64,000 nt of DNA from the NCBI RefSeq assembly GCF_900114655.1, contig NZ_FOTT01000002.1:124001-188000 (forward strand). The letters run 5' to 3'. The stretch comes from Candidatus Frackibacter sp. WG13. GTDB taxonomy: Bacteria > Bacillota > Halanaerobiia > Halobacteroidales > Acetohalobiaceae. Every line of letters starts with the position of its first letter. The stretch's first letter is position 1. The notes under the pieces are model-generated. The model had not been told where the DNA came from, did no database searches, and saw nothing but the letters and a program-made list of their open reading frames with translations. A program made the position numbers and the translations under genes. Positions 1 to 64,000 of this stretch are shown here, piece after piece.

Positions 1-407
1 CAGAATCTAATGAGCAGCATAAGATTGCGTATGTAAATTTGCAGAAGATATTTAATAATCATCCAGAAAAACTTAAGGCTGAATCAAGATTTAATCAAGT
101 AGTACAAACTTTACAACAGAATTTAAAGACAGAGTTAGAAGCTAAGCTTAAAGATGTATCAGGAGAAAAAAGACAACAATTAATTAATCAATATAAGCAA
201 AGACTAAATAGAGAAGTTAATGAGCGGCAGCAAAAGTTAATTAAACCTGTCATGCAAAAGATTGATGCTACTATTAAAGAGGTAGCTGCTGAGCAAGGTG
301 TAGATATTGTGGTAGAAAAAGGTGTCGTTATCTATGGTGGATATGACTTAACTCCTAAGGTTTTAGCTAAAGTTAAAGCAGAAACAGGAGACAAGACGAA
401 GAATTAA
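1..407 (+). CDS. OmpH/Skp family periplasmic chaperone, 5' partial
   Basis: The reading frame is open to the left edge (first full codon at base 3) and reads ESNEQHKIAYVNLQKIF before the first internal start-like TTG at 39, so the gene begins upstream of the window. KIAYVNLQKIFNNHPE is the typical first strand of mature OmpH/Skp. A charged, Q/K/E-rich coiled-coil arm follows, then the C-terminal return strand GVDIVVEKGVVIYGGYDLTPKVL. Members of this family are trimeric periplasmic holdases that escort unfolded outer-membrane proteins. It is the first of three tandem OmpH-like genes ahead of lpxD, a known gene order (skp-lpxD) in diderm bacteria. The family assignment is firm. The signal peptide cannot be seen because it lies outside the window. 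Confidence 0.88.
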   Translation, partial: ESNEQHKIAYVNLQKIFNNHPEKLKAESRFNQVVQTLQQNLKTELEAKLKDVSGEKRQQLINQYKQRLNREVNERQQKLIKPVMQKIDATIKEVAAEQGVDIVVEKGVVIYGGYDLTPKVLAKVKAETGDKTKN

Positions 408-445
408 TTTAGCAGAATATGCATTAGGAAGTAGGTGGACTTAGA

Positions 446-1660
446 GTGCTAAAAAAGTCTTTAAGTAGATTATTCTTTATGTTCTTTTTGCTAATCTTAT
501 TGGTTCAGTTGGTAGGTTGTAGTAGTGATAGTTTAGCTGTTAATAAACCTGACCAAAATAATAAGACTAAGGTTATTAATAATGAGACAAAAGAGCCTAA
601 GCAACAATTAGAAGATAAGTCTAATGACAGCAATCGAATAGGGGCAGTAGATTTAGAAGAAATTAGAGCTGCACATCCTGAAATTGCATCACTGATGAAT
701 TTGAACGAACGAATTAAAGAGATTAAGGTAAATTTAAAAGAACAGAGTGAACTTGCAAAATTAACTAAGAATAGTCAAAAAGATAATACTGAAAGTATGA
801 ATTACCAATTAGAAAGACGTTTAAAAATGATCAAGAAGAAGTATCAAGCACGAATAGATAAGAGAGTTGAAGAAGCAAAGAGCTCTCTATCAGCATATCA
901 AGATAATATTAAACAAGAACTACAAAATAAAATTGAAAAGAAAAAAAGGGAGATCCAGAAGGATTTAGAGGCTAAAGTAACTCAGAAGAAGTTAGAACAG
1001 CAAGAGAATTTGAAAAAATATAGTAAGAAACTAAAGGATGAATACTATCTTAAGCTTTTAAATATAAGATTAAAATTACAGATGTTGCAATTATCTCCTA
1101 AAGAGAAGCAGGAGTATCAGGAGAAATTAAATAAATTAAAGAAAGAGCGGGCAGAGAAGCTAAAGACAAAACAAGCTGAATTAGAGAGTGAGTATAGGGA
1201 CTTTGTCCTCAAACAGCAAAAGCAAGCTGATAAAGAATTTAAGAATTATCAACAAGAATTAACTAAAACTATGCAAAAGAAGGTTACGAAGAAGAAAGAG
1301 GCGGTTAACCAAGAATTACAAGATTATATTGCTAAACAGAAGAATCTTTTAGAAGCAGAAACTAAGGAAAAACGAACTAATTTAAAGAATAAATTTAAAG
1401 AGACGGTTATGGAGACTAGTAAGGAATTAAGTACCAACCTTGAGCAACGAAATAAAGAGTTATTAGATAATTTAAATGAATTAAAGAATGAACGTAGTAA
1501 ACTACAAAGAAAGATCATGCAGGATATTAAAGAACAGATAGCTAAGATAGCAAAAGACAGAGGGTTAGAAACAGTTTTAGTTAACTATTATAGTAATTTA
1601 TCAGCAATTGATATTACAAGTGAAGTAATCACTGGTTTGAAAAATTCGATAGAAGAATAG
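446..1660 (+). CDS. Long coiled-coil lipoprotein with OmpH-like C-terminus
   Basis: The start is GTG with an AGGTGG site 8-13 bases upstream. The N-terminus is a lipoprotein signal with lipobox LVGC (lipidated Cys25). A low-complexity linker follows, and then about 300 residues of K/E/Q-rich heptad sequence (roughly residues 75-370). The C-terminal end, GLETVLVNYYSNLSAIDITSEV, resembles the closing strand of OmpH/Skp in the genes on either side. The long arm therefore looks like a much enlarged, membrane-anchored Skp relative (404 aa, against about 160 for ordinary Skp). Known: Skp arms cradle unfolded porins. Inferred: this protein may be tethered to one membrane and reach across the periplasm. 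No enzymatic motif is visible. It sits 15 bases from the next gene, so co-expression is likely. Confidence 0.75.
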   Translation: MLKKSLSRLFFMFFLLILLVQLVGCSSDSLAVNKPDQNNKTKVINNETKEPKQQLEDKSNDSNRIGAVDLEEIRAAHPEIASLMNLNERIKEIKVNLKEQSELAKLTKNSQKDNTESMNYQLERRLKMIKKKYQARIDKRVEEAKSSLSAYQDNIKQELQNKIEKKKREIQKDLEAKVTQKKLEQQENLKKYSKKLKDEYYLKLLNIRLKLQMLQLSPKEKQEYQEKLNKLKKERAEKLKTKQAELESEYRDFVLKQQKQADKEFKNYQQELTKTMQKKVTKKKEAVNQELQDYIAKQKNLLEAETKEKRTNLKNKFKETVMETSKELSTNLEQRNKELLDNLNELKNERSKLQRKIMQDIKEQIAKIAKDRGLETVLVNYYSNLSAIDITSEVITGLKNSIEE

Positions 1661-1674
1661 AGGGAGGTTGTTAG

Positions 1675-2097
1675 ATGAGAGGTAATAGACTACTAAAATT
1701 ACTTTTATTAAGTATAGTAATTTTAGTTCTGGTTGCTGGTTGTGCTTCCCAAGAGCTAAAAATAGCTGTTGTTGATATGAAGAAGGTAGTTGAGAATAGT
1801 AAACAGGTTCAGGTTTATCAAAAGAATCTGGATAAAGAATTGAATGCATTACAGGAAGAATATGCGGCTAAGTTAAAGAAGATAGAGGATGTACAGGTTT
1901 TAGAACAAAAACGCCAAGAGGCGTATGAAAAGAGTCAAAAGATAAAGAAGAAGATGGAGTCACAGCTTAAAGATACTATTAACGGAGCGATTGAAAAAGT
2001 AGTTAAGAAGCAGAAGGTAGATATAGTTTTACGCAAGTCTGATACGAAGTACGGAGGTATAGATATTACTGATAAAGTTATTAAAGAATTACAATAG
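1675..2097 (+). CDS. Small OmpH/Skp-like lipoprotein
   Basis: ATG start after a GGGAGG-type site. The signal peptide ends in lipobox LVAGC (Cys23), so the mature 118-residue protein should be lipidated. The body has the OmpH layout: a first strand LKIAVVDMKKVVENSKQVQ, a helical arm rich in K/E/Q, and a closing strand VDIVLRKSDTKYGGIDITDKVIKEL. Ordinary Skp is soluble; a lipid anchor is unusual. It is the last of three tandem OmpH-like genes and is followed by a strong hairpin, so lpxD may form a separate transcript. The family is clear; the specific client is unknown. Confidence 0.8.
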   Translation: MRGNRLLKLLLLSIVILVLVAGCASQELKIAVVDMKKVVENSKQVQVYQKNLDKELNALQEEYAAKLKKIEDVQVLEQKRQEAYEKSQKIKKKMESQLKDTINGAIEKVVKKQKVDIVLRKSDTKYGGIDITDKVIKELQ

Positions 2098-2152
2098 ACT
2101 ACGTATTTCAGTAATAATTATTATAGTTGGGATTATTTTGAGGTATGATATC

Positions 2153-2197
2153 TTTAGTAAGCTTTTTAGGTATGGCATACTTAAAAAGCTTACTAAA
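2153..2197 (+). terminator. Long AT-rich hairpin, probable terminator
   Basis: A perfect 16-bp stem (2153-2168 with 2182-2197) closes a 13-nt loop between the third OmpH-like gene and lpxD. The stem contains TAAGCTTTTTA and has T-rich flanks in both directions. Its low GC content makes termination efficiency uncertain. Confidence 0.55.
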
Positions 2198-2227
2198 ATT
2201 TAGTTGTTTCTGTAGGGAGGGAAGAAG

Positions 2228-3289
2228 TTGGTTTTACAATTAAAGGAGTTAGCTCAATTAGTAGATGGTCAAATAGTAGGGGATGCAGACTTGGAAATAT
2301 CTGGTGTGGGAGGAGTTAGCGATGTGCAAGATGGAGAGATAACCTTTGCTCAAAATGATGATTATTTAGCTAAAGCTGAAGCTAGTTTAGCAGAAACGGT
2401 TATAGTTTCAAAGGATATCTCAGAAGATATTGAATCTAAAAAGACATTATTAATAGTAGATAACCCTCGTTTAGCATTTGCTAAGATTGCACAAGAGTTT
2501 GCACCTCAATTATATGAGACTAATGAAGTTCATCCAACTGCTGTAATAGCTGATGATGTTCAATTGGGTGAAAGAGTTTCAATTGGACCTAATGTTACTA
2601 TCGGGTCTGGTAGTCAGATAGCTGATGACGTTCGAATAGCTGCTGGGGTCTATATTGGAGAAGAAGTAGTTCTTGGAGCTGAAACTTTAATTCATCCTAA
2701 TGTAGTAATTAATTATGATACAACGATTGGAAATAACGTTATTATTCAGGCAGGAGCTATATTAGGAAGTGATGGATACGGGTTTGAAAGTGATGCCACC
2801 GGGCATTGTAAAATTCCACAACTTGGTAATGTAATTATTGAAGATGAAGTGGAAATAGGAGCTAATGTTACTATAGACCGAGGAGCTACCGGGGCAACTA
2901 TAGTGGGCAAAGGTACTAAAATTGATAACCTAGTACATATCGCCCATAATGTTCGAGTAGGCGAAAACTGTTTATTAATTGCACAAGTAGGGATTGCAGG
3001 TAGCGCTAAGATAGGAGATTGGGTTAGGTTAGCTGGGCAATCAGGAGTAGTAGGCCATTTAGAGGTAGGCAAGAATACTACTTTAGCTGCTAATAGTATT
3101 ATTACGAATGATGTGCCTCCTAATTCTTTCTATTCTGGATATCCGGCACGCGAACATAAATCAGAAATGAGGATTAAAGCTGCAAGAAGAAAGTTACCAG
3201 ATATGGTAAAAGAATTAAGAAGTTTAAGGAAGGAAGTAAAAGAATTAAAAGCACAATTAAGGGAGGAAGGAATTGATGAAGATAGATAA
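2228..3289 (+). CDS. lpxD: UDP-3-O-acylglucosamine N-acyltransferase
   Basis: LpxD adds the second (N-linked) acyl chain to UDP-3-O-acylglucosamine in lipid A synthesis, using acyl-ACP. The N-terminal uridine-binding region (LKELAQLVDGQIVGDADLEI, ITFAQNDDYLAKA) is followed by a left-handed beta helix of hexapeptide repeats (about residues 100-300). The helix includes the catalytic-His segment DNLVHIAHNVRVGENCLL and the closing SGYPAREHKSEMR, with a C-terminal helical tail. At 353 aa it has normal family length. The start is TTG, chosen because GGGAGGG lies 7-13 bases upstream. Its 3' end overlaps the next gene by 14 bases. Confidence 0.96.
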   Translation: MVLQLKELAQLVDGQIVGDADLEISGVGGVSDVQDGEITFAQNDDYLAKAEASLAETVIVSKDISEDIESKKTLLIVDNPRLAFAKIAQEFAPQLYETNEVHPTAVIADDVQLGERVSIGPNVTIGSGSQIADDVRIAAGVYIGEEVVLGAETLIHPNVVINYDTTIGNNVIIQAGAILGSDGYGFESDATGHCKIPQLGNVIIEDEVEIGANVTIDRGATGATIVGKGTKIDNLVHIAHNVRVGENCLLIAQVGIAGSAKIGDWVRLAGQSGVVGHLEVGKNTTLAANSIITNDVPPNSFYSGYPAREHKSEMRIKAARRKLPDMVKELRSLRKEVKELKAQLREEGIDEDR

Positions 3290-3935
3290 AAGAGTTGGAT
3301 TCTCTATGTTATTGATTGGGTGTTTAGTGGTCGTTTTAGCTGGAAATGCTCTAGCTGCAACTGCATCGATGGGCGGTTATAGTGGTTTGATTCGTATTCC
3401 TACTACTGATATATTATCAACTAATAAAGCTACAGTTGGTTATCAGCGAGTTGATAATGGAGATAAGGTATTATTTAACTATGGAGTAGAAGATGCAATT
3501 GAATTGGGATTGACAGGTTATTGGTATGAAGCAGGTCAGATTGATGAAAGTGATTTGAATTTAAATGCTAAATTACGTTTTATGAATGAAACTTCAAATC
3601 AGCCAGCAGTAGCATTAGGTTTAATGGGTGAAGATTTATATGTAGTAGCGAGCCAAAATTTAAATTATAATGGAATTCGTGGTCACGTGGGAGTTGGAAA
3701 TGGTGACTTGGATGGAGTATTTGCTGGTTTTAGTAAGACATTGAATCCAGTAACTATTTCTACTAGTAGTCAGAGTCAATTTCAAGTGCCGATAACTACA
3801 TTAATGGCAGAGTATGCTGCTCAAGATTTTAATATAGGAGCAAGATTTAAATTTAACTCAAAAATTAACTTTAATATAGCACTAGAGGACCTTTCTGAAC
3901 TATCCGCTGGTCTTAGTTTTAATAGCAAATTTTAA
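3276..3935 (+). CDS. YjbH-domain-like outer-membrane protein
   Basis: I use ATG 3276 rather than the TTG three bases earlier because GGGAGGAAGG (3261-3270) is better spaced for it. An N-terminal signal peptide ends near ALA-A (about residue 26). The mature protein opens with MGGYSGLIRIPTTDIL, which resembles the start of YjbH-type exopolysaccharide-associated outer-membrane proteins. It then alternates short beta strands and ends in SFNSKF with a terminal aromatic residue, typical of proteins assembled by BAM. It overlaps lpxD and is followed by a terminator, so it is last in the lpxD transcript. Family assignment is by sequence impression; its role is unknown. Confidence 0.65.
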   Translation: MKIDKRVGFSMLLIGCLVVVLAGNALAATASMGGYSGLIRIPTTDILSTNKATVGYQRVDNGDKVLFNYGVEDAIELGLTGYWYEAGQIDESDLNLNAKLRFMNETSNQPAVALGLMGEDLYVVASQNLNYNGIRGHVGVGNGDLDGVFAGFSKTLNPVTISTSSQSQFQVPITTLMAEYAAQDFNIGARFKFNSKINFNIALEDLSELSAGLSFNSKF

Positions 3936-3947
3936 ATAAATTGATTT

Positions 3948-3982
3948 AAAGCCATTCTAAGTGATACTTAGAATGGCTTTTT
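3948..3982 (+). terminator. Rho-independent terminator
   Basis: A 14-bp stem (3948-3961 with 3967-3980), arm AAAGCCATTCTAAG, has a 5-nt loop and ends in a T-run. It closes the lpxD transcript. Confidence 0.85.
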
Positions 3983-4004
3983 GCATATTAATAAATGGTA
4001 TAAC

Positions 4005-4208
4005 CACAAAAAGGTCACCTTTCGCGGCAGAATACATTTTTCGAAACATCTAAGGTTCGTATCCGCCAAAAATAAGGCTTCCTAATCTATAGGACGTCCT
4101 GTCCTGAGATTAGCTCACCACATCCTGTGGCTCGGCCATATTTTCGGCTACTACTCACCAAGATGTTGACCGAAAAATGTATAATTTACTCAATATGACC
4201 TTTTTGTG
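4005..4208. repeat. Palindromic ~204 bp element with terminal inverted repeats
   Basis: The termini CACAAAAAGGTCA (4005-4017) and its exact complement (4196-4208) form a 13-bp inverted repeat. Inside, 4032-4051 pairs with 4161-4182 (ACATTTTTCG against CGAAAAATGT). No ORF is present. The same termini and flanks occur at 30584-30619 without the interior. It looks like a non-coding MITE-type element and occupies most of the 3.95-4.28 kb gap. Confidence 0.65.
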
Positions 4209-4285
4209 TTCTAATCATAAATTTATTTCAGCAGCTTGTTAACTTTATCTACCTATTAAATCCATTAATTACCTTCTCTATACTA

Positions 4286-4314
4286 TTTACCAACATTGAT
4301 GTAAATGTTATAAT
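4286..4314 (+). promoter_or_regulatory. Candidate sigma-A promoter
   Basis: TTTACC (4286-4291), a 17-bp spacer and a perfect TATAAT (4309-4314) stand 24 bases before the ATG at 4338. This would start transcription of the coiled-coil protein/ABC ATPase pair near 4321, giving a very short leader. Confidence 0.6.
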
Positions 4315-4337
4315 TGACAAGGATAGGAGGGAAAGTA

Positions 4338-6797
4338 ATGCAGATTCTGAGAAACAGATTTCGGAAAGACCTTCTGGTTTGGTTAATTCTTGTAATTCTA
4401 ATCGGTAGTGGCTTGGCCACAGCTATCGGCTATTTAGCAGATAGTTATTTTGGAGATACTGTTGATGGTCTGCTTGGGGGCTATGGAGAGTATGATTTCT
4501 TATTGACAATTAATCAGGAACTGAGAGATTCAGCATATAAGGAAGTTAAACAGATTATAAGTAATAGATTTCCTGGTTCAAAGCTAAAAGAGGGTGTAAC
4601 TGTAGCGGGGAAAGCTAATTACTTTTTGAAGTTAGATGATAATTTTAGAAACCGTGCGGTTTTCTCACAGTTTGAAAAAGAGTTTGAGCAGGTGGTTGGT
4701 TTAGAGAATGTATCTTTAATTACTGAACCTAAGCTTTCACTGCGAGGAATGCTTGGTAATACAAATGAGATTTTAGGCGAGAAAGTTTCTGCATTAGAAG
4801 AAGTTAACTTTGTTTTGACTGCTGGGTCAGGGCTAGATGTTATCCTTAAACCTAATGCTAATCCGAAGAGGGTAGAGCGGAAGATTGAGGATATTTTAGA
4901 TAAACACAAAGTTTTGCAGATAAGATTTCCTATAGAAAAAGAAGCACGAGAACTTACTGATTTAAATGCTGGTTTACGTCAGCAATTAGAAAAAGAGTTC
5001 TCTGGTCAAAACTTACAGAGTTTAAATGCAGGTCAACGTGAGAACTTAGATGACTTAATAAAGACTATGAATCAGATGAAGAAGTTCTTGTTAGAGTACG
5101 CTACAATAGTTCGTGTTAAAATTCCAGATGATTTAAAAATGAATAAGAGTCTGTCTTTGGCTATGGCAGGCGGAGACGTTCCGTTATCTATCGGTCAAAA
5201 GATTAGCTCTAAAACTATTTTATTGTCCTCTTTACAAAAAGAAGAAGGAGTATTGAAGGCGATTATAAGTAGAGGTGATGGAGCCCAAATTCTTAATCAA
5301 GATGTATATTTAATAGGTAGTTCTGGTAGAGTAATTAAAAAAATAGGAAAGTCGGAGGTTAAGCGACCTCGCTATCTATTAAAGAAAGCAGCTAATGAGA
5401 CGGAAAAAGTGCTTCCGCAATTAAACTCTATTTTAACTAATACTGAAGAAGTTAATCAACGTCTATTACAATGGTTAACTAATTATGAAAAGGGCTTAGG
5501 CAAGATTCAGGGCTTACAGCAAAAACTTACTGAAGAACAAGGGAAGTTAAATAATTTTGTTCTTAGCAACCAGGAGGACTTAAAGGAATTATTGGAGATT
5601 GTAACACGGATTACAGATATTACTACTCGTTTAGAAGAGACCTTGAGTAAATTAGAGTTCTTACAGCAGGAATTACTAGGAATGAGTTCTAATTTTAAAG
5701 ATTTTGAAAGGGATTTAGAGCGACAAATGGTATTTTTGACTTTAGCAGGTGTGGAAGATAAACGATTAACGAAGTTAAAAGACTCTATTCATACTATGCG
5801 TCAACAGATTACTGGGAATATGGATTCTATAATTAGTAAGATTAATCGTTATAATCCATTGTTAAATAAGTTTCGTTATTGGAATAATAATTTAGAGAAA
5901 CTCAAGAAGGTACTACAAGTGAGTCAGTCTAAGAGTATACAACCAGAAAAGGTTGAGGAGTTATTAAATGTAGTGACAAGAGATATTAATAAGACGATTA
6001 ATGGTTTAGATGAAGTAGAACGTACCAAATTAAAGGATAGATTAGCAAATCTTAAAGACAATTTGACGAAGTTGGAAGGATTGAACTTAACTTTGGTTAG
6101 TAAACAATTAGGTAGAATGCAACAGGCACTACCTAACCTTAAAGATGAAGAGATTACAGGAACTATAAAGTTATTAGATAAGTATTTAGCTGGTCAAGTA
6201 CTACCAGGAGAAGCTATTTATTTCTTAGTTAATGATGATGTGAATAAACAAAAATTGCAAAAGGAAGTCAATAATTACTTTAATGATCAAAAAATAGATC
6301 AATTGTTCACTGAAGCAGGGATTATTAAGCCCAATATTCGTGGTGAACTCTTTAAAATCTTAGGAGAGGTAAGGGTAACTTTAACAGCTTTAATCGCTTT
6401 AATCTTTACTGCTTTAGTTCTATTAATCGACCAATCATTAGTGATGATTACTATGCAGCGTATGAATCAAGAGTCTGATAATAGATTAAGTAGATTTTTA
6501 AATTCTAGTTATCTATACGGTTTTTTACTAGGTGGATTGCTTTTGAGTGCTATATTCTATCTTTCTCAAGCTAAATTTCCGTATTTGAGTTTAGAGTATA
6601 TCTTTATTATTGGTGGGCTATTGGGAGTTCTATCTGCTAATAAGGCTGTAGCTATCAATCCGATAGATGAGTCTGAAATCTTAGCGGGAGAAGCTCTTGG
6701 TCTAAATTATACAGAAATTATGCATGAAATTGTTATTCCTAATGGAAGACCTGGTTTTTTGACCTTGCTGAATAGAAAAGAAATGATATTTAGGTGA
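4338..6797 (+). CDS. Large membrane protein with ~640-residue extracytoplasmic coiled coil; putative ABC partner
   Basis: I do not recognise a named family. ATG 4338 is chosen because AGGAGGG lies 7-13 bases upstream; a TTG at 4314 overlaps the promoter. One transmembrane helix near residues 12-32 is followed by about 640 residues that are largely helical, with Leu/Glu/Lys heptads (about residues 350-640). Three C-terminal membrane helices follow (about 678-700, 728-748, 751-770). The tail reads GEALGLNYTEIMHEIVIP, resembling the EAA loop by which ABC importer permeases contact their ATPase. The helix-large domain-three helices layout resembles FtsX/MacB-type proteins, but an EAA-like motif at the extreme C-terminus does not fit that fold. 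The next gene is an ABC ATPase 33 bases downstream. Inferred role: a mechanotransmitting or export machine in the cell envelope. Confidence 0.6.
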   Translation: MQILRNRFRKDLLVWLILVILIGSGLATAIGYLADSYFGDTVDGLLGGYGEYDFLLTINQELRDSAYKEVKQIISNRFPGSKLKEGVTVAGKANYFLKLDDNFRNRAVFSQFEKEFEQVVGLENVSLITEPKLSLRGMLGNTNEILGEKVSALEEVNFVLTAGSGLDVILKPNANPKRVERKIEDILDKHKVLQIRFPIEKEARELTDLNAGLRQQLEKEFSGQNLQSLNAGQRENLDDLIKTMNQMKKFLLEYATIVRVKIPDDLKMNKSLSLAMAGGDVPLSIGQKISSKTILLSSLQKEEGVLKAIISRGDGAQILNQDVYLIGSSGRVIKKIGKSEVKRPRYLLKKAANETEKVLPQLNSILTNTEEVNQRLLQWLTNYEKGLGKIQGLQQKLTEEQGKLNNFVLSNQEDLKELLEIVTRITDITTRLEETLSKLEFLQQELLGMSSNFKDFERDLERQMVFLTLAGVEDKRLTKLKDSIHTMRQQITGNMDSIISKINRYNPLLNKFRYWNNNLEKLKKVLQVSQSKSIQPEKVEELLNVVTRDINKTINGLDEVERTKLKDRLANLKDNLTKLEGLNLTLVSKQLGRMQQALPNLKDEEITGTIKLLDKYLAGQVLPGEAIYFLVNDDVNKQKLQKEVNNYFNDQKIDQLFTEAGIIKPNIRGELFKILGEVRVTLTALIALIFTALVLLIDQSLVMITMQRMNQESDNRLSRFLNSSYLYGFLLGGLLLSAIFYLSQAKFPYLSLEYIFIIGGLLGVLSANKAVAINPIDESEILAGEALGLNYTEIMHEIVIPNGRPGFLTLLNRKEMIFR

Positions 6798-6830
6798 TTG
6801 TTTACACTTGATATTTAGGAATGATGTGAT

Positions 6831-7568
6831 ATGCTAATGTTAGAAGTGCGTAATTTATACAAATCATATGAAAAGTTGCAGGTTTTAAAGGGAGTTAACT
6901 TTACTGCTCAAAGAGGAGAAACAGTAGTTATTATGGGGCCAAGTGGTTGTGGTAAGTCCACAACTATTCGCTGTATAAATCGTTTGACGGAACCGGATAA
7001 AGGTCAGATTATTTATAAAGAGCAAGACCTTCTAAAGTTAGAAAAAGAGGAGTTATTAAAAGTTAGGCAGGAGATTGGCTTTGTCTTCCAAAACTTTAAT
7101 TTAATCAATAGATTAAATGTTTTTGACAATATTATGTTAGCGTTGTTAAAGCAAGACTTATCATTAGAAGAAAAAAGATTGCGAGTTGAGGAGAGTCTAA
7201 GACAAGTAAAACTAATGGATTTTGCCGAAAGCATACCTAAAGACTTAAGCGGAGGCCAAAAGCAGCGGGTAGGGATTGCAAGGAGTTTAGCTTTGCAACC
7301 TGATCTAATGTTATTGGATGAGCCTACTGCTGCTTTAGACCCAATTTTAGTGAAAGAAGTACTTGATGTTTTAGAAAAGGTAACAGCTAATCGAACTCGT
7401 ACTCTCTTAATCGTAACTCATGAAATAGCTTTTGCATATAAAGTAGCAGATAGAATCTTATTAATGGATGATGGTAAGATAGTTGAAGCAGGAAGCCCTA
7501 AACAGATTTTTGAAACTCCAAACTCAGAGATTGGCAAAAAATATAAAGATTTATTCGAATATGAATAA
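6831..7568 (+). CDS. ABC transporter ATPase, polar amino acid (GlnQ-like) type
   Basis: A complete 245-residue nucleotide-binding subunit: Walker A GPSGCGKST, Q-loop VFQNFNLINRLNV, signature LSGGQKQRVGIARSL, Walker B LMLLDEPTAALDP, and switch His in LIVTHEIAFA. The overall sequence is closest to ATPases of polar amino acid importers (GlnQ/HisP). No binding protein or ordinary small permease lies nearby. The only membrane partner is the upstream 819-residue protein with an EAA-like tail, so the two probably form one unit. The start is uncertain between ATG 6831 and ATG 6837; AGGA at 6817-6820 favours the first. Confidence 0.85.
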   Translation: MLMLEVRNLYKSYEKLQVLKGVNFTAQRGETVVIMGPSGCGKSTTIRCINRLTEPDKGQIIYKEQDLLKLEKEELLKVRQEIGFVFQNFNLINRLNVFDNIMLALLKQDLSLEEKRLRVEESLRQVKLMDFAESIPKDLSGGQKQRVGIARSLALQPDLMLLDEPTAALDPILVKEVLDVLEKVTANRTRTLLIVTHEIAFAYKVADRILLMDDGKIVEAGSPKQIFETPNSEIGKKYKDLFEYE

Positions 7569-7584
7569 AATTAGTAGAATAGTT

Positions 7585-7613
7585 GCAGGAAATCTAAAGT
7601 TTTTATGGAAATA
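7585..7613 (+). promoter_or_regulatory. Weak sigma-H-like promoter candidate before lpxC
   Basis: GCAGGAAAT (7585-7593), an 11-bp spacer and ATGGAAATA (7605-7613) match the sigma-H pattern RNAGGAWWW/RNNGAATWW except for one -10 base. It lies 33 bases before lpxC. Confidence 0.3.
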
Positions 7614-7645
7614 GATAAAAGTTATGGAGTGGGAAGGGGGAAACA

Positions 7646-8497
7646 ATGCGTTTGAATTCTGAATGGCAACATACATTAAAACAAGAGATTTCGTATAAAG
7701 GTATAGGCTTACACACTGGAGAGGAAGTAAATATTACTTGCAAGCCGCTTCCAGCTAATAGTGGGATAATCTTTAGAAGAGTTGATTTACCGTCAGGGCC
7801 AGAAGTAGAAGCAAAAGTAGAGAATGTAATAGCTACTAAGCGTTCTACTACTATAGGAAATGAAAATTGTGAGATAAATACTACAGAACATCTGTTAGCT
7901 GCCTTGAATGGTATAGGGGTTGATAACCTCCTAATTGAGATTGATGCTAATGAGGTTCCGGTTACTGATGGTAGTGCTAAGGTCTTTTTAAATCTTTTAC
8001 AGAAAGCTGGGATTAAAAAGTTAGATGTTAAAAGGAAAGTTTATGAGGTGCGAGAAGCAATTTGGGCAAGAGAAGGAGATGCTTATTTAATCGCTCTGCC
8101 ATTTTCGAATTTTAAAGTAAGTTATACTTTTGTTAGTGATCATGTAGCGATTGGAAATCAATTTAAAGAATTTATTATAGATAAGGAAGTTTTTGCTCAT
8201 GAGATAGCTCCTAGTCGAACATTTGGCTTTGAAGCAGAAATAGAGGCTTTACAGCAACAAGGCTTAGCATTGGGAGGAAGCTTAGAGAATGCAGTCTTGA
8301 TCGGCGAAGAAGAGGTAGTTAATGAGTTGCGTTTTGTAGATGAGATAGTTAGGCATAAGATCCTTGATATAATTGGTGATTTAGCCTTGATTGTCCCATT
8401 TAAGGGACATATTATTGCTGTTCGTTCTGGACATGCTCTTAATAGAAAATTGGCTGTCAAGATTCAAGAACATTTAATAGGTGGTAAGAATAATTAA
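7646..8497 (+). CDS. lpxC: UDP-3-O-acyl-N-acetylglucosamine deacetylase
   Basis: LpxC is the zinc-dependent committed step of lipid A synthesis. Visible motifs are GIGLHTGEEV near the N-terminus, the zinc ligand His82 in NTTEHLLAALNG, PVTDGSA, SRTFGF, and VRHKILDIIGDLAL, which carries the other two zinc ligands (His and Asp). A closing GHIIAVRSGHALN segment carries the catalytic-site His. At 283 aa it is slightly shorter than E. coli LpxC (305) but complete. It is followed 19 bases later by fabZ, then lpxA: the usual lipid A operon. The AAGGGGG site precedes ATG 7646. Confidence 0.97.
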   Translation: MRLNSEWQHTLKQEISYKGIGLHTGEEVNITCKPLPANSGIIFRRVDLPSGPEVEAKVENVIATKRSTTIGNENCEINTTEHLLAALNGIGVDNLLIEIDANEVPVTDGSAKVFLNLLQKAGIKKLDVKRKVYEVREAIWAREGDAYLIALPFSNFKVSYTFVSDHVAIGNQFKEFIIDKEVFAHEIAPSRTFGFEAEIEALQQQGLALGGSLENAVLIGEEEVVNELRFVDEIVRHKILDIIGDLALIVPFKGHIIAVRSGHALNRKLAVKIQEHLIGGKNN

Positions 8498-8516
8498 AAA
8501 GCAAGGAGGATGAATT

Positions 8517-8945
8517 ATGTTAGACATTAAGCAGATTAAAGAGGTTTTACCACATCGGTATCCTTTTCTTTTAGTAGATAGAATTTTGGAGTTTAAACCG
8601 AAGGAGAAGGTTGTAGGCTTAAAGAATGTGACTGTTAATGAAGAGTTCTTTAATGGACATTATCCGGAGCATCCAGTAATGCCGGGAGTTTTGATTGTAG
8701 AGGCTATGGCACAAGTAGGTGGCTTTGTTATGATGGATAGTGATGAAGTAAAAGATAAGGTGCCTTATTTTGCTGGGATAGATAAAGCTCGTTTTAGGAA
8801 GCCAGTAGTCCCAGGAGATCAGTTAATTATTGAAGCAGAAGTTTTGAAGTTGCGAGGTAAGATTGGTAAGATAGCGACTAAAGCATTAGTTGATGGTGAG
8901 GTTGTTGCTGAAGCTAAATTAATGTTTGCAGTTCAAGATAAATGA
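8517..8945 (+). CDS. fabZ: 3-hydroxyacyl-ACP dehydratase
   Basis: A 142-residue hot-dog-fold dehydratase with [11 protein letters not shown], catalytic His48 in [11 protein letters not shown] and Glu62 in [12 protein letters not shown]. FabZ removes water from 3-hydroxyacyl-ACP in fatty acid elongation and competes with LpxA/LpxD for the same substrate. Its position between lpxC and lpxA fits this balance and is common in LPS-producing bacteria. An AAGGAGGATGA site precedes the ATG. Confidence 0.97.
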
Positions 8946-8991
8946 TTATGATCTAATTAGAATATTGACTTAATATAGAGGAGGAAGAATA

Positions 8992-9804
8992 ATGAAAAAG
9001 AAAAATCAGAAGAATAATGTTGTGCATATGGCGAATATTCATGATACGGCAGTGATTTCTTCTGGAGCAAAGATAGAAAAAGATGTTGAAATTGGGCCGT
9101 ATGCAGTAATTGGTGAAAATGTGGAGATCGGTGAAGGAACGACAATAGGGCCTCATGTAGTAATAGATGGTTGGACGAAAATTGGTAAGAACAATAAATT
9201 CTTCACAGGAGCTTCTGTTGGCTTAGAACCTCAAGATTTGAAATTTGATGGAGAAGAAAGTTATTTAACTATTGGAGATAACAATACTATTCGCGAATAT
9301 GCAACTATCCATCGTGGGACTGAAAATGGCGGTGGAGAGACTAGAGTCGGTAATAATAACTTAATCATGGCTTACTGTCATATTGCTCATGACTGTCAAT
9401 TAGGTGATAATATAGTTATGTCTAATGCCGCTAACCTAGCGGGCCATGTATTAGTTGAAGATTCAGCGGTTATTACAGGTTTAACAGGAGTGCATCAGTT
9501 TGTGAGAATTGGGAAGATGGCGATGGTAGGTGCAAATTCTAAAGTAGTAAAAGATGTACCTCCATATATCTTAGTTGATGGCCGTCCAGCATCAGTAAAT
9601 GGAATTAACGTAGTCGGTTTAAGAAGAAATGGTGTGACACCTGAATTAAGAAAAGAGATTAAGAGAGCATATAAGTATCTATACCGTTCTAATAATAATG
9701 TTTCACAGGCTATCGAGAAGATGGAGCAAGAGTTAGATAGTAGTCCTGAAATTGAACATTTCTTACGGTTCTTACGAAATGCACAACGAGGAATCTGTAG
9801 ATAA
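8992..9804 (+). CDS. lpxA: UDP-N-acetylglucosamine acyltransferase
   Basis: LpxA transfers a 3-hydroxyacyl chain from ACP to UDP-GlcNAc, the first step of lipid A synthesis. Hexapeptide repeats (AVISSGAKIEKDVEIGPYAVIGENVEIG) build the beta helix. The catalytic His lies in YCHIAHDCQLGDNIVMSN, and HQFVRIGKMAMVGANSKVVKDVPPY is the family hallmark, followed by the C-terminal helical domain. It is 270 aa, with a short 12-residue N-terminal extension (MKKKNQKNNVVH) before the normal start. ATG 8992 is supported by GAGGAGGAAG 4-13 bases upstream; an in-frame ATG sits at the usual family start. Confidence 0.97.
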   Translation: MKKKNQKNNVVHMANIHDTAVISSGAKIEKDVEIGPYAVIGENVEIGEGTTIGPHVVIDGWTKIGKNNKFFTGASVGLEPQDLKFDGEESYLTIGDNNTIREYATIHRGTENGGGETRVGNNNLIMAYCHIAHDCQLGDNIVMSNAANLAGHVLVEDSAVITGLTGVHQFVRIGKMAMVGANSKVVKDVPPYILVDGRPASVNGINVVGLRRNGVTPELRKEIKRAYKYLYRSNNNVSQAIEKMEQELDSSPEIEHFLRFLRNAQRGICR

Positions 9805-9830
9805 AGTAATGTAGATTTGGGAGGATGACT

Positions 9831-10631
9831 ATGAAAAGAGTTGGATTAATTGCTGGTAACGGGGATTTACCAATATATTTTGCTGAAGCTGCAAAGAATA
9901 AAGGAGTAGAAGTAGTAGCTATTAATATTACTGCACAGGCTCCGAGCGATAGATTAGAATCGATTGTTGATGAAAATTATGAGATTAGTGTTGGTGAATT
10001 AGACCGTATTATTAAGCGCTTACAGGCAAGTGAAGTACAAGAGCTAGTTATGGTAGGTAAAGTGAATAAAGATTTACTCTTTAATATAGATTTTGATAAG
10101 CGAATGCTAGCTTTATTAAATAGTCTTGAAGAGAAGAATGATGATGCAATCTTGCTAGCATTAGTTGAAGAATTGGAACAAGAAGGTATTGAGGTTAAAG
10201 AACAGACGACCTATATTGAAGAACTATTATCGCAGACTGGAGCTTTAAATCAAGTTGAACCAACGGAAGAAGAGTTGGCTGATATGAGATTTGGTTTTAA
10301 GATGGCTAAAGGTATCGGTGGCCTAGATATTGGGCAGACCGTAATTGTTAAAGAAGGAGCTGTAATAGCGGTTGAGGCTATTGAAGGGACTGATGAGACT
10401 ATTCTCCGTAGCGGTCGATTGACTGATGGTGGAGTAGTAATGGCTAAAGTTAGTAAGCCTGAACAAGATTTTAGGTTTGATATACCGACTGTCGGTGTAC
10501 AAACGATTAAGAATTTAATTGAAGTAAGAGCCAAAGGGCTTGTTATTGAAGCAGGAAAGACATTTGTAGTAAATCGAAAAGAAGTCTTTCGCTTGGCTAA
10601 TGAAGCTGGGATTTCGATTGTAGCAATGTAG
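9831..10631 (+). CDS. lpxI: UDP-2,3-diacylglucosamine pyrophosphatase, LpxI type
   Basis: LpxI (DUF1009) hydrolyses UDP-2,3-diacylglucosamine to lipid X, replacing LpxH in many bacteria. Seen: VGLIAGNGDLPIYFAEAAKNKG, VGELDRIIKRL, VGKVNKDLLF, RFGFKMAKGIGGLDIGQTVIV, DGGVVMAKVSKP and a C-terminal GISIVAM. I use ATG 9831 rather than 9825 because GGGAGG (9819-9824) abuts the earlier ATG and is properly spaced for the later one. Placed between lpxA and lpxB, as expected for pathway order. No lpxH is seen in the window. Confidence 0.94.
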   Translation: MKRVGLIAGNGDLPIYFAEAAKNKGVEVVAINITAQAPSDRLESIVDENYEISVGELDRIIKRLQASEVQELVMVGKVNKDLLFNIDFDKRMLALLNSLEEKNDDAILLALVEELEQEGIEVKEQTTYIEELLSQTGALNQVEPTEEELADMRFGFKMAKGIGGLDIGQTVIVKEGAVIAVEAIEGTDETILRSGRLTDGGVVMAKVSKPEQDFRFDIPTVGVQTIKNLIEVRAKGLVIEAGKTFVVNRKEVFRLANEAGISIVAM

Positions 10632-10657
10632 ATTGGTTGATAGAATGAGGTGAAAGG

Positions 10658-11794
10658 ATGGCTAAGGTATTAGTAGTAGCCGGTGAAGCATCTGGAGATA
10701 TGCATGCTGCTCATGTTATTGAAGAGATGAAGAAGTTAGATTCTAATTTAGAGTTTATAGGAATCGGTGGACAACAGATGGCTGAGGTAGGAGTAGATAT
10801 AATATTCGATCCTACGGAATTGAGTACAATTGGCTTTATAGAAGCCTTTAAACATCTACGTTTGATGTATCAGGTTTTAGATAAACTAGAGCAAGCGATT
10901 GATCGTGAAGATCCAGATGTGGCTTTATTGGTAGACTATTCGGGGTTTAATTTAAAAGTTGCAAAATTGACTAAGAAGAAAGGGGTGCCGACAGTTAATT
11001 ACTTTGCTCCTTCAGCTTGGGTTTGGGGTAAATGGCGAGCTAAGAAGATGGCCAAACGTCAGGCGAGGATTGCTTCTGTCTTTCCTATGGAAGAGGAAGT
11101 TTATCGTGAAGCAGGAGCGGATGTAAATTTTGTAGGTCACCCTTTATTAGATATAGTTGAAACTGAATTAGACCGAAAAGAGGCAGCAGAAGAATTTGGG
11201 ATTGATATAGATAGAGAGATTATTGGTCTTTTGCCGGGAAGTAGAGAGCAAGAGATTAAGAGTCTGTTACCACCAATGTTAGCAGCGGTAGAAAAGTTAA
11301 AAGCCAAAGAGCCTAAGCGACAATTTATCTTACCAGTAGCAGAGACTATTTCTAAGGGATTAATTGCGGAGATAATGGGTAATTATTCAGTAGATATTAA
11401 AGTTGTTACTGGAAATTCTTATGAAGTAATGGATTTATCCACATTAATTATTGTTGCTTCTGGCACGGCAACTTTAGAGGCGGCCTGTTTAGGTACGCCA
11501 ATGGTAATTATTTATAAAACATCGTTATTAACCTGGTGGTTAGGAAGATTATTAGTTAAACTTCCCTACGTTGGCTTACCGAATATAATTATGGATAAGG
11601 AGATAGTTCCTGAACTATTACAAGATGAAGTTGATGCGGAGAGGATAGCTGCAGTTAGTTCAGAAATCTTAAATTCACCAGAATATTATAATCAAATTAA
11701 GGAAGATTTAGAATCAGTAGTAACTAAATTAGGAACTAGCGGTGCAACTAAGAAAGTGGCACAGATGGTTTTAGAAGTAGGAGGAGTGACTTAA
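10658..11794 (+). CDS. lpxB: Lipid-A-disaccharide synthase
   Basis: LpxB (GT19) joins lipid X and UDP-diacylglucosamine to form the lipid A disaccharide. The 378-aa protein begins VLVVAGEASGDMHAAHVI. It carries VDYSGFNLKVAK, YFAPSAWVWGKWRAKKM, FVGHPLLDIVE, LLPGSREQEIKSLLPPML and the C-terminal nucleotide-sugar site ASGTATLEAACLGTPMVIIYK. Length and motifs are normal. It is a peripheral inner-membrane enzyme and is followed two bases later by msbA. Confidence 0.97.
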   Translation: MAKVLVVAGEASGDMHAAHVIEEMKKLDSNLEFIGIGGQQMAEVGVDIIFDPTELSTIGFIEAFKHLRLMYQVLDKLEQAIDREDPDVALLVDYSGFNLKVAKLTKKKGVPTVNYFAPSAWVWGKWRAKKMAKRQARIASVFPMEEEVYREAGADVNFVGHPLLDIVETELDRKEAAEEFGIDIDREIIGLLPGSREQEIKSLLPPMLAAVEKLKAKEPKRQFILPVAETISKGLIAEIMGNYSVDIKVVTGNSYEVMDLSTLIIVASGTATLEAACLGTPMVIIYKTSLLTWWLGRLLVKLPYVGLPNIIMDKEIVPELLQDEVDAERIAAVSSEILNSPEYYNQIKEDLESVVTKLGTSGATKKVAQMVLEVGGVT

Positions 11795-11796
11795 GA

Positions 11797-13533
11797 TTGG
11801 AATTAATGAAGAGAGTATTAAGTTATGTGAAACCTTATCGGAAGCGATTGGCAGCAGCGATCTTTTCTATGATTTTGCATTCATTCTTAACTATTTTATT
11901 TATTAAAGTATTTAAGGATTTAATTGATACCATGATTAATAATATTTCTAATACTGGTGAAGGTTTAGTCAAACTTAGTTGGGTAGCTGTAGGAATTATT
12001 GGTGTCTTCTTCTTTAAAGGAGTTGCCTATTATGGACAGAAGTATTTGACATCTTATGTAGCGCAGAAGGCGATTAGAGATATCAGAAATGAATTATATG
12101 ATCATTTACAGAAGCTATCACTAAGTTTCTATGATGAAATGAAGACAGGGCAGATTATGTCACGGGTGACTAATGATGTAGGCAAACTACAGAGTGCTAT
12201 AGTCTCCGGTGCGATTAGTCTATTTTATAAATCATTTACTTTAATTGGAGGGCTTGGTTATCTATTTTATCTGAGTTGGAAGTTAGCTTTAGCTGTAGTC
12301 TTAATCTTTCCGGCGGTAACTTATGTCTTTATTAAATTTAATAAAAGGATTCGTGAAGTAAGCCGTAGGGTACAGGCTAAGATAGCTGATATTACTGATG
12401 TTCTCCAGGAAACGATTACAGGAGTAAGAATTGTTAAAGCATTTGGACAGGAAGATTATGAATACGAAAAGTTTAGTCAAGAGAACCATGAGAACTTTCG
12501 AGCTACAATGAAGAATACTCAATTAAGTGCTAGTTTGACGCCGATTGTTGAGATATTAGCTTCATTCGCTTTTACTTTTGTCTTATGGTATGGTGGTTAT
12601 GAAGTAATAAAAGGGAATATGACTCCCGGAGAGCTACTAGCGTTTTTTACTCTCTTGATTACTATTTCTGATCCTATTAAATCTTTAAGTAAATTAACTA
12701 GTACTATTCAACAGGCTTTAGCAGCAGCGGATAGAATCTTTGAGATTATGGACATAGATATCGAAATTAAAGAGAAAGAAGATGCAATTGAGCTTGAAGA
12801 TGCTAAAGGGAAGGTCGAGTTTAAAGATGTCTATTTCAGTTATAATGAAGAAGAGGTAGTATTAAAAGGAATTAATCTAGTAGCTAATCCAGGTGATATA
12901 GTTGCCTTAGTTGGACCAAGTGGTGCTGGCAAGTCTACATTAGTCGACTTGATTCCTAGATTTTATGAACCACAAAGTGGTGACATATTATTGGACAATT
13001 ACAATATAAAGGATTTGACGATTGCTTCTTTAAGAGATAAGATGGGAATAGTACCTCAAGAGACTATCTTGTTTGGGGGAAATATTAAAGAGAATATTGC
13101 TTATGGTTCTATAGATAGAAGTGAAGAGAAGGTTATTGCAGCGGCTAAAGCAGCTAATGCTCATGAATTTATTACTGAATTTCCGGCGGGATATGAAACT
13201 GAAATCGGTGAGCGAGGAGCCAGTCTATCTGGAGGGCAGCGACAGAGAATCGCTATAGCTCGGGCTATTTTGAAAGACCCTAAGATATTAATCTTAGATG
13301 AAGCTACCTCTGCTTTAGATACAGAATCAGAAGCATTAGTACAAGAGGCTTTAGAGAGATTAATGGAAGAAAGAACTACTTTTGTAATTGCGCATAGACT
13401 ATCAACAGTTTTAAATGCAGATAAGATAGTTGTATTAGATGAAGGTGAAATAGTTGAGATAGGAACTCATGATGAACTATTAGAGAACGGTGGGCTTTAT
13501 AGTCATTTATATGAGGTTCAATTTACAGAGTAG
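11797..13533 (+). CDS. msbA: Lipid A export ABC transporter, MsbA-like
   Basis: A 578-residue half-transporter with about six transmembrane helices (residues 1-310) fused to an ATPase domain. That domain has Walker A VGPSGAGKST, Q-loop, signature LSGGQRQRIAIARA, Walker B ILILDEATSALD and His switch IAHRLS. The TTG start is chosen because GAGGAG (11781-11786) is well spaced for it; an ATG at 11806 is too far. Family: type IV ABC exporter. Placement directly after lpxB supports the lipid A/core flippase role, though sequence alone cannot separate MsbA from related multidrug exporters. Confidence 0.88.
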   Translation: MELMKRVLSYVKPYRKRLAAAIFSMILHSFLTILFIKVFKDLIDTMINNISNTGEGLVKLSWVAVGIIGVFFFKGVAYYGQKYLTSYVAQKAIRDIRNELYDHLQKLSLSFYDEMKTGQIMSRVTNDVGKLQSAIVSGAISLFYKSFTLIGGLGYLFYLSWKLALAVVLIFPAVTYVFIKFNKRIREVSRRVQAKIADITDVLQETITGVRIVKAFGQEDYEYEKFSQENHENFRATMKNTQLSASLTPIVEILASFAFTFVLWYGGYEVIKGNMTPGELLAFFTLLITISDPIKSLSKLTSTIQQALAAADRIFEIMDIDIEIKEKEDAIELEDAKGKVEFKDVYFSYNEEEVVLKGINLVANPGDIVALVGPSGAGKSTLVDLIPRFYEPQSGDILLDNYNIKDLTIASLRDKMGIVPQETILFGGNIKENIAYGSIDRSEEKVIAAAKAANAHEFITEFPAGYETEIGERGASLSGGQRQRIAIARAILKDPKILILDEATSALDTESEALVQEALERLMEERTTFVIAHRLSTVLNADKIVVLDEGEIVEIGTHDELLENGGLYSHLYEVQFTE

Positions 13534-13547
13534 AATTTAGAGCTACC

Positions 13548-13703
13548 ATAATTAATTAATATCAGCTGCAAATTCCGCAACGCCTTACGCAAGATTAAGC
13601 ATGGGCTGTTTAAACTCCCTAACGGTCAGACAAAAACAGCCTTAATCATGCTTAATCTTACTCCAGGCTGCTCCATTTTAAAGGCTTAATATTAATTAAT
13701 TAT
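13548..13703. repeat. Dispersed palindromic repeat family A, copy 1
   Basis: Terminal 15-bp inverted repeat (13548-13562 with 13689-13703, ATAATTAATTAATAT). A central stem pairs 13591-13611 with 13634-13659 (arm AAGATTAAGCATG). The conserved interior includes AATTCCGC, AAACTCCCT, CGGTC, and CTCCAGGCTGCTCCATTTTA. Copies 2 and 3 lie at 28245-28407 and 55207-55365. Non-coding. Confidence 0.8.
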
Positions 13704-13754
13704 TACTAGCAATTAATGACTAATATAGTAGGGAAATATTAAAGGATGATATCG

Positions 13755-14408
13755 ATGAAAAAACGACTTAAGACGTTTTTTATATATTTATTTTCATTAG
13801 CGTTAGTCTTAATAACTAATGCAACCTTACGATTAAAAGTAGTTGGTGAGGATAAGGTTAAGCAGTTAGAGTCGGAGGGCAAGAGTCTAATCTTTGTCTT
13901 CTGGCATGGCAAGATGTTGCTGCCGATCTATTATTTTCGGCAGCGCGGATATTATGGCTTGGCTAGTGAGAGTAATGACGGTGAGTATATAAGTAGGGTA
14001 TTAAAGAAGCTAGGTTGGCAGGTGATTAGAGGGTCTACTTCGAGGGGAAGTGTTCGATCTTTATTAAAGCTGATTAAGGCTTTGAAGCGTGGCAATCAGG
14101 TGGCAATTACTCCGGATGGGCCGCAGGGTCCTCGTTATGAGGCGAAAGCGGGGACCGTTTATTTAGCTAAAAAGAGTGATAGTTTGATCATTCCCGTTGG
14201 TGTTGCTTTTGCTAAGAAGAAGGTGATCGGTAGTTGGGATAGATTTAATCTACCATACCCTTTTACTAAAGGAAGATTAGTTTTTGGCGATGGTATTGCT
14301 GTAGATAGTGATATTGACCAGGAAGGGATCGAAAGAAAGAGGGAAGAGGTTAATAAGGCATTAATTGCTGCTGACAATGAAGCAGAAGAATTACTAAACC
14401 AAAACTAA
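13755..14408 (+). CDS. Lysophospholipid acyltransferase family protein (DUF374)
   Basis: Membrane-associated 217-residue protein: one N-terminal hydrophobic helix (FFIYLFSLALVLITNA), then KSLIFVFWHGKMLLPIYYF, RGSTSRGSVRSLLKL, and AITPDGPQGPRYEAKAGTVYLAKKSDSLIIPVG, all typical of the DUF374 branch of acyltransferases. Related proteins acylate lipid A precursors or lysophospholipids in envelope clusters. I use ATG 13755 because AAAGGAT at 13741-13747 is correctly spaced for it; an ATG at 13746 overlaps that site. It lies 15 bases before lpxK. A lipid A acyl-transfer role is inferred from context; the exact substrate is unknown. Confidence 0.85.
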   Translation: MKKRLKTFFIYLFSLALVLITNATLRLKVVGEDKVKQLESEGKSLIFVFWHGKMLLPIYYFRQRGYYGLASESNDGEYISRVLKKLGWQVIRGSTSRGSVRSLLKLIKALKRGNQVAITPDGPQGPRYEAKAGTVYLAKKSDSLIIPVGVAFAKKKVIGSWDRFNLPYPFTKGRLVFGDGIAVDSDIDQEGIERKREEVNKALIAADNEAEELLNQN

Positions 14409-14423
14409 TAGGATGGGTTAATT

Positions 14424-15572
14424 ATGAATCAAAAATTAGAGAAGTATCTATTAAAAGTGATTCGGGGTCATAAACAGGGGTTTGTAGCTAAGGTTGTTCT
14501 ACTCATCTGTACTCTATTAGCAAATATATACTATTTAGGGATTAAGATTAGAAGTAAATTTTATGATTGGGGAATTAAGCGGAGTGAGGAGTTGCCGTGT
14601 ACTGTAATTAGTGTCGGTAATATTACGGTGGGTGGAACCGGTAAGACTCCCGTTACTCAGCTTTTAGCACGAAAATTTAAAGAACGAGGGTTAAGAGTGG
14701 CGATCTTAAATCGGGGCTATAAAGCAGATTTTGAAGATGAGATTGGTTTAGTTTCTGATGGTGAAAAGATATTTATGACACCAGAGGAAGCTGGTGATGA
14801 GGCTTTTATGATGGCACAGAGTTTACCAGAAGTGCCTGTGATTATTGGTAGTGACCGAGTAATTACTGGGCGCTATGCTTATGAAAAATTTGATACAGAT
14901 ATTCTTCTATTAGACGATGGTTTTCAGCATTGGCCGTTGGCTAGGGATGTAGATGTGGTAGTGGTTGATGCTACTAATCCTTTTGCTAATGGACGTCTAA
15001 TACCACGTGGTACCTTACGAGAGCCATTATCTAGCTTGGAAAGAGCAGATATCTTCTTTTTAACCAAAGTAGATCAAGTTTCTAGAGGAAAAATTAATGA
15101 TATTTGTGCTAAACTTAACGATCACAATCCGATGGCTCTTATCTTTGAGACTGCTCATAGCCCTACTTATTTAAGGACTTTAGGTGAAAATGTAGATTTA
15201 GATTCAGAGTTGGATTTAACTGGTAAACGAGTAATGGCTGTTTCTGGCATCGGTAATCCACAATCTTTTGAACAGACTTTAAGGGATTTAGGTGCTGATT
15301 TAGTCGATCAATTCAGGTTTCAAGACCATCATAAGTATCAAGATGAAGAGGTTATTGATATCTTTTCTAAGGCTGTAGAACAGAATGTGGAATTAATTGT
15401 GACTACGGAGAAGGATGCTGTTAGCATGTCACCGGAGTTGGTTGATAAGATTAAGGGACAAGCTATAGATTTTAAAGTATTAGGAATTACTGTTGATGTA
15501 TTAACTGAGGAAGTTAGATTTGAAAAGTTATTATCGAAGATGGAGGGAGAAGGATGGAAAGCAAGAGAGTAG
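14424..15572 (+). CDS. lpxK: Tetraacyldisaccharide 4'-kinase
   Basis: LpxK phosphorylates the 4' position of the lipid A disaccharide. An N-terminal hydrophobic segment ([17 protein letters not shown]) anchors it to the membrane. The P-loop is [19 protein letters not shown], followed by [37 protein letters not shown] and [13 protein letters not shown]. At 382 aa it is a little longer than E. coli LpxK (328), mostly at the N-terminus. Its last 19 bases overlap kdsB in another frame. Confidence 0.95.
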
Positions 15573-16300
15573 TAGGGATTATTCCGGCGCGATATGCTTC
15601 AACCCGTTTGCCAGGTAAACCACTGGTGGATATTCGTGGTAAGCCTATGGTCCAACATGTTTATGAAAGGACATCTAAAGCAGCGGTGTTGGATGAAGTG
15701 GTTGTAGCTACTGATGATGAAAGGATTAAAGAAGCAGTTCTTGATTTTGGAGGAGAAGTAGTAATGACTTCAAAGAATCATCAAACAGGGACAGATAGAT
15801 TAGCAGAGGCGGCAAGGGATATTGAAGCAGATGTAATAGTTAATGTCCAAGGAGATGAGCCGTTAATTGCCCCTGAGATGATTGAAGAGGCTGTTAGACC
15901 ATTGTTGAATAGTGAAGAAGTAGTTATGGGAACCTTGAAAAAAAGGATAAAAGATTTAACTGAATTAAAGAATTCAAATTTGGTTAAAGTAGTTACTGAT
16001 CAGAATGATTATGCACTCTATTTTTCAAGGGCACCAATTCCTTTTTTGCGTGAAGATAGGGAAGGAATTGATTTTTATAAACATATTGGACTGTATGCTT
16101 ACCAAAAAAAGTTTTTACTTGACTTTGCTCAGATGGAGAGTACTACATTAGAGCAGATGGAATCTTTAGAACAATTAAGGGCTTTAGAGAACGGATATCG
16201 GATTAAAGTAGTTGAGACTAAATATAGTTCTATTGGTGTAGATACTGAAGAAGATTTAGTAAAAGTAAGAGAGATGATGGAGGAGATACAGAATGGTTAA
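15554..16300 (+). CDS. kdsB: 3-deoxy-manno-octulosonate cytidylyltransferase
   Basis: KdsB activates Kdo with CTP to give CMP-Kdo. The N-terminal [19 protein letters not shown] is the nucleotide-binding signature. Further family landmarks are [47 protein letters not shown] and [10 protein letters not shown]. At 248 aa it is full length. The start lies inside the end of lpxK, with GGAGGGAGAAGG just upstream, so translation is probably coupled. Confidence 0.97.
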
Positions 16301-17120
16301 AGAGGTTGTGCTTAATGAAGAGGTTAAATTTGGAGGTCAGAATCGATTTGTTTTGATAGCGGGGCCGTGTGCTATTGAGAGTGAAGATAGATGTCTTAGA
16401 GTAGGTGAAGCTGTTAAGGAGATTGCAGAGCGATTAGAGATTCCGTATGTTTTTAAATCATCTTATGATAAGGCTAATCGTTCTTCTATAGAATCTTATC
16501 GTGGTCCAGGATTAGAGGATGGATTGAAGGTCTTAGAGAAGGTAAAGAGTGAGTTAGACCTACCTGTTTTATCTGATGTTCATACTGCTGAGCAAGCTAA
16601 AATAGCAGCTGAAGTGTTAGATGTAATTCAGATTCCAGCCTTTCTTTCACGACAGACCGATTTGGTGACTACTGTTGGTGAGACGGGAGTGGTAGTTAAT
16701 GTGAAGAAAGGTCAGTTCTTAGCACCATGGGATATTGATAATGTAGTAGAAAAGATAGAAAGCACAGGTAATGAAAGAATCTTATTGACGGAACGTGGTG
16801 TTAGCTTTGGTTATAATAATTTAGTAGTTGATATGCGTTCTTTACCAAGAATGAGACAGACGGGATATCCTGTCGTCTTTGATGCTACTCATAGTGTCCA
16901 GTTACCTGGCGGTTCTGGTGATAAGTCTGCCGGAGAGCGAGAGTATGTACCTTATTTAACAAGAGCAGCTATGGGCGCAGGGATTGATGCTCTCTTTATG
17001 GAAGTGCATGACCAGCCAGAAGAAGCACTCTGTGATGGCCCAAATATGGTGAGAGTAGATGAATTAGAAGCTATCTTAAAGCAGGCAAAAGCAATAGATC
17101 AGATCGTTAAGGAGGGCTAG
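16293..17120 (+). CDS. kdsA: 3-deoxy-8-phosphooctulonate synthase
   Basis: KdsA condenses phosphoenolpyruvate and arabinose 5-phosphate to Kdo-8-phosphate. Seen in the 275-aa TIM barrel: [104 protein letters not shown] and [18 protein letters not shown]. These are the expected substrate-binding loops. The start overlaps kdsB by 8 bases. Confidence 0.97.
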
Positions 17121-17123
17121 CTA

Positions 17124-18095
17124 ATGAATGATAAGGAGATCAAAGCTCGTGCGCGAAGAGTTTTAGATATAGAAGCAGAAGCAATTACTAATTTAAGAGA
17201 TTCAATTAATGGAACCTTTGCTGAGTTAGTAGAAGTAATCCTTGCTTGTTCTGGACGAGTAATTATGACCGGTATGGGAAAGTCAGGTTTGATTGCTAAG
17301 AAATTAGCTGCAACTCTTTCTAGTACTGGTACTCCTTCTTTCTTCTTACACCCTGGTGAGGCTATTCATGGCGATCTAGGAATGGTGACTGAGAAGGATA
17401 TCGTTATTGCACTTTCTAATAGTGGTGAGACAAAAGAAGTAATTCAGATATTACCGATAATTAAACGGATTGGAGCAGAGATTATTGCCTTAACTGGTGG
17501 TGTGGATTCTACTTTAGCAGAGAATGCAGACTACTTCTTAGATACTAGTGTTGAACGAGAAGCCTGCCCCTTAGATTTGGCTCCAACGGCTAGTACTACA
17601 GCTACCTTAGCTTTAGGGGATGCTTTAGCAGTATCTCTTTTAGAAGCTAGAGGTTTTCAACCGGAAGACTTTGCTTTATATCACCCAGGTGGTAGTTTAG
17701 GTAAGAAATTATTACTAAAAGTAGAAGATGTTATGCATGTTCGTGAAAGAAATCCATTAGTTGAGCAAGATAAACCACTGAAAGAAGCTTTATTTACTAT
17801 GACCTCTACTCAGATGGGTGCAGCTAATATTATAGATGAGAATGGTAAATTAATAGGCATCATTACAGATGGAGATGTCAGACGTCAGCTAGAAGAATCA
17901 TCGGACCCATTAAGATTACCAACTAAAGAAGTTATGACTGCTGCCCCAACAACGATAACTGCGGATAAATTAGCAGTAGAGGCGGTAAAGATAATGCAGG
18001 ATAAAGAGATTAGTGACCTGCCAGTAGTAGACAAAGACCACAAACCTCTAGGTATGGTTAACTTCCAAGACTTGCTTAAAGCAGGCGTATTTTAG
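17124..18095 (+). CDS. kdsD: Arabinose-5-phosphate isomerase
   Basis: KdsD/KpsF converts ribulose 5-phosphate to arabinose 5-phosphate, the feed for KdsA. It has an N-terminal SIS domain (about residues 35-180: VIMTGMGKSGLIAKKLAATLSS, HPGEAIHGDLGMV, LSNSGETKEV, APTASTTATLALGDALAV). Two CBS domains follow (about 205-323: VMHVRERNPLV, VMTAAPTTI). At 323 aa it has normal family length. It begins four bases after kdsA, and the operon is then interrupted by an inserted repeat-flanked gene before kdsC. Confidence 0.96.
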   Translation: MNDKEIKARARRVLDIEAEAITNLRDSINGTFAELVEVILACSGRVIMTGMGKSGLIAKKLAATLSSTGTPSFFLHPGEAIHGDLGMVTEKDIVIALSNSGETKEVIQILPIIKRIGAEIIALTGGVDSTLAENADYFLDTSVEREACPLDLAPTASTTATLALGDALAVSLLEARGFQPEDFALYHPGGSLGKKLLLKVEDVMHVRERNPLVEQDKPLKEALFTMTSTQMGAANIIDENGKLIGIITDGDVRRQLEESSDPLRLPTKEVMTAAPTTITADKLAVEAVKIMQDKEISDLPVVDKDHKPLGMVNFQDLLKAGVF

Positions 18096-18097
18096 AT

Positions 18098-18132
18098 AGT
18101 TGACAGTGTACAGTTGATAGTTGACAGTTAAC
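18098..18132. repeat. GTTGACA/GTTGATA tandem repeat array
   Basis: Imperfect 7-bp units (AGTTGACAGT, CAGTTGATAGTTGACAGT) start three bases after kdsD. The inverted array is at 18613-18638, so the two bracket the four-helix-bundle gene. Confidence 0.7.
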
Positions 18133-18175
18133 TACAATTGATGGATTATAGTTAGTTGAGGGTAAGGTGGTTTTG

Positions 18176-18535
18176 ATGAGGAAGAATGACAGCATTGTTT
18201 ATAAAAAGGCTTTTAAGTTTTCAGTTAGGATAGTTAAACTATATAGATATTTGCGTGATGAAAAGAAAGAGTATACACTTGCTAAACAGTTATTACGTTC
18301 TGGGACTAGTATTGGAGCTAATATTCGTGAAGGTTTAGAAGGGCAGTCGAAAAAAGATTTTATAGCCAAATTATCAATTTCTTTAAAAGAAGCGGCTGAA
18401 ACGGAATATTGGTTAGAGTTATTGATAGCCTCTGATATTTTAGACAGACAAAAAGTTACTTTAATGTTAGAAGATATATCAGAATTGATCAAAATGTTAA
18501 CTTCTATACTGAAAACTAGTAAGAGGAATACTTAG
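18176..18535 (+). CDS. Four-helix bundle protein (23S rRNA intervening-sequence type)
   Basis: A 119-residue all-helical protein of the family found in 23S rRNA intervening sequences and related to diversity-generating-element Avd. The hallmark LLRSGTSIGANIREGLEGQ is present, followed by KDFIAKLSISLKEAAETEYWLELL. The biochemical role is not established in general; members bind nucleic acid. ATG 18176 is preferred over GTG 18167 because AAGGTGG lies just before it. The gene interrupts kdsD-kdsC and is flanked by inverted GTTGATA-type repeats, indicating later insertion. Confidence 0.9.
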   Translation: MRKNDSIVYKKAFKFSVRIVKLYRYLRDEKKEYTLAKQLLRSGTSIGANIREGLEGQSKKDFIAKLSISLKEAAETEYWLELLIASDILDRQKVTLMLEDISELIKMLTSILKTSKRNT

Positions 18536-18612
18536 AAAATCAAAGATTATTTTGATTGTTATTTAACGTTTAAAATATTAGTTTATTTTTGGTTTAAAGG
18601 TTTTTCGGGCTT

Positions 18613-18638
18613 AACTATCAACTATCAACTATCAACTA
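18613..18638. repeat. ATCAACT tandem repeat array
   Basis: Three exact 7-bp units (AACTATC) in the opposite orientation to the array at 18098-18132, preceded by TTTTTCGGGCTT. It ends 15 bases before kdsC. Confidence 0.7.
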
Positions 18639-18652
18639 GAAAGGGTGTTCAT

Positions 18653-19183
18653 ATGAAAAACGAACTAACAAATTTACAAAATATAAAGAGTAAGGCACAA
18701 AATATCAAACTATTCATCTCCGACGTTGATGGTGTGTTAACGGATGGGCGGATTATACTTGGGAGTGATGGCCAGGAGTTTAAGTCTTTTAACGTGCAAG
18801 ATGGAAAAGGAATTAAGTTGGCTCAAGAAGCTGGTATCGAAGTGGCAATCATAACCGGTCGCGAGTCAGAGGCTGTTACGCAACGGGCGAAGGAGTTAGC
18901 GATTGAAGAGGTTCATCAAGGGATTGATGATAAAGTAGCTATCTTTAAAGAAGTACTAGCTAAATACAACTTAACTACAGAAGAGGTTGCCTATATCGGT
19001 GATGATTTAAATGATCTTCTATTCTTAAAAGAAGTGGGTTTAGCTTTGACTGTAGCAAACGGAGTAGCCGAAGTAAAAGAAGTAGCTGACTATATCACGG
19101 ATAAGCACGGAGGCCAAGGAGCAGTACGAGAAGCATTAGAATTAATCCTAAAGTTACAAGGCGTATGGCAGCAACTGATTTAA
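18653..19183 (+). CDS. kdsC: 3-deoxy-manno-octulosonate-8-phosphatase
   Basis: KdsC removes phosphate from Kdo-8-phosphate. It is a C0-type HAD phosphatase of 176 aa. Motif I is LFISDVDGVLTDGRI (nucleophile Asp and Asp+2), motif II is IITGRES, the Lys motif follows in DDKVAIFKEV, and motif IV is YIGDDLNDLLFLK. The protein lacks a cap domain, as expected for the tetrameric KdsC group. AAGGGTG precedes the ATG. It completes the kdsB-A-D-C set, separated from kdsD by an inserted gene. Confidence 0.96.
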   Translation: MKNELTNLQNIKSKAQNIKLFISDVDGVLTDGRIILGSDGQEFKSFNVQDGKGIKLAQEAGIEVAIITGRESEAVTQRAKELAIEEVHQGIDDKVAIFKEVLAKYNLTTEEVAYIGDDLNDLLFLKEVGLALTVANGVAEVKEVADYITDKHGGQGAVREALELILKLQGVWQQLI

Positions 19184-19190
19184 AGCCTAT

Positions 19191-19394
19191 AATTCGGAAG
19201 CTCTTTTCTGGGCTTCACTGTCTCGCCCAGCTTAAACTTCAAAGCTCCTTACAGGCAAACCATCCAGTCTATAAACCAAGACTGGCTGTGTAAACTCCTG
19301 ACGTGAATAAATTCTGCCGCAGCCTATGGTATACTCTACTTTTAATTCGAAGGCTTTTTATTGGGCTTCACTGTCAACTGTCAACTATCAACTG
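19191..19394. repeat. Repeat-rich gap: direct repeats plus ATCAACT array
   Basis: Two imperfect 32-bp direct repeats (19191-19222 and 19344-19375, sharing AATTCG, GGGCTTCACTGTC) bracket about 120 bp of unique, non-coding sequence with short internal inverted repeats. A GTCAACT/ATCAACT array follows at 19371-19394. It fills the gap between kdsC and the lpxL-like gene. No ORF or promoter is convincing here. Confidence 0.6.
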
Positions 19395-19414
19395 AAAAAC
19401 GGGGGTTGAATTGA

Positions 19415-20293
19415 ATGAAGGATTTAATCGTATATCTACTATATCGCTGTTTAGAGTTTGTAGTAAACATAGTACCTGAATCGATTGCTTATAAAGTTGG
19501 TAAAGCGTTTGGTAATTTAGCTTATATTCTACTTCCTGATCGCCGTCGGATAGCGGTTCAAAATCTACAGTTGGCTTTAAATGTCGATAAAGAGCAGGCT
19601 ATAGCGTTGACAAAGTCTAATTTCGAACACTTAGGTAAGTTATTAATCGAATTTTTACGTTTTCCGCAGTTAAGTTCGGATAATATAGATGAGTTAGTTG
19701 AGGTCGAAGGGGTAGAGTATTTATTGGAAGCTCAGCAGCGTGAAGAAGGTTTTGTTATCTTTTCTGGTCATTTCGGTAATTGGGAGTTGTTAGGAGCTGC
19801 TTTAGCTTTGAAAGGATTTCCGGTTAATGCTTTAGCTAGGGATCAGAATAATGAATTAATCAATGAACATATCATAAGTAATAGATTATCGACAGGAATT
19901 AATATCTTTGCTGACCGCGGTATGGTTGTTAGGAAGGCTTATCAGGCTTTGAAAAAAGGTGAAGGTCTTTTTGTATTAGGTGACCAAAAAGAAAGAGATG
20001 CAGAGGATTTTGTTGAATTTTTTGGTTTAGAAGTAGGTGTGAAATTAGGAACGGTTAATTTGGCGGCTCGGACTAATTCGAACATTATTCCAATGTATAT
20101 TGCTCGTAAAAGTGAAGGTAAGCATAAAATTATTGTTAAAGAACCGCTAGAAGTAGAGAAGAATATTACCCGTGAGGCTAAACGACAGGTTATGGAAGAA
20201 TTATATACAACCTTAGAAGAAGTGATCAGAGAGTATCCTGACCAATGGCTCTGGGCACATAAACGTTGGCAGTTATCGTTTGATTATAAATAA
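19415..20293 (+). CDS. lpxL: Lipid A biosynthesis late acyltransferase (LpxL/HtrB family)
   Basis: A 292-aa membrane-bound acyltransferase adding secondary acyl chains to Kdo-lipid A. The N-terminal membrane segment is followed by LLPDRRRIAVQNLQLALN, the catalytic HX4E motif in FSGHFGNWELLGAAL, then DRGMVVRKAYQALKKGEGLFVLGDQ and a C-terminal YPDQWLWAHKRW, all family hallmarks. LpxL and LpxM cannot be told apart here; it is the only such gene in the window. GGGGG precedes the ATG with short spacing. It heads the Lpt export operon. Confidence 0.92.
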   Translation: MKDLIVYLLYRCLEFVVNIVPESIAYKVGKAFGNLAYILLPDRRRIAVQNLQLALNVDKEQAIALTKSNFEHLGKLLIEFLRFPQLSSDNIDELVEVEGVEYLLEAQQREEGFVIFSGHFGNWELLGAALALKGFPVNALARDQNNELINEHIISNRLSTGINIFADRGMVVRKAYQALKKGEGLFVLGDQKERDAEDFVEFFGLEVGVKLGTVNLAARTNSNIIPMYIARKSEGKHKIIVKEPLEVEKNITREAKRQVMEELYTTLEEVIREYPDQWLWAHKRWQLSFDYK

Positions 20294-20314
20294 CTTTGAT
20301 GAGGAGGGGAGTTA

Positions 20315-20941
20315 GTGAAGCGTAAATGGATAGTAATAGTTATTATATTATTGATTAGCAGTGGAATGTATTATGGCTTGATGGATGATAAGGATACGAA
20401 TAATAATTCTATTCAATCCTCTCCCCAGAAGAATAAAGAGCAAGAGTTAACTGATGAAGAAGTTCCGCAGTCTAAGGTAAATGATGCTTTATTGAAGGTT
20501 TATAACTTAGATAAAACTACTAGTTTAAGACTAAAAGCTGAAGAGATGATTCAACCTAGCCAACAGAATAAATTTCAACTAAAGAATGTTATGGTGGAAG
20601 TCTATCAGGGTCAGGGTAATAATAAAGTATTACAGGCGACTTTAACGGCTAAGAGTGGTCTTTATTTTCCTAAGGACGGAAGATTAAAGTTCTTTAGTCC
20701 TCTAAGTATCAGTAATGAAGAAATTAAAGTTCAGGCTGATACTTTGAGTTGGAATCAAAGAGAGAATCGTTGGTTGGGAAGGGGTAATATAGTTATTATT
20801 CATAAAGTTAAAGGGGTTAAGCTAAGTGGAGAAGAATTTACTAGTTTTGTTGATTTGGATAAATTAGAAGTTAAAGGTAATGTTAGACTAAAGAGAATAG
20901 CTCGGAAGGAAGGTGTAAGCGGTGAAGCGGCGAATAAGTAG
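20315..20941 (+). CDS. lptC: LPS export protein LptC-like
   Basis: A 208-aa bitopic protein with one N-terminal membrane helix (WIVIVIILLISSGMYYGL), a polar linker, and a periplasmic beta-jellyroll domain (residues about 65-200). That domain includes LKNVMVEVYQGQGNNKVLQATLTAKSG, ADTLSWNQRENRWLGRGNIVI and LSGEEFTS, as in LptC. LptC passes LPS from LptB-FG to LptA. GTG start after GAGGAGGGG. It overlaps lptA by 20 bases. Confidence 0.87.
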   Translation: MKRKWIVIVIILLISSGMYYGLMDDKDTNNNSIQSSPQKNKEQELTDEEVPQSKVNDALLKVYNLDKTTSLRLKAEEMIQPSQQNKFQLKNVMVEVYQGQGNNKVLQATLTAKSGLYFPKDGRLKFFSPLSISNEEIKVQADTLSWNQRENRWLGRGNIVIIHKVKGVKLSGEEFTSFVDLDKLEVKGNVRLKRIARKEGVSGEAANK

Positions 20942-21488
20942 TGGATTAGTTATATTAGTTATTACTCTTCTATTAGTGAATTTAGGTTCGATATCGTTAT
21001 TAAATGCTAAAGAAACTCCTAAAGAGAAATTCGAAATATTAGCTAATGAGATGGTTTTAGATAAGGATACCTTAATTGCTAAAGGGGAAGTCAAGATAAC
21101 TACAGAACAAGGTAAGATGACAGGTGATAGATTCAAAGCTGACAATCTAAAAGGCAAAGGACTATTGACTGGTAATCCTTTATTAATCAATGAAGGTTGG
21201 AAGGTAAGTGGCAACAGATTTGAGATTAATTTTGATAAAGAAGAGGTATTTGTTCCACAAAATGCTCATATAGAGTCAGAAACTTTGGTTGCTGATGCTA
21301 AGCACTTACTTCTGTTAGGTAAGAAGGAAGAAGTAATCTTGACTGGAGAAGTTACAGTTATTAATCAAGAACGTAAATTGACCGGAGACAAGGTAGTAAT
21401 TGACTTAAAGACAGAGAAGATAAGGTCAATGGGAAGAAGTAGATTAACTCTTCCTGGAGATGAGTTAAATTCAGGAGCTGAAGAGTAA
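20922..21488 (+). CDS. lptA: LPS transport periplasmic protein LptA-like
   Basis: An N-terminal signal or anchor segment ([21 protein letters not shown]) is followed by an OstA-type beta-jellyroll: [75 protein letters not shown]. LptA oligomerises into the periplasmic bridge carrying LPS to LptD. At 188 aa it has normal length. The GTG start lies inside the end of lptC with GGAAGGTG upstream, so translation is probably coupled. It shares one base with lptB. Confidence 0.88.
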
Positions 21489-22204
21489 TGACTATTAGAG
21501 CAGAAAATTTAGTAAAGACGTATAATAAAGTAGATGTAGTAAAAGAGGTTAATTTTAAGGTCGATCCTGGTGAGATAGTAGGAATTTTAGGGCCTAATGG
21601 GGCCGGGAAGACGACTACTTTTTATATGGTTGTTGGTATAGTGAAGCCTAATCAAGGTAGTATTTATCTTGATCAAGAGAATATTACTAATCTGTCGATG
21701 CATAAGAGAGCTAGGTTAGGTATTGGATACTTGGCTCAAGAGGCCTCTGTCTTTAGAAAATTAACTGTAGAAGAAAATATCTTAGCAATTTTAGAGATGA
21801 TTGACCGCGAAGAGGATGATGAAGAGATATTGAACTCTTTATTAGATGAATTTAATATCCAAAATATTCGCAAGCAGAAAGGATATACTCTTTCTGGTGG
21901 TGAGCGAAGGCGAGTGGAGATTGCTCGTGCTTTGGCAACTGACCCAGATTATATATTATTAGATGAGCCGTTTGCTGGGGTAGATCCGATAGCGGTCAGT
22001 GATATTCAAGATATAGTTTCGTATTTGAAGGATAAGGGGCTAGGGGTATTAATTACTGACCATAGTGTACGAGAAACTTTAGAGATTACAGATCGTGCTT
22101 ATATTATGCATGAAGGAAAGATACTCTTATCTGGAACAGCAGACGAGGTAGCCAATAGTGAAATAGCTAAAGAATTCTACTTAGGTGATAAGTTCCGAAT
22201 GTGA
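21488..22204 (+). CDS. lptB: LPS export ABC transporter ATPase
   Basis: A 238-aa ATPase that powers LPS extraction with LptF/G. Walker [19 protein letters not shown]-loop [18 protein letters not shown], signature [16 protein letters not shown], Walker [17 protein letters not shown] and [11 protein letters not shown] all match LptB closely, including the distinctive [10 protein letters not shown] segment. The start codon overlaps the lptA stop (TAATG). The permease gene begins 10 bases later. Confidence 0.96.
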
Positions 22205-22213
22205 GGTGATTAG

Positions 22214-23308
22214 ATGAAGATAATAGATAGATATATATTAAAAGAATTAATGGGACCATTTCTGTTTGGAGTCTTTGCTTTTACAAGTATCTTTATTGGG
22301 ACTGATATCCTCTTTGAATTAGCAGGATTAATGATAGATTGGGGAGTTTCTATGGGGACCGCTGGTAAGCTATTTCTTTTAAGTCTACCAGAGGTGGTTG
22401 TCTTAACTTTTCCTATGGCAATGTTATTAGCCACTTTATTATCTTTAGGAAGATTGTCGGGAGATAGTGAAGTAGTTGCTCTAAAGGCTGGTGGAGTTAG
22501 TTTTATTCGGTTAGTAATTCCTGTTTTAGTGGTAGCGCTTTTGATCAGTGGTTTAACTATATTCTTAAATGAAACTCTGGTTCCTACAAGTAAGGATAGT
22601 TATCGCCAAATAGTTTGGGATATTAAACACCGTGAAAAGATGCCTACTACGCAGAAGAACTTACGGATGACTCCTATCGATAAGAAGACAGGGAAGGTAG
22701 ATTATATCTTTTATGCTTATCGATTTGATGGTTCGGATTTGACTATGGATGATGTCACCTTACAGGATTATAGTAATGGAAAGTTAGTACAGGTTATTGA
22801 AGCTAAGAAGGCGCGCTGGACAGATGAACAGTGGCAGTTTATAGATGGGACTATCTATGATGTTAATTCTAAGGGATTAGTGCCTAGTATGAAGTTTAAT
22901 AAGTATTTTGTTAAAAAATTAAAGAGAACGCCTAGCGAAGTAAGTAGAGCCCAGAAAGATCCAGATGAAATGAGCTTAAAGGAGTTATCGAAACGAATAA
23001 AGATAAGGGAAGAGGAAGGTAGAAAGACTGCTTCGTTAAAAGTATTATATTATCAACGTTATGCAATTCCGTTTTCCTGCTTTATATTTGCTTTAATAGG
23101 AGCACCATTAGGAGTACAACCTAATCGTTCTGGAGCTTCGATCGGCTTAGGTTTAAGTATTGTTATTATCTTTATATATTATACTTTTATGACTATTGGC
23201 TCTACTTTAGGTCAGGCAGGAACGTTGTCGCCTATCTTAGGAGCTTGGTTACAGAATATAGTATTTGCCATAGTAGGAATAGGTTTAATGATTAAGTCAG
23301 CACGGTAG
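22214..23308 (+). CDS. LptF/LptG (YjgP/YjgQ) family LPS export permease
   Basis: A 364-aa permease with the family start IIDRYILKELMGPFLFGVFAF. Three N-terminal membrane helices are followed by a periplasmic jellyroll (about residues 130-260, DYIFYAYRFDGSDLTMDDVTL) and three C-terminal helices (YYQRYAIPFSCFIFALIGAPLGV, SIVIIFIYYTFMTIG, NIVFAIVGIGLMI). E. coli uses an LptF-LptG heterodimer. Only one such gene is present here, directly after lptB, so it may act as a homodimer or pair with a gene elsewhere. I leave the symbol blank because F and G cannot be distinguished. Confidence 0.93.
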   Translation: MKIIDRYILKELMGPFLFGVFAFTSIFIGTDILFELAGLMIDWGVSMGTAGKLFLLSLPEVVVLTFPMAMLLATLLSLGRLSGDSEVVALKAGGVSFIRLVIPVLVVALLISGLTIFLNETLVPTSKDSYRQIVWDIKHREKMPTTQKNLRMTPIDKKTGKVDYIFYAYRFDGSDLTMDDVTLQDYSNGKLVQVIEAKKARWTDEQWQFIDGTIYDVNSKGLVPSMKFNKYFVKKLKRTPSEVSRAQKDPDEMSLKELSKRIKIREEEGRKTASLKVLYYQRYAIPFSCFIFALIGAPLGVQPNRSGASIGLGLSIVIIFIYYTFMTIGSTLGQAGTLSPILGAWLQNIVFAIVGIGLMIKSAR

Positions 23309-23348
23309 TAATAAGGATAAGGCAGCTAACCAATAGGAGGTGAGAGTT

Positions 23349-24584
23349 ATGTATGGGGCGGTATTAATTATTGTTCTAATATTTATTAGTGGTTTAATTG
23401 CTTATATCGGTGACTTAATTGGAATGAAGGTAGGCCGTAAGCGTTTATCTCTCTTTGGGTTACGCCCTAAATATACATCAATTCTAGTAACTATCTTAAC
23501 CGGAATATTAATTGCTACGACAACGATTACTCTCTTGTTGGTTACTTCCCGCGGAGTAAGGATAGCTCTCTTTAATATGCAGGCAATGGTTGCTGAATTA
23601 AATACTTTAACCCAGAAGGTTGCTGTAAAAGATAATAGATTAAAGGATATGAAGAATGAGATTAAATCTAAGAGTGAAGAACTGACTTCGTTAAAAGAAC
23701 AGAAGAAAGATATAGAAGAACAATTACAGAAAACGATCGATGAATATCAGGTTGCTGAAAAGAAGTTAAAAGAATCTGAAGTAGAATTAAAGGAATTAAC
23801 GAAGACTAAGCAAAAATTAAAGAATAAAGTTAATAGCTTAGGTCAAGAAGTCGATGTTTTAGAAAGTAAGATTAAAGATTTAACAGGCCAAAAGAAAGTC
23901 TTAGAAAATCGAGTTAATAATCTATCTTATAGTCTTAAATTTGTAGGACAGAAGTATTTAGATTCGATGACTGGGGATATAGTATACCAGAAGGGTGAAA
24001 TGATTCATTCCGAAGTGATAGAAGCAGGAGCTTCCGATAAGGTAATAGTAAGGAGATTAGATGAATTTATTGGTAATGCCAATCGCAAGGCAATCAAGAA
24101 AGGAATTGAAAATCAAAAATCTAACCGAGTAATTAAGATGTATGAGGAAGATTTATTTAGGGTAGCTAAGGCTTTACGTCAAAAGAGTACAAGAATGGTA
24201 GTAAGACTGGTTGCTCAAAAGAATACTCTACAGGATGAGGAGGTAGTAGCTAAATTTAGTCTATATGAGGATTATCAAGTATACCATAAGAACCAGTTAA
24301 TAGCTAAAAAACAGATTAATAATGTAGAATCCCTAAAAGAGTTAGAAAAAGAGTTAGAGACTTTCTTAACTAAGGTTAATAATCAAGCAATTAAAGACGG
24401 ATTAATTCCAAATTCACAAGGACAAGTAGGTAGTCTAAACTTTAGTCGTTTCTACTCCTTATTTAATAAGTTACAACGACTAGAGAAACCTGTACAAGTC
24501 AAAGTAGTAGCTAAAGAAGATATTTGGCGTAGTGATTCATTGACATCTAATATTGAATTCATAGTTCGGTCTTTAGCGAGGTGA
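23349..24584 (+). CDS. DUF3084 coiled-coil membrane protein
   Basis: Two N-terminal membrane helices (GAVLIIVLIFISGLIAYIGD and ILVTILTGILIATTTITLLLV) flank the DUF3084 signature MKVGRKRLSLFGLRPKYTS. About 130 residues of coiled coil (roughly 85-200) and a mixed alpha/beta C-terminal domain follow. The family is conserved in cyanobacteria and diderm Firmicutes, with no settled function. ATG 23349 is used because AGGAGG (23335-23340) overlaps the alternative GTG at 23340. Placement in the Lpt operon suggests an envelope role, perhaps linked to export; this is inference. Confidence 0.85.
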   Translation: MYGAVLIIVLIFISGLIAYIGDLIGMKVGRKRLSLFGLRPKYTSILVTILTGILIATTTITLLLVTSRGVRIALFNMQAMVAELNTLTQKVAVKDNRLKDMKNEIKSKSEELTSLKEQKKDIEEQLQKTIDEYQVAEKKLKESEVELKELTKTKQKLKNKVNSLGQEVDVLESKIKDLTGQKKVLENRVNNLSYSLKFVGQKYLDSMTGDIVYQKGEMIHSEVIEAGASDKVIVRRLDEFIGNANRKAIKKGIENQKSNRVIKMYEEDLFRVAKALRQKSTRMVVRLVAQKNTLQDEEVVAKFSLYEDYQVYHKNQLIAKKQINNVESLKELEKELETFLTKVNNQAIKDGLIPNSQGQVGSLNFSRFYSLFNKLQRLEKPVQVKVVAKEDIWRSDSLTSNIEFIVRSLAR

Positions 24585-24589
24585 AATGA

Positions 24590-24991
24590 TTGATTATAGG
24601 AATAGACCCCGGAAGAGATAAATGTGGCTTGGTACTAGTTAAAGAAGAGAACCAGATAGTTGTACAGACAGTAGTTGAGACTAATGATCTAATTAATAGG
24701 ATTAAAGAATTAGATAATGACTATAATATAGATAGGATCATTATTGGAGATGGAACTTTATCGTCAGAAATAGTAGAACGTATTAGAATCAATTATAATA
24801 GCGAGGTAAAGATTGAAGTGATAGATGAAACAGGGTCTACTTTAGAGGCAAGAGAGTTATATTGGCAGGAGAATCCGCCTAAGAATTGGCGTAGGTTGAT
24901 ACCAATTTCTTTTCAAACTCCACCGCGACCAATCGATGACTATGCAGCCCTTGTTTTAGTCAAGAGGTTTTTAGCTAAAAGCAAGGAATAG
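24590..24991 (+). CDS. RNase H-fold protein, YqgF/RuvC-like
   Basis: A 133-aa protein opening with MIIGIDPGRDKCGLVLV, the first strand and catalytic Asp of the RuvC/YqgF RNase H-like fold. A later acidic strand (IDRIIIGDG) and C-terminal IDDYAALVLVKRFL follow. YqgF proteins process pre-16S rRNA ends; RuvC resolves Holliday junctions. This is shorter and divergent, so activity is unproven. TTG start with GAGGTGA 5-11 bases upstream. It follows DUF3084 by five bases. Its presence in an LPS operon is unexplained. Confidence 0.7.
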   Translation: MIIGIDPGRDKCGLVLVKEENQIVVQTVVETNDLINRIKELDNDYNIDRIIIGDGTLSSEIVERIRINYNSEVKIEVIDETGSTLEARELYWQENPPKNWRRLIPISFQTPPRPIDDYAALVLVKRFLAKSKE

Positions 24992-25079
24992 ATGCTATTT
25001 ATTTTTTAAAATAAAAGGATTTTAATTGTGAATGTAGAAATTAAATATTGAATAAAGATTTAGCAAGGAGGGTGAATTT

Positions 25080-25532
25080 ATGAGGAAGATAGCTTTATTA
25101 CTGACATTAATTATGGTATTTACTGTTACTTTACCGGCTTTAGCAGCTAATCCTTTTACTGATGTTCCACTAGGACATTGGGCATACGATGCGATCGCTA
25201 AAGTAGCAGAGTTAGGAATCATGGAAGGTACACCGCAAGGAGATTTTAACGGTCAGGCTCCAATGACCCGTTATCAAATGGCTAAAACTACGGCAGCTAT
25301 TGTAGATTTATTAGAAGAAAAGAATGCGCAACTAAAAGCTGAGCAGAAGAAAGAAGTTCAACAGATAGTAGATGCTTTAAAGGCTGAATTTAATGAAGAA
25401 TTAAAGCTAGTTAAAGCAGATGTAAATCAGAATAAAGAAGATATCAAGGACCTTAAGGGTAAAGTAGATTTTAATAAAAAACTTAGTATTGTGGCTATTG
25501 TTCTGTCTTTAGTGGCGGTAGCTTCTAATTAA
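25080..25532 (+). CDS. Small SLH-domain protein with C-terminal membrane helix
   Basis: The signal peptide ends ALAA-N (about residue 22). One SLH domain follows (ANPFTDVPLGHWAYDAIAKVAELGIM...MTRYQMAKTTAAIV), then about 50 residues of coiled coil and a C-terminal hydrophobic helix (LSIVAIVLSLVAVAS). SLH domains in diderm Firmicutes bind peptidoglycan-linked polymers and tether outer-membrane proteins such as OmpM. Here the beta-barrel is absent and replaced by a single membrane helix. GCAAGGAGGGTGA precedes the ATG. A terminator follows. Confidence 0.88.
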   Translation: MRKIALLLTLIMVFTVTLPALAANPFTDVPLGHWAYDAIAKVAELGIMEGTPQGDFNGQAPMTRYQMAKTTAAIVDLLEEKNAQLKAEQKKEVQQIVDALKAEFNEELKLVKADVNQNKEDIKDLKGKVDFNKKLSIVAIVLSLVAVASN

Positions 25533-25561
25533 CCTTTATAAGTACATATTATTATATCAAT

Positions 25562-25594
25562 CCTCTGTAGATTAATTTCTGCAGAGGTTTTTTT
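25562..25594 (+). terminator. Rho-independent terminator
   Basis: Stem CCTCTGTAG (25562-25570) with CTGCAGAGG (25579-25587) and a run of seven T. It ends the Lpt/SLH operon. Confidence 0.88.
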
Positions 25595-25639
25595 ATTGTA
25601 TAGGAAATTATATTTTTGATAGATTGTGGATAACTTCTA

Positions 25640-25762
25640 GTCAATATACCTCTGTAGCGACTCTTAAAAATAATCCGAAGCCATGGATGGCTGAAGGGTT
25701 AGTTTTTGAGAGTGAATGGAGCAGGAGGCGGAATGAACGGCAAGCGGAAGAGGTATATTGAC
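25640..25762. repeat. Imperfect palindromic element (~123 bp)
   Basis: GTCAATATACCTCT (25640-25653) is the exact complement of 25749-25762. Further inside, ACTCTTAAAAATAATCC pairs imperfectly with GGGTTAGTTTTTGAGAGT. It has no coding frame. Short resemblance to family A in the AATGGAGCAGG segment suggests a distant relative. The rest of the 25.76-25.97 kb gap shows nothing recognisable. Confidence 0.6.
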
Positions 25763-25974
25763 GTTGCTATAGCTAACTATATTTTTAACAGGTTATGAAT
25801 AACATATTCCACCAGTACTACCATTAGGCACGCAGCTATCATAATTTTACTAAGAGGATTTAAGAAAGGTGGGTTGAATAAGTGTAATAGAGTTTAAAAA
25901 TTGATCAAAGAATTGACTATTTGCAACTGTAAATTTGACGAAGCTATTTTACCATTTTTTACTTAAATTTTTTT

Positions 25975-26003
25975 GCAGGAATATGTCGAATTAAGTAGAA
26001 TTA
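25975..26003 (+). promoter_or_regulatory. Sigma-H-like promoter of the SLH porin
   Basis: GCAGGAATA (25975-25983), an 11-bp spacer and GTAGAATTA (25995-26003) fit the Spo0H/sigma-H consensus RNAGGAWWW-N11-12-RNNGAATWW exactly. Transcription would begin near 26010, giving a leader of about 390 nt. Confidence 0.65.
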
Positions 26004-26118
26004 ATAAAATAGATAAGTAAATAAAAGTTAATAAAACACATTTAAAGACAACGAGTTACATAAATTGTAACTTAAAGTTTATTGATGCAAAAGATTAATT
26101 AATAAGTTAATAAGGTTT

Positions 26119-26304
26119 CATTCTTGGGCTAGGTTAGTAAAGGCGGAAAGGAGGTGCCCCCGCAAGCCGGTTGACCACTATGCTTAGGAATGGCTATTTC
26201 GAAATATTTTAGTCTGATTACAGTAAATATATATCAGCAGGGAACTAAGAAATGAGGAAACACGGCCACTCATATTCAACTGTTACCCCTGATTATGTGA
26301 GACT
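26119..26304 (+). ncRNA. Structured 5' leader RNA, divergent copy
   Basis: Same plan as the three porin leaders near 42, 43.5 and 45 kb. P1: 26119-26129 with 26182-26192. P2: GGTTAG 26132-26137 with TTGACC 26171-26176. Between the P2 arms is AAAGGAGGTG (26147-26156). P3: AGTCT 26211-26215 with AGACT 26300-26304, extended by ATCAG/CTGAT and GGG/CCC inside. P4: ATGAG 26252-26256 with CTCAT 26269-26273, closing a 12-nt loop GAAACACGGCCA. The stems are kept while the bases differ from the other copies. Likely a cis-acting element of the downstream SLH porin mRNA. Confidence 0.7.
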
Positions 26305-26397
26305 GTAGAAAGCTAGAATAGAGTAGGTAGAGCAATAGATAAAATAACAACAAACTAATTATCAAAAGAAAGAATAATCTAGGGGGAATAATAAAAA

Positions 26398-28125
26398 ATG
26401 AAGAAGAAACTATCAATTGTATTGGCTATAGTAATGTTATTTGCATTGACTGCTCCAGTAATGGCGAATCCGTTTAAGGATGTACCAGCTAACCATTGGG
26501 CTTATGATGCAATTAAGAAGGCAAGTGAAATGGGCATTGTAACTGGTTATGAAGATGGAACTTTTAAAGGAGATAAGAAGTTAACTAGATATGAAATGGC
26601 AGTAGCTACTGCTAGAATTGCTTCTCAAATTGAAGATGAGGATGTACAAGCAAAGTTAACTGCAAAGCAAGTTGCAGAGGTAGAAAAGACTGTTAAAGCT
26701 TTAAATTCTGAATTTAATAAAGAGCTAAGTGCTTTAGAAAAGAGAGTTAATGCTTTAGAAGCTAAAGGACTTAATGTAAAGATTGATGGTGAAGCAACTA
26801 CTATTTTCACTGAAACTAATGTAGAAGGAAATCCTGATTTTGGGACTGCAAATATTGAAGATGGTCAGTATTGGGACGATTGGGATGACACTTTAGATGA
26901 CGATGCTCCAGCTCAAAAGGAGTTTAGACAAGAGTTTGACTTCAACATTAATACGATTGTTGATGAAGATACTACAGTTAGTTTAATCTTAGACACAATT
27001 GCTGATGACTTTACAAATCCAGTTGCTTGGGATGGTTCTACTCCTGGCGAAGATGCACCACAGTTTAAGTTAGACGATGCATTATTAGCAATTGAAGATG
27101 GAAATTATGGATTAAAAGTTGGTGACTTTGAAGATTATCACGTAACTAATTACTTCTATGATGATGAAGATGTAGAAGGAGTAGAGGTAAATGCTAATGT
27201 ACTTGGAACTGATTTCTTAGTATTTAGAGGAAAAGATGATGACACTGCTGGCAATGACATTAAAGCTATTAAAGCAAGTAGAAATATTGCGGGTATCGAT
27301 TTAGCAGGACAATATTTAAAAGCTAATGATGAAGGAGTCTATGGTGTAACTGCTAAGACTGACTTAGTTCCTGGCGTTAGTTCTCAGGTTAAGTATCTAG
27401 CTAAGGATAATAGCCAAGATAAGAACTATTTAGTGGATGGTGAAGCTTCTACTAAGTTTGCAGGAATCAATCTTACTGCTGGTTACAAAGAGGTAGGAGT
27501 AAACTTTGATGGCTATAATGACTTCAAAGGTGACGATGACATTTATGATGCTGGTGAAGACTACGAACCAGGTATTAAAGGATACAGAGTTGCAGGAGAT
27601 ATGGATGTACTTCCTGGTTTAAACGTATTCGCTAATGTAGAAGATGAAGAATTAGCTACTAATAATGATAACATTATCACTACAGAAGCTGGAGCTAAGT
27701 ATGCTCTAACTAATAACACAGACGTTTCTGCTAGTTATGAAGCAGTTGATTCTGATAATGGTAACGATGTAGATACTATTAATACTGGTTTAGAAGGTAA
27801 CTACTTCGGTGGTAAGTTAGCTACTGTTGTAGATTATGAATTAGAAGACGAGAAAGCAGGCGAAGAGACTAATACTTTAGATATCAGAAATAAGATTGCT
27901 GTTTCTGATACTGTAAAGTTAACTGCTGATGCTCAGTATGAAACTAAAGAAGCAGCTACAACTGATACAGAAAGAATTTACTATGCTGTAGGTGCTGACC
28001 ACAAATTAACTGAGAATACTTCTTTTGGAGTTAACTACCGAGTAGTAGACTTCAATGATAATGCAACTTCAGCTAATGACTATAAAGCTGAGTCTATTAA
28101 TGGAGAGTTCAAAGTTAGCTTCTAA
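26398..28125 (+). CDS. OmpM-type SLH-domain outer-membrane porin
   Basis: The 575-aa precursor has a signal peptide ending VMA-N (about residue 22) and one SLH domain (NPFKDVPANHWAYDAIKKASEMGIV...LTRYEMAVATARIA). A coiled-coil spacer (about 80-125) leads to an acidic, aromatic-rich beta-barrel of alternating strands ending EFKVSF with a terminal Phe, the BAM recognition signature. OmpM proteins both form pores and tether the outer membrane to peptidoglycan. The strongly acidic loops suit a halophile. It follows a long structured leader and a sigma-H-like promoter and has its own terminator, so it is monocistronic. Confidence 0.9.
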   Translation: MKKKLSIVLAIVMLFALTAPVMANPFKDVPANHWAYDAIKKASEMGIVTGYEDGTFKGDKKLTRYEMAVATARIASQIEDEDVQAKLTAKQVAEVEKTVKALNSEFNKELSALEKRVNALEAKGLNVKIDGEATTIFTETNVEGNPDFGTANIEDGQYWDDWDDTLDDDAPAQKEFRQEFDFNINTIVDEDTTVSLILDTIADDFTNPVAWDGSTPGEDAPQFKLDDALLAIEDGNYGLKVGDFEDYHVTNYFYDDEDVEGVEVNANVLGTDFLVFRGKDDDTAGNDIKAIKASRNIAGIDLAGQYLKANDEGVYGVTAKTDLVPGVSSQVKYLAKDNSQDKNYLVDGEASTKFAGINLTAGYKEVGVNFDGYNDFKGDDDIYDAGEDYEPGIKGYRVAGDMDVLPGLNVFANVEDEELATNNDNIITTEAGAKYALTNNTDVSASYEAVDSDNGNDVDTINTGLEGNYFGGKLATVVDYELEDEKAGEETNTLDIRNKIAVSDTVKLTADAQYETKEAATTDTERIYYAVGADHKLTENTSFGVNYRVVDFNDNATSANDYKAESINGEFKVSF

Positions 28126-28154
28126 ATAGACTAATCAATAAGTAATATTATCTA

Positions 28155-28186
28155 AACCCCTAGGTTCTTTACCTAGGGGTTTTTTC
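28155..28186 (+). terminator. Rho-independent terminator
   Basis: AACCCCTAGGT (28155-28165) pairs with ACCTAGGGGTT (28171-28181) and is followed by a T-run. Confidence 0.92.
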
Positions 28187-28244
28187 TATCAAAATGCAGG
28201 TATTTAGCTTCTTATGTAGAAGATATACATATAATAGTAGTCTT

Positions 28245-28407
28245 GCATAATTAATTGTTGACGCCCAAAAATTCCGCGACGGCTTCCGTAAAGAAGAGCA
28301 TGGGCTATTTTCAAACTTCCTTTGGTCGAACAGAAAATAGCCTTAATCATGCTCTTCTTTACTCCAGCCTGCTCCATTTTTAAGTGGCTTACATCAATTA
28401 ATTATGC
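28245..28407. repeat. Dispersed palindromic repeat family A, copy 2
   Basis: Terminal inverted repeat GCATAATTAATTG (28245-28257) with CAATTAATTATGC (28395-28407). The interior stem arm AAGAAGAGCATGGGCTATTTT pairs with its complement around 28333-28359, and CTCCAGCCTGCTCCATTTTTA is shared with copies 1 and 3. It lies just before the next gene's promoter. Confidence 0.8.
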
Positions 28408-28438
28408 TTGAAATATAGTTATGAAATTTGTTTATAAT
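28408..28438 (+). promoter_or_regulatory. Candidate sigma-A promoter adjoining the repeat
   Basis: TTGAAA (28408-28413) immediately follows the repeat end, and TATAAT lies at 28433-28438. The 19-bp spacer is long, so strength is doubtful. Confidence 0.4.
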
Positions 28439-28494
28439 ATAAATTATTCAGAACGAAAGGAGGGATGGAAGGTCATTTTAGGTGACCAAAAGTT

Positions 28495-29601
28495 ATGAAA
28501 AAATATTATTTTTTAATAGCGTTTATGACATTTTTATTAATTTCATTCTCTATTTGGGCACAAGTACCTAATTTTGATTCTTCATCCCTCTTTCAGGCTA
28601 ATCTAGAGCAGGAGTTATTAATGGAGTATCAAGATATAGAACCGGGCTTAAAGATGTCGGATGAATGGAGACTTTGGATTAATGAATTAGCCAATCAACA
28701 GGAGTTAATTGAAGGACAGATAGGCTCTTTAAATAGTATGAATTTAACTAAGAATAATTTTTTAGGCAATGCAAAGTTTGTTAAAGGAATCACATTTGTC
28801 ACAACTGAACCAAATAGTGGTAGAGGAGATAGCAATGATAGAAGAACGAAACTAATAAAGAGTCAGGAAAGTGGGATGAAGTTAGCAATCTTTCCTGGGG
28901 GATTAAGAAGAGTTAAAGAGCATAGTGGAGGTAGCGATAAGAATACAGATGGACGTAGAGTTTTTGACTTAAAGCAGAATTTAAACTTAAAGCAAAACGG
29001 ATCGATTAATAACTTCAATCTACAGGGACTTAGTTCAAAGCGATTAATGACCCCTTTAACTATGAAGGATAGCATAAATAAGATTGATGTTGATGATAGA
29101 GAAGAAGCAGGGTTAGGCTATCAGTTATCGGATGATTCTTCGTTCTTTATTCATTACTTAAATGAAGGAGAAAGGATGGACCCGGAGCTACTTCCAGTTG
29201 CTGTGGGACTAGAATATAATAATGAGTCAGGTAAGATTACTACCCAATATGAGTTTGAAAAGTCAGATGAGAAAGAAGTTAATTCAGCAGGAATTGAGTT
29301 AGGGATCAGTGATGTTGCTAAGCTAAGGGCTATTTATACTATGATAGATAAATCAAACAAGAGTGAGGAGAGTAATATTCAAGATGGAACAGCTACTACA
29401 ACGGCTAATGGAACAGAGGAGGTTTCTGATTTAGAATCTGAACTATTAAATTTAGGATTAGATATCTATGTAGATGAGAATGCTAGTATTAAATTAGGTT
29501 ATCAGTTAGCAAATGAGAATCAAAAAGAACTTAAGGATAAGACTTTATTAGAGAAATTAAAGCCACATGCTGCTGAAATCAAATTAGAATTTAAGTTTTA
29601 G
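28495..29601 (+). CDS. Predicted outer-membrane beta-barrel protein, unknown family
   Basis: I do not recognise this 368-aa protein. A signal peptide (FLIAFMTFLLISFSIWAQ) is followed by a helical N-terminal part (EQELLMEYQDIEPGLKMSDEW), a basic middle, and a C-terminal half of alternating amphipathic strands (DSSFFIHYLNEGE, AVGLEYNNESGKITTQYEF) ending KLEFKF with a terminal Phe. That end suggests outer-membrane insertion. AGGTGA (28480-28485) is the nearest ribosome site and lies in a 5-bp hairpin (GGTCA 28471-28475 with TGACC 28483-28487). The gene is followed 12 bases later by another exported protein. Confidence 0.6.
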   Translation: MKKYYFLIAFMTFLLISFSIWAQVPNFDSSSLFQANLEQELLMEYQDIEPGLKMSDEWRLWINELANQQELIEGQIGSLNSMNLTKNNFLGNAKFVKGITFVTTEPNSGRGDSNDRRTKLIKSQESGMKLAIFPGGLRRVKEHSGGSDKNTDGRRVFDLKQNLNLKQNGSINNFNLQGLSSKRLMTPLTMKDSINKIDVDDREEAGLGYQLSDDSSFFIHYLNEGERMDPELLPVAVGLEYNNESGKITTQYEFEKSDEKEVNSAGIELGISDVAKLRAIYTMIDKSNKSEESNIQDGTATTTANGTEEVSDLESELLNLGLDIYVDENASIKLGYQLANENQKELKDKTLLEKLKPHAAEIKLEFKF

Positions 29602-29613
29602 GAGGCATCATAT

Positions 29614-30570
29614 ATGAAACGAAGAATAAGTGTCTGTTTAGTTATAGTATTACTTTTAGTGTCAGTTAGTTCTAATCTTGTAGCCAAAGAGGTCCAGCCA
29701 ACTTTTTCTTTACAGAAGTTATCTAAAGTAGAGAGCGTGCTTTATGGCAAGAAGAATGATGGAGCTCTTCTAACTAGGGTAAAGAAATTAGAGAAAGAGT
29801 TATATGGCAGGAAGATGTCTGGCTCTCTAATTGAAAGAGCTAATCGGATTACTAATTTAGTTTTAGAGAATCAACCGAATCGACCATCATTATTATTTAC
29901 TATTAATGCTTTGGAGTGGGCTCTAAAACAGCAGATTAGTAAAGGGCCAATCATAAACAGGATTAATGAAGTAGAGAAACTATTATTAGGTCAAGAACAG
30001 TCAGGGTCAATTTCAAGTAGGCTAGGAAAGTTAATTAATTATAGCTTGCCAGATGGGAAGATAAAGGTTGCAAAGGTAGAGGTGCCGAATCATACTTTAG
30101 TTAAGATAGAGTTTTTAGAAAGGTTAAGTTCTGAAAAATTACAGGATAAAGAGCAGATTACTTATAGAGTGGCTGATGATCTTTTAGTTAATGGTAAATT
30201 GATACTACCTGTAGGTACGAAAGGGATAGCTACGGTGACCAAGGTTGAAAAGGCTGGTTTCTTTGGTCAGGATGCTAAGATAAAGCTAGATTTTAATAGT
30301 ATAAGCTTTCTTGATAATACAGAGATGGAGCTTGACTTAGCAGAGAAGTCTCTAGCTGAAAATGCTGAGAATAAGTCTATGAAGTATGCTGTAGGGGCTA
30401 GTATCTTGAGCACAGCAGTATTAGGACCGGCTGGAGTCGTAACAGGTTTCTTTATTAAAGGTGAGGAAGAAGTAATTAAACCTAATCAGAGTTTCTTTGT
30501 AGAGACTGCAAGACCAGAGACTGTTTTAGGAATTCCGGTTCAAATAGGGACTATAGTTAGTAAAGATTAA
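29614..30570 (+). CDS. Exported repeat protein, unknown function
   Basis: Not a family I can name. After a signal peptide (ICLVIVLLLVSVSS region, ending near residue 25) come about four degenerate ~40-residue repeats with the pattern LxKxExxLYGxxxxGxLxxRxxxLE (for example SVLYGKKNDGALLTRVKKLE, KELYGRKMSGSLIERANRI, KLLLGQEQSGSISSRLGKL). The C-terminal half (about 150-318) has strands such as LPVGTKGIATVTKVEKAGFFG and an Ala/Gly-rich hydrophobic hairpin (AVGASILSTAVLGPAGVVTGFFI). It is co-transcribed with the preceding barrel-like protein, so an envelope role is inferred. Confidence 0.55.
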   Translation: MKRRISVCLVIVLLLVSVSSNLVAKEVQPTFSLQKLSKVESVLYGKKNDGALLTRVKKLEKELYGRKMSGSLIERANRITNLVLENQPNRPSLLFTINALEWALKQQISKGPIINRINEVEKLLLGQEQSGSISSRLGKLINYSLPDGKIKVAKVEVPNHTLVKIEFLERLSSEKLQDKEQITYRVADDLLVNGKLILPVGTKGIATVTKVEKAGFFGQDAKIKLDFNSISFLDNTEMELDLAEKSLAENAENKSMKYAVGASILSTAVLGPAGVVTGFFIKGEEEVIKPNQSFFVETARPETVLGIPVQIGTIVSKD

Positions 30571-30583
30571 TTAATGGTTTAAC

Positions 30584-30619
30584 CACAAAAAGGTCATCTT
30601 TTTTGTGTTCTAATCATTA
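30584..30619. repeat. Short form of the CACAAAAAGGTCA palindromic element
   Basis: CACAAAAAGGTCA (30584-30596) and the right flank TTTTTTGTGTTCTAATCAT match the two ends of the 4005-4208 element, but the interior is missing, leaving a short hairpin. It may also act as a terminator for the upstream gene. Confidence 0.6.
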
Positions 30620-30630
30620 ATGAGGTTATC

Positions 30631-30670
30631 AAAATACCTAATTAGCAATTAATTGCTAATTAGGTATTTT
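30631..30670. terminator. Perfect 40-bp palindrome, probable bidirectional terminator
   Basis: 30631-30650 is the exact reverse complement of 30651-30670, flanked by A-run and T-run ends. It separates the 28.5-30.6 kb pair from lptD. Confidence 0.65.
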
Positions 30671-30775
30671 AATTTATACTAAAATAAGGAGAAATTACTT
30701 AAAGGAAGTTGGAGGTTTTTTATAGAATTTAAGAGGGTAGTAGGTTTTTTTGTAGATTAGGAAGAGGTGTATTAA

Positions 30776-32515
30776 GTGATAAGAAAGGTAGCGGTATTAA
30801 GCTTAATATTAATTTTTATGGTTATCATTCCAGTTGGAGCGAAAGAGTCACCTTATAGCATTGAAGCTAATAATTTAGTCTTGGACCGAGCGGAGAATAT
30901 GGTTAGGGCTAAAGGAAAGGTTAAGGTTGATTTTAAAGATACTACTATTATAGCTGATGAATTAGAGATTGATATGGAGACGAAAGATGTCTTAGCAATA
31001 GGCAATGTTATCCTTATTAAGAAGAAGGAAGCGAAGAAGAATGAAAGATTAAATGGTGAGAGATTAACTTATAATTACGAGAGCAAGAAAGGTGAACTTC
31101 TAAAAGCGAAAGGGACAATGGGGAAGAAGAAGTTTGCTGGTCAAGAGATAAAGATAGTAGATGATGATCTTAAGTTAAAGAGGGCTAAGCTTACTTCTTG
31201 TAAGAATCCAGAAGCACATTATGAGTTGATAGCTAGAGAAGCGACTATCTATCCAGGTGAAGAGTTAATTGCTAAGGACGTAGAGGTTTGGTTAGGTGGT
31301 TATCATGTTATGACCTATCCTCGTTATAGAACTTCTTTAAAGACTAATGATTTGACACCACTGCCAAGTTTTGGGTATAATACTGATGATGGTTTCTATA
31401 TGCAGTTTAATTATCAACATTATGTTAACTCAAAGTTAGAAGGAGATATTAGACTGAAAGCAACTTCGAAGGCTACAGATGAGGTAGCTCTAGATTACAA
31501 ATATGATTTGACCGATGATCTAAAGCTAAGTCCTATGCTTACGTATGATCGTGCTGAAGGGTGGGATAGCAGGTTAAAACTTAACGGTACTACAGGGTCT
31601 TTATTAGATGAAACTAAAGTTAACTGGCAGTTAGAGAGTGGCTATGGTCATAATGAAGACGGAGGTCAAGAAGCGAATCGTAGTGATGTGAGATTGAGAC
31701 TATGGAAGAATAATTATAGATTAACCCCAACTACTCGTTTGGGGTTAGGAACTGATATACGCAAGGCAGATTATAGTTCAGGTGAAGAGTATAAGACTTA
31801 TGAGTTTAATTTTGACTTAAATAAGCAATCTCCAGTGTTAGCTGATCTTAGATTCGATTTTGATTATGTTAAAGATATAGGTCAACCACCGGGTCCATAT
31901 GATTTTGAAGATTTAGATGAAGATAAAGATGGAGATTATGAGGGCTGGAGACATTATTATAGGTTGATTTTTAACGGCCATCCATTTAGATTGAGTGATA
32001 AACAAATCTTTGATTGGCAAGTAAGGGGACATCAATTTAATTATGAAAATGGAGATAAATACAAATATTATGACTATAATGGTATCTATAAATATTCATT
32101 GACTAATACTACTACTGCAAGGTTGGGTTATGATTATCGTGAAGTCTCCGGAGAGGCTCCTTTAAGAGATGATAGGGTAGGTACTAAAGAGAATATGGTA
32201 CTTGGACTAGGTTATAGAAATCGTTTCGACCAAGGAGCACATTTAAATATAACTGGTGATCTAAAGTATGGCTTAGATGACCAGCAATATGATAGTATTA
32301 GAGTAAAATTAGAGTATAGAACGCCTACAAAGAATAATGCCTATTGGCAGATAAGTAGTGATTTAGATTATGATTTAATTAATAATGAATTAATTGATGA
32401 AAGTGGAAAAGATCAACATTTAGCAATTAAGCGAGTATACGATTGTATGGAAGTTGGAGTTAGCGTGGACTTTATAGAAGAGACAGGGAAGCTAAACTTT
32501 AACTTAAAATATTAA
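30776..32515 (+). CDS. lptD: LPS-assembly outer-membrane protein LptD
   Basis: The signal peptide ends near VGA-K. An OstA/LptA-like jellyroll (about residues 25-180: YSIEANNLVLDRAENMVRAKGKVKV, GERLTYNYESKKGELLKAKG) precedes the barrel (YHVMTYPRYRTSLKTNDLTPLPSFGYNTDDGFYMQFNYQHY, onward to FNLKY). LptD inserts LPS into the outer leaflet. At 579 aa it is shorter than E. coli LptD (784). There are only two cysteines, Cys142 (LTSCKNPE) and Cys557 (VYDCMEVG), placed to link the jellyroll to the barrel end. GTG start. It heads the core-assembly cluster. No lptE is apparent nearby. Confidence 0.93.
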   Translation: MIRKVAVLSLILIFMVIIPVGAKESPYSIEANNLVLDRAENMVRAKGKVKVDFKDTTIIADELEIDMETKDVLAIGNVILIKKKEAKKNERLNGERLTYNYESKKGELLKAKGTMGKKKFAGQEIKIVDDDLKLKRAKLTSCKNPEAHYELIAREATIYPGEELIAKDVEVWLGGYHVMTYPRYRTSLKTNDLTPLPSFGYNTDDGFYMQFNYQHYVNSKLEGDIRLKATSKATDEVALDYKYDLTDDLKLSPMLTYDRAEGWDSRLKLNGTTGSLLDETKVNWQLESGYGHNEDGGQEANRSDVRLRLWKNNYRLTPTTRLGLGTDIRKADYSSGEEYKTYEFNFDLNKQSPVLADLRFDFDYVKDIGQPPGPYDFEDLDEDKDGDYEGWRHYYRLIFNGHPFRLSDKQIFDWQVRGHQFNYENGDKYKYYDYNGIYKYSLTNTTTARLGYDYREVSGEAPLRDDRVGTKENMVLGLGYRNRFDQGAHLNITGDLKYGLDDQQYDSIRVKLEYRTPTKNNAYWQISSDLDYDLINNELIDESGKDQHLAIKRVYDCMEVGVSVDFIEETGKLNFNLKY

Positions 32516-32532
32516 GTAAATGAGGGGTAAGG

Positions 32533-33843
32533 ATGGTTTGGTATCTATTGTATGACTTAGTATTAATAGGAGCATTTATATTATTTCTACCAGTTTTGAT
32601 CTATAAGATGATCTTTAAAGGTAAGTATAGAGTGGGGCTAAAGGAGAGGTTAGGTTATCTGCCGGAAAGTCTTCATTATTTACGAGATGAAGACTTAATT
32701 TGGATTCATGCTGTTTCAGTAGGAGAGACAGTAGCCGCTAGTTCAGTGGTTACTGAGATTAAGGAGCACTTTCCGGAGCATAAGATTCTCTTTTCGACGG
32801 TTACGGATACCGGTCAGGAGATGGCAGATAAGATAGTTGAAGAAGCTGATGAGATTATCTACTTTCCGTTAGACTTTTCGTGGGTGATAAAGCGAGTCTT
32901 GAAACTGCTTAAACCGGAGTTAATAGTCATTACCGAGACGGAGCTATGGCCTAATCTAATTAGGTATGCTAAGGAGTTAGGCAGCAAAGTAATGCTAGTG
33001 AATGGTAGAATTAGTGATGATAGTGCGAAAAAGTATAAATATTTAGGGCCAATTATGAAGGATATGTTAGCTAATATCGACTTTTTAAGTATGCAGTCTG
33101 AACAGGATGTGAAATATATCACTGAGTTAGGAGCAGATGAAGAGAAGGTAGTTAATAATGGCAACACTAAGTTTGACCAGACCTATGCTGAGCCTGATTC
33201 GGAGGCGGAGGAAAAAATCTATGATGAATTTAAGATAGATCCTAATCAGCCTGTTTTAGTAATTGGTAGTACTCATCCTAATGAGGAGGAGCAATTAATT
33301 CCTGTTTATAAAGAGTTGAAAGCAGAGTTTGAAGATTTAGTTATGATCTTAGCACCGCGGCATATTAAGCGGGTTGATGAAATAGAGGATCTGTATCAAA
33401 AAGCGGGGATTGATTTAGTTCGTAGGACTGAAATTGAAACGAGAAATCCTGAAGAGGAGTCGGTGATTCTGCTAAATACAATCGGCGAGTTGGCTCAAAT
33501 ATATGGCATAGCTGATTTGGTATTTATCGGCGGTAGCTTAATTAAAAAAGGTGGTCATAATATCTTAGAACCTGCTGCTCATGGTAAGCTGGTCTTCTTT
33601 GGATCGCATATGTTTAATTTTAAAGAGAGTACAAGCTTGGTCTTAGAGCATGAGGTAGGAATTCAGGTTAGTGATGTAGAAGAACTAAAAGAGAAGATGC
33701 TGTATTATTTAAGTAACGAAGATGAATTAGAGGCTAAGAGTAGACAAGCTTTAGAGATGATTGAGAGTAATAAAGGAGCTTCGGCAAGAAATGCTGAATT
33801 AGTAGAACGACTAGTTGGAGAGATGCGAAGAAAAGGGGTTTAG
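32533..33843 (+). CDS. waaA: 3-deoxy-D-manno-octulosonic acid transferase (Kdo transferase)
   Basis: WaaA (GT30) adds Kdo from CMP-Kdo to lipid IVA. An N-terminal membrane anchor (LLYDLVLIGAFILFLPVLIYK) is followed by LIWIHAVSVGETVAAS with the catalytic Glu, STVTDTGQEMADK, ITETELWPNLIRYA, LVNGRISDDSAKKY, and VIGSTHPNEEEQLI. The CMP-Kdo site GGSLIKKGGHNILEPAAHGK comes next. Length (436 aa) and motifs are standard. It is followed 12 bases later by a paralogue. Confidence 0.96.
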   Translation: MVWYLLYDLVLIGAFILFLPVLIYKMIFKGKYRVGLKERLGYLPESLHYLRDEDLIWIHAVSVGETVAASSVVTEIKEHFPEHKILFSTVTDTGQEMADKIVEEADEIIYFPLDFSWVIKRVLKLLKPELIVITETELWPNLIRYAKELGSKVMLVNGRISDDSAKKYKYLGPIMKDMLANIDFLSMQSEQDVKYITELGADEEKVVNNGNTKFDQTYAEPDSEAEEKIYDEFKIDPNQPVLVIGSTHPNEEEQLIPVYKELKAEFEDLVMILAPRHIKRVDEIEDLYQKAGIDLVRRTEIETRNPEEESVILLNTIGELAQIYGIADLVFIGGSLIKKGGHNILEPAAHGKLVFFGSHMFNFKESTSLVLEHEVGIQVSDVEELKEKMLYYLSNEDELEAKSRQALEMIESNKGASARNAELVERLVGEMRRKGV

Positions 33844-33855
33844 GGGTGAAGGTTA

Positions 33856-35166
33856 TTGGTCTATTTCCTTTATAATTTAGTGACTCACATTTTTACTTTA
33901 GTTCTTTTACCTATATATTTGTTGAAAGCTATCTTTAGAAAGAAGTATAGAAGAGCAATTAGAGATAGGTTAGGATTTTTGTCTGCTGAATTTTATGAGG
34001 CAGTAGTAGGTAAAAAGGTAGTTTGGATTCATGCTGCTTCGATTGGGGAAGTGAATATAGCAAAGAGATTAATTAACGAGTTAAGAGAAGAAAATTTAGA
34101 TTTGAAGTTTGTTCTTTCAACTAGCACACATTCTGGTCGACAGATGGCCAAGAATAAGTTAGATGAAGAAGTTGAAGTTATTCTATTACCGATGGATCTC
34201 TTTTGGATTATTGGGCCGGTCTTAGCTAAAGTAAAACCGGAATTGAGTATAATAGTTGAACCGGATTTATGGCCTAACTTCGTTTATTTTGCTAAAAAAT
34301 ATGGAGAAAAAGTAATGATGGTTAATACTTGGATTGGTAAGAAGAGTATTGGCCAGTATTTATGGCTGCCTGGTTTATTGCCGGCTATGTTGAAGAGATT
34401 AGATAAATGTACTGTCCAAACGGAAACAGACTTAGAGAAGATAGAGAAATACTGTAGTAATGAATTTGACGAGGATAAATATAAAATAACAGGAAATATT
34501 AAGTTCGATCAGTTAGAGATAGATTTACAAGAATCAGATTACGATCAATTGTTAGAGAAATATCATCTTAAATCAGAGACACCTCTCTTTATAGCAGGGA
34601 GCACTCATCCAGGCGAGGAAGAGATAATATTAAAAAGTTATCAAGAATTAAAGGAAGAATTTGATGACTTAATCTTGTTAATAGCACCAAGGCATATTGA
34701 ACGAGCCGCTGACATTGTTAATCTCTGTCAGGATTATGGGTTTGTGACCGTTAAAAAGACTGAATTAGTTAATAAGAGTAGTCGTGAAGCAGAGGTCATA
34801 ATTTTAGATACGATTGGTGAATTAACTAAAGTATATGTCTTAGGAAGTATCGTCTTTATTGGTGGAACTTTGATTGATCAGGGAGGACATAATCTTTTAG
34901 AACCAGCTGCTCAGGGTAATCCAGTTCTATTTGGACCACATAATTATAATTGTCAAGAGAGTGCGGAATTACTAGAGCAAGAAGGGGTTGGTTTTAAGGT
35001 GAAGTCACAAACTGAATTAGTTGCGAAGGCTAAATCTTTGCTAGCTGATAAGGACCATTTAACAAGGGTAGGAGAGAATGCTAAAAGATTAATTATAGCT
35101 AATCAAGGAGCAATAAAGGAGAATATTAATTTGATTTCTGAGTTTTTAATTAAAGGTGGAGAGTGA
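33856..35166 (+). CDS. Second Kdo-transferase-like paralogue
   Basis: Also 436 aa and plainly homologous to the preceding WaaA: anchor FTLVLLPIYLLKAIFRKKY, VVWIHAASIGEVNIAKR with the catalytic Glu, LSTSTHSGRQMAK, IAGSTHPGEEEII and GGTLIDQGGHNLLEPAAQGN. Two central motifs differ from the norm: EPDLWPN in place of ETELWPN, and NTWIGKKS in place of N-G/A-R-[IL]-S. The gene probably arose by tandem duplication and may add a later Kdo or a different keto-sugar. TTG start with AGGGGTGAAGG upstream. Function beyond GT30 membership is inference. Confidence 0.85.
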   Translation: MVYFLYNLVTHIFTLVLLPIYLLKAIFRKKYRRAIRDRLGFLSAEFYEAVVGKKVVWIHAASIGEVNIAKRLINELREENLDLKFVLSTSTHSGRQMAKNKLDEEVEVILLPMDLFWIIGPVLAKVKPELSIIVEPDLWPNFVYFAKKYGEKVMMVNTWIGKKSIGQYLWLPGLLPAMLKRLDKCTVQTETDLEKIEKYCSNEFDEDKYKITGNIKFDQLEIDLQESDYDQLLEKYHLKSETPLFIAGSTHPGEEEIILKSYQELKEEFDDLILLIAPRHIERAADIVNLCQDYGFVTVKKTELVNKSSREAEVIILDTIGELTKVYVLGSIVFIGGTLIDQGGHNLLEPAAQGNPVLFGPHNYNCQESAELLEQEGVGFKVKSQTELVAKAKSLLADKDHLTRVGENAKRLIIANQGAIKENINLISEFLIKGGE

Positions 35167-35172
35167 TTTAGG

Positions 35173-36165
35173 TTGAAAATCTTGATAGTGAGATTAAGTT
35201 CAATAGGGGATGTCTTAATGACTACTCCTGTAATAAGAATATTGAGAGAGAGATATCCTAATTCTTATTTAGCTTATTTAGTAGAGGCTAAGTCAAAAGA
35301 TATGGTAACAGGAAATCCAGATTTAAATGAAGTTATCTTATTTAATAAGGATAAGTTTAAGAATCTACGCAGAGAGGAAGGAATAGTCTCTGCTCTTAAG
35401 TCTTTATCTCCTCTTATTAGTAAGCTAAAGGGAAAAGAGTTTGATTTAGTTATAGACCTACATGGTGTCTTTCGAAGTGGAATATTATCGTATTTGACCA
35501 GGGCTAGGAAGAGAATTGGGATTGATAAGCAGTTGGTCTCTTTATTATATACAGATAAGATAAAGGAAAATTTAGAGTTACATGCTGTAGATGAATACTT
35601 GAGCTTATTAGAACTGATAGAAGTAGACCCTGCTGAATACGAAAAGGAATTCATGATAGCTAGTTCTAAGAAAGATGAAGATTATATTAAACGCTTAGTA
35701 GAAAAATATAAGATTCAGAATGATGAATTATTAATAGCATTTAATCCGGCGACAAGTAGAGAGGATAAGGAGTGGTCGGAAGATAAGTTTGCTCAGGTTG
35801 GAGATTGGATTAATGATAATCTGCAAGCAAGGGTTTTGGTCTTAGGTGCCCCAGTAGATAAGGATAAAGTCAAAAGAATTATTAATAAAATGGAGACGAA
35901 AGCAATTAATCTAGCCGGGAAGACTACTTTAAAAGAGTTAAGTTGTTTATTAAAGAGAATAGATTTATTAGTAACTGGAGATACCGGACCTATGCATATG
36001 GGAGTGGCTGTAGGGACTCCTTTGATTGCTTTATTTGGACCGACCAGACCTGCTCGCTATGGTCCATATCAAGGGCAGAACTTAGTGATTAAGAGTCCAA
36101 GTGATGATATTGACCAGATTAAAGTAGAAACTGTGATTGAATATATTAATAAGCTGATAAGTTAG
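35173..36165 (+). CDS. GT9 heptosyltransferase-like protein
   Basis: A 330-aa glycosyltransferase family 9 protein. It opens MKILIVRLSSIGDVLMTTPVIRIL, the typical ADP-heptose transferase start with the catalytic Asp. DLVIDLHGVFRSGILSYL, FNPATSREDKEWSEDKFAQ, and the nucleotide-sugar site VTGDTGPMHMGVAVGTPLIALFGPT follow. Such enzymes build the inner core by adding heptose. TTG start preceded by GGTGGAG. Donor specificity (LD- or DD-heptose) cannot be read from sequence. Confidence 0.9.
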   Translation: MKILIVRLSSIGDVLMTTPVIRILRERYPNSYLAYLVEAKSKDMVTGNPDLNEVILFNKDKFKNLRREEGIVSALKSLSPLISKLKGKEFDLVIDLHGVFRSGILSYLTRARKRIGIDKQLVSLLYTDKIKENLELHAVDEYLSLLELIEVDPAEYEKEFMIASSKKDEDYIKRLVEKYKIQNDELLIAFNPATSREDKEWSEDKFAQVGDWINDNLQARVLVLGAPVDKDKVKRIINKMETKAINLAGKTTLKELSCLLKRIDLLVTGDTGPMHMGVAVGTPLIALFGPTRPARYGPYQGQNLVIKSPSDDIDQIKVETVIEYINKLIS

Positions 36166-36191
36166 GCTAGGAAACCACAGGAGGACTGAAG

Positions 36192-37421
36192 ATGTCGGAC
36201 AATATTTTATTCTTTGTGTACAATAGCCACCAAGAAGAGTATTTTAATTTTTTAGCACAGAATTTAGGTGAGAAGTATAATACATATTTATTGAAAGAAG
36301 CAGATCTTTTGCGACGAGGAGTTACGAAGTTTGGTGGAACTGATTATTTAAGTAAAGATAAAATTGAAGATTTGATGAATTTTACCTATTTGCGATTTAA
36401 GGCTAAATTTAAAGGGAAGAATCTATTGCATAAGGTTTATAAGAAGTTTTTACATGTCAAAGCTAAGTTATGGGAAAGGTTTTTAACAGATTTTTATAAT
36501 GAGCATGATATTGATTTAGTAATAGTTTGGAATGGTACTAATTTGGCGCCAGCTTTAGTTACTAGATTGGCTAAAGAATTTAGTATAAAGGCTCTCTATT
36601 TTGAAAGTGGTCAATTTCCTAATACATTAGAGATTGATTCACAAGGAGTTAATGCGGTTAGTTCTTTATCTAATAAAGAGAAAGAATTCTTTATGAAAGA
36701 AGAGCCTTCTCAAGAAGCTATAGCTCAAATACATGGTATAGAGATTGAAACTCGTGACCTAAGAATGGACCGTTTAACAAATGTAGTAAAGAAGAGGCAG
36801 GTTCAGAAACAAGCAGAGATTGATTTGCCAAACGACTTTCTCTTTTTACCTTTTCAAGTTTATACCGATACACAGGTTTTAATTAATTCACCTAATATAG
36901 ATAATATGTATGAATTAGTTGATATCTGCTATGGGGCATTAGAAAAATTCAACCAGCGTAATAATAAAGATTATTGGTTGGTAGTCAAAGAACATCCTTC
37001 AGATTTTGGACGGATTGATTATTCTGATTTAAAGAAGAAATATGAAGATAAGAATATTATCTTTGTTACAGATTATGATGTGGCTGATCTTATAGAAGCT
37101 AGTCAATTGGTGATTACTATAAATTCTAGTGTAGGCATTGAAGCTTTATTAAAGTATAAACCAGTAATTACTTTAGGAAAGGCTAATTATAATGTAGAAG
37201 GTGTGGTCAATCATGTTTCTAAATTAAATCAATTGCCACAACAAATTGCTGAATCAATCTTTGATGAAGTTGATTATGAGATGATCGATAAATTTTTATA
37301 CTATTTTAGATATAAGTACTTAGTTAATGGGAATAAAGAAGAGCCTAACCAAGAGAATAATCATGCTGTATTAGAGCGAATAAAAAAGGAATTAGATGGT
37401 GAGTACTATGAAGCAAAGTAG
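36192..37421 (+). CDS. KpsS/KpsC-like capsule-synthesis family protein
   Basis: A 409-aa soluble protein with features of the Capsule_synth family: an N-terminal Rossmann-like half (NILFFVYNSHQEEYFNFLAQNL, DLVIVWNGTNLAPALVTRLAKE, ALYFESGQFPNTLEID) and a C-terminal half with VVKEHPSDFGRIDY and ITINSSVGIEALLKYKPVITLG. In KpsS/KpsC such domains are Kdo transferases; LipB-type homologues act in capsule export. Position among core glycosyltransferases supports a transferase role here, possibly using CMP-Kdo. Acceptor unknown. Its last 26 bases overlap the next gene. Confidence 0.75.
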   Translation: MSDNILFFVYNSHQEEYFNFLAQNLGEKYNTYLLKEADLLRRGVTKFGGTDYLSKDKIEDLMNFTYLRFKAKFKGKNLLHKVYKKFLHVKAKLWERFLTDFYNEHDIDLVIVWNGTNLAPALVTRLAKEFSIKALYFESGQFPNTLEIDSQGVNAVSSLSNKEKEFFMKEEPSQEAIAQIHGIEIETRDLRMDRLTNVVKKRQVQKQAEIDLPNDFLFLPFQVYTDTQVLINSPNIDNMYELVDICYGALEKFNQRNNKDYWLVVKEHPSDFGRIDYSDLKKKYEDKNIIFVTDYDVADLIEASQLVITINSSVGIEALLKYKPVITLGKANYNVEGVVNHVSKLNQLPQQIAESIFDEVDYEMIDKFLYYFRYKYLVNGNKEEPNQENNHAVLERIKKELDGEYYEAK

Positions 37422-38451
37422 AATAGAAAAAATCTTAATCCTTGATTTTTTGGCTATTGGAGACTTAGTATTTATTACCCCTTTACTTAAGACTTTAAGT
37501 AAGAACTATCCGGATGCAGAAATAGAGATTAGTATTCAGAAGCAGTTAGTCGATATTTTAAGGTATAATCCTCATATAGACCGAATCATTCCTTTTGATA
37601 AGAAAGGGGATCATAGTTCATTATCGGGTTATTTAAGCTATATTAAGGAGTTACGGGCTGTAAATGCTGACCTAACTATTACCCTGCAAGATAATCCTAG
37701 ATTAGCCTTATTAGCGAAGTTAAGTGGAGCGCCGCGGCGGATTGGTTTTGCTCGTCATTGGAGTAGAAAGTTTTTTTATACTGACCCTGTTTATCCAAAT
37801 GACAAACAACATCGGGTAAATTATTATTTAGATATTGCTCGGGCTTTACCCGAAGTGAAAGATATATATGATGAAGGATTAGAGATGTATGTAAATGAAC
37901 GAGAGAAAGAGGAAATAAAAGATTTTTTAGCTAAGTTAGGTGTTGAGTCTAACGATAGAGTGATAGGGTTAAATATTGGTGGTAATTGGCCGACAAAACG
38001 TTGGCCACGAGAAAAGTTTGCTCAGTTGGGAGACGCGTTGGTACAACAAGGATACAAGGTTATAATTTTAGGAGGTCCTGGAGATGTAGAAGACGCAGAA
38101 TTAATTAGGCAGAAGATGAAAGAAGAAGTACTAATTGCGGCAGGTAAGACTACTTTATTACAATTAGCTGCTTTAGAGGCTGAACTGGATGTAGTAATCA
38201 GTGGTGATACAGGACCGATGCATATGGCAGTAGCTATGGGGGCTAAGGTAGTAGCTCTATTTGGTCCTACAGAAACGTGGCGTTATCGTCCGTATGGTGA
38301 TGAACATCAAGTAATCACTCTGGATTTGGACTGTCAACCTTGTCATGAGAAAGAGTGTAGTGAGCGCGAATGGGAATGTATGAAAGAACTGGATGTGGGT
38401 GAAGTTTTAGAAAATGTTGAAGAGATGGTGGAGGAAATAAATGATGAATAA
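37396..38451 (+). CDS. GT9 heptosyltransferase-like protein
   Basis: A 351-aa family 9 glycosyltransferase: EKILILDFLAIGDLVFITPLLKTL, LTITLQDNPRLALLAKLSGAPRRIGF, GLNIGGNWPTKRWPREKFAQLGDAL, and VISGDTGPMHMAVAMGAKVVALFGPTETWRYRPYG. A C-terminal Cys-rich segment follows (LDCQPCHEKECSEREWECMKEL), seen in a subset of heptosyltransferases. The start may be ATG 37396 (AAGGA five bases upstream) or ATG 37408 (GGTGAG just before); both lie inside the previous gene. It overlaps the next gene by 11 bases. Confidence 0.88.
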   Translation: MVSTMKQSRIEKILILDFLAIGDLVFITPLLKTLSKNYPDAEIEISIQKQLVDILRYNPHIDRIIPFDKKGDHSSLSGYLSYIKELRAVNADLTITLQDNPRLALLAKLSGAPRRIGFARHWSRKFFYTDPVYPNDKQHRVNYYLDIARALPEVKDIYDEGLEMYVNEREKEEIKDFLAKLGVESNDRVIGLNIGGNWPTKRWPREKFAQLGDALVQQGYKVIILGGPGDVEDAELIRQKMKEEVLIAAGKTTLLQLAALEAELDVVISGDTGPMHMAVAMGAKVVALFGPTETWRYRPYGDEHQVITLDLDCQPCHEKECSEREWECMKELDVGEVLENVEEMVEEINDE

Positions 38452-39491
38452 CATATATGATAAAATATTAATTATGAATTATTTAGCGATAGGTGACCTA
38501 GTTTTTTCAACTCCATTAATAAGAGTTTTAAAAGAAAGTTATCCACAGGCAGAAATTCATATGAGTATTTGGGACAAGACTGCAAATATAATTAAAAGTT
38601 CTCCTTATATTGATAAGTTTATTTACTTTAGTAAAGAGGGACCGCCTAGAAGTTTAGATAGATATAAAGGGTATTTTAAATATATTAAAAAAATTAGAAA
38701 AGAGAAATATGACTTAGTAATTGGATTACAAGATAATAAAAATATTGCTTTATTTAGTTGGTTAAGTGGTGCTAAGAAAAGGATAGGGTTTGCTAGAAAA
38801 AAGAGAGGAAAATTTTATACAGATTATTTTTCGCCTAAAAGACAGATGCACAATGTAGATTATTATTTACAAGTAGCAAAAATTTTAAATTTAAATACTA
38901 ATCTACATAAAGGGTTAGAAGTTTGTATAAATGAAACTCAAAAAAGGTTTGCGAATCAATTTTTATTGAAGCATAAGGTTGGTCATGGAGATAATAAGTT
39001 GATAGGATTGAATGTTGGAGCTAGATTTGAAGTTAAGTGTTGGCCGATTCAAAAGTTCGTTGAATTAGGAAATAAATTAGTAGATGAATTAGGAGTTAAT
39101 ATTATTTTTTTGGGGGGACCTAAAGAGGAAGATAGAAGCTATAAATAAATATATAAAGAATGATAAAAAGATGATAAACGCAGTAGGTAAGACTTCAATT
39201 TTAGAATTAGCTGCTTTATTGGAACGATGTGACCTGTTAATTACTAATGATACTGGACCTATGCATATTAGTGTTGGGATAGGGACTTCGGTTGTTGCTT
39301 TATTTGGACCGTCTGACCATGAAGTTTTTGGTCCTTATGGCAAAGAACATAAAGTAATTCAAAAGCAAGAATTAGATTGTGTTCCTTGTGGAAATCACAC
39401 TGCTAGAAATCATGAATGTGATAGGAATCATGAGTGTATGAAAGAGATTACAGTTAAGGAAGTATTAAGAGCAATAGAAGAAAGGTTATAA
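38441..39491 (+). pseudogene. GT9 heptosyltransferase broken by a frameshift
   Basis: Frame 1 (38441-39148) encodes MNYLAIGDLVFSTPLIRVL through NIIFLGGPKEED and then runs into RSYK and a stop. A second frame, readable from about 39135, continues EAINKYIKNDKK, then INAVGKTSILELAALLERCD, LLITNDTGPMHISVGIG and the Cys-rich tail to 39491. Together they align end to end with the neighbouring 351-aa GT9 protein. One extra base near 39134 (GAT-A-GAA) explains the break. It could be a true pseudogene, a sequencing error, or frameshifted expression; no slippery heptamer is evident. The sequence is visibly more AT-rich than its upstream paralogue. Confidence 0.85.
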
Positions 39492-39507
39492 CTTAGGAGT
39501 TGATTTA

Positions 39508-40620
39508 GTGAAGAACAAAAGTTTAAATATACTCCAAATTAGTGCGGCGAAATTTTATGGAGGCGGAGAAGTACATCTTTATCATTTGACAGAGAGGTTA
39601 ATAGAACGTGGACATAACTTAACAGTGGTAGTTAAGGATAGGATAGTTAAGAACTTTAAAAATTTAGATACTGACTTAAGAAGTTTACCATTAAAGAATG
39701 TGTTAGACTTATTCTCTTTATATAACTTAGTGAAAATTATTAAAGAAAAGGAAATAGATATTATACACTGCCATACTGGTATTGATTATTGGTTAGGTGC
39801 TATGGCTAAAGGGATAGCTAAAAGAGGAAAAGTAATAGCTACTAGGCATAGTCTATCTTCTTTAGGAGATACTTTTGCACACAAAAGATTATATATGAAT
39901 ATTGATAAGTTTATTGCAGTTTCTAATAGGGTTAAAGAAAAGATTATTGATCCGGATGTCATTCTTGAGTCAAAAGTAGAAGTGGTATATAATGGTGTTG
40001 ATATTAATAGGTTTAATCCGGAATTAATTGATAGTAAAAGTGTAAAAGAAGAGTTTGAGATAAAAGATGATGAATTAATTGTTGGAACAGTAGGCCGTTT
40101 AGGGGGGAATAAGAATCAAGAGTTATTGATTAAAGCAGCAGCTGAAGTTGATAATAAAAAATTAAAGGTTAAATATTTAATTGTAGGTGATGATGTAACG
40201 AATGACAAGCACTATGAGCGTAAACTTAAAGAGTTGATTACAAATTTAGATTTAAAAGATAGAGTGGTTTTAACAGGTTTTAGAAGTGATATACCCCAAT
40301 TGATGAAGGCGTTTGATGTTATGGTTTTTCCAACTAAAAAAGAAGCATTTGGAATAGTTGCTATTGAAGCGATGGCAATGAGCAAACCAGTAATTGCTAG
40401 TGCAGTTGGTGGGTTAAAAGAGATTGTTACTGATGAAACTACTGGATTATTATTCTCTGTAGATGATAAAGAAGAATTAGTTAAAGCTATGGTGACTTTG
40501 CTTAGCAAGCCTGAATTAAGGGAAAGAATAGGATATAAAGGGTGCCAGCGAGTTATGAATAATTTTACATTAAGTAATATGGTTGGGGAAATAGAAAATA
40601 TATATTTAAAATTGATATAG
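39508..40620 (+). CDS. Glycosyltransferase family 4
   Basis: A 370-aa GT-B retaining glycosyltransferase: N-terminal LNILQISAAKFYGGGEVHLYHLTERL, IIHCHTGIDYWLG, FIAVSNRVKEKII, VVYNGVDINRFNPE. The C-terminal GT4 site is VGTVGRLGGNKNQELLIKA, VVLTGFRSDIPQLMKAFDVMVFPTKKEAFGIVAIEAMAMSKPVIA with the EX7E motif. GTG start with AGGAG nine bases upstream. It probably extends the outer core or O-chain; the sugar is unknown. It lies between the broken GT9 gene and the ligase, in an AT-richer stretch. Confidence 0.9.
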   Translation: MKNKSLNILQISAAKFYGGGEVHLYHLTERLIERGHNLTVVVKDRIVKNFKNLDTDLRSLPLKNVLDLFSLYNLVKIIKEKEIDIIHCHTGIDYWLGAMAKGIAKRGKVIATRHSLSSLGDTFAHKRLYMNIDKFIAVSNRVKEKIIDPDVILESKVEVVYNGVDINRFNPELIDSKSVKEEFEIKDDELIVGTVGRLGGNKNQELLIKAAAEVDNKKLKVKYLIVGDDVTNDKHYERKLKELITNLDLKDRVVLTGFRSDIPQLMKAFDVMVFPTKKEAFGIVAIEAMAMSKPVIASAVGGLKEIVTDETTGLLFSVDDKEELVKAMVTLLSKPELRERIGYKGCQRVMNNFTLSNMVGEIENIYLKLI

Positions 40621-40624
40621 AAAG

Positions 40625-41806
40625 ATGGTGGTGTTATTATTGTTTGAGAATAAATTAATCTGTTTTGGGTTGATTTTATATGCTTTAATGATAGCAATAT
40701 CTACTGCTGGTTCAAATATTGGATTGGGATTAGTTTTTATTGGTTTAGTAATTAAATTAATTAAGGAAAGAGAAGGATTAAAATATTTAAAAACAGGCAT
40801 GGAATTATCTATATTATTATATTTATTGGCAAATTTAATCTCTATTCTTTTTTCTCACAATATGAATATAAGTTGGCAGGCATTTGGGGAAGTAATAATT
40901 CCTGTTTTAATTTATTATATGATATTTAATAGTGTTACAAGATTGGAATTAGTCAAAAAGATATTTATCTTTTTTATACTATCAATTAGTATTGCCTCCA
41001 TTTATAGTATTTATCAACATTATTTTTTGGAAATTGAAAGGGCAAGTGGATTTTTCTTAACATTAACCTATGGGAGTATAATGGTTCTAATCTTACCTTT
41101 ATTAATAACTTTTAATTTTAATGATTTATCTATGAAGAATAGATTATTATCGTTAATTACTTTAGGTATAACTAGTTTGAGTCTAATCTTTACCAATACA
41201 CGCGGGACTTGGTTAGCTATATTAGGAGGAGTTGCTTTTTTAAGTATATTTAAGAATAAGAAGTTAATTATCTGGTTTATGGTACTAGTTATTTTGGCAT
41301 TAGCTTTAATCCCTTCTTTTTATCAACGAGCTTCTACTATTATTGATTTAGATAATAGTTCTAATAAAGAAAGGTTACTAATGTGGAAGAGTGCTTTTAA
41401 TATGTTTCGTGATTATCCTTTAACTGGGGTAGGTTTAGGGATGTTTTCAGAATTGTATCCTAAGAAATATATGCTGCCAGAAGCTAGAGTGAAAAAACGG
41501 CATTATGCACATAATATTGTAATGAATATTTTAGCTGAGACAGGAATAATAGGTTTAGGTGCATTTACATTCTTAGTTTCTTATATATTCAAAGTTGGTT
41601 TTGAATTGTTGAGAAATTTAGAAGATAAATATTGGATTAATGCTATTTTAGGTCTGTTAGCCGGGATATTAGCTTTCTTAATTCACGGTCTAACCTTTTA
41701 TAATTTAGGTGATTCGGAGACTGCAAAATTATTTTGGGTCATAATCGCCTTATTAATGGTCATTTATAGAGAAAAACAAAATAAGCAATCAAAGGTCGTA
41801 GCCTAG
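40625..41806 (+). CDS. O-antigen ligase (WaaL/Wzy_C family)
   Basis: A 393-aa polytopic membrane protein with about 10-12 helices. The diagnostic Wzy_C region is present: IFTNTRGTWLAILGGVAFLSIF, a large periplasmic loop RLLMWKSAFNMFRDYPLTGVGLGMFSELYPK, and HYAHNIVMNILAETGIIGLGAFTFLV. These proteins join O-antigen to lipid A-core or polymerise O-units. Its place at the end of the core operon favours ligase. The start is uncertain: ATG 40625 has no clear site, whereas TTG 40640 follows GGTGG. The stop codon lies inside the terminator stem. Confidence 0.85.
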   Translation: MVVLLLFENKLICFGLILYALMIAISTAGSNIGLGLVFIGLVIKLIKEREGLKYLKTGMELSILLYLLANLISILFSHNMNISWQAFGEVIIPVLIYYMIFNSVTRLELVKKIFIFFILSISIASIYSIYQHYFLEIERASGFFLTLTYGSIMVLILPLLITFNFNDLSMKNRLLSLITLGITSLSLIFTNTRGTWLAILGGVAFLSIFKNKKLIIWFMVLVILALALIPSFYQRASTIIDLDNSSNKERLLMWKSAFNMFRDYPLTGVGLGMFSELYPKKYMLPEARVKKRHYAHNIVMNILAETGIIGLGAFTFLVSYIFKVGFELLRNLEDKYWINAILGLLAGILAFLIHGLTFYNLGDSETAKLFWVIIALLMVIYREKQNKQSKVVA

Positions 41807-41829
41807 TGATAGGTTACGACTTTTTTCTT
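41795..41829 (+). terminator. Rho-independent terminator
   Basis: GTCGTAGCCTA (41795-41805) pairs with TAGGTTACGAC (41810-41820), followed by six T. It overlaps the ligase stop codon and ends the 30.8-41.8 kb operon. Confidence 0.88.
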
Positions 41830-41942
41830 TTATAAAAAGAGACTTTAGATTAATATTTATGACTATCTTAGAATATATTAGAACATGATAGTCAAATTTT
41901 TGAAGTTGATTTAAACGAAGAATAATTCATTGCATTAATTTG

Positions 41943-41972
41943 GAAGGAATTTACATCAAAGACAGTGAATAT
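41943..41972 (+). promoter_or_regulatory. Sigma-H-like promoter of porin 1
   Basis: GAAGGAATT (41943-41951), a 12-bp spacer and AGTGAATAT (41964-41972) fit RNAGGAWWW/RNNGAATWW. The leader would be about 240 nt. Confidence 0.55.
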
Positions 41973-42024
41973 ATATATTGAATGTATGTAATATTATGGA
42001 ATTTAATACGTGGTTTTAATATTG

Positions 42025-42175
42025 ATTATCCGTCTTAATTAAGTGATTGAAAGGAGGTGAAATTCGAAGATTGGTCGCGAATATTAAGAGGATAATTTTA
42101 ATAAACATAACTAGGTCTATTATTCAGAATGTAGTTAAGTGAGGAAACAAGGAAACTCACTTATCTGGATAATAG
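42025..42175 (+). ncRNA. Structured 5' leader RNA of porin 1
   Basis: P1: ATTATCC 42025-42031 and TTAAT 42035-42039 with ATTAA...GGATAAT 42082-42096. P2: GTGATT 42043-42048 with GGTCGC 42073-42078. AAAGGAGGTGA at 42050-42060. P3: CTATTATTCAG 42117-42127 with CTGGATAATAG 42165-42175 (11 bp). P4: AAGTGAG 42137-42143 with CTCACTT 42156-42162, closing the 12-nt loop GAAACAAGGAAA. The P2 and P4 arms differ from the next copies but still pair. Probably cis-acting on the porin mRNA that starts 43 bases later. Confidence 0.75.
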
Positions 42176-42218
42176 TTCAACTAAAAATTAAGATAAAGAC
42201 AATCAAGGGGGAAATAGA

Positions 42219-43277
42219 ATGAAGAAGTTTTCGCTTATACTAACGATTGCTTTAGTCGTAGCATTAGCTCTGCCAGCTATGGCTGCAACTAAAGTAACTT
42301 TTAACGGTAATTTAGAGATGGAGAATCAATATGTTGACCCGAATACCGATCCTAACGTAGGGACTGTAGGTAAGTCATTAAGTAGCACATATGGAGATTT
42401 AGATCTGTACTTAAATGCTAAGATTAACGATAAAGTAAGTGCCTTTACTGAATTAGACTATAGTCTGCAGTTTGACGATTCTTCTGATGCTGCTGGTCTT
42501 GAAGGTAGAGTTGATCAGATGTGGATTAACGTAGAGGATGCTTTTGGTCCTTTAGCTTTAAGAGTTGGTCGTATGAATGAAGCAGCTGCTAATAATTTGC
42601 TCTATGATATTGAAGAGGGTGCTAATGAATTTGTTAGATTGGCTTATACAGCAGATAACATTTCGGCTAAATCTGGATATAGCGGTGAAGGTAAGGATGT
42701 ATTCTTTGCAGAAGGTACAGTAACAAATTTAGGCTTGATTGATGGCGTAACATTGAACTATATCGATTACAATGCTGGTTATCAAGGTTACACAGTAAAA
42801 TTAGATAAAAAGCATAGCTTTGGAGAGGCATCAGTCTTATTTGGAAATGTAGATGCGAAAATAAATGATAGTGCTAATGTATTAGATGTTAATTTTGTAA
42901 CTGATCAGTTATTCCCAGGTATCACTACTTCCTTAGAATATGCAACTGCTGAAAAAGGATTTGTTGCAGACCAGGCTGTACTTGACCAAGATGACTCTGT
43001 ATTTGTTGATACTGCAGCTGCGCTCTATAGAAACGATAAGGTAGAGGTAATTAAGCCAGGTATCAATTTTGACTTAACAGATAAGTTAAATATTGATTTT
43101 GCTTATGCTATGTATGATGCTGACAAATCAACTGATGAAGATGAATATTTGGATTTAGTTGCTAGCTATGACCTAGCTGAGAATACTTATATAGATGTTG
43201 AGTATGAAAACCATAATTACGACGGTTGGCAAGAGGATGAAGAGAAAATTACTACTACTTTAGGCGTCGATTTTTAA
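42219..43277 (+). CDS. Outer-membrane porin 1 (three-paralogue family)
   Basis: A 352-aa precursor whose signal peptide ends AMA-A (about residue 22). The mature protein is an acidic beta-barrel of short alternating strands (KVTFNGNLEMEN, YGDLDLYLNAKINDKVSAFTELDY, VDQMWINVEDAFGPLALRVGRMNEA) ending TTLGVDF with a terminal Phe. The VDQMWINVEDAFGPLALRVGR segment is nearly identical in porin 2. There is no SLH domain, unlike the 26.4 kb porin. AAGGGGG precedes the ATG. It is monocistronic, with its own leader and terminator. Confidence 0.85.
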   Translation: MKKFSLILTIALVVALALPAMAATKVTFNGNLEMENQYVDPNTDPNVGTVGKSLSSTYGDLDLYLNAKINDKVSAFTELDYSLQFDDSSDAAGLEGRVDQMWINVEDAFGPLALRVGRMNEAAANNLLYDIEEGANEFVRLAYTADNISAKSGYSGEGKDVFFAEGTVTNLGLIDGVTLNYIDYNAGYQGYTVKLDKKHSFGEASVLFGNVDAKINDSANVLDVNFVTDQLFPGITTSLEYATAEKGFVADQAVLDQDDSVFVDTAAALYRNDKVEVIKPGINFDLTDKLNIDFAYAMYDADKSTDEDEYLDLVASYDLAENTYIDVEYENHNYDGWQEDEEKITTTLGVDF

Positions 43278-43291
43278 CTAAATTGAATTAG

Positions 43292-43325
43292 AAGCCCCCT
43301 CTGAATATTCAGAGGGGGTTATTTA
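43292..43325 (+). terminator. Rho-independent terminator
   Basis: CCCCCTCTGAAT pairs with ATTCAGAGGGGG (43295-43318) ahead of a short T-rich tail. Confidence 0.9.
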
Positions 43326-43533
43326 TATTTAATGCATTCAATATTTTTATTTTTCAAAATAATTTTAGTAATTAAGCAGGAATTTATAAAGGAATCTCTA
43401 ATTATATGTTTAGTAGAGGATAATTAATGCATTGAATGATAAATAATGCATCAAAGGATAATGAATAAAATAATATTTGATATATAAGATAATTGATGTA
43501 TATGTGTGTTTTGTAATATTAGCTATTGATTAT

Positions 43534-43694
43534 CTATCTTAATCAACGCGGTTGAAAGGAGGTGAAACCCAACAGGTTGGCCGTAAGATTAAGAGGATAG
43601 TTTCAATAAACCTAAATTGATCTATTATCTAAAGACGTAATTGAGTAAGGAAACAAGGAAACTTACTCTTGACTGTTTAGTTTAGATAATAGAT
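43534..43694 (+). ncRNA. Structured 5' leader RNA of porin 2
   Basis: P1: CTATCTTAATC 43534-43544 with GATTAAGAGGATAG 43587-43600 (3-nt bulge). P2: GCGGTT 43548-43553 with GGCCGT 43579-43584. AAAGGAGGTGA at 43555-43565. P3: 14-bp stem 43620-43633 with 43681-43694. P4: GAGTAAG 43643-43649 with CTTACTC 43662-43668, loop GAAACAAGGAAA. Upstream (43319-43530) is an AT-rich gap with GCAGGAATT at 43376 but no matching sigma-H -10. Confidence 0.75.
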
Positions 43695-43740
43695 AAACAA
43701 AAACAAAACTAATACTAAAAACAATCAAGGGGGAAATAAA

Positions 43741-44805
43741 ATGAAGAAGTTTTCAATTGTATTGACTTTGGCTTTAGTTGTAGCTTTAGCTGTTCCAGCT
43801 ATGGCAGCACCTAAGCTAGCTATTAATGGTAACTTAGAAATGGAGAATTCAACTGTAGACAAGGGTGGTCCGACTTTAAGTAGCACATATGGAGACTTAG
43901 ACCTATATTTAAATGCAAAGATTAACGATAAGGTAAGTGCTTTTACTGAGTTAGACTATGATACGTTCTTTGTAGATAATGTAAACGATACAGGCGAACA
44001 TCAAGGTAGAGTTGACCAGATGTGGATTAATGTAGAAGATGCTTTCGGTCCATTAGCTTTAAGAGTAGGTAGAATGGACGAGGCTGCTGCTAGTAACTTA
44101 TTATATGACATTGAAGACAAGGCTAATGAATTTGTTAGATTTGCTTACAATGAAAATAATGTTTCTGGTAAAGTAGCATATAACTTAGATAACAACGATT
44201 CTAAAAAAGTATTACTTGCTGAGGGTAAAGTTACAGACTTAGGTTTAGTTGACGGAGTAACAGTAAACTATTTCGATGCTAATACTTTAGACTATGAAGG
44301 TTATACTTTAAAGGCTACTAAGCAGCACAGCTTTGGTACAGGCTCTATTGTATTTGGTGAAGCTGACAATGGTCCTATTAGTGGTGCTCAAGTACTTGAC
44401 GTTGACTTTACAACTAAGACGTTATTCCCAGGCGTAACTGCTGGTTTAGAATATGGAACTGTTGATAAAGGATTCGTTCTTAATAATGATACAGCTATTC
44501 AAGATGACTCTGTATTTAATGATGTTAATGCTGACTATGAACCTATCTATTCTGCAGATGATGTACAAGTTATTAAGCCAAGCGTAAGCTTTGACTTAAC
44601 TGATAAGTTAGGTGTATACTTCGGTTATGCTATGTATGAAGGCGACAAAAGTAATGCTAAGCAAGATTATTTAGACCTTGTTGCTAGCTATGACTTAGCT
44701 CCAGATACTTACTTAGATGTTGAGTATGAGAACTTCAGTAATGATTGGACTGGAGCACCTGACGATGAGTCAGCTTTAACTACTACTTTAGGTGTTAACT
44801 TTTAA
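43741..44805 (+). CDS. Outer-membrane porin 2
   Basis: A 354-aa paralogue of porin 1 with a near-identical signal peptide (KKFSIVLTLALVVALAVPAMA). Shared strands include STYGDLDLYLNAKINDKVSAFTELDY and VDQMWINVEDAFGPLALRVGRM; the end is TTLGVNF. It differs from porin 1 mainly in surface-loop regions such as NDTGEH, LDNNDSKKV and DYEPIYSADD, as expected for variable extracellular loops. It is strongly acidic. Same leader RNA type and ribosome site as porin 1; its own terminator follows. Confidence 0.85.
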   Translation: MKKFSIVLTLALVVALAVPAMAAPKLAINGNLEMENSTVDKGGPTLSSTYGDLDLYLNAKINDKVSAFTELDYDTFFVDNVNDTGEHQGRVDQMWINVEDAFGPLALRVGRMDEAAASNLLYDIEDKANEFVRFAYNENNVSGKVAYNLDNNDSKKVLLAEGKVTDLGLVDGVTVNYFDANTLDYEGYTLKATKQHSFGTGSIVFGEADNGPISGAQVLDVDFTTKTLFPGVTAGLEYGTVDKGFVLNNDTAIQDDSVFNDVNADYEPIYSADDVQVIKPSVSFDLTDKLGVYFGYAMYEGDKSNAKQDYLDLVASYDLAPDTYLDVEYENFSNDWTGAPDDESALTTTLGVNF

Positions 44806-44840
44806 TTAAAGTTAGATTAATTAAAGTTAAATAACGCTAT

Positions 44841-44877
44841 AAAACTCCTTCGGGAATTATCCCGGAGGAGTTTTTTT
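44841..44877 (+). terminator. Rho-independent terminator
   Basis: AAAACTCCTTCGGG (44841-44854) pairs with CCCGGAGGAGTTTT (44861-44874), with a T-run. Confidence 0.9.
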
Positions 44878-44897
44878 ATGTAAAAATAATATTTTTT

Positions 44898-44927
44898 GCA
44901 GGAATAGCAACTAAAGTTGTAGAATAA
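44898..44927 (+). promoter_or_regulatory. Sigma-H-like promoter of porin 3
   Basis: GCAGGAATA (44898-44906), a 12-bp spacer and GTAGAATAA (44919-44927) match the sigma-H consensus exactly. Its leader would be about 440 nt. The interval 44930-45160 is AT-rich with nothing else recognisable. Confidence 0.65.
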
Positions 44928-45160
44928 TGATTTTGTCGAAAAAAGTAGTTTTATAAAAAACAAATGATTTAATGCAAAAATTCAAATCTTGGTTTGCACG
45001 ATGTAAATTACCTATTTAATCCATTTATTGAATTATCTTTTTATTTAATCAAGCAGGGATTCGCAAAAAAATGTCTAAATATGTAGTATAGAATAAAAAT
45101 TATCTGACGATTGTAACATATTTTTTATTGAGTGATTGATTCTTTTTTACTAGCTATTGA

Positions 45161-45325
45161 TTATCTATCTTAATTAAAGCGGTTGAAAGGAGGTGAAACC
45201 CACAGGTTGGCCGTAAGATTAAGAGGATAGTTTCAATAAACCTAAATTGAATCTATTATCTAAAAATTTAATTGAGTAAGGAAACAAGGAAACTTACTCT
45301 TGACTGTTTGGCTTAGATAATAGAT
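45161..45325 (+). ncRNA. Structured 5' leader RNA of porin 3
   Basis: Nearly the same as the porin 2 leader. P1: 45165-45174 with 45218-45230. AAAGGAGGTGA at 45186-45196. P3: 45251-45263 with 45313-45325. P4: GAGTAAG 45274-45280 with CTTACTC 45293-45299, loop GAAACAAGGAAA. Confidence 0.75.
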
Positions 45326-45371
45326 AAACCAAAACAAAACTAATACTAAAAACAATCAAGGGGGAAGTACA

Positions 45372-46382
45372 GTGAAAAAACTTTCTATCGTAATAATGAT
45401 CGCTTTAGTTGTAGCACTAGCTGTTCCAGCTATGGCAGCAACAACGAATAATTTAAAGGCTAATGGACATTTTGAGATTGAAAATGACAAGGTAAAAGAT
45501 GGTAATAGTGCAACTACAGGTGAATTCGATTTATTCTTAAATGCGAAGCCTGCTGACAATGTGAATTTCTATTCTGAGCTTGATTACACTTACGACTTTG
45601 CTAATGGTGCAGGAGCAGGTAACCCTGAAAATCTTGACGTTTATGAGATGTGGGTTAACATAGATAACGCATTCGGACCAGTTAGTTTAAAAGCAGGTAG
45701 AATGTACGAAACTGCTCCAGATGGTATATTATATGAATTTGACTCTGATGATTTCGCTAGATTAGCTTATGCAAATGGTGGTGTTTCAGCTAAGTTTGGA
45801 CATAACTTAGATACTGATAACCAAGGCAAAGTAGTATTTGCTCAAGGTAGCGTTAAAGACTTAGGTTTAGCTGATGAAGTAACAGTAAACTATGTTGATG
45901 ATAATGATGCTAACTATGATGGTTATACTGTAAAAGCTACTAAGCATCATAACTTCGGAACTGGAACTATTCTTTTCGGAGATGCTAATGATGCACAATT
46001 AATCGACTTAGGCTTCTCAACTAAACAATTACTTCCAGGCGCTACTGCTTCTTTAGAGTATGCAAATGTTGAAGAAGGATTTGCTCGTGCAACAGCTCAA
46101 GACTCTGTATTAACTGATACTGCTCTTACAACAACAGCTGGTGCTGGTGATGTAACTATGATCAAGCCAGGCGTTAACTTCAACATTACTAATAAGTTAA
46201 ACGCTTATGCTTCTTATGCTATGTATAGCTCTGACAATGCTGGTGACCATGACTATTTAGATACTGGTGTTGTTTATAGCATGGCTAATAACACTAGCTT
46301 AGAAGTAGAACTTGAAGACAACAGCTATGATAATGCTGCTGATAGCACAACTATCACTACTACTTTAGGCGTTGACTTTTAA
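45372..46382 (+). CDS. Outer-membrane porin 3
   Basis: A 336-aa third member of the porin set. GTG start after AAGGGGGAAG. The signal peptide (LSIVIMIALVVALAVPAMA-A) is close to porins 1 and 2, but the barrel is more diverged: FDLFLNAKPADNVNFYSELDY, YEMWVNIDNAFGPVSLKAGRM, FGTGTILFGDANDAQ, TTTLGVDF. Terminal Phe and alternating strands indicate BAM-dependent assembly. Acidic like its neighbours. Monocistronic. Confidence 0.85.
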   Translation: MKKLSIVIMIALVVALAVPAMAATTNNLKANGHFEIENDKVKDGNSATTGEFDLFLNAKPADNVNFYSELDYTYDFANGAGAGNPENLDVYEMWVNIDNAFGPVSLKAGRMYETAPDGILYEFDSDDFARLAYANGGVSAKFGHNLDTDNQGKVVFAQGSVKDLGLADEVTVNYVDDNDANYDGYTVKATKHHNFGTGTILFGDANDAQLIDLGFSTKQLLPGATASLEYANVEEGFARATAQDSVLTDTALTTTAGAGDVTMIKPGVNFNITNKLNAYASYAMYSSDNAGDHDYLDTGVVYSMANNTSLEVELEDNSYDNAADSTTITTTLGVDF

Positions 46383-46405
46383 TTAAATAAAGACTAATGA
46401 ACTGC

Positions 46406-46437
46406 ACCCCTCTGGATAATTCCAGAGGGGTTTTTAT
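46406..46437 (+). terminator. Rho-independent terminator
   Basis: ACCCCTCTGGA (46406-46416) pairs with TCCAGAGGGGT (46421-46431), followed by a T-run. Confidence 0.92.
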
Positions 46438-46474
46438 TTGCTTTAGATTGTGAATTTAATAATAAAATAGAGAA

Positions 46475-46491
46475 ATTAACAGGAAATTAAA
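46475..46491 (-). promoter_or_regulatory. Possible response-regulator half-site pair
   Basis: On the minus strand this reads TTTAAT-N5-GTTAAT, two half-sites 11 bp apart like the array at 49685-49723. It lies 85-101 bases before the epimerase gene that heads the two-component operon. Only two units and AT-rich surroundings, so weak. Confidence 0.3.
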
Positions 46492-46575
46492 GAATAATAG
46501 TGAAATACATAATGGTATATTAAAAATAATAGTCTAAATTTCAAATAAATAGTTGAAGGATAGGAGTGTTAATAA

Positions 46576-47520
46576 ATGAAACATTTAGTAACCGGAGCAG
46601 CTGGTTTTATTGGTTCTAACTTAGTCGAGGGGTTATTAGCTAGAGGAGAGCAGGTGGTCGGTGTTGACTGTTTTACTGACTATTATGCGCGAGAATTAAA
46701 GGAGAAGAATTTAGAAAAGATAATAGAAGCGGATAACTTCGAGTTTATTGAAGCAGACTTATTGGAGCTTGATTTGGTTGACTTATTAGCGAGAGTAGAC
46801 TATGTGTATCATCAAGCAGCACAAGCAGGAGTGAGAGCTAGCTGGGGACAGAGCTTTGATATTTATACTGATAATAATATTAGAGTTACGCAACAGTTAT
46901 TAGAAGCAGCTAAAGAATCTGAGATTAAAAAGTTCGTTTATGCATCTTCTTCTTCAGTTTATGGGGATACTGATAATTTACCGATGCAAGAGACCAATCG
47001 GTTGCAGCCGGTTTCTCCTTATGGTGTATCCAAATTAGCAGCAGAGAATTTATGTTATCTATATTGGAAAAACTTTGGGGTGCCGACTATATCTTTACGG
47101 TACTTTACTGTTTTTGGGGAAAGACAACGACCAGATATGGCTTTTCATATTTTTATTAAAGCTATCTTAACCGGTAAACAGATTACTATCTTTGGTGATG
47201 GGACACAGTCAAGAAACTTCACTTATGTCGGCGATGTAGTACAAGCTAATATCTTAGCAGCAGAGAGTGATGAGAAAGGAACTATCTTTAATGTGGGCGG
47301 TGCTGGCGAACGGGTGACTCTAAATCGGACAATTAATATTATGGAAGAGATTATCGGTAAAGAGGCAGAGAAAGAATACCAGGCGGTAGCCAAAGGAGAT
47401 GTTAAGCATACTGAAGCAGATGAGACTAAGATTAGAGAAAAACTAGGATATAAACCTAAAGTAGGTTTACAGACCGGTTTGGAAAGAGAAATAGCTTGGT
47501 TACGACAGATTTATCTATAA
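46576..47520 (+). CDS. NAD-dependent nucleotide-sugar epimerase/dehydratase
   Basis: A 314-aa extended short-chain dehydrogenase/reductase: NAD site VTGAAGFIGSNLVEGL, YHQAAQAGVRASW, VYASSSSVYGD, catalytic YGVSKLAAEN (YxxxK), and SLRYFTVFGERQRPDMAFHIFIKAIL with RNFTYVGDVVQA. The closest look is to UDP-glucose/UDP-glucuronate 4-epimerases, but substrate cannot be assigned. It probably makes a precursor such as UDP-galactose or UDP-galacturonate for the glycosyltransferases downstream. AGGATAGGAG precedes the ATG. Confidence 0.85.
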   Translation: MKHLVTGAAGFIGSNLVEGLLARGEQVVGVDCFTDYYARELKEKNLEKIIEADNFEFIEADLLELDLVDLLARVDYVYHQAAQAGVRASWGQSFDIYTDNNIRVTQQLLEAAKESEIKKFVYASSSSVYGDTDNLPMQETNRLQPVSPYGVSKLAAENLCYLYWKNFGVPTISLRYFTVFGERQRPDMAFHIFIKAILTGKQITIFGDGTQSRNFTYVGDVVQANILAAESDEKGTIFNVGGAGERVTLNRTINIMEEIIGKEAEKEYQAVAKGDVKHTEADETKIREKLGYKPKVGLQTGLEREIAWLRQIYL

Positions 47521-47586
47521 AATTTTTAGGTGGAGTCTTCTTAGCTGTTTTAGATAAATTTCTGGTATTTGGAGGGTCTTAAAATT

Positions 47587-48270
47587 ATGAAGAAACGAGT
47601 GTTAATTATTGAGGATGAAAAGAAGATTGCTCGCTTTCTCGAATTAGAACTGACCTATGAAGGATATAATACTGAGGTCGTTTACAATGGTCAAGAAGGA
47701 TTAAAAAAAGCCCAAGAGAGTAATTACGATATTATTTTATTAGATATTATGTTGCCAGAATTAAACGGTATGGAAGTCTGTCGTCAGATTAGGCAGAACT
47801 CTAGTGTGCCGATTATTATGGTGACCGCTAAAGATGAAGTAACAGATAAAGTGTTCGGTTTGGATAGCGGTGCTGATGATTATTTGACTAAACCATTTGC
47901 TATTGAAGAGTTATTGGCACGAATGAGAGCTAATCTTAGAAAGAAAAAGAATGACGCAGAACAAAAAGATGAATTAAAATTTAGTGATTTAGTTATGGAT
48001 GTTAATACCAGAGAAGTGTGGCGTAGTGGAGAAAAGATAAAGCTAACCAAACGGGAATATGATTTGTTGAAATATTTATTGATTAATCAACGAGTTGTAC
48101 TGAGTAGAGAACAGATTAGTCGAAAAGTATGGGGTTATGATTTCGAAGGGAATACTAATATAGTCGATGTTTATATTAGATATCTAAGGAGTAAAATAGA
48201 TGATCCTTACGATACTAAGTTAATCCATACTGTTCGTGGAGTAGGTTATGTTTTAAAGGAGGAGAGTTAA
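47587..48270 (+). CDS. OmpR-family response regulator
   Basis: ATG 47587 is used because GGAGGG (47571-47576) precedes it; an upstream TTG overlaps that site. The receiver domain (residues 1-120) has VLIIEDEKK, phospho-acceptor Asp53 in [13 protein letters not shown], the conserved Thr in IIMVTAKDE, and Lys in [16 protein letters not shown]. The winged-helix DNA-binding domain (about 130-225) contains [40 protein letters not shown] and VRGVGYVL. It is 227 aa. One base overlaps the kinase gene, so the two are a cognate pair. A four-unit 11-bp array past the kinase gene is the likely binding site. Confidence 0.96.
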
Positions 48271-49655
48271 TGTTTACCTTCTTACATAGATTTAAAAAGA
48301 TATCATGGCGGTTGACGCTGATTTATGCGATTATCTTCTTAATGGTCTTAATGCTATTAAATTTGATTATTCAAAACGGGGTAGAGTATTTATTGTTAAA
48401 AGATGTTCATCAAGAGTTTAGACATATAGGCCAACAGATTTCTAAGGAATTAACGCAAGAGCTTAAGGAAAATCAAACCGACATAACCAAATTGGACTTA
48501 GTAGAAGATTTTAGGATTTTTTCTACCAATTTAGCAGCCAAAGTAACGGATGCTGATGGTGATTTAATTGATGTTTCTAAAGAATTGGAGAATATTGAAT
48601 TGCCACAAGGAGTTAAACCGAATCAATTCACTGAATTTAGTACCAAAGGGAAAGAATTTTTATATCTTAAAAAATTAGTGCAATATCAAGGTCAGCACTT
48701 AATTCAATTAGAAATGGTAAGAGATATAACTTCCTTAGAAAGAACCGAGGATATTTTGGGATTTATTATTTTGATTACTACTATGTTAGGTGCGGTCTTT
48801 TCAATATTGAGTGGGTTGTTTATGACCCGGCAGATTTTAGCGCCGATCGAAAGTATTATAGAAACGGTAAATAAAATCAGTATCGGAAATTTACAAGACC
48901 GTTTGAAAGTTAGAGATGTAGACGATGAATTAAGTCGTTTAGCTAAGACATTTAATCAGATGTTATCTAGACTAGAAGAAGCAGTTAAGAGACAAAGAAG
49001 ATTTATAGGTGATGCTTCACATGAATTACGTACTCCGATATCTGTCATTCAAGGATATATTAATTTATTAGATAGATGGGGAGCGGAAGATAAAGAAGTT
49101 TTAGAGGAAGCAATTACCGCTATTAAGGATGAAACTGAAAACATGTCTGAGCTAATCGAAAAGTTACTCCTAATTGCTAAAGGAGAAGAAAGACAGCATA
49201 TAGAAAAACAAGAGATTGCTTGGGAGCGATTAATGAGTGAAGTGGCGCAGGAGTCTAGATTGAGAGCACCTGAATTGAAAATAAAGGTCGTGAAAAACCC
49301 AAGTATCAATTTAAAAGGAGATCGTAATTTACTTAAGCAGATGTTAAGGATTTTTTTAGATAATAGTATTAAATATACGCCAGATGATGGGAAGATTACT
49401 TTAAGTACTGTAGACAAAGGTGAAAATATAGAAATTAGAGTTAAAGATAGCGGTATTGGAATAGCTAAAAAAGATCTTGCTAATATCTTTGATAGGTTTT
49501 ATCGGGTAGATGAAGCTAGAAGTAAGAGACAAGGTGGTCATGGTTTAGGTTTAGCAATTGCTCAAGAGATTGTCAAGGTGCATCAAGGAGAGATAGACAT
49601 CAAGAGTAAGCCAGGAGTAGGAACTATAGTAATAGTTAAGTTACCCAAACAATAA
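48270..49655 (+). CDS. Membrane sensor histidine kinase
   Basis: A 461-aa EnvZ/PhoR-like kinase. TM1 is about residues 12-35, an extracytoplasmic sensor about 36-160, and TM2 about 165-190 (ILGFIILITTMLGAVFSILSG). A HAMP domain follows, then HisKA with His251 in FIGDASHELRTPISVIQGY. HATPase_c has N box LDNSIKYTPDDGK, G1 VKDSGIGIAKKD, F box IFDRFYRVD and G2 GGHGLGLAIAQEIV. The sensor domain has no motif I recognise. Co-translated with the regulator (TAATG). The stop codon lies within the terminator stem. Confidence 0.95.
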   Translation: MFTFLHRFKKISWRLTLIYAIIFLMVLMLLNLIIQNGVEYLLLKDVHQEFRHIGQQISKELTQELKENQTDITKLDLVEDFRIFSTNLAAKVTDADGDLIDVSKELENIELPQGVKPNQFTEFSTKGKEFLYLKKLVQYQGQHLIQLEMVRDITSLERTEDILGFIILITTMLGAVFSILSGLFMTRQILAPIESIIETVNKISIGNLQDRLKVRDVDDELSRLAKTFNQMLSRLEEAVKRQRRFIGDASHELRTPISVIQGYINLLDRWGAEDKEVLEEAITAIKDETENMSELIEKLLLIAKGEERQHIEKQEIAWERLMSEVAQESRLRAPELKIKVVKNPSINLKGDRNLLKQMLRIFLDNSIKYTPDDGKITLSTVDKGENIEIRVKDSGIGIAKKDLANIFDRFYRVDEARSKRQGGHGLGLAIAQEIVKVHQGEIDIKSKPGVGTIVIVKLPKQ

Positions 49656-49686
49656 TCCTCAAAAGGGGTTGTTGTTTTTTATTTTC
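49650..49686 (+). terminator. Rho-independent terminator
   Basis: CAATAATCC (49650-49658) pairs with GGGTTGTTG (49666-49674), with two G-T pairs and a six-T tail. It overlaps the kinase stop codon. Confidence 0.7.
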
Positions 49687-49739
49687 TAATCAAATTTTAA
49701 TCTTTTTTTAATAGCTAACTAATGTTAGACCGTTAGAAT
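49685..49739 (+). promoter_or_regulatory. Four tandem 11-bp-spaced half-sites plus -10, likely OmpR-family operator
   Basis: TCTAAT (49685), TTTAAT (49696), TTTAAT (49707) and ACTAAT (49718) recur every 11 bp, each separated by 5 bp. OmpR/PhoB-family regulators bind such direct repeats, and YTTAAT-N5-YTTAAT resembles the PmrA box. TAGAAT at 49734-49739 can serve as a -10, with no -35, as for an activated promoter. It lies between the two-component genes and the ArnT-like gene. Confidence 0.6.
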
Positions 49740-49785
49740 ATAGATGGGATAGTTTAGAACGAGAAAATTTAAGGAGAGAATGGAG

Positions 49786-51408
49786 ATGCAGTCTAGTCTA
49801 TTACTATCAAAAAGAAGTATCATTTATATTCTAATCTTAGTTTTAGCTTGTGGGATTTTATATTTGCCCTCCACGGTCAATCGAGATTTACATGGAAAAG
49901 AAGAATTAAAATACGTGGAAGTTGCGCGTGAGATGGCAGCAGGTGGAACGTGGTTAGTACCTCATTTTGGTGGCGAATTTTATGCTGATAAACCACCGGT
50001 CTATTTTTGGATTTTGAACCTCAGTAAGCTGATTTTTGGTACTTATTCAACTTTAGCGATGGCCTTGCCGAGTATATTGGCTAGTATTATCATTGTTTTA
50101 TTAACCTTTTGGTTAGGCTGTAAGTTACTGAATGAAAAGTACGCTTTTTTAGCCGGGTTGATATTAATGACCAGCTTATTATTCTTTGGATTATCAATAA
50201 TTGTTAGAATGGATTTATTGATGGAAATCTTTATTATGGCTACTTTAATTTCTTTTTATTTTGGTTATAGCAGTTATAAAGGGAGCAGGGCTAAGAAAAA
50301 ATATTATTTTTTGCTCTATCTATTTATGGGATTAGCTACGACGATTAAAGGACCGGCGGGATTTTTGGTTCCGTTAGTAGTGATTCCGACATTTCTATTA
50401 GTAGAAAAAAATTTAGCCGAATTAAAAGAGATGGAGTTAAAAAAAGGCTTGGGGCTTTTTTTAGGAGTAGTTTTGTTATGGATAGTACCGGCTCTCATTA
50501 GCGGAGGGAAAGATTACGCTTATCAATTATTAGTAGTGCAAACTTTTGGACGAGCTCTTAATTCATTTGCGCATGCTCGGCCGTTTTATTACTATTTAAT
50601 GACGTATCCGGTGACATTTTTGCCGTGGACTTTCTTCTTAATTAGTAGTTTTATTTATTTGATTAAAAATAGGGGTACTTTAAGATGGGAGGTTAAATTT
50701 TTATTAGTCTGGTTTTGGTTACCGTTTATTTTATTTTCCTTAATTAGTGGTAAATTAGTAATTTATCTATTACCTATTTATCCAGCGGCTGTTTTGTTAG
50801 TAGCTCATCTATTTAAAGAGATTATTTCCGGTAAAGCTAGCAAGAAATTCATAGTCGTTCCGGCTCTTTTAACATTGGTTATGTTAGGCGGGGGCGGGTT
50901 AGCCTTACCACAATCAGTATCAGGAATTACTTTGAGTTCTGGATTGAGACCAGCGATTATTTCTTTTTTGGTGATTGGTTTAATCGGATTGATTATTTTA
51001 TTAAAAAAGCGGTATTATTTAGTTCCGTGTATGATTGTTTTAATGTTGGGAATTTTCATCTTGAACTTTTCAATAACTACTGTTCCAGCTTTAAGTCAAG
51101 ATTATACTATGAAACCGTTAGCTATTAAATTAAAGGAATTTAAAACACAAAAAAAGGTAACGAACTTAGTTGCCTATCGATATAATGAAGTGGATGCTTT
51201 AGCAGTTTATACTAATGTTTTTGTTAAAGAGATTAATAATCAGCAGGCAATGATAGATTATTTTCACCAAAAAGATAAAGTATTGGCAGTGATCCAACAG
51301 GACCAATGGCCTAAATTAAAGAAAAGATTACCTAGCGGAATTAGTCGAATATATTCGTCTAATGGATATTTGTTAATCTATTATCAAACAGAATCTGATA
51401 GTAATTGA
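49786..51408 (+). CDS. ArnT-like membrane glycosyltransferase 1 (GT83/PMT superfamily)
   Basis: A 540-aa polytopic protein of the lipid-sugar-dependent C-fold family. After the first helix comes the periplasmic loop with the catalytic-type acidic residues NRDLHGKEELKYVEVAREMAAGGTWLVPHFGGEFYADKPPVYFW, a hallmark of ArnT. About 10-12 helices follow, with RMDLLMEIFIMATL and TTIKGPAGFLVPLVV. ArnT moves an aminoarabinose-type sugar from undecaprenyl phosphate to lipid A. ATG 49786 is better spaced from AAGGAG (49771-49776) than ATG 49780. A true arn pathway is not in the window, so donor sugar is unknown. Confidence 0.88.
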   Translation: MQSSLLLSKRSIIYILILVLACGILYLPSTVNRDLHGKEELKYVEVAREMAAGGTWLVPHFGGEFYADKPPVYFWILNLSKLIFGTYSTLAMALPSILASIIIVLLTFWLGCKLLNEKYAFLAGLILMTSLLFFGLSIIVRMDLLMEIFIMATLISFYFGYSSYKGSRAKKKYYFLLYLFMGLATTIKGPAGFLVPLVVIPTFLLVEKNLAELKEMELKKGLGLFLGVVLLWIVPALISGGKDYAYQLLVVQTFGRALNSFAHARPFYYYLMTYPVTFLPWTFFLISSFIYLIKNRGTLRWEVKFLLVWFWLPFILFSLISGKLVIYLLPIYPAAVLLVAHLFKEIISGKASKKFIVVPALLTLVMLGGGGLALPQSVSGITLSSGLRPAIISFLVIGLIGLIILLKKRYYLVPCMIVLMLGIFILNFSITTVPALSQDYTMKPLAIKLKEFKTQKKVTNLVAYRYNEVDALAVYTNVFVKEINNQQAMIDYFHQKDKVLAVIQQDQWPKLKKRLPSGISRIYSSNGYLLIYYQTESDSN

Positions 51409-51492
51409 AAGTTATTGATTAAAGGTGGATAGCAGGATTTTTAAAAGGAGTATTGAAATAATAATGGTGTGGTTTGGAAAAGGAGGAAATCA

Positions 51493-52221
51493 ATGATGAA
51501 AGAATATGAAGTAGAATTATCAGTAGTTTCTCCAGTTTATAACGAATACGATAATTTAATTCCGCTAACCGATCGAATTAGAGAGGTTCTTGAAGATGAG
51601 ATAGATTCTTTTGAAATTGTGTATGTTGATGATGGGAGTACTGATGGAAGTAGTGAACTTTTAGATGAATTAGCTGCTAGATATGAGGAAGTTAAGGTAT
51701 ATCATTTTACAGAAAATAACGGACAGACAGCTGCTTTTGCTGCGGCGTTTGAGAAGGCTACTGGCCGTTTAGTGGCAACTTTAGATGCTGATTTGCAGGT
51801 TGATCCAGCTGATATTCTTAAACTCTTACCACGCAGTGAAGACCATGATGTAGTCTGTGGAATTAGAGAAGATCGACAGGATACTTGGGTTAAAAAACTT
51901 TCTTCAAAGATTGCTAATGGAGTTAGAAATAGATTAACTCATGAAGATATAGTAGATACTGGTTGTCCTTTGAAGTTATTTAAACAGGAAGTTGTCAAGG
52001 AGTACTATTTATTTGAGGGAATGCATCGTTTCTTCCCTACTTTAGCTAAGTTGAATGGTTATAAAGTAGCAGAGGTGCCGGTTAATCATTTTTCTCGGAG
52101 ACATGGTGAATCAAAATACGGAATCAATAATAGATTGTGGAAAGGATTAATTGATACTTTGGCTGTGAGATGGATGCAAAAACGAAATATAGACTACACA
52201 ATTAAGGAGGAGACCGAATAA
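51493..52221 (+). CDS. GT2 polyprenyl-phosphate glycosyltransferase (ArnC/DPMS-like)
   Basis: A 243-aa family 2 glycosyltransferase: SVVSPVYNEYDNLIPLTDRI, IVYVDDGSTDGSSELLDELA, NNGQTAAFAAAFEKATG, TLDADLQVDPADI (DXD-type), DTGCPLKLFKQEV and VNHFSRRHGESKYGINNRLWKG. It resembles dolichyl-phosphate-mannose synthase/ArnC but lacks the C-terminal membrane helices. ATG 51493 follows AGGAGG; the earlier GTG at 51469 does not. It probably makes the undecaprenyl-phosphate sugar donor for the flanking ArnT-like proteins. It shares one base with the next gene. Confidence 0.9.
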   Translation: MMKEYEVELSVVSPVYNEYDNLIPLTDRIREVLEDEIDSFEIVYVDDGSTDGSSELLDELAARYEEVKVYHFTENNGQTAAFAAAFEKATGRLVATLDADLQVDPADILKLLPRSEDHDVVCGIREDRQDTWVKKLSSKIANGVRNRLTHEDIVDTGCPLKLFKQEVVKEYYLFEGMHRFFPTLAKLNGYKVAEVPVNHFSRRHGESKYGINNRLWKGLIDTLAVRWMQKRNIDYTIKEETE

Positions 52222-52505
52222 TGGCAATAGGTTGGGTGATTGTAGGTTTTATCGGACAGGCTATGTTCTCATTAAGGTTTATAATCCAATGGTTAGCTTC
52301 AGAAAAAGCCAAACAAAGTGTAATTCCTACTGCTTTTTGGTACTTCAGTATCTTAGGGAGTTTAACCTTATTAACTTATGCTATTCATCGGCGGGACCCG
52401 GTCTTTATAGTGGGGCAAGCGACTGGTTCTTTCATTTATTTAAGAAACTTGACCTTAATTAAGAAGAATAAAGGGGAAACAGTAACTGATCAGGAATTAG
52501 AATAA
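52221..52505 (+). CDS. LAB_N domain small membrane protein
   Basis: A 94-aa protein with three predicted helices matching the lipid A biosynthesis N-terminal (LAB_N) domain: GWVIVGFIGQAMFSLRFIIQWLASEKAKQS, VIPTAFWYFSILGSLTLLTYAIHRRDPVFIVGQATGSFIYLRNL. It usually sits beside a GT2 and a PMT-type transferase, as here. It may assist undecaprenyl-phosphate-sugar flipping or transfer, but no activity is proven. Start and previous stop overlap (TAATGG), so co-translation is likely. Confidence 0.92.
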   Translation: MAIGWVIVGFIGQAMFSLRFIIQWLASEKAKQSVIPTAFWYFSILGSLTLLTYAIHRRDPVFIVGQATGSFIYLRNLTLIKKNKGETVTDQELE

Positions 52506-52536
52506 GAATCTAAATAAAAAGAGGTGAAAAAGTAGG

Positions 52537-54147
52537 ATGGAGTTAAGTCTATCTAAACGGAGTCTTATTTATATTTTATTATTAGTTATATTCTGTGGTA
52601 TTCTATATTTACCATCTACAGTTAACCGAGATTTGCATTATAGAGATGAATTGCGATATGTAGAGGTTGCGCGTGAAATGGCAGCTGCTGGAACGTGGTT
52701 AGTTCCTCATTTTGGGGGTGAGTTTTATTCCGATAAACCACCGTTCTATTTTTGGGTGTTAAATTTGAGCAAATCTATCTTTGGAAGATATTCAACGTTA
52801 GCTATGGTGTTACCAAGTATAATGGCCGCAATAATTATAGTTTTATTAACATCGCATTTCGGCAAGGTGATTTTAGGGGAGAAATATTCCCTACTGCCAG
52901 GGTTAATATTGGCTACTACGTTACTATTTTCGGGGTTAGCGATCTTTGTTCGGATGGATTTGTTAATGGCGATCTTCATTATCGGAGCTTTGCTTTCATT
53001 TTATATGGGCTATCAGACGAAGGATGACGACCGAATAAAAGGGAGATACTACCTTTTAGTCTATTTATTAATGGGAATTGCGACCGCTATTAAAGGACCA
53101 GCTGGTTTTTTGGTCCCGTTAGTGGTGATTCCGGGTTTTATTATATTAGATGGCAATTTGGCTGAGTTTAAACGACTTAAGTTAGGTAAAGGTTTGGGAG
53201 TCTTCTTAGGTGTTATCTTGCTTTGGTTGGTTCCGGCAGTGATTAGTGGCGGGAAGGAGTATGCTTATCAGTTATTAGTGGTGCAAACTTTTGGACGAGC
53301 AGTCAATTCTTTTGCTCATAATAAACCGTTTTATTATTATTTAATGACGTTACCGGCGACAACCTTTCCATGGTCACCGCTTTTGATTTCTAGTTTTATT
53401 TACTTTATTAAGCAGAGAAAAGAGATTACAACTGATGTTAAGTTTCTGTTGGCTTGGTTTTGGCTGCCTTTAATTCTCTTTTCGTTATTTAGTGGTAAGC
53501 TAGTCTTTTATTTATTACCGATTTATCCGGCAGCTGCTCTTTTAGTAGCTTATTTGTGTCAGAAGGTAATTAAAGGAGAGGCAAATAGTAAATTTTTGAG
53601 TATACCAGTAGTGTTGACGATTTGTGCTTTTATTGCAATTGGGGCAGCAATACCAAAGTCGGCCGAAGGAATAGCTCTGCGAGCTTTGATGAATCCAGCT
53701 CGAATTTCTTTTATGATTTTAGGAATATTTGGTCTGTTTTTAATCTTTAAGAAGAAGTATTATTGGACGCCATACTTGATTAGTCTTTTGGTCTTGATTT
53801 TTATCTTTAATTTCTCCGTAGCGGTAGTACCGTTGGCAAGTAAAGGATATACTAAAAGACCGATTGCTAATAAGTTGAAACAGTTTCGAGAAGAAAAGGG
53901 AGTTAAGAATATCGTTGGTTTTAATTATGGAGAACCAGAATCTCTAGCTGTTTATACCGGTTTTTTGATTCATGATATCAATAGTAAAACAAAATTAGTT
54001 AATTATTTTCAACAAAGAAATGAGGCATTAGCTATAATGGACCAAAGTGCTTGGCAACAGGTCCATAAAGTGTTACCGATGGGAGCTAAGAAAGTTTATT
54101 CATCGAATGATTACACACTCATTTATTATGAAGGTCAAGACAAGTAA
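52537..54147 (+). CDS. ArnT-like membrane glycosyltransferase 2
   Basis: A 536-aa paralogue of the 49.8 kb protein, co-linear over its length: NRDLHYRDELRYVEVAREMAAAGTWLVPHFGGEFYSDKPPFYFW, RMDLLMAIFIIGALLSFYMGY, TAIKGPAGFLVPLVVIPGF, AYQLLVVQTFGRAVNSFAH and a soluble C-terminal region. The two copies flank the GT2/LAB_N pair, suggesting duplication with perhaps different acceptors. GAGGTGA precedes the ATG at nine bases. The last gene of the operon. Confidence 0.88.
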   Translation: MELSLSKRSLIYILLLVIFCGILYLPSTVNRDLHYRDELRYVEVAREMAAAGTWLVPHFGGEFYSDKPPFYFWVLNLSKSIFGRYSTLAMVLPSIMAAIIIVLLTSHFGKVILGEKYSLLPGLILATTLLFSGLAIFVRMDLLMAIFIIGALLSFYMGYQTKDDDRIKGRYYLLVYLLMGIATAIKGPAGFLVPLVVIPGFIILDGNLAEFKRLKLGKGLGVFLGVILLWLVPAVISGGKEYAYQLLVVQTFGRAVNSFAHNKPFYYYLMTLPATTFPWSPLLISSFIYFIKQRKEITTDVKFLLAWFWLPLILFSLFSGKLVFYLLPIYPAAALLVAYLCQKVIKGEANSKFLSIPVVLTICAFIAIGAAIPKSAEGIALRALMNPARISFMILGIFGLFLIFKKKYYWTPYLISLLVLIFIFNFSVAVVPLASKGYTKRPIANKLKQFREEKGVKNIVGFNYGEPESLAVYTGFLIHDINSKTKLVNYFQQRNEALAIMDQSAWQQVHKVLPMGAKKVYSSNDYTLIYYEGQDK

Positions 54148-54177
54148 GAATTAAGATAGGTAATTAGTTAGTATTGT

Positions 54178-54206
54178 TTGACAAATAAAGATGATTATGG
54201 TATATT
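54178..54206 (+). promoter_or_regulatory. Strong sigma-A promoter
   Basis: TTGACA (54178-54183), a 17-bp spacer and TATATT (54201-54206) with an extended-10 TG at 54198-54199. It should drive the exopolysaccharide genes from about 54213. Confidence 0.8.
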
Positions 54207-54207
54207 A

Positions 54208-54240
54208 ATAAAGGATCCGTTGTGGAGCCTTTATTTTTAT
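54208..54240 (+). terminator. Terminator-like hairpin overlapping the start of transcription
   Basis: ATAAAGGATCC (54208-54218) pairs with GGAGCCTTTAT (54224-54234), one mismatch, followed by TTTTAT. It could end transcription from the upstream operon. RNA starting at about 54213 would carry only part of the left arm. Confidence 0.5.
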
Positions 54241-54303
54241 TTATATATGTAAAAAAATGTAATGTGTCGCTTTATAGAAAATATGATTGCCTAGGGGGGA
54301 ATT

Positions 54304-55164
54304 ATGGTGCGTAGGGTAAGTTTAGTGTTAGGTATTTTAATCTTGATGGTCTTGATTAATTCAGTAGGAATATGGGCTAATGATTATAAATTAAGTGTTG
54401 ATGACCAGCTTTTTATTTCTGTCTGGGGGCATCCAGACCTGCAGCGGCAAACAGTAGTGGGGCCAGATGGTAAAATAAACTTTCCGCTAGTAGGAGAGAT
54501 TAAAGCAATAGGATTGACAGTGAAAGAACTGACTAAGGTGCTTGATACTAGATTGCGTCAGTATATTAAATTACAGGAAGCGCAAGTTAATGTAGCTTTA
54601 GAGAAGTATCAAAGGTTTAGAGTCACAGTATTAGGTGAAGTTAATAGACCGGGTACATATCAACTGCAAAAAGGGAAGCGAATATTAGATGCTATTTCTT
54701 TTGCAGGTGGAGTTAATCAATTAGCTGATTTGGCACATGTAAAATTAACACGAAATAATAAGTCCTTACTAATAGAGTTGGAGTCATTATTAAATGGGGA
54801 TAATACTTTGCAAAATTATAAATTAGAAGATGGAGATGTTTTATATATCCCCGAGGATACTATTGAGGTTACGGTTTTAGGGGAAGTAAGAAAAGCAGGC
54901 AAATATAAGTTGAAGCGAGGAGTGCATTTAAGTGACTTGATCGCTCAAGCCGGAGGATTGACCGATAGAGCTAGCAATAAAGCTAAATATATTTCCGGAA
55001 AGAGAACTGAAAGTTTAGAGTTAGCCAAGATATTTAATAAAAAGTCTAATAATCCTAATTTAAAAAATGGAGACACGGTCTATATTCCGAAGACAAAGTA
55101 TGATTGGCAACGATTTTTCTTCTTTGTAGGTGGGTTGAATTCATTGAAAGATCTTTTGAATTAA
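54304..55164 (+). CDS. Polysaccharide export protein (Wza-like)
   Basis: A 286-aa secreted protein. The signal peptide ends WAN-D (about residue 27). An export domain DQLFISVWGHPDLQRQTVVGPDGKINFPLVGEIKAIGLTVKELT follows, then two SLBB domains (FRVTVLGEVNRPGTYQLQKG and IEVTVLGEVRKAGKYKLKRG). Wza-type proteins form the periplasmic/outer-membrane exit channel. No lipobox is visible, and the C-terminal outer-membrane helix of Wza is not obvious; FFFVGGLNSLKDLL is the only hydrophobic tail. It lies before Wzz and BY-kinase genes, as in exopolysaccharide operons. Confidence 0.92.
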   Translation: MVRRVSLVLGILILMVLINSVGIWANDYKLSVDDQLFISVWGHPDLQRQTVVGPDGKINFPLVGEIKAIGLTVKELTKVLDTRLRQYIKLQEAQVNVALEKYQRFRVTVLGEVNRPGTYQLQKGKRILDAISFAGGVNQLADLAHVKLTRNNKSLLIELESLLNGDNTLQNYKLEDGDVLYIPEDTIEVTVLGEVRKAGKYKLKRGVHLSDLIAQAGGLTDRASNKAKYISGKRTESLELAKIFNKKSNNPNLKNGDTVYIPKTKYDWQRFFFFVGGLNSLKDLLN

Positions 55165-55206
55165 ATAAATACTATCGGGCAAACAAGATTGATATCTAAG
55201 ATGTTT

Positions 55207-55365
55207 GCATAATCAATTGATACCGCCTACGAATTCCGCTACGACTTCCTTAAAGATAAGCATGAGCTGTTTTAAACTCCCTACGGTCAAACAAAAACAG
55301 CTTATTTATGCTTATCTTTACTCCAGTCTGCTTCATTCTAAATGGCTAACATCAATTGATTATGC
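55207..55365. repeat. Dispersed palindromic repeat family A, copy 3
   Basis: Terminal inverted repeat GCATAATCAATTGAT (55207-55221) with ATCAATTGATTATGC (55351-55365). The interior matches copies 1 and 2 (GAATTCCGCTACGACTTCC, AAACTCCCTACGGTC, CTCCAGTCTGCTTCATT). It fills the gap between the Wza-like and Wzz-like genes. Confidence 0.82.
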
Positions 55366-55417
55366 TTGAAAACTAGTCTTTAGAATTGATATTACTATTA
55401 AAATTAGGAGGAAGATC

Positions 55418-56878
55418 ATGGAGCGATTAGAGGATGAGATGATAGAGATTGATTTAAGAGAATATTTTAATATAATCTGGCGACAGAAATGGTTAATTAT
55501 CGGTATCTGCATATTGGCAGTTGTAATTAGTTATGTGGTAAGTATGCAGATGCAGCGAGTTTATCAGACTTCTACTCTAGTAATGATTAAAGAGGACCAG
55601 GGAGTTCAGAATTTATTTGATGAGAAATTATCTTTGTTAACAGGGCAGACTGATAAGGTTGCTACTTATACACAGTTGTTAAAGAGTAGGCGGATTATTG
55701 AGAAGGTTATTAAGGAATTAGATTTAAGAGAAGAAGAGACAGGAGAACTGATCGAACCTAAAGCATTAAGAGACCGAATTAGTATTGCTGGGAATGCTGA
55801 AGATAATCTGATTAATATTACTGTGAATTATCCGGACCCAGTAACGGCGAAGAAAATAGCTAATACGTTAGTTGCTAAATTTAAAGAAGTAAACCAGCGG
55901 ATAAATCAAACGGACTTACAAGGAGCAGCTGATTTTATCACTAAGCAATTAGCTACTGTCAAAGAGCAGTTGGCTAACGCTGAGGACAAGCTATTGGCTT
56001 ATAAAGAAAAGAGGGGCGTTGTATTACCGACTGAACAGGCAAAAGTAACCTTAGATAAGTTGACCGAACTGGAGACATTAGCGGCTAAAACGGACGTGGA
56101 GTTAAAAGAGTATCAAGCTGGATTGCAAGAAGTAAAAAGGAGCTTGACTGGACAGAATAAGGAGATAGTCTCAACCAAGACGATCACTAAGAATCCGATA
56201 GTTGAAAATTATCAGACTAAGTTAGCCGAATTAAAGGTTCGTTTAGCAAGCCAAAAAGAGATATATACAGATAGACATCCTAAGATAATAGCATTGAAAA
56301 GACAGATAGATGAGGTTCAGCAACGATTGAAGGCGGCGGTCAAAGAGGTAATCGGTGCTAGGACAAAGACGATTAATCCGCTCTATCAATCTTTACAAGG
56401 TAAAGTTATCGATTTGCAGACTAAGATTATAACGGTGCAAGCGAAACAAGGGCTTTATAAAGAACAGATCGATAAATTAGACGAGCAGTTAAGTTCACTA
56501 CCTAAGAAGGAATTGCAGTTAACACGATTGGAACGTAAAAGTAGGGTAACTGAAAGGATATATACGATGTTAATGGAAAAAAACGAAGAAGTTCAGATTC
56601 AAAAGGCGATGCAGACATCAGATTTAGTAGTGATTGACTCAGCGATAGTTAAAGGGATACCGATTAAGCCAAATATAAAGTTAAATATAGTGATCGCAAC
56701 ATTTTTAGCAGTCTTTGTTGGTATTGGCTTAGTCTTTGTATTAGAGTATTTCGATGATACGGTTAAGAGTGAGGAAGATATTGAAAGGTTAACTGGACTA
56801 CCAGTATTGGGTACAATTCCTGACTTAGAACAGATCGATCATACACGGGGATATGGAAGGGGTGGAGATATTGAATAG
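55418..56878 (+). CDS. Wzz/GumC-family chain-length determinant
   Basis: A 486-aa polysaccharide co-polymerase. A cytoplasmic N-terminus IDLREYFNIIWRQKW leads into TM1 (LIIGICILAVVISYVVS) and a long periplasmic domain with coiled coil (about 60-430, including ADKLLAYKEKRGVVLP and RHPKIIALKRQIDEVQ). The Pro-rich TM2 region is PIKPNIKLNIVIATFLAVFVGIGLVFVLEYFDDTV. It lacks a kinase domain, which is encoded separately downstream, as in Gram-positive systems. AGGAGGA precedes ATG. It sets polymer length and couples export to phosphorylation. Confidence 0.93.
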   Translation: MERLEDEMIEIDLREYFNIIWRQKWLIIGICILAVVISYVVSMQMQRVYQTSTLVMIKEDQGVQNLFDEKLSLLTGQTDKVATYTQLLKSRRIIEKVIKELDLREEETGELIEPKALRDRISIAGNAEDNLINITVNYPDPVTAKKIANTLVAKFKEVNQRINQTDLQGAADFITKQLATVKEQLANAEDKLLAYKEKRGVVLPTEQAKVTLDKLTELETLAAKTDVELKEYQAGLQEVKRSLTGQNKEIVSTKTITKNPIVENYQTKLAELKVRLASQKEIYTDRHPKIIALKRQIDEVQQRLKAAVKEVIGARTKTINPLYQSLQGKVIDLQTKIITVQAKQGLYKEQIDKLDEQLSSLPKKELQLTRLERKSRVTERIYTMLMEKNEEVQIQKAMQTSDLVVIDSAIVKGIPIKPNIKLNIVIATFLAVFVGIGLVFVLEYFDDTVKSEEDIERLTGLPVLGTIPDLEQIDHTRGYGRGGDIE

Positions 56879-57578
56879 GAAAGAAGAAATTAGAGATGAT
56901 GAATTAATAACTAAATATAATCCAAAATCACCAGCAGCAGAAGCCTATCGAAGCTTACGGACTAATATTTCTTTTTTAAGTCCTGACCAACCGTTAAAAA
57001 CGATAGTCTTGACAAGTAGTAATCCCGGAGAAGGCAAGTCATTAACGGTAGCTAATTTAGCGATTTCAATAGCACAGACCGGTAAGAGGGTAATTATTAT
57101 TGATGCTGATTTGCGAAAACCTACCCAGTATCGATTCTTTAGGATGACTAATCATACTGGGTTGAGTAAAATTTTAACCGATAAAATAGAATTTGATGAA
57201 GGTTTGCGAACGACTAAAATAAAAGGTGTACAGTTAATTAGTAGTGGACCGATTCCACCTAATCCGGCGGAATTAATCGGTTCAGCTAAGATGAAGGAAG
57301 TAATTAAAACAGCGAGAGCAAAGGCAGATCTGGTTTTAATTGATACACCACCAGTTATTGCTGTAACTGATACTACCGTCTTAGCAGATAAAGTGGATGG
57401 CTTTGTATTAGTAGTAGCTGCACAGATGACATCTAAGGAAGTGTTGATTAAGGCAAGAGAGACTTTAGATAAAGTGCGAGCTAATGTGATCGGTACGGTG
57501 CTTAATAGAGATACTATATATTATGGGAATGAAAAGTATTATGATTATTACTACTATGGAGAGAGGGTTAATGCATAA
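56871..57578 (+). CDS. BY-kinase (CpsD/CapB-like tyrosine kinase)
   Basis: A cytoplasmic bacterial tyrosine kinase of 235 aa: PAAEAYRSLRTNISFLSP, Walker A SSNPGEGKSLTVANLAISIAQ, Walker A' VIIIDADLRKP, Walker B DLVLIDTPPVI. A C-terminal Tyr cluster (residues around YYGNEKYYDYYYYGERVNA) serves autophosphorylation. I choose TTG 56871 because AAGGGGTGGAG sits just before it; ATG 56853 would place that site inside the gene. It overlaps the Wzz gene by eight bases, so they are coupled. The cognate PHP phosphatase follows. Confidence 0.93.
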   Translation: MNRKEEIRDDELITKYNPKSPAAEAYRSLRTNISFLSPDQPLKTIVLTSSNPGEGKSLTVANLAISIAQTGKRVIIIDADLRKPTQYRFFRMTNHTGLSKILTDKIEFDEGLRTTKIKGVQLISSGPIPPNPAELIGSAKMKEVIKTARAKADLVLIDTPPVIAVTDTTVLADKVDGFVLVVAAQMTSKEVLIKARETLDKVRANVIGTVLNRDTIYYGNEKYYDYYYYGERVNA

Positions 57579-57622
57579 AGATAGAATATAAATGCATAAA
57601 GATAATAATGAGGTGATAAATA

Positions 57623-58414
57623 ATGATCGACCTGCATACTCATATCTTGCCTGGGGTAGACGATGGAGTAAAGAGTTATCAAGAAGCACTAATGGTAATT
57701 AAGGAGGCAGAACGGCAAGGAATTAAAAAGATGGTAGCTACCCCACATGACGACTATCAATCGAATATGAAAAAGATTAAAGAGAAAGTCGCTAAGTTAC
57801 AAGCAATGATTAATAAGGAAGGGTTAGATGTACAAGTCTTGATCGGTGCTGAGACTTATTTGACTCCAGAATTAAGAGAACGGGCGGCAAAAGGGTTAGT
57901 AAATACGATTAATGATAGTCGTTATCTATTATTAGAACTACCTTTTGGACATCTTCCAAACTATATAGATGATGTTTTTTATGATTTACAAGTGTTGGGA
58001 TATATCCCGATCATTTGTCATCCAGAGCGATATAGATGGGTCAGGGAGGAACCTAATTATCTCTATAATTGGGTCAAGCAGGGGATCTGTTTTCAACTAA
58101 ATGCAGGAAGTTTGTTGGGGCAATTTGGCTCAAAGGTGCAAGAAACGGCAGAAATTTTAGTTAAGCATAATTTAGTACAATTGATAGGTAGCGATGTCCA
58201 TTCTATTGATAACAGAGGTATATGTTTAGAGCAAGGGGTAAAAAGACTAAAAGGATTGGTAGGCAATGACGTAAAGTTTTATCTACAGAATGCAGGATTA
58301 GTGATTAATGATGAAGAAGTAGAGTGTGTTGCCCCGAAGTATTATAAGAAGACGGTTAAGGTATTCGATAACTTTTTTGTTAATAAGTTAAAGACTGCAC
58401 TTGGTTGGAGATAG
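57623..58414 (+). CDS. Protein-tyrosine phosphatase, CpsB/YwqE PHP family
   Basis: A 263-aa metal-dependent PHP phosphatase: metal-binding MIDLHTHILPGVDDGVKSYQEAL, MVATPHDDYQSN, IGAETYLTPE, PIICHPERYRWV, and LIGSDVHSID. It dephosphorylates the BY-kinase tail in polysaccharide synthesis. This family is typical of Firmicutes; Gram-negative systems normally use low-molecular-weight Wzb. GAGGTGA precedes the ATG. After it, 58415-58622 has no clear gene. Confidence 0.94.
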   Translation: MIDLHTHILPGVDDGVKSYQEALMVIKEAERQGIKKMVATPHDDYQSNMKKIKEKVAKLQAMINKEGLDVQVLIGAETYLTPELRERAAKGLVNTINDSRYLLLELPFGHLPNYIDDVFYDLQVLGYIPIICHPERYRWVREEPNYLYNWVKQGICFQLNAGSLLGQFGSKVQETAEILVKHNLVQLIGSDVHSIDNRGICLEQGVKRLKGLVGNDVKFYLQNAGLVINDEEVECVAPKYYKKTVKVFDNFFVNKLKTALGWR

Positions 58415-58622
58415 TTATTATAACGTGTTGTGCTATTTTATGAAAATAGGAAGGAAATTGGAATTTAATATTGAAATAGATAAGTGAGTGTGATAAAAAG
58501 CACAATAATATTTTAAGATGTGATAGTGGTTACATTTTTATTGATTAAGAGTTGGTAGAATGGAATTATGATATAGATATATATAATAGGTGGAGTATTA
58601 TCTTACGAGGGGTGAACAATAG

Positions 58623-59288
58623 ATGGCTGAATTAGAATCTAAAGTCATTAATTCAAGGGTTAGTAGAGCAGCATTTGAACGAAAACGCAGTCAGGATCTA
58701 GGTTATCAGTTTTATTTAGCTAATAAACGATTAATAGATATAGTAAGTTCGATAATTGGTTTGATATTAACTCTACCCATAATGATCATGACGGCAATAG
58801 CGATTAAATTAGAGAGTCCAGGACCGGTTATCTTTAAACAGAAGAGAGTCGGATTGAATGGCAAAAAATTTACGATCTATAAATTCAGGTCGATGGTAGC
58901 GAACGCTGAAGCTGAGACAGGTCCAGTCTGGGCTCAAAAGAATGATATGCGGGTAACTGAGGTAGGTAAGTTTATTCGCAAGACTCGGATAGATGAGTTA
59001 CCTCAGTTTGTGAATATATTGAAAGGTGAGATGTCATTAGTAGGCCCTCGTCCAGAACGAGCAGTCTTTATCGAAGAGTTTAGTAAGGATTATCCACATT
59101 TTGAGGATAGATTGTTAGTAAAACCAGGAGTTACTGGTTTAGCACAAGTAACTGGCGGCTATGAATTAACTCCGCATCAGAAAGCTAGATTGGACTTACT
59201 TTACATACGGAGACAAGGATTGTGGTTGGATATAAAGGTCTTGCTACAGACTGTGCGAGTTGTTATTTTTGGTGATGGCGCTAGATAG
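58623..59288 (+). CDS. Initiating sugar transferase (undecaprenyl-phosphate sugar phosphotransferase)
   Basis: A 221-aa bacterial sugar transferase (WbaP/EpsL-like). It has one re-entrant/TM helix (DIVSSIIGLILTLPIMIMTAIAI) and the catalytic domain ESPGPVIFKQKRVGLNGKKFTIYKFRSM, GKFIRKTRIDELPQFVNILKGEMSLVGPRPE, YPHFEDRLLVKPGVTGLAQVTG. It starts exopolysaccharide or O-unit assembly on undecaprenyl phosphate. The sugar (galactose, glucose or N-acetyl sugar) cannot be told. A GAGGGGTGA site precedes the ATG. GTTGACA repeats begin at its stop codon. Confidence 0.93.
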   Translation: MAELESKVINSRVSRAAFERKRSQDLGYQFYLANKRLIDIVSSIIGLILTLPIMIMTAIAIKLESPGPVIFKQKRVGLNGKKFTIYKFRSMVANAEAETGPVWAQKNDMRVTEVGKFIRKTRIDELPQFVNILKGEMSLVGPRPERAVFIEEFSKDYPHFEDRLLVKPGVTGLAQVTGGYELTPHQKARLDLLYIRRQGLWLDIKVLLQTVRVVIFGDGAR

Positions 59289-59341
59289 TTGACAGTTGAT
59301 AGTTGATAGTTGACAGTTAAAGTCAAAGTCAAGGTCAAGAC
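59285..59341. repeat. GTTGACA/GTTGATA repeat array with AGTCAA tail
   Basis: Units of AGTTGACAGTTGATAGTTGA continue into AGTCAAAGTCAAGGTCAAGA. It overlaps the stop codon of the sugar transferase gene. Confidence 0.7.
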
Positions 59342-59417
59342 CATTAAAAGCGGTTTGACACAGACTGACACAAGACGGACACAGACTAAAGACAAAAGAT
59401 TATAGAGTTAGTTGGTA

Positions 59418-59455
59418 GATTATCGTTTGGTTTGAAGGTGAGTATGATATAATAT
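59418..59455 (+). promoter_or_regulatory. Repeated promoter-like element, copy 1
   Basis: A block beginning GATTATCGTTTGGTTTGA and ending GAGTATGATATAATA contains TATAAT (59448-59453). Nearly the same block occurs at 60581-60618. It would transcribe the small ORF and cysD. Confidence 0.55.
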
Positions 59456-59532
59456 ATTTAAAATATGATATGTTTTTGATTGTGAGGTTTAATATTTATG
59501 AATGCTATTCCTTTTAATGAGGGGATAGAAAT

Positions 59533-59643
59533 ATGAATCGTCGTTATTTAGCTTTAATAGGAAGAATTGAAGAAGAACTTTCGGAATTAGAGATTAATGA
59601 ATTTATTCAATTTATGGAGCAAGAGGATAAGGAGGAGAATTAA
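59533..59643 (+). CDS. Small 36-aa ORF upstream of cysD
   Basis: ATG 59533 reads MNRRYLALIGRIEEELSELE and continues to ...EDKEEN, stopping three bases before cysD. GAGGGGATAG precedes it. A 12-codon frame (59498-59536, MNAIPFNEGIEI) ends across its start codon. The first ~20 residues resemble the start of HepT-type HEPN proteins, so this may be a truncated remnant; alternatively it is a small leader protein coupled to cysD. Function unknown. Confidence 0.4.
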   Translation: MNRRYLALIGRIEEELSELEINEFIQFMEQEDKEEN

Positions 59644-59646
59644 TCT

Positions 59647-60528
59647 ATGGATCATTTGGATAAGTTAGAGAATAGAGCAATTCATATTTTAAGAGAGGCT
59701 TATAGTGAGTTTAAGAATTTAAGTATGTTATGGTCGATTGGCAAGGATAGTACGGTTATGTTATGGTTAGCTAGGAAGGATTTCTTTGGTCATGTGCCGA
59801 TTCCTTTGGTGCATATCGATACTGATTATAAGATTCCGGAGATGATTGAGCATCGTGATAGATTAGCTCGAGAATGGAAGTTAGATATGATTTATGGTCA
59901 GAATAAGAAGGCTTTGGAAGAGGAACAGACTTTTCCTGATGGAAATACGACTAGAATAGAATGCTGCCAAAAATTAAAGACGGCAGGACTAAAGAATACA
60001 TTAAATGGGAGTTGGCCTCGCTATCGAATGAATCATAATACTGGTGAGTATGAAATTGATAAGAATACTGAGCCGTATACTGGGGTTATCGTTGGTGTAA
60101 GAGCTGACGAGGAAGGTACGCGGTCTAAGGAGCGATACTTCTCGCCACGTGATAGAAATAATGATTGGGATATCGGTGACCAGCCACCGGAGTTTTGGAG
60201 TCAGTATAAGACTGATTTTGCGCCAGGGACTCACGTTCGGATTCATCCGTTGTTGGATTGGACGGAGTTGAATATTTGGGAGTATATTGAACGAGAGAAT
60301 ATTCCGATGGTTTCGCTTTACTTTGATCAAGGTGATGGAACTAGATATAGGTCATTAGGCTGTGGTCCTTGTACTAATCCTGTCGAATCGACAGCTAGTA
60401 ATCCAGCGGAGATAATTGAAGAGTTGAAGACTGGGAAGTTTTCTAATATTGCTGAGAGAGCAGGTCGTGAGCAGGATAAGGAAGACGGTGGAGGTTTAGA
60501 AGAGTTGCGTAAAGAAGGTTATATGTAA
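59647..60528 (+). CDS. cysD: Sulfate adenylyltransferase subunit 2
   Basis: CysD forms adenosine 5'-phosphosulfate (APS) from ATP and sulfate with CysN. The 293-aa PP-loop protein has [92 protein letters not shown], and [35 protein letters not shown] lies 10-19 bases before ATG. It is normally adjacent to cysN, but here a 1.1 kb AlbA-domain gene intervenes. Next to surface polysaccharide genes, APS may feed sulfation rather than, or as well as, sulfate assimilation; that is inference. Confidence 0.95.
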
Positions 60529-60580
60529 GGCTGAGGTTGAGGCTAAGATTGAGATTAAGAAATTAATTAAATAGAAAATA

Positions 60581-60618
60581 GATTATCGTTTGTTTTGAGA
60601 GTGAGTATGATATAATAA
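60581..60618 (+). promoter_or_regulatory. Repeated promoter-like element, copy 2
   Basis: GATTATCGTTTGTTTTGA...GTGAGTATGATATAATA, matching 59418-59455, with TATAAT at 60611-60616. It stands 39 bases before the AlbA-domain gene. Confidence 0.55.
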
Positions 60619-60656
60619 TATATAGGGAGTAGTATTCGGAAGGTGGGGTGTGATGT

Positions 60657-61805
60657 ATGACCGCAAGCAATCTAAAAGAGATTTTGGCTCAGGGAGAGAA
60701 TTCTTCAATAGAATTTAAATCAGCTGAAGTAAGACCATATTCTCTAGCAAAAGAGATGGTTGCTTTGTCAAATTCATTTGGAGGAATAATATTAATAGGT
60801 GTAGATGATGATGGGCAAGTAGAAGGAATAGATGATGAATTTAACTATGAAGAATGGATAATGAATATTGCGAGGAATAATGTTATCCCTGAGATAAATT
60901 TAGAGATTGAAAAAAGAGAAATAGATCATAAGAGGATAATATTAATAGATATTCCTAAGGGAAAAACTAAGCCTTACCAGACGAATAAAAATGAGTTTTT
61001 AGTTAGAGTAGGTTCTACAAATAGAAATGCATCACAACAAGAATTGCTTAGATTATTTCAGAAGTCAGGCTTCTTTCATTTTGATAGCACGGGAGTAGAT
61101 GGTACTTCTTTAAAGGATATTAATTTAACTAAAGTAGATGAATATTTTTCTAGATATGATATTGAATTTATAAATGAGAGTGAAGAGGATAAAGTAAGAT
61201 TATTGCGAAATACCGATATATTAACAGAAGAAAATAAAGCAACTGTTGGTGGGTTGCTTATTTTTGGGATCAATCCGCAGAGATATCTTTTAAATGCTTC
61301 AATTTCTTTTGCTAGATTTAAAGGGAAAGAAATGGGGGCGCAGTTGATTGATAAAAAAGTAATAGACGGAAATTTAGATATTCAAATAGATACTACATTT
61401 TCACTGATAAAGAATAATATAATAAATTCATCTGATATAGTTGAGACCAAAAGAGTAGCTAAGAATGAAACTTATCCAGATAAGGTATTTAGAGAGTTAA
61501 TTGTAAATGCCTGTGTGCATAGAGATTATTCAATTTTTGGTTCTAGGATAAGGATATTATTCTTTGATGATAGAATTGAGTTTATAAATCCAGGCAGATT
61601 GCCTAATACTGTAACGATAGATAAATTAAAAGCAGGAGTTTCGTATGCCATCAATCCTGTAATTGTTAAATTTATGGAGAACATGAGGTATGTTGATAAA
61701 TTAGGGCGAGGTTTGCCTATGGTTTATCAGGAGGCAAAGAAGAGAGAGAAGAAGGTTCTTTTTGAGGAGATAGGGGAAGAGTTTAAGGTTACGCTGTATT
61801 TATAA
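60657..61805 (+). CDS. Schlafen/AlbA_2-domain ATP-binding protein
   Basis: A 382-aa protein with an N-terminal AlbA_2 (Schlafen-like) domain (about residues 10-125: ENSSIEFKSAEVRPYSLAKEMVALSNSFGGIILIGVDDDGQVEGI, VRVGSTNRNASQQELLRLF). The C-terminal GHKL-ATPase-like region is about 265-382 (VFRELIVNACVHRDYSIFGSRIRILFFDDRIEFINPGRLP, LGRGLPMVYQEAKK). Such proteins are often annotated as regulators and can accompany mobile or defence genes. GGTGGGGTG precedes the ATG. It splits cysD from cysNC and is followed by a GTTGATA repeat, so it is probably an insertion. Confidence 0.9.
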   Translation: MTASNLKEILAQGENSSIEFKSAEVRPYSLAKEMVALSNSFGGIILIGVDDDGQVEGIDDEFNYEEWIMNIARNNVIPEINLEIEKREIDHKRIILIDIPKGKTKPYQTNKNEFLVRVGSTNRNASQQELLRLFQKSGFFHFDSTGVDGTSLKDINLTKVDEYFSRYDIEFINESEEDKVRLLRNTDILTEENKATVGGLLIFGINPQRYLLNASISFARFKGKEMGAQLIDKKVIDGNLDIQIDTTFSLIKNNIINSSDIVETKRVAKNETYPDKVFRELIVNACVHRDYSIFGSRIRILFFDDRIEFINPGRLPNTVTIDKLKAGVSYAINPVIVKFMENMRYVDKLGRGLPMVYQEAKKREKKVLFEEIGEEFKVTLYL

Positions 61806-61848
61806 TAGTTGACGGTTTACAGTTGATAGTTGACAGTGAAGCCCAGGA
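61806..61848. repeat. GTTGACA/GTTGATA repeat array
   Basis: AGTTGACGGTTTACAGTTGA, TAGTTGACAGTGAAGCCCAG: the last part is the complement of the GGGCTTCACTGTCAAC unit at 19360-19377. Confidence 0.7.
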
Positions 61849-61889
61849 ATACAGGTTAAGGCTGAATACTAAACAGAGGAGAGTAGTCG

Positions 61890-63698
61890 ATGACTGATAT
61901 AGTAGATAATCAAAAGGATGATTTAAATATAGTTATTGCTGGTCATGTTGATCATGGGAAGAGTACGATTATTGGTAGATTATTGGCTGATACTGATTCT
62001 TTACCGGAGGGTAAGTTAGAGCAGGTAAAGGAGACTTGCCGGCGTAATTCTAAGCCGTTTGAGTATGCTTTTCTATTAGATGCATTAAAGGATGAACAAT
62101 CACAGGGAATTACTATTGATTCGGCGCGGTGTTTTTTTGAGACTGATATGAGACAGTATATTATTATTGATGCGCCGGGACATATTGAGTTTTTAAAGAA
62201 TATGGTGACTGGGGCAGCTAGAGCTGAAGCTGCTTTATTGGTGATTGATGCTAATGAAGGTGTACAGGAAAATTCTAGACGTCACGGCTATATGTTATCA
62301 ATGTTAGGGATTAAACAGGTGACGGTATTAGTTAATAAGATGGATTTAGTTGATTATGAGCAAGAGGTATTTGAGGAGATAGTTGAGGAGTATACTCAAT
62401 TTTTAAAGCAGATAGATATTGAACCGGAGTCTTTTGTGCCAGTTAGTGGGATGGAAGGAGATAATATAGCTAGTTTATCGGATAGAACTCCTTGGTATGA
62501 AGAGGAAACTGTCTTAGAAGTATTAGATAGCTTTAAAGCAGAGGAGTTACCAGCGGATAAGCCGTTTAGAATGCCGGTACAGGATGTTTATAAGTTTACT
62601 AAAGGCGGAGATGATCGAAGAATTGTTGCTGGAAAGATAGAAGCTGGTCAAGTGAATGTCGGGGATGAAGTTGTCTTCTATCCATCAGGGAAACGAAGTA
62701 AAGTTAAATCTATCGAAGCTTTTAGTGCAGCATCACCAGAGAGTATTGGGGTAGGTTATTCGACAGGCTTTACGTTAGAGGAACAGATATATGTGACTCG
62801 TGGAGAAATGGCAACTAGAGCAGATGAACCTCGACCGGAAGCAACTTCTCGGATAAGAGCTAATCTCTTTTGGCTAGGTAAGAAGCCGATGGAGAAGAAG
62901 AAGAACTACTATTTAAAACTGGGTACAGCGAAAGTAAGAGCTAAAATAGAAAAGATAGAACGAGTAATTGATGCTTCGGACTTAAATCAAGACGAAGCTA
63001 AAGACAAGATTGAAAGACATGATGTAGCTGAATGTGTATTGAAATTAGAAAAAGCTATAGCTTTTGATTTAGCTAGTGAGATAGCAGAAACCAGTCGATT
63101 TGTAGTTGTAGATGAGTATGAAATAGCTGGTGGAGGTATAATTCAGGAAGCTTTAGAAGATGAACAGAGCTGGGTAAGAGAGAAAGTTATGCTTAGGAAT
63201 TATAAATGGGAAAAGAGCCATATTACTAATGATGAACGAGCTGAGAAGTATAATCAGAAGTCAACTCTAGTCTTAATTACAGGTGAAGAAGATGTGGGTA
63301 AGAAGCCGACAGCTAAGGCTTTAGAGAAGAGATTATTTAACGATGGAAAGATTGTTTACTTCTTAGGAATCGGTAATCTATTATATGGTGTGGATGCTGA
63401 TATTAAAGGTGAGAATAATCATCGAGAAGAGCATTTGAGAAGACTAGCAGAAGTATCACATATCATGCTTGATGCTGGGGCGATATTAGCTGTTACAGCT
63501 ATAGAGTTGACACAGGAAGACTTGGAGCTAATTAAGACAACGGTTAATCCAGAGAAGATAGAGACTGTTTGGTTAGGTGAGAATGTGACTACGGATATCT
63601 CATACGACCTGCATATTCCGAAGTTTGAAACGGCGGAGAAATCAGCTAATCGGATTAAGAGTTTACTACAAGAACGTGGGATTATATTTAGGGTTTAA
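61890..63698 (+). CDS. cysNC: Sulfate adenylyltransferase subunit 1 with degenerate APS kinase domain
   Basis: The N-terminal CysN GTPase (about residues 1-430) has [52 protein letters not shown] and [10 protein letters not shown]; it drives APS formation by CysD. The C-terminal domain (about 455-602) aligns with APS kinase, but the P-loop reads [10 protein letters not shown] (465-474), with Lys where Ser/Thr is needed. The DGDN motif is replaced by [20 protein letters not shown] and the family end are retained. Sulfate activation by the CysN part is likely; PAPS production by the C-terminal domain is doubtful. GAGGAGAG precedes the ATG. Confidence 0.9.
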
Positions 63699-63730
63699 TT
63701 AGTTGACAGGGAATAATAGTTGACAGTTAA
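63699..63730. repeat. GTTGACA repeat remnants
   Basis: Two AGTTGACAG units separated by GGAATAAT directly follow the cysNC stop and precede the nucleotidyltransferase gene. Confidence 0.6.
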
Positions 63731-63802
63731 GACATAAAGAGTTTTTGAGGGTTTAGTGTTAAACCCAAACATTATTTTAGTTTATAATAGGGAGTGAGAG
63801 GT

Positions 63803-64000
63803 ATGAGTGCAAATGTTTATCAAGAGAAGGATTTAGATATAGAAGCATACCTTGAAGATGTTAAAGAACGTACAGTACAAAGTATAGATTTAAATAGGAT
63901 TATTCTTTTTGGTTCCTATGCTAGAGGAGATTATAATGATAATAGTGATGTGGATTTGCTTTTTATAGTAAATAATGATAGTGGTTCACTGAGGGAAATT
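63803..64000 (+). CDS. MNT-type nucleotidyltransferase, 3' partial
   Basis: ATG 63803 follows GGGAGTGAGAGG, and 66 codons run off the window edge. LNRIILFGSYARGDYNDNSDVDLLFIV contains the GSxxRG and DxD motifs of minimal nucleotidyltransferases, often the antitoxin or modifying partner of HEPN proteins. TATAAT at 63783-63788 may be its -10. The partner gene, if any, lies outside the window. It sits next to the same repeats that flank other inserted genes. Confidence 0.85.
   Translation, partial: MSANVYQEKDLDIEAYLEDVKERTVQSIDLNRIILFGSYARGDYNDNSDVDLLFIVNNDSGSLREI

Follow-up and report, generated by a model that had tools for sequence, protein, structure and literature searches.

Four outer-membrane protein genes share a two-hairpin leader

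The window analysed here is a 64,000-nt stretch of Candidatus Frackibacter sp. WG13 (GCF_900114655.1, NZ_FOTT01000002.1 positions 124,001–188,000, forward strand); coordinates below are those of the window, and all features lie on its + strand. Three porin genes occupy positions 42219–43277, 43741–44805 and 45372–46382 (porins 1, 2 and 3), and all three products end in F. Porins 1 and 2 belong to Porin_4; porin 3 has no Pfam match and is 49% identical to porin 2, for which no further relatives were confirmed in the genome contigs. The initial annotation had placed these genes behind similar leaders, and all of its coordinates and sequences check out. It was also right in counting four copies, the fourth of which (26119–26298) falls outside the porin region that it described, upstream of the OmpM gene at 26398–28125. 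OmpM combines an SLH domain with a C-terminal porin barrel and likewise ends in F.

The leaders are approximately 200–300 nt long and contain two hairpins, H1 and H2, which in the porin 1 leader consist of P1 plus P2 and P3 plus P4, respectively. Covariance models were built for H2 (R1) and H1 (R2). H1 was placed at 42024–42097 for porin 1 by folding, helices and covariation among copies (R2 match weak, E=0.11), at 43524–43608 for porin 2 by folding, at 45162–45229 for porin 3 by folding and R2 (E=0.03), and at 26119–26192 for OmpM by R2 (E=0.006). H2 was found by folding and R1 at 42117–42175, 43620–43694 and 45251–45325 in the leaders of porins 1, 2 and 3, and by R1 at 26227–26298 in the OmpM leader (E=4.6e-7). 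The loop of H2, GAGGAAACNNGGNNACUC, is nearly invariant. Its 12-nt porin form GAAACAAGGAAA (42144–42155, 43650–43661 and 45281–45292) occurs exactly three times in the genome, always within a porin leader, and the OmpM copy carries GAAACACGGCCA (26257–26268). Ribosome binding sites follow at 42200–42213 (CAATCAAGGGGGAA), 43722–43735 and 45353–45366 for porins 1, 2 and 3.

In all four window copies the loop enclosed by P1/P2 contains the 11-nt SD-like sequence GAAAGGAGGUG, at 42049–42059 (GAAAGGAGGTG) for porin 1, 43554–43564 for porin 2, 45185–45195 for porin 3 and 26146–26156 for OmpM, where CCCCC follows. This feature was absent from the initial description. Consensus matching yielded candidate sigma-H-like promoters for the OmpM leader at 25975–26001 (GCAGGAATA-N11-GTAGAAT) and for the porin 1 leader at 41943–41970 (GAAGGAATTT-N12-GTGAAT). 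A sigma-70-like match at 41950–41979 overlaps the latter.

Porin leaders 1, 2 and 3 all folded better than their dinucleotide shuffles (z scores of −3.9, −4.0 and −2.8), and RNAalifold, run on the three copies, predicted 51 base pairs, of which 6 had changed at both partners. The compensating exchanges previously pointed out, AAGTGAG/CTCACTT to GAGTAAG/CTTACTC in P4 around a fixed 12-nt loop and GTGATT/GGTCGC to GCGGTT/GGCCGT in P2, are correct. P3 pairs in every copy as claimed, over 12–14 bp rather than 11–14 bp and with a single U-U mismatch in copy 1. The second and third leaders share 95% identity, as would be expected if the leaders resembled each other only through copying of the porin locus and their covariation were due to chance.

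The leader is widespread and precedes beta-barrel genes

The distribution of the element refutes that reading. Searching with R1, we found 61 occurrences, spread over 44 of the 59 class genomes and 28 of 30 genera; fewer than one was expected at the E-value cut-off. Of the class loci examined, all but one are followed by OmpM or porin genes; the exception (L114 in G034) is palindromic, has a different gene downstream and was set aside as chance. The element also occurs in other lineages of the phylum, there again upstream of secreted barrel-like or SLH proteins. Altogether we collected 120 distinct copies from many families, with different barrel families downstream and significant covariation, and the probability that recent duplication accounts for the leaders is negligible.

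When 84,980 species genomes were scanned for the pattern, 44 matches emerged, against approximately 4 expected by our own estimate. Only four lay in unrelated contexts (L176, L200, L202 and L203), and these were set aside as chance. Matches came from Halanaerobiales and, among Negativicutes, from Sporomusa, Pelosinus and Mitsuokella, and none was labelled Synergistota in this strict scan, which would miss other stem sequences. The plasmids searched gave no match. The one match among viral contigs lies inside an open reading frame and was taken as chance.

A C-terminal F or W is a signature of outer-membrane beta-barrels. Among complete downstream proteins 102 of 106 ended in one of these residues, compared with 1 of 34 other open reading frames in the window. 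Omp85 was present in 47 of 49 element-bearing genomes of the phylum and in 55 of 349 genomes without the element (102 of 398 overall; Fisher 7e-30, with genomes counted without phylogenetic correction). SLH-domain genes, as judged by sequence pattern, lie downstream of 74 of the 120 copies (62%). The C-terminal aromatic signature is common to SLH and non-SLH targets, which suggests that the real target of the element is the outer-membrane barrel and not the S-layer protein, a reading that is new here. Conserved far beyond the duplicated porins, covarying and nearly always positioned before a beta-barrel gene, the RNA is almost certainly a functional cis-regulatory element of outer-membrane barrel genes, as the initial annotation had proposed.

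H2 presents a near-invariant loop on a variable stem

Across many families, positions A13–C19, G22 G23 and A26–U28 of the H2 loop are near-invariant, while the bases of the outer stem change freely. When all pairs were tested for covariation in P4, both significant pairs lay in the stem; in a two-set test six of the eight stem pairs passed, and the remaining two hardly vary. Mean fold z scores were −2.1 for H1 and −3.5 for H2, compared with −0.6 for downstream controls. In the collected copies G-U pairs outnumber A-C mismatches by 70 to 26, and it is therefore the sense strand that folds. In several Negativicutes the 5′ end is predicted to be close to H2. We see an even chance that H2 is a protein-binding hairpin.

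One candidate reader would be CsrA (with FliW), acting on ACAAGGA in the H2 loop and AAGGA in the H1 loop as in Bacillus subtilis hag. The porin H2 loops do contain ACAAGGA, and 33 of the 40 genomes with the element, Frackibacter WG13 among them, gave a CsrA match. However, GGA is missing from that place in many loops (ACACGGCCAC), loop positions 22–25 reading GGCC, GGCA and the like in many copies, and the first G of the invariant GGA at positions 14–16 takes part in stem pairing. Seven of the 40 genomes gave no CsrA match, among them two Mitsuokella and the single-contig class genome G029. We consider this reading very improbable and reject CsrA as the general reader of H2, as GGA is not in every loop and the element persists without CsrA. 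The element does not require CsrA, a conclusion that is likewise new here.

H1 displays an SD-like loop without a reading frame

An SD-like motif precedes H2 in 85 of the 120 leaders. In 71 of these 85 copies there is no start codon 4–13 nt after the SD-like loop, and no upstream reading frame or leader peptide following it was conserved among them. Conservation of GAAAGGAGGUG extends as far as the final base able to pair with the 16S tail, for which the textbook 16S 3′ end served as the reference. SD-like forms persist where CCCC has been lost. For an H1 subgroup of 14 sequences with a hand-written structure, 99.6% of cells were paired and 14 were double-change cells (0 of 500 shuffles). On a sequence-only MAFFT alignment no H1 covariation was significant, because the stems are too variable. 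Presence of CCC in H1 coincided with a GGGGG SD (53:3 versus 8:16 in raw counts), a link that weakened to P=0.09 when changes were counted on the tree. The spacing between H1 and H2 is variable, and most Negativicutes copies are without H1, which is thus not essential to this RNA class. We consider it somewhat probable that H1 works via 30S binding.

Another role would be that of a passive mRNA stabiliser, in which the hairpins and the SD-like loop only shield the 5′ end of very abundant mRNAs, as in ompA and cry3A, and nothing is sensed. An SD-like loop without a reading frame, a 5′ end predicted close to H2 in several Negativicutes, porin genes that look monocistronic and the STAB-SD precedent (PMC4113751) are all consistent with this. 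We nevertheless regard it as unlikely, since it leaves the near-invariance of A13–C19, G22 G23 and A26–U28 across families unexplained while the outer stem varies.

Control is probably exerted at translation or mRNA stability

A terminator follows each of the three porin genes, each of which looks like its own transcription unit, and no terminator-like sites were called in the leaders. Control is therefore most likely exerted at translation and/or mRNA stability; transcription attenuation was rejected for want of a terminator-like site in the leaders.

For the SLH motif discussed below, the account of Stav et al. (PMC6429828) proposes a riboswitch, sensing for example cyclic di-GMP. Applied to our leaders, H1 and H2 would form a metabolite-binding aptamer, and the SD would be accessible or masked depending on its ligand state. 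Wide conservation before one functional gene class, invariant loop nucleotides, the lack of an upstream reading frame and a C-rich segment that could mask the SD all fit such a device. However, the core that is conserved amounts to one 12-nt hairpin loop, we found neither a junction nor an internal loop that is conserved, and there is no Rfam match. The variable H1–H2 spacing and the absence of H1 from most Negativicutes copies would also be unusual for an aptamer, and we consider a riboswitch improbable.

We rather favour, with some confidence, a cis-acting 5′-UTR RNA that tags transcripts of the major outer-membrane beta-barrels, OmpM and porins, in outer-membrane-bearing Firmicutes and operates at the level of translation or stability, with H1 recruiting 30S subunits and H2 being read by a trans-acting factor. 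The sequences themselves show two predicted hairpins, a conserved H2 loop, an SD-like H1 loop lacking a reading frame and the gene association; 30S binding, the switch and the trans-acting factor are what we infer. Having no usable start codon, the H1 loop would display 11 nt complementary to the 3′ end of 16S rRNA and may thereby capture 30S subunits, serving as a standby and stabilising site similar to STAB-SD. The C-rich stretch of the H1 loop could pair either with the SD in that loop or with GGGGG in the gene's own SD, constituting a possible switch. The near-invariant H2 loop would be read by a putative trans-acting factor, most likely a protein, that adjusts outer-membrane protein output. 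More speculatively, and rather doubtfully, the leaders might represent one ancestral outer-membrane-protein RNA regulon, inherited by the outer-membrane-bearing Firmicutes and lost elsewhere with the membrane, in which the SD/C-rich switch of H1 ties synthesis to ribosome availability and a dedicated factor reads H2.

Comparison with known leaders

In agreement with the initial annotation, no Rfam 15 family reached its gathering threshold in the region or at the relatives' loci (only tRNAs near one of these, L183), and a lax search of the region gave nothing convincing. Thus none of the outcomes that the initial annotation had named as refuting, namely an Rfam match, absence from related genomes or a lack of covariation, was observed. 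Halanaerobiales were counted as Clostridia in older taxonomy. The SLH motif, presented by Stav et al. in 2019 as a one-paragraph riboswitch candidate linked to S-layers, is placed by that account in Clostridia and Negativicutes and also in Synergistaceae (discovery family; Thermovirga lienii), with approximately 60% of copies upstream of SLH-domain genes and the others upstream of genes called unknown (PMC6429828). Our element quite probably belongs to the same class, as judged by distribution and gene association, and the earlier label 'undescribed' is probably wrong. If its real targets are barrels, the motif would define an RNA regulon for OmpM, the tether between outer membrane and cell wall of diderm Firmicutes. 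Because the outer membrane detaches when OmpM is lost (PMC10628300), control of OmpM dose bears on how the outer membrane came to be retained in some Firmicutes and lost from others.

The element thus resembles the SLH motif, as far as the published paragraph describes it, in its Clostridia/Negativicutes range, its upstream cis position and its SLH share (approximately 60% versus 74 of 120, or 62%), and differs in that non-SLH targets look like outer-membrane barrels and that the present description includes a hairpin H1 whose loop is SD-like. The Escherichia coli ompA 5′ UTR is a structured stabiliser of an abundant outer-membrane barrel mRNA. Our leaders share this placement, whereas ompA has no invariant loop of the H2 kind and comes from an unrelated phylum; no sequence relation is claimed. 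In the CsrA-regulated B. subtilis hag leader, a GGA hairpin loop precedes the gene for an abundant surface protein. A GGA-containing hairpin loop in the same setting, and csrA in most element-bearing genomes, recall this arrangement; in contrast, the CsrA-like place has no conserved GGA here and the element persists without CsrA. The STAB-SD of Bacillus thuringiensis cry3A, located in the 5′ UTR, resembles an SD and can pair with 16S rRNA but starts no translation (PMC4113751). A STAB-SD is further characterised by bound 30S subunits that block RNase J. The 5′-UTR sequence displayed by H1 is likewise SD-like and apparently does not initiate (71 of 85 copies without a start codon 4–13 nt downstream), but here, judging from sequence, a long hairpin presents it in its loop, and another hairpin, with a near-invariant loop, lies downstream.

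Leader anatomy of the porin and ompM genes

The three porin genes (42219–43277, 43741–44805 and 45372–46382, all + strand) are each preceded by a leader containing hairpin H1 (stems P1 and P2), hairpin H2 (P3 and P4) and then the Shine–Dalgarno (SD) sequence CAATCAAGGGGGAA. The stems and fixed loop described in the initial annotation are present as described, and the fourth copy that it mentioned was located at 26119–26298, 5′ of the gene for OmpM (26398–28125, +), which has an SLH domain and a C-terminal porin barrel. The H1 loop motif GAAAGGAGGTG starts at 42049, 43554, 45185 and 26146, and H2 is capped by the terminal loop GAAACNNGGNNA, with G-C and A-U as the closing pairs. The 2.77-Mb genome contains GAAACAAGGAAA at three sites, always in a porin leader. 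Single-sequence folding of the porin leaders gave z values of −3.9, −4.0 and −2.8, and RNAalifold analysis of the three copies kept 51 pairs, with 6 changed on both sides. A terminator lies behind each porin gene, whereas no call fell within the porin leaders; the porins thus look like single-gene transcription units, and transcription attenuation is unlikely.

5′ of the window, a BamA-like gene has an Omp85 domain match (G000:C11:122986-123873) that stops 127 bases short of the window start, placing the window within an outer-membrane gene region. Between an SLH gene (25080–25532) and the OmpM leader, a long inverted repeat at 25641–25763 (TCAATATACCTCT ... AGAGGTATATTGA, flanking a stretch of ∼95 nt) resembles a mobile element or a structured one.

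Distribution of the element

Rfam returned zero matches across the whole window and a lax search of the region gave nothing convincing at the leaders, so the match to a known Rfam family that the initial annotation named as refuting was not seen. By DNA search, a single nearly full-length relative turned up in the same family, with fragments in more distant genomes. A covariance model of the H2 core built from 17 sequences established that related genomes carry the element, matching 61 places in 44 of the 59 Halanaerobiia genomes and 28 of 30 genera, mostly once per genome. When 58 of these class loci were inspected together with the three window copies, all except one (L114) preceded an ompM or small porin gene, with element-to-gene distances within ∼120 nt.

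Across the Bacillota the model matched 49 of 398 genomes at E≤0.02, a cut-off at which chance matches are expected (∼8 if the rough E-values hold). All 40 out-of-class loci inspected lie 5′ of genes for SLH proteins or others with a signal-peptide-like start, and most also keep the H1 loop. Scanning 84,980 named genomes for the exact pattern yielded 44 matches (∼4 expected by chance, an estimate) in Halanaerobiales, Sporomusa, Pelosinus, Mitsuokella, Phascolarctobacterium and others; four were in unrelated contexts. The merged collection holds 120 distinct copies.

At Negativicutes loci such as L167, L181 and L183, H2 occurs without H1 near the predicted transcript start, which suggests that, of the two hairpins, H2 may be the more ancient or the more essential. 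One full leader with an SLH gene (L179) lies on a 3.7-kb contig labelled Candidatus Nealsonbacteria, probably a mis-binned piece of a diderm bacterium.

The element marks outer-membrane barrel genes

The SLH pattern was found in 74 of the 120 downstream proteins, and a further 45, classed as non-SLH, begin with a signal-peptide-like sequence; Pfam recognizes only some of these (Porin_4). A C-terminal aromatic residue is the established β-signal of outer-membrane barrels. Complete downstream ORFs end in F in 100 of 106 cases and in W in 2, compared with a terminal F in 1 of 34 other window ORFs. Omp85 was present in 47 of 49 element-bearing phylum genomes versus 102 of 398 overall (Fisher 7e-30, treating genomes as independent of relatedness). 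The terminal residues and the Omp85 co-occurrence together indicate that the outer membrane, not the S-layer, appears to be the common factor.

Conservation points to RNA structure

The covariation check proposed in the initial annotation came out positive for P4. Using our own script modelled on R-scape, with tree-based substitution shuffling of 117 distinct P4 sequences, the all-pairs test gave two significant pairs, both within the stem, and the two-set test 6 of 8 stem pairs. The H2 loop is nearly invariant, and outer stem bases are free to vary. Mean fold z was −2.1 for H1 windows, −3.5 for H2 windows and −0.6 for downstream controls. The excess of G-U over A-C (70 to 26) points to folding of the sense strand.

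In an H1 subgroup (14 sequences) 99.6% of cells were paired and 14 were double-change cells, a count reached by 0 of 500 shuffles. A covariance model of this subgroup detected H1 at loci outside its training set, and the window copies weakly. No covariation was seen in the plain alignment of all H1 copies, so H1 covariation holds for the subgroup only.

Promoter and second upstream element

Sigma-H is a sporulation/stationary-type sigma factor. Of 119 copies, 62, many from Negativicutes, have a match to a sigma-H-type promoter (RNAGGAWW-N-RNNGAAT) 5′ of the leader, versus 0.8 in base shuffles; in the window such matches occur at 25975–26001 and 41943–41970.

Some class genomes have a second structured element 5′ of H1 (L045, L046, L048, L052, L061, L104, L088, L107 and L041), comprising a hairpin with loop ACUUGUUACCCCUUGUUGU and then one with GGGGGGCACC, which are possibly kissing. 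It had zero Rfam matches at the loci searched, and its closest pattern matches were at ompM loci.

Candidate mechanisms

An SD-like motif precedes H2 in 85 of 120 leaders, and in 71 of these 85 no start codon lies 4–13 nt 3′ of it. Main-form copies conserve GAAAGGAGGUG with the next base free, stopping where pairing with the textbook 16S tail (5′-CACCUCCUUUC-3′) must stop. In several class copies that lack the C-run (CCCC), GGAGGUG is retained, and others carry GGGGGG; SD-like character therefore persists where the C-run is lost. The C-run could pair with either the loop's own GGAGG or a GGGGG SD of the gene, raising the idea of a switch between the two. Copies with and without a GGGGG SD stood at 53:3 where CCC was present and 8:16 where it was absent (Fisher 2e-8); on the protein tree, however, only 2 of 10 CCC changes coincided with SD changes (p=0.09).

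The ACAAGGA loop resembles a CsrA site, and 33 of 40 element-bearing genomes have a CsrA match. The match is missing in seven (two Mitsuokella, the single-contig class genome G029 and four others), and many H2 loops are without the GGA of that site, which together rule out CsrA as the general reader. The best-supported reading of these sequence patterns is that H1 would capture ribosomes and H2 would be specifically recognized.

Judged from its sequence record, the leader is a real, widely conserved cis-regulatory RNA of outer-membrane barrel genes; the functional role for outer-membrane proteins first suggested is upheld by wide conservation, P4 covariation and position before barrel genes.

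Relation to the SLH motif

Synergistaceae also have an outer membrane. In the description available from Stav et al. 2019 (PMC6429828), the 'SLH motif' has 80 examples from Synergistaceae, Clostridia and Negativicutes, ∼60% of them 5′ of SLH genes. Compared by description only, its lineages and share before SLH genes closely match those of our element (PMC6429828), and on these two features the element is very probably the SLH motif. The initial suggestion of an undescribed RNA is probably wrong: the leader most likely belongs to an existing, barely described candidate class. If it is the SLH motif, what the present analysis adds is how the leader is built from H1 and H2, its association with outer-membrane barrel genes, and the findings on CsrA and the promoter.
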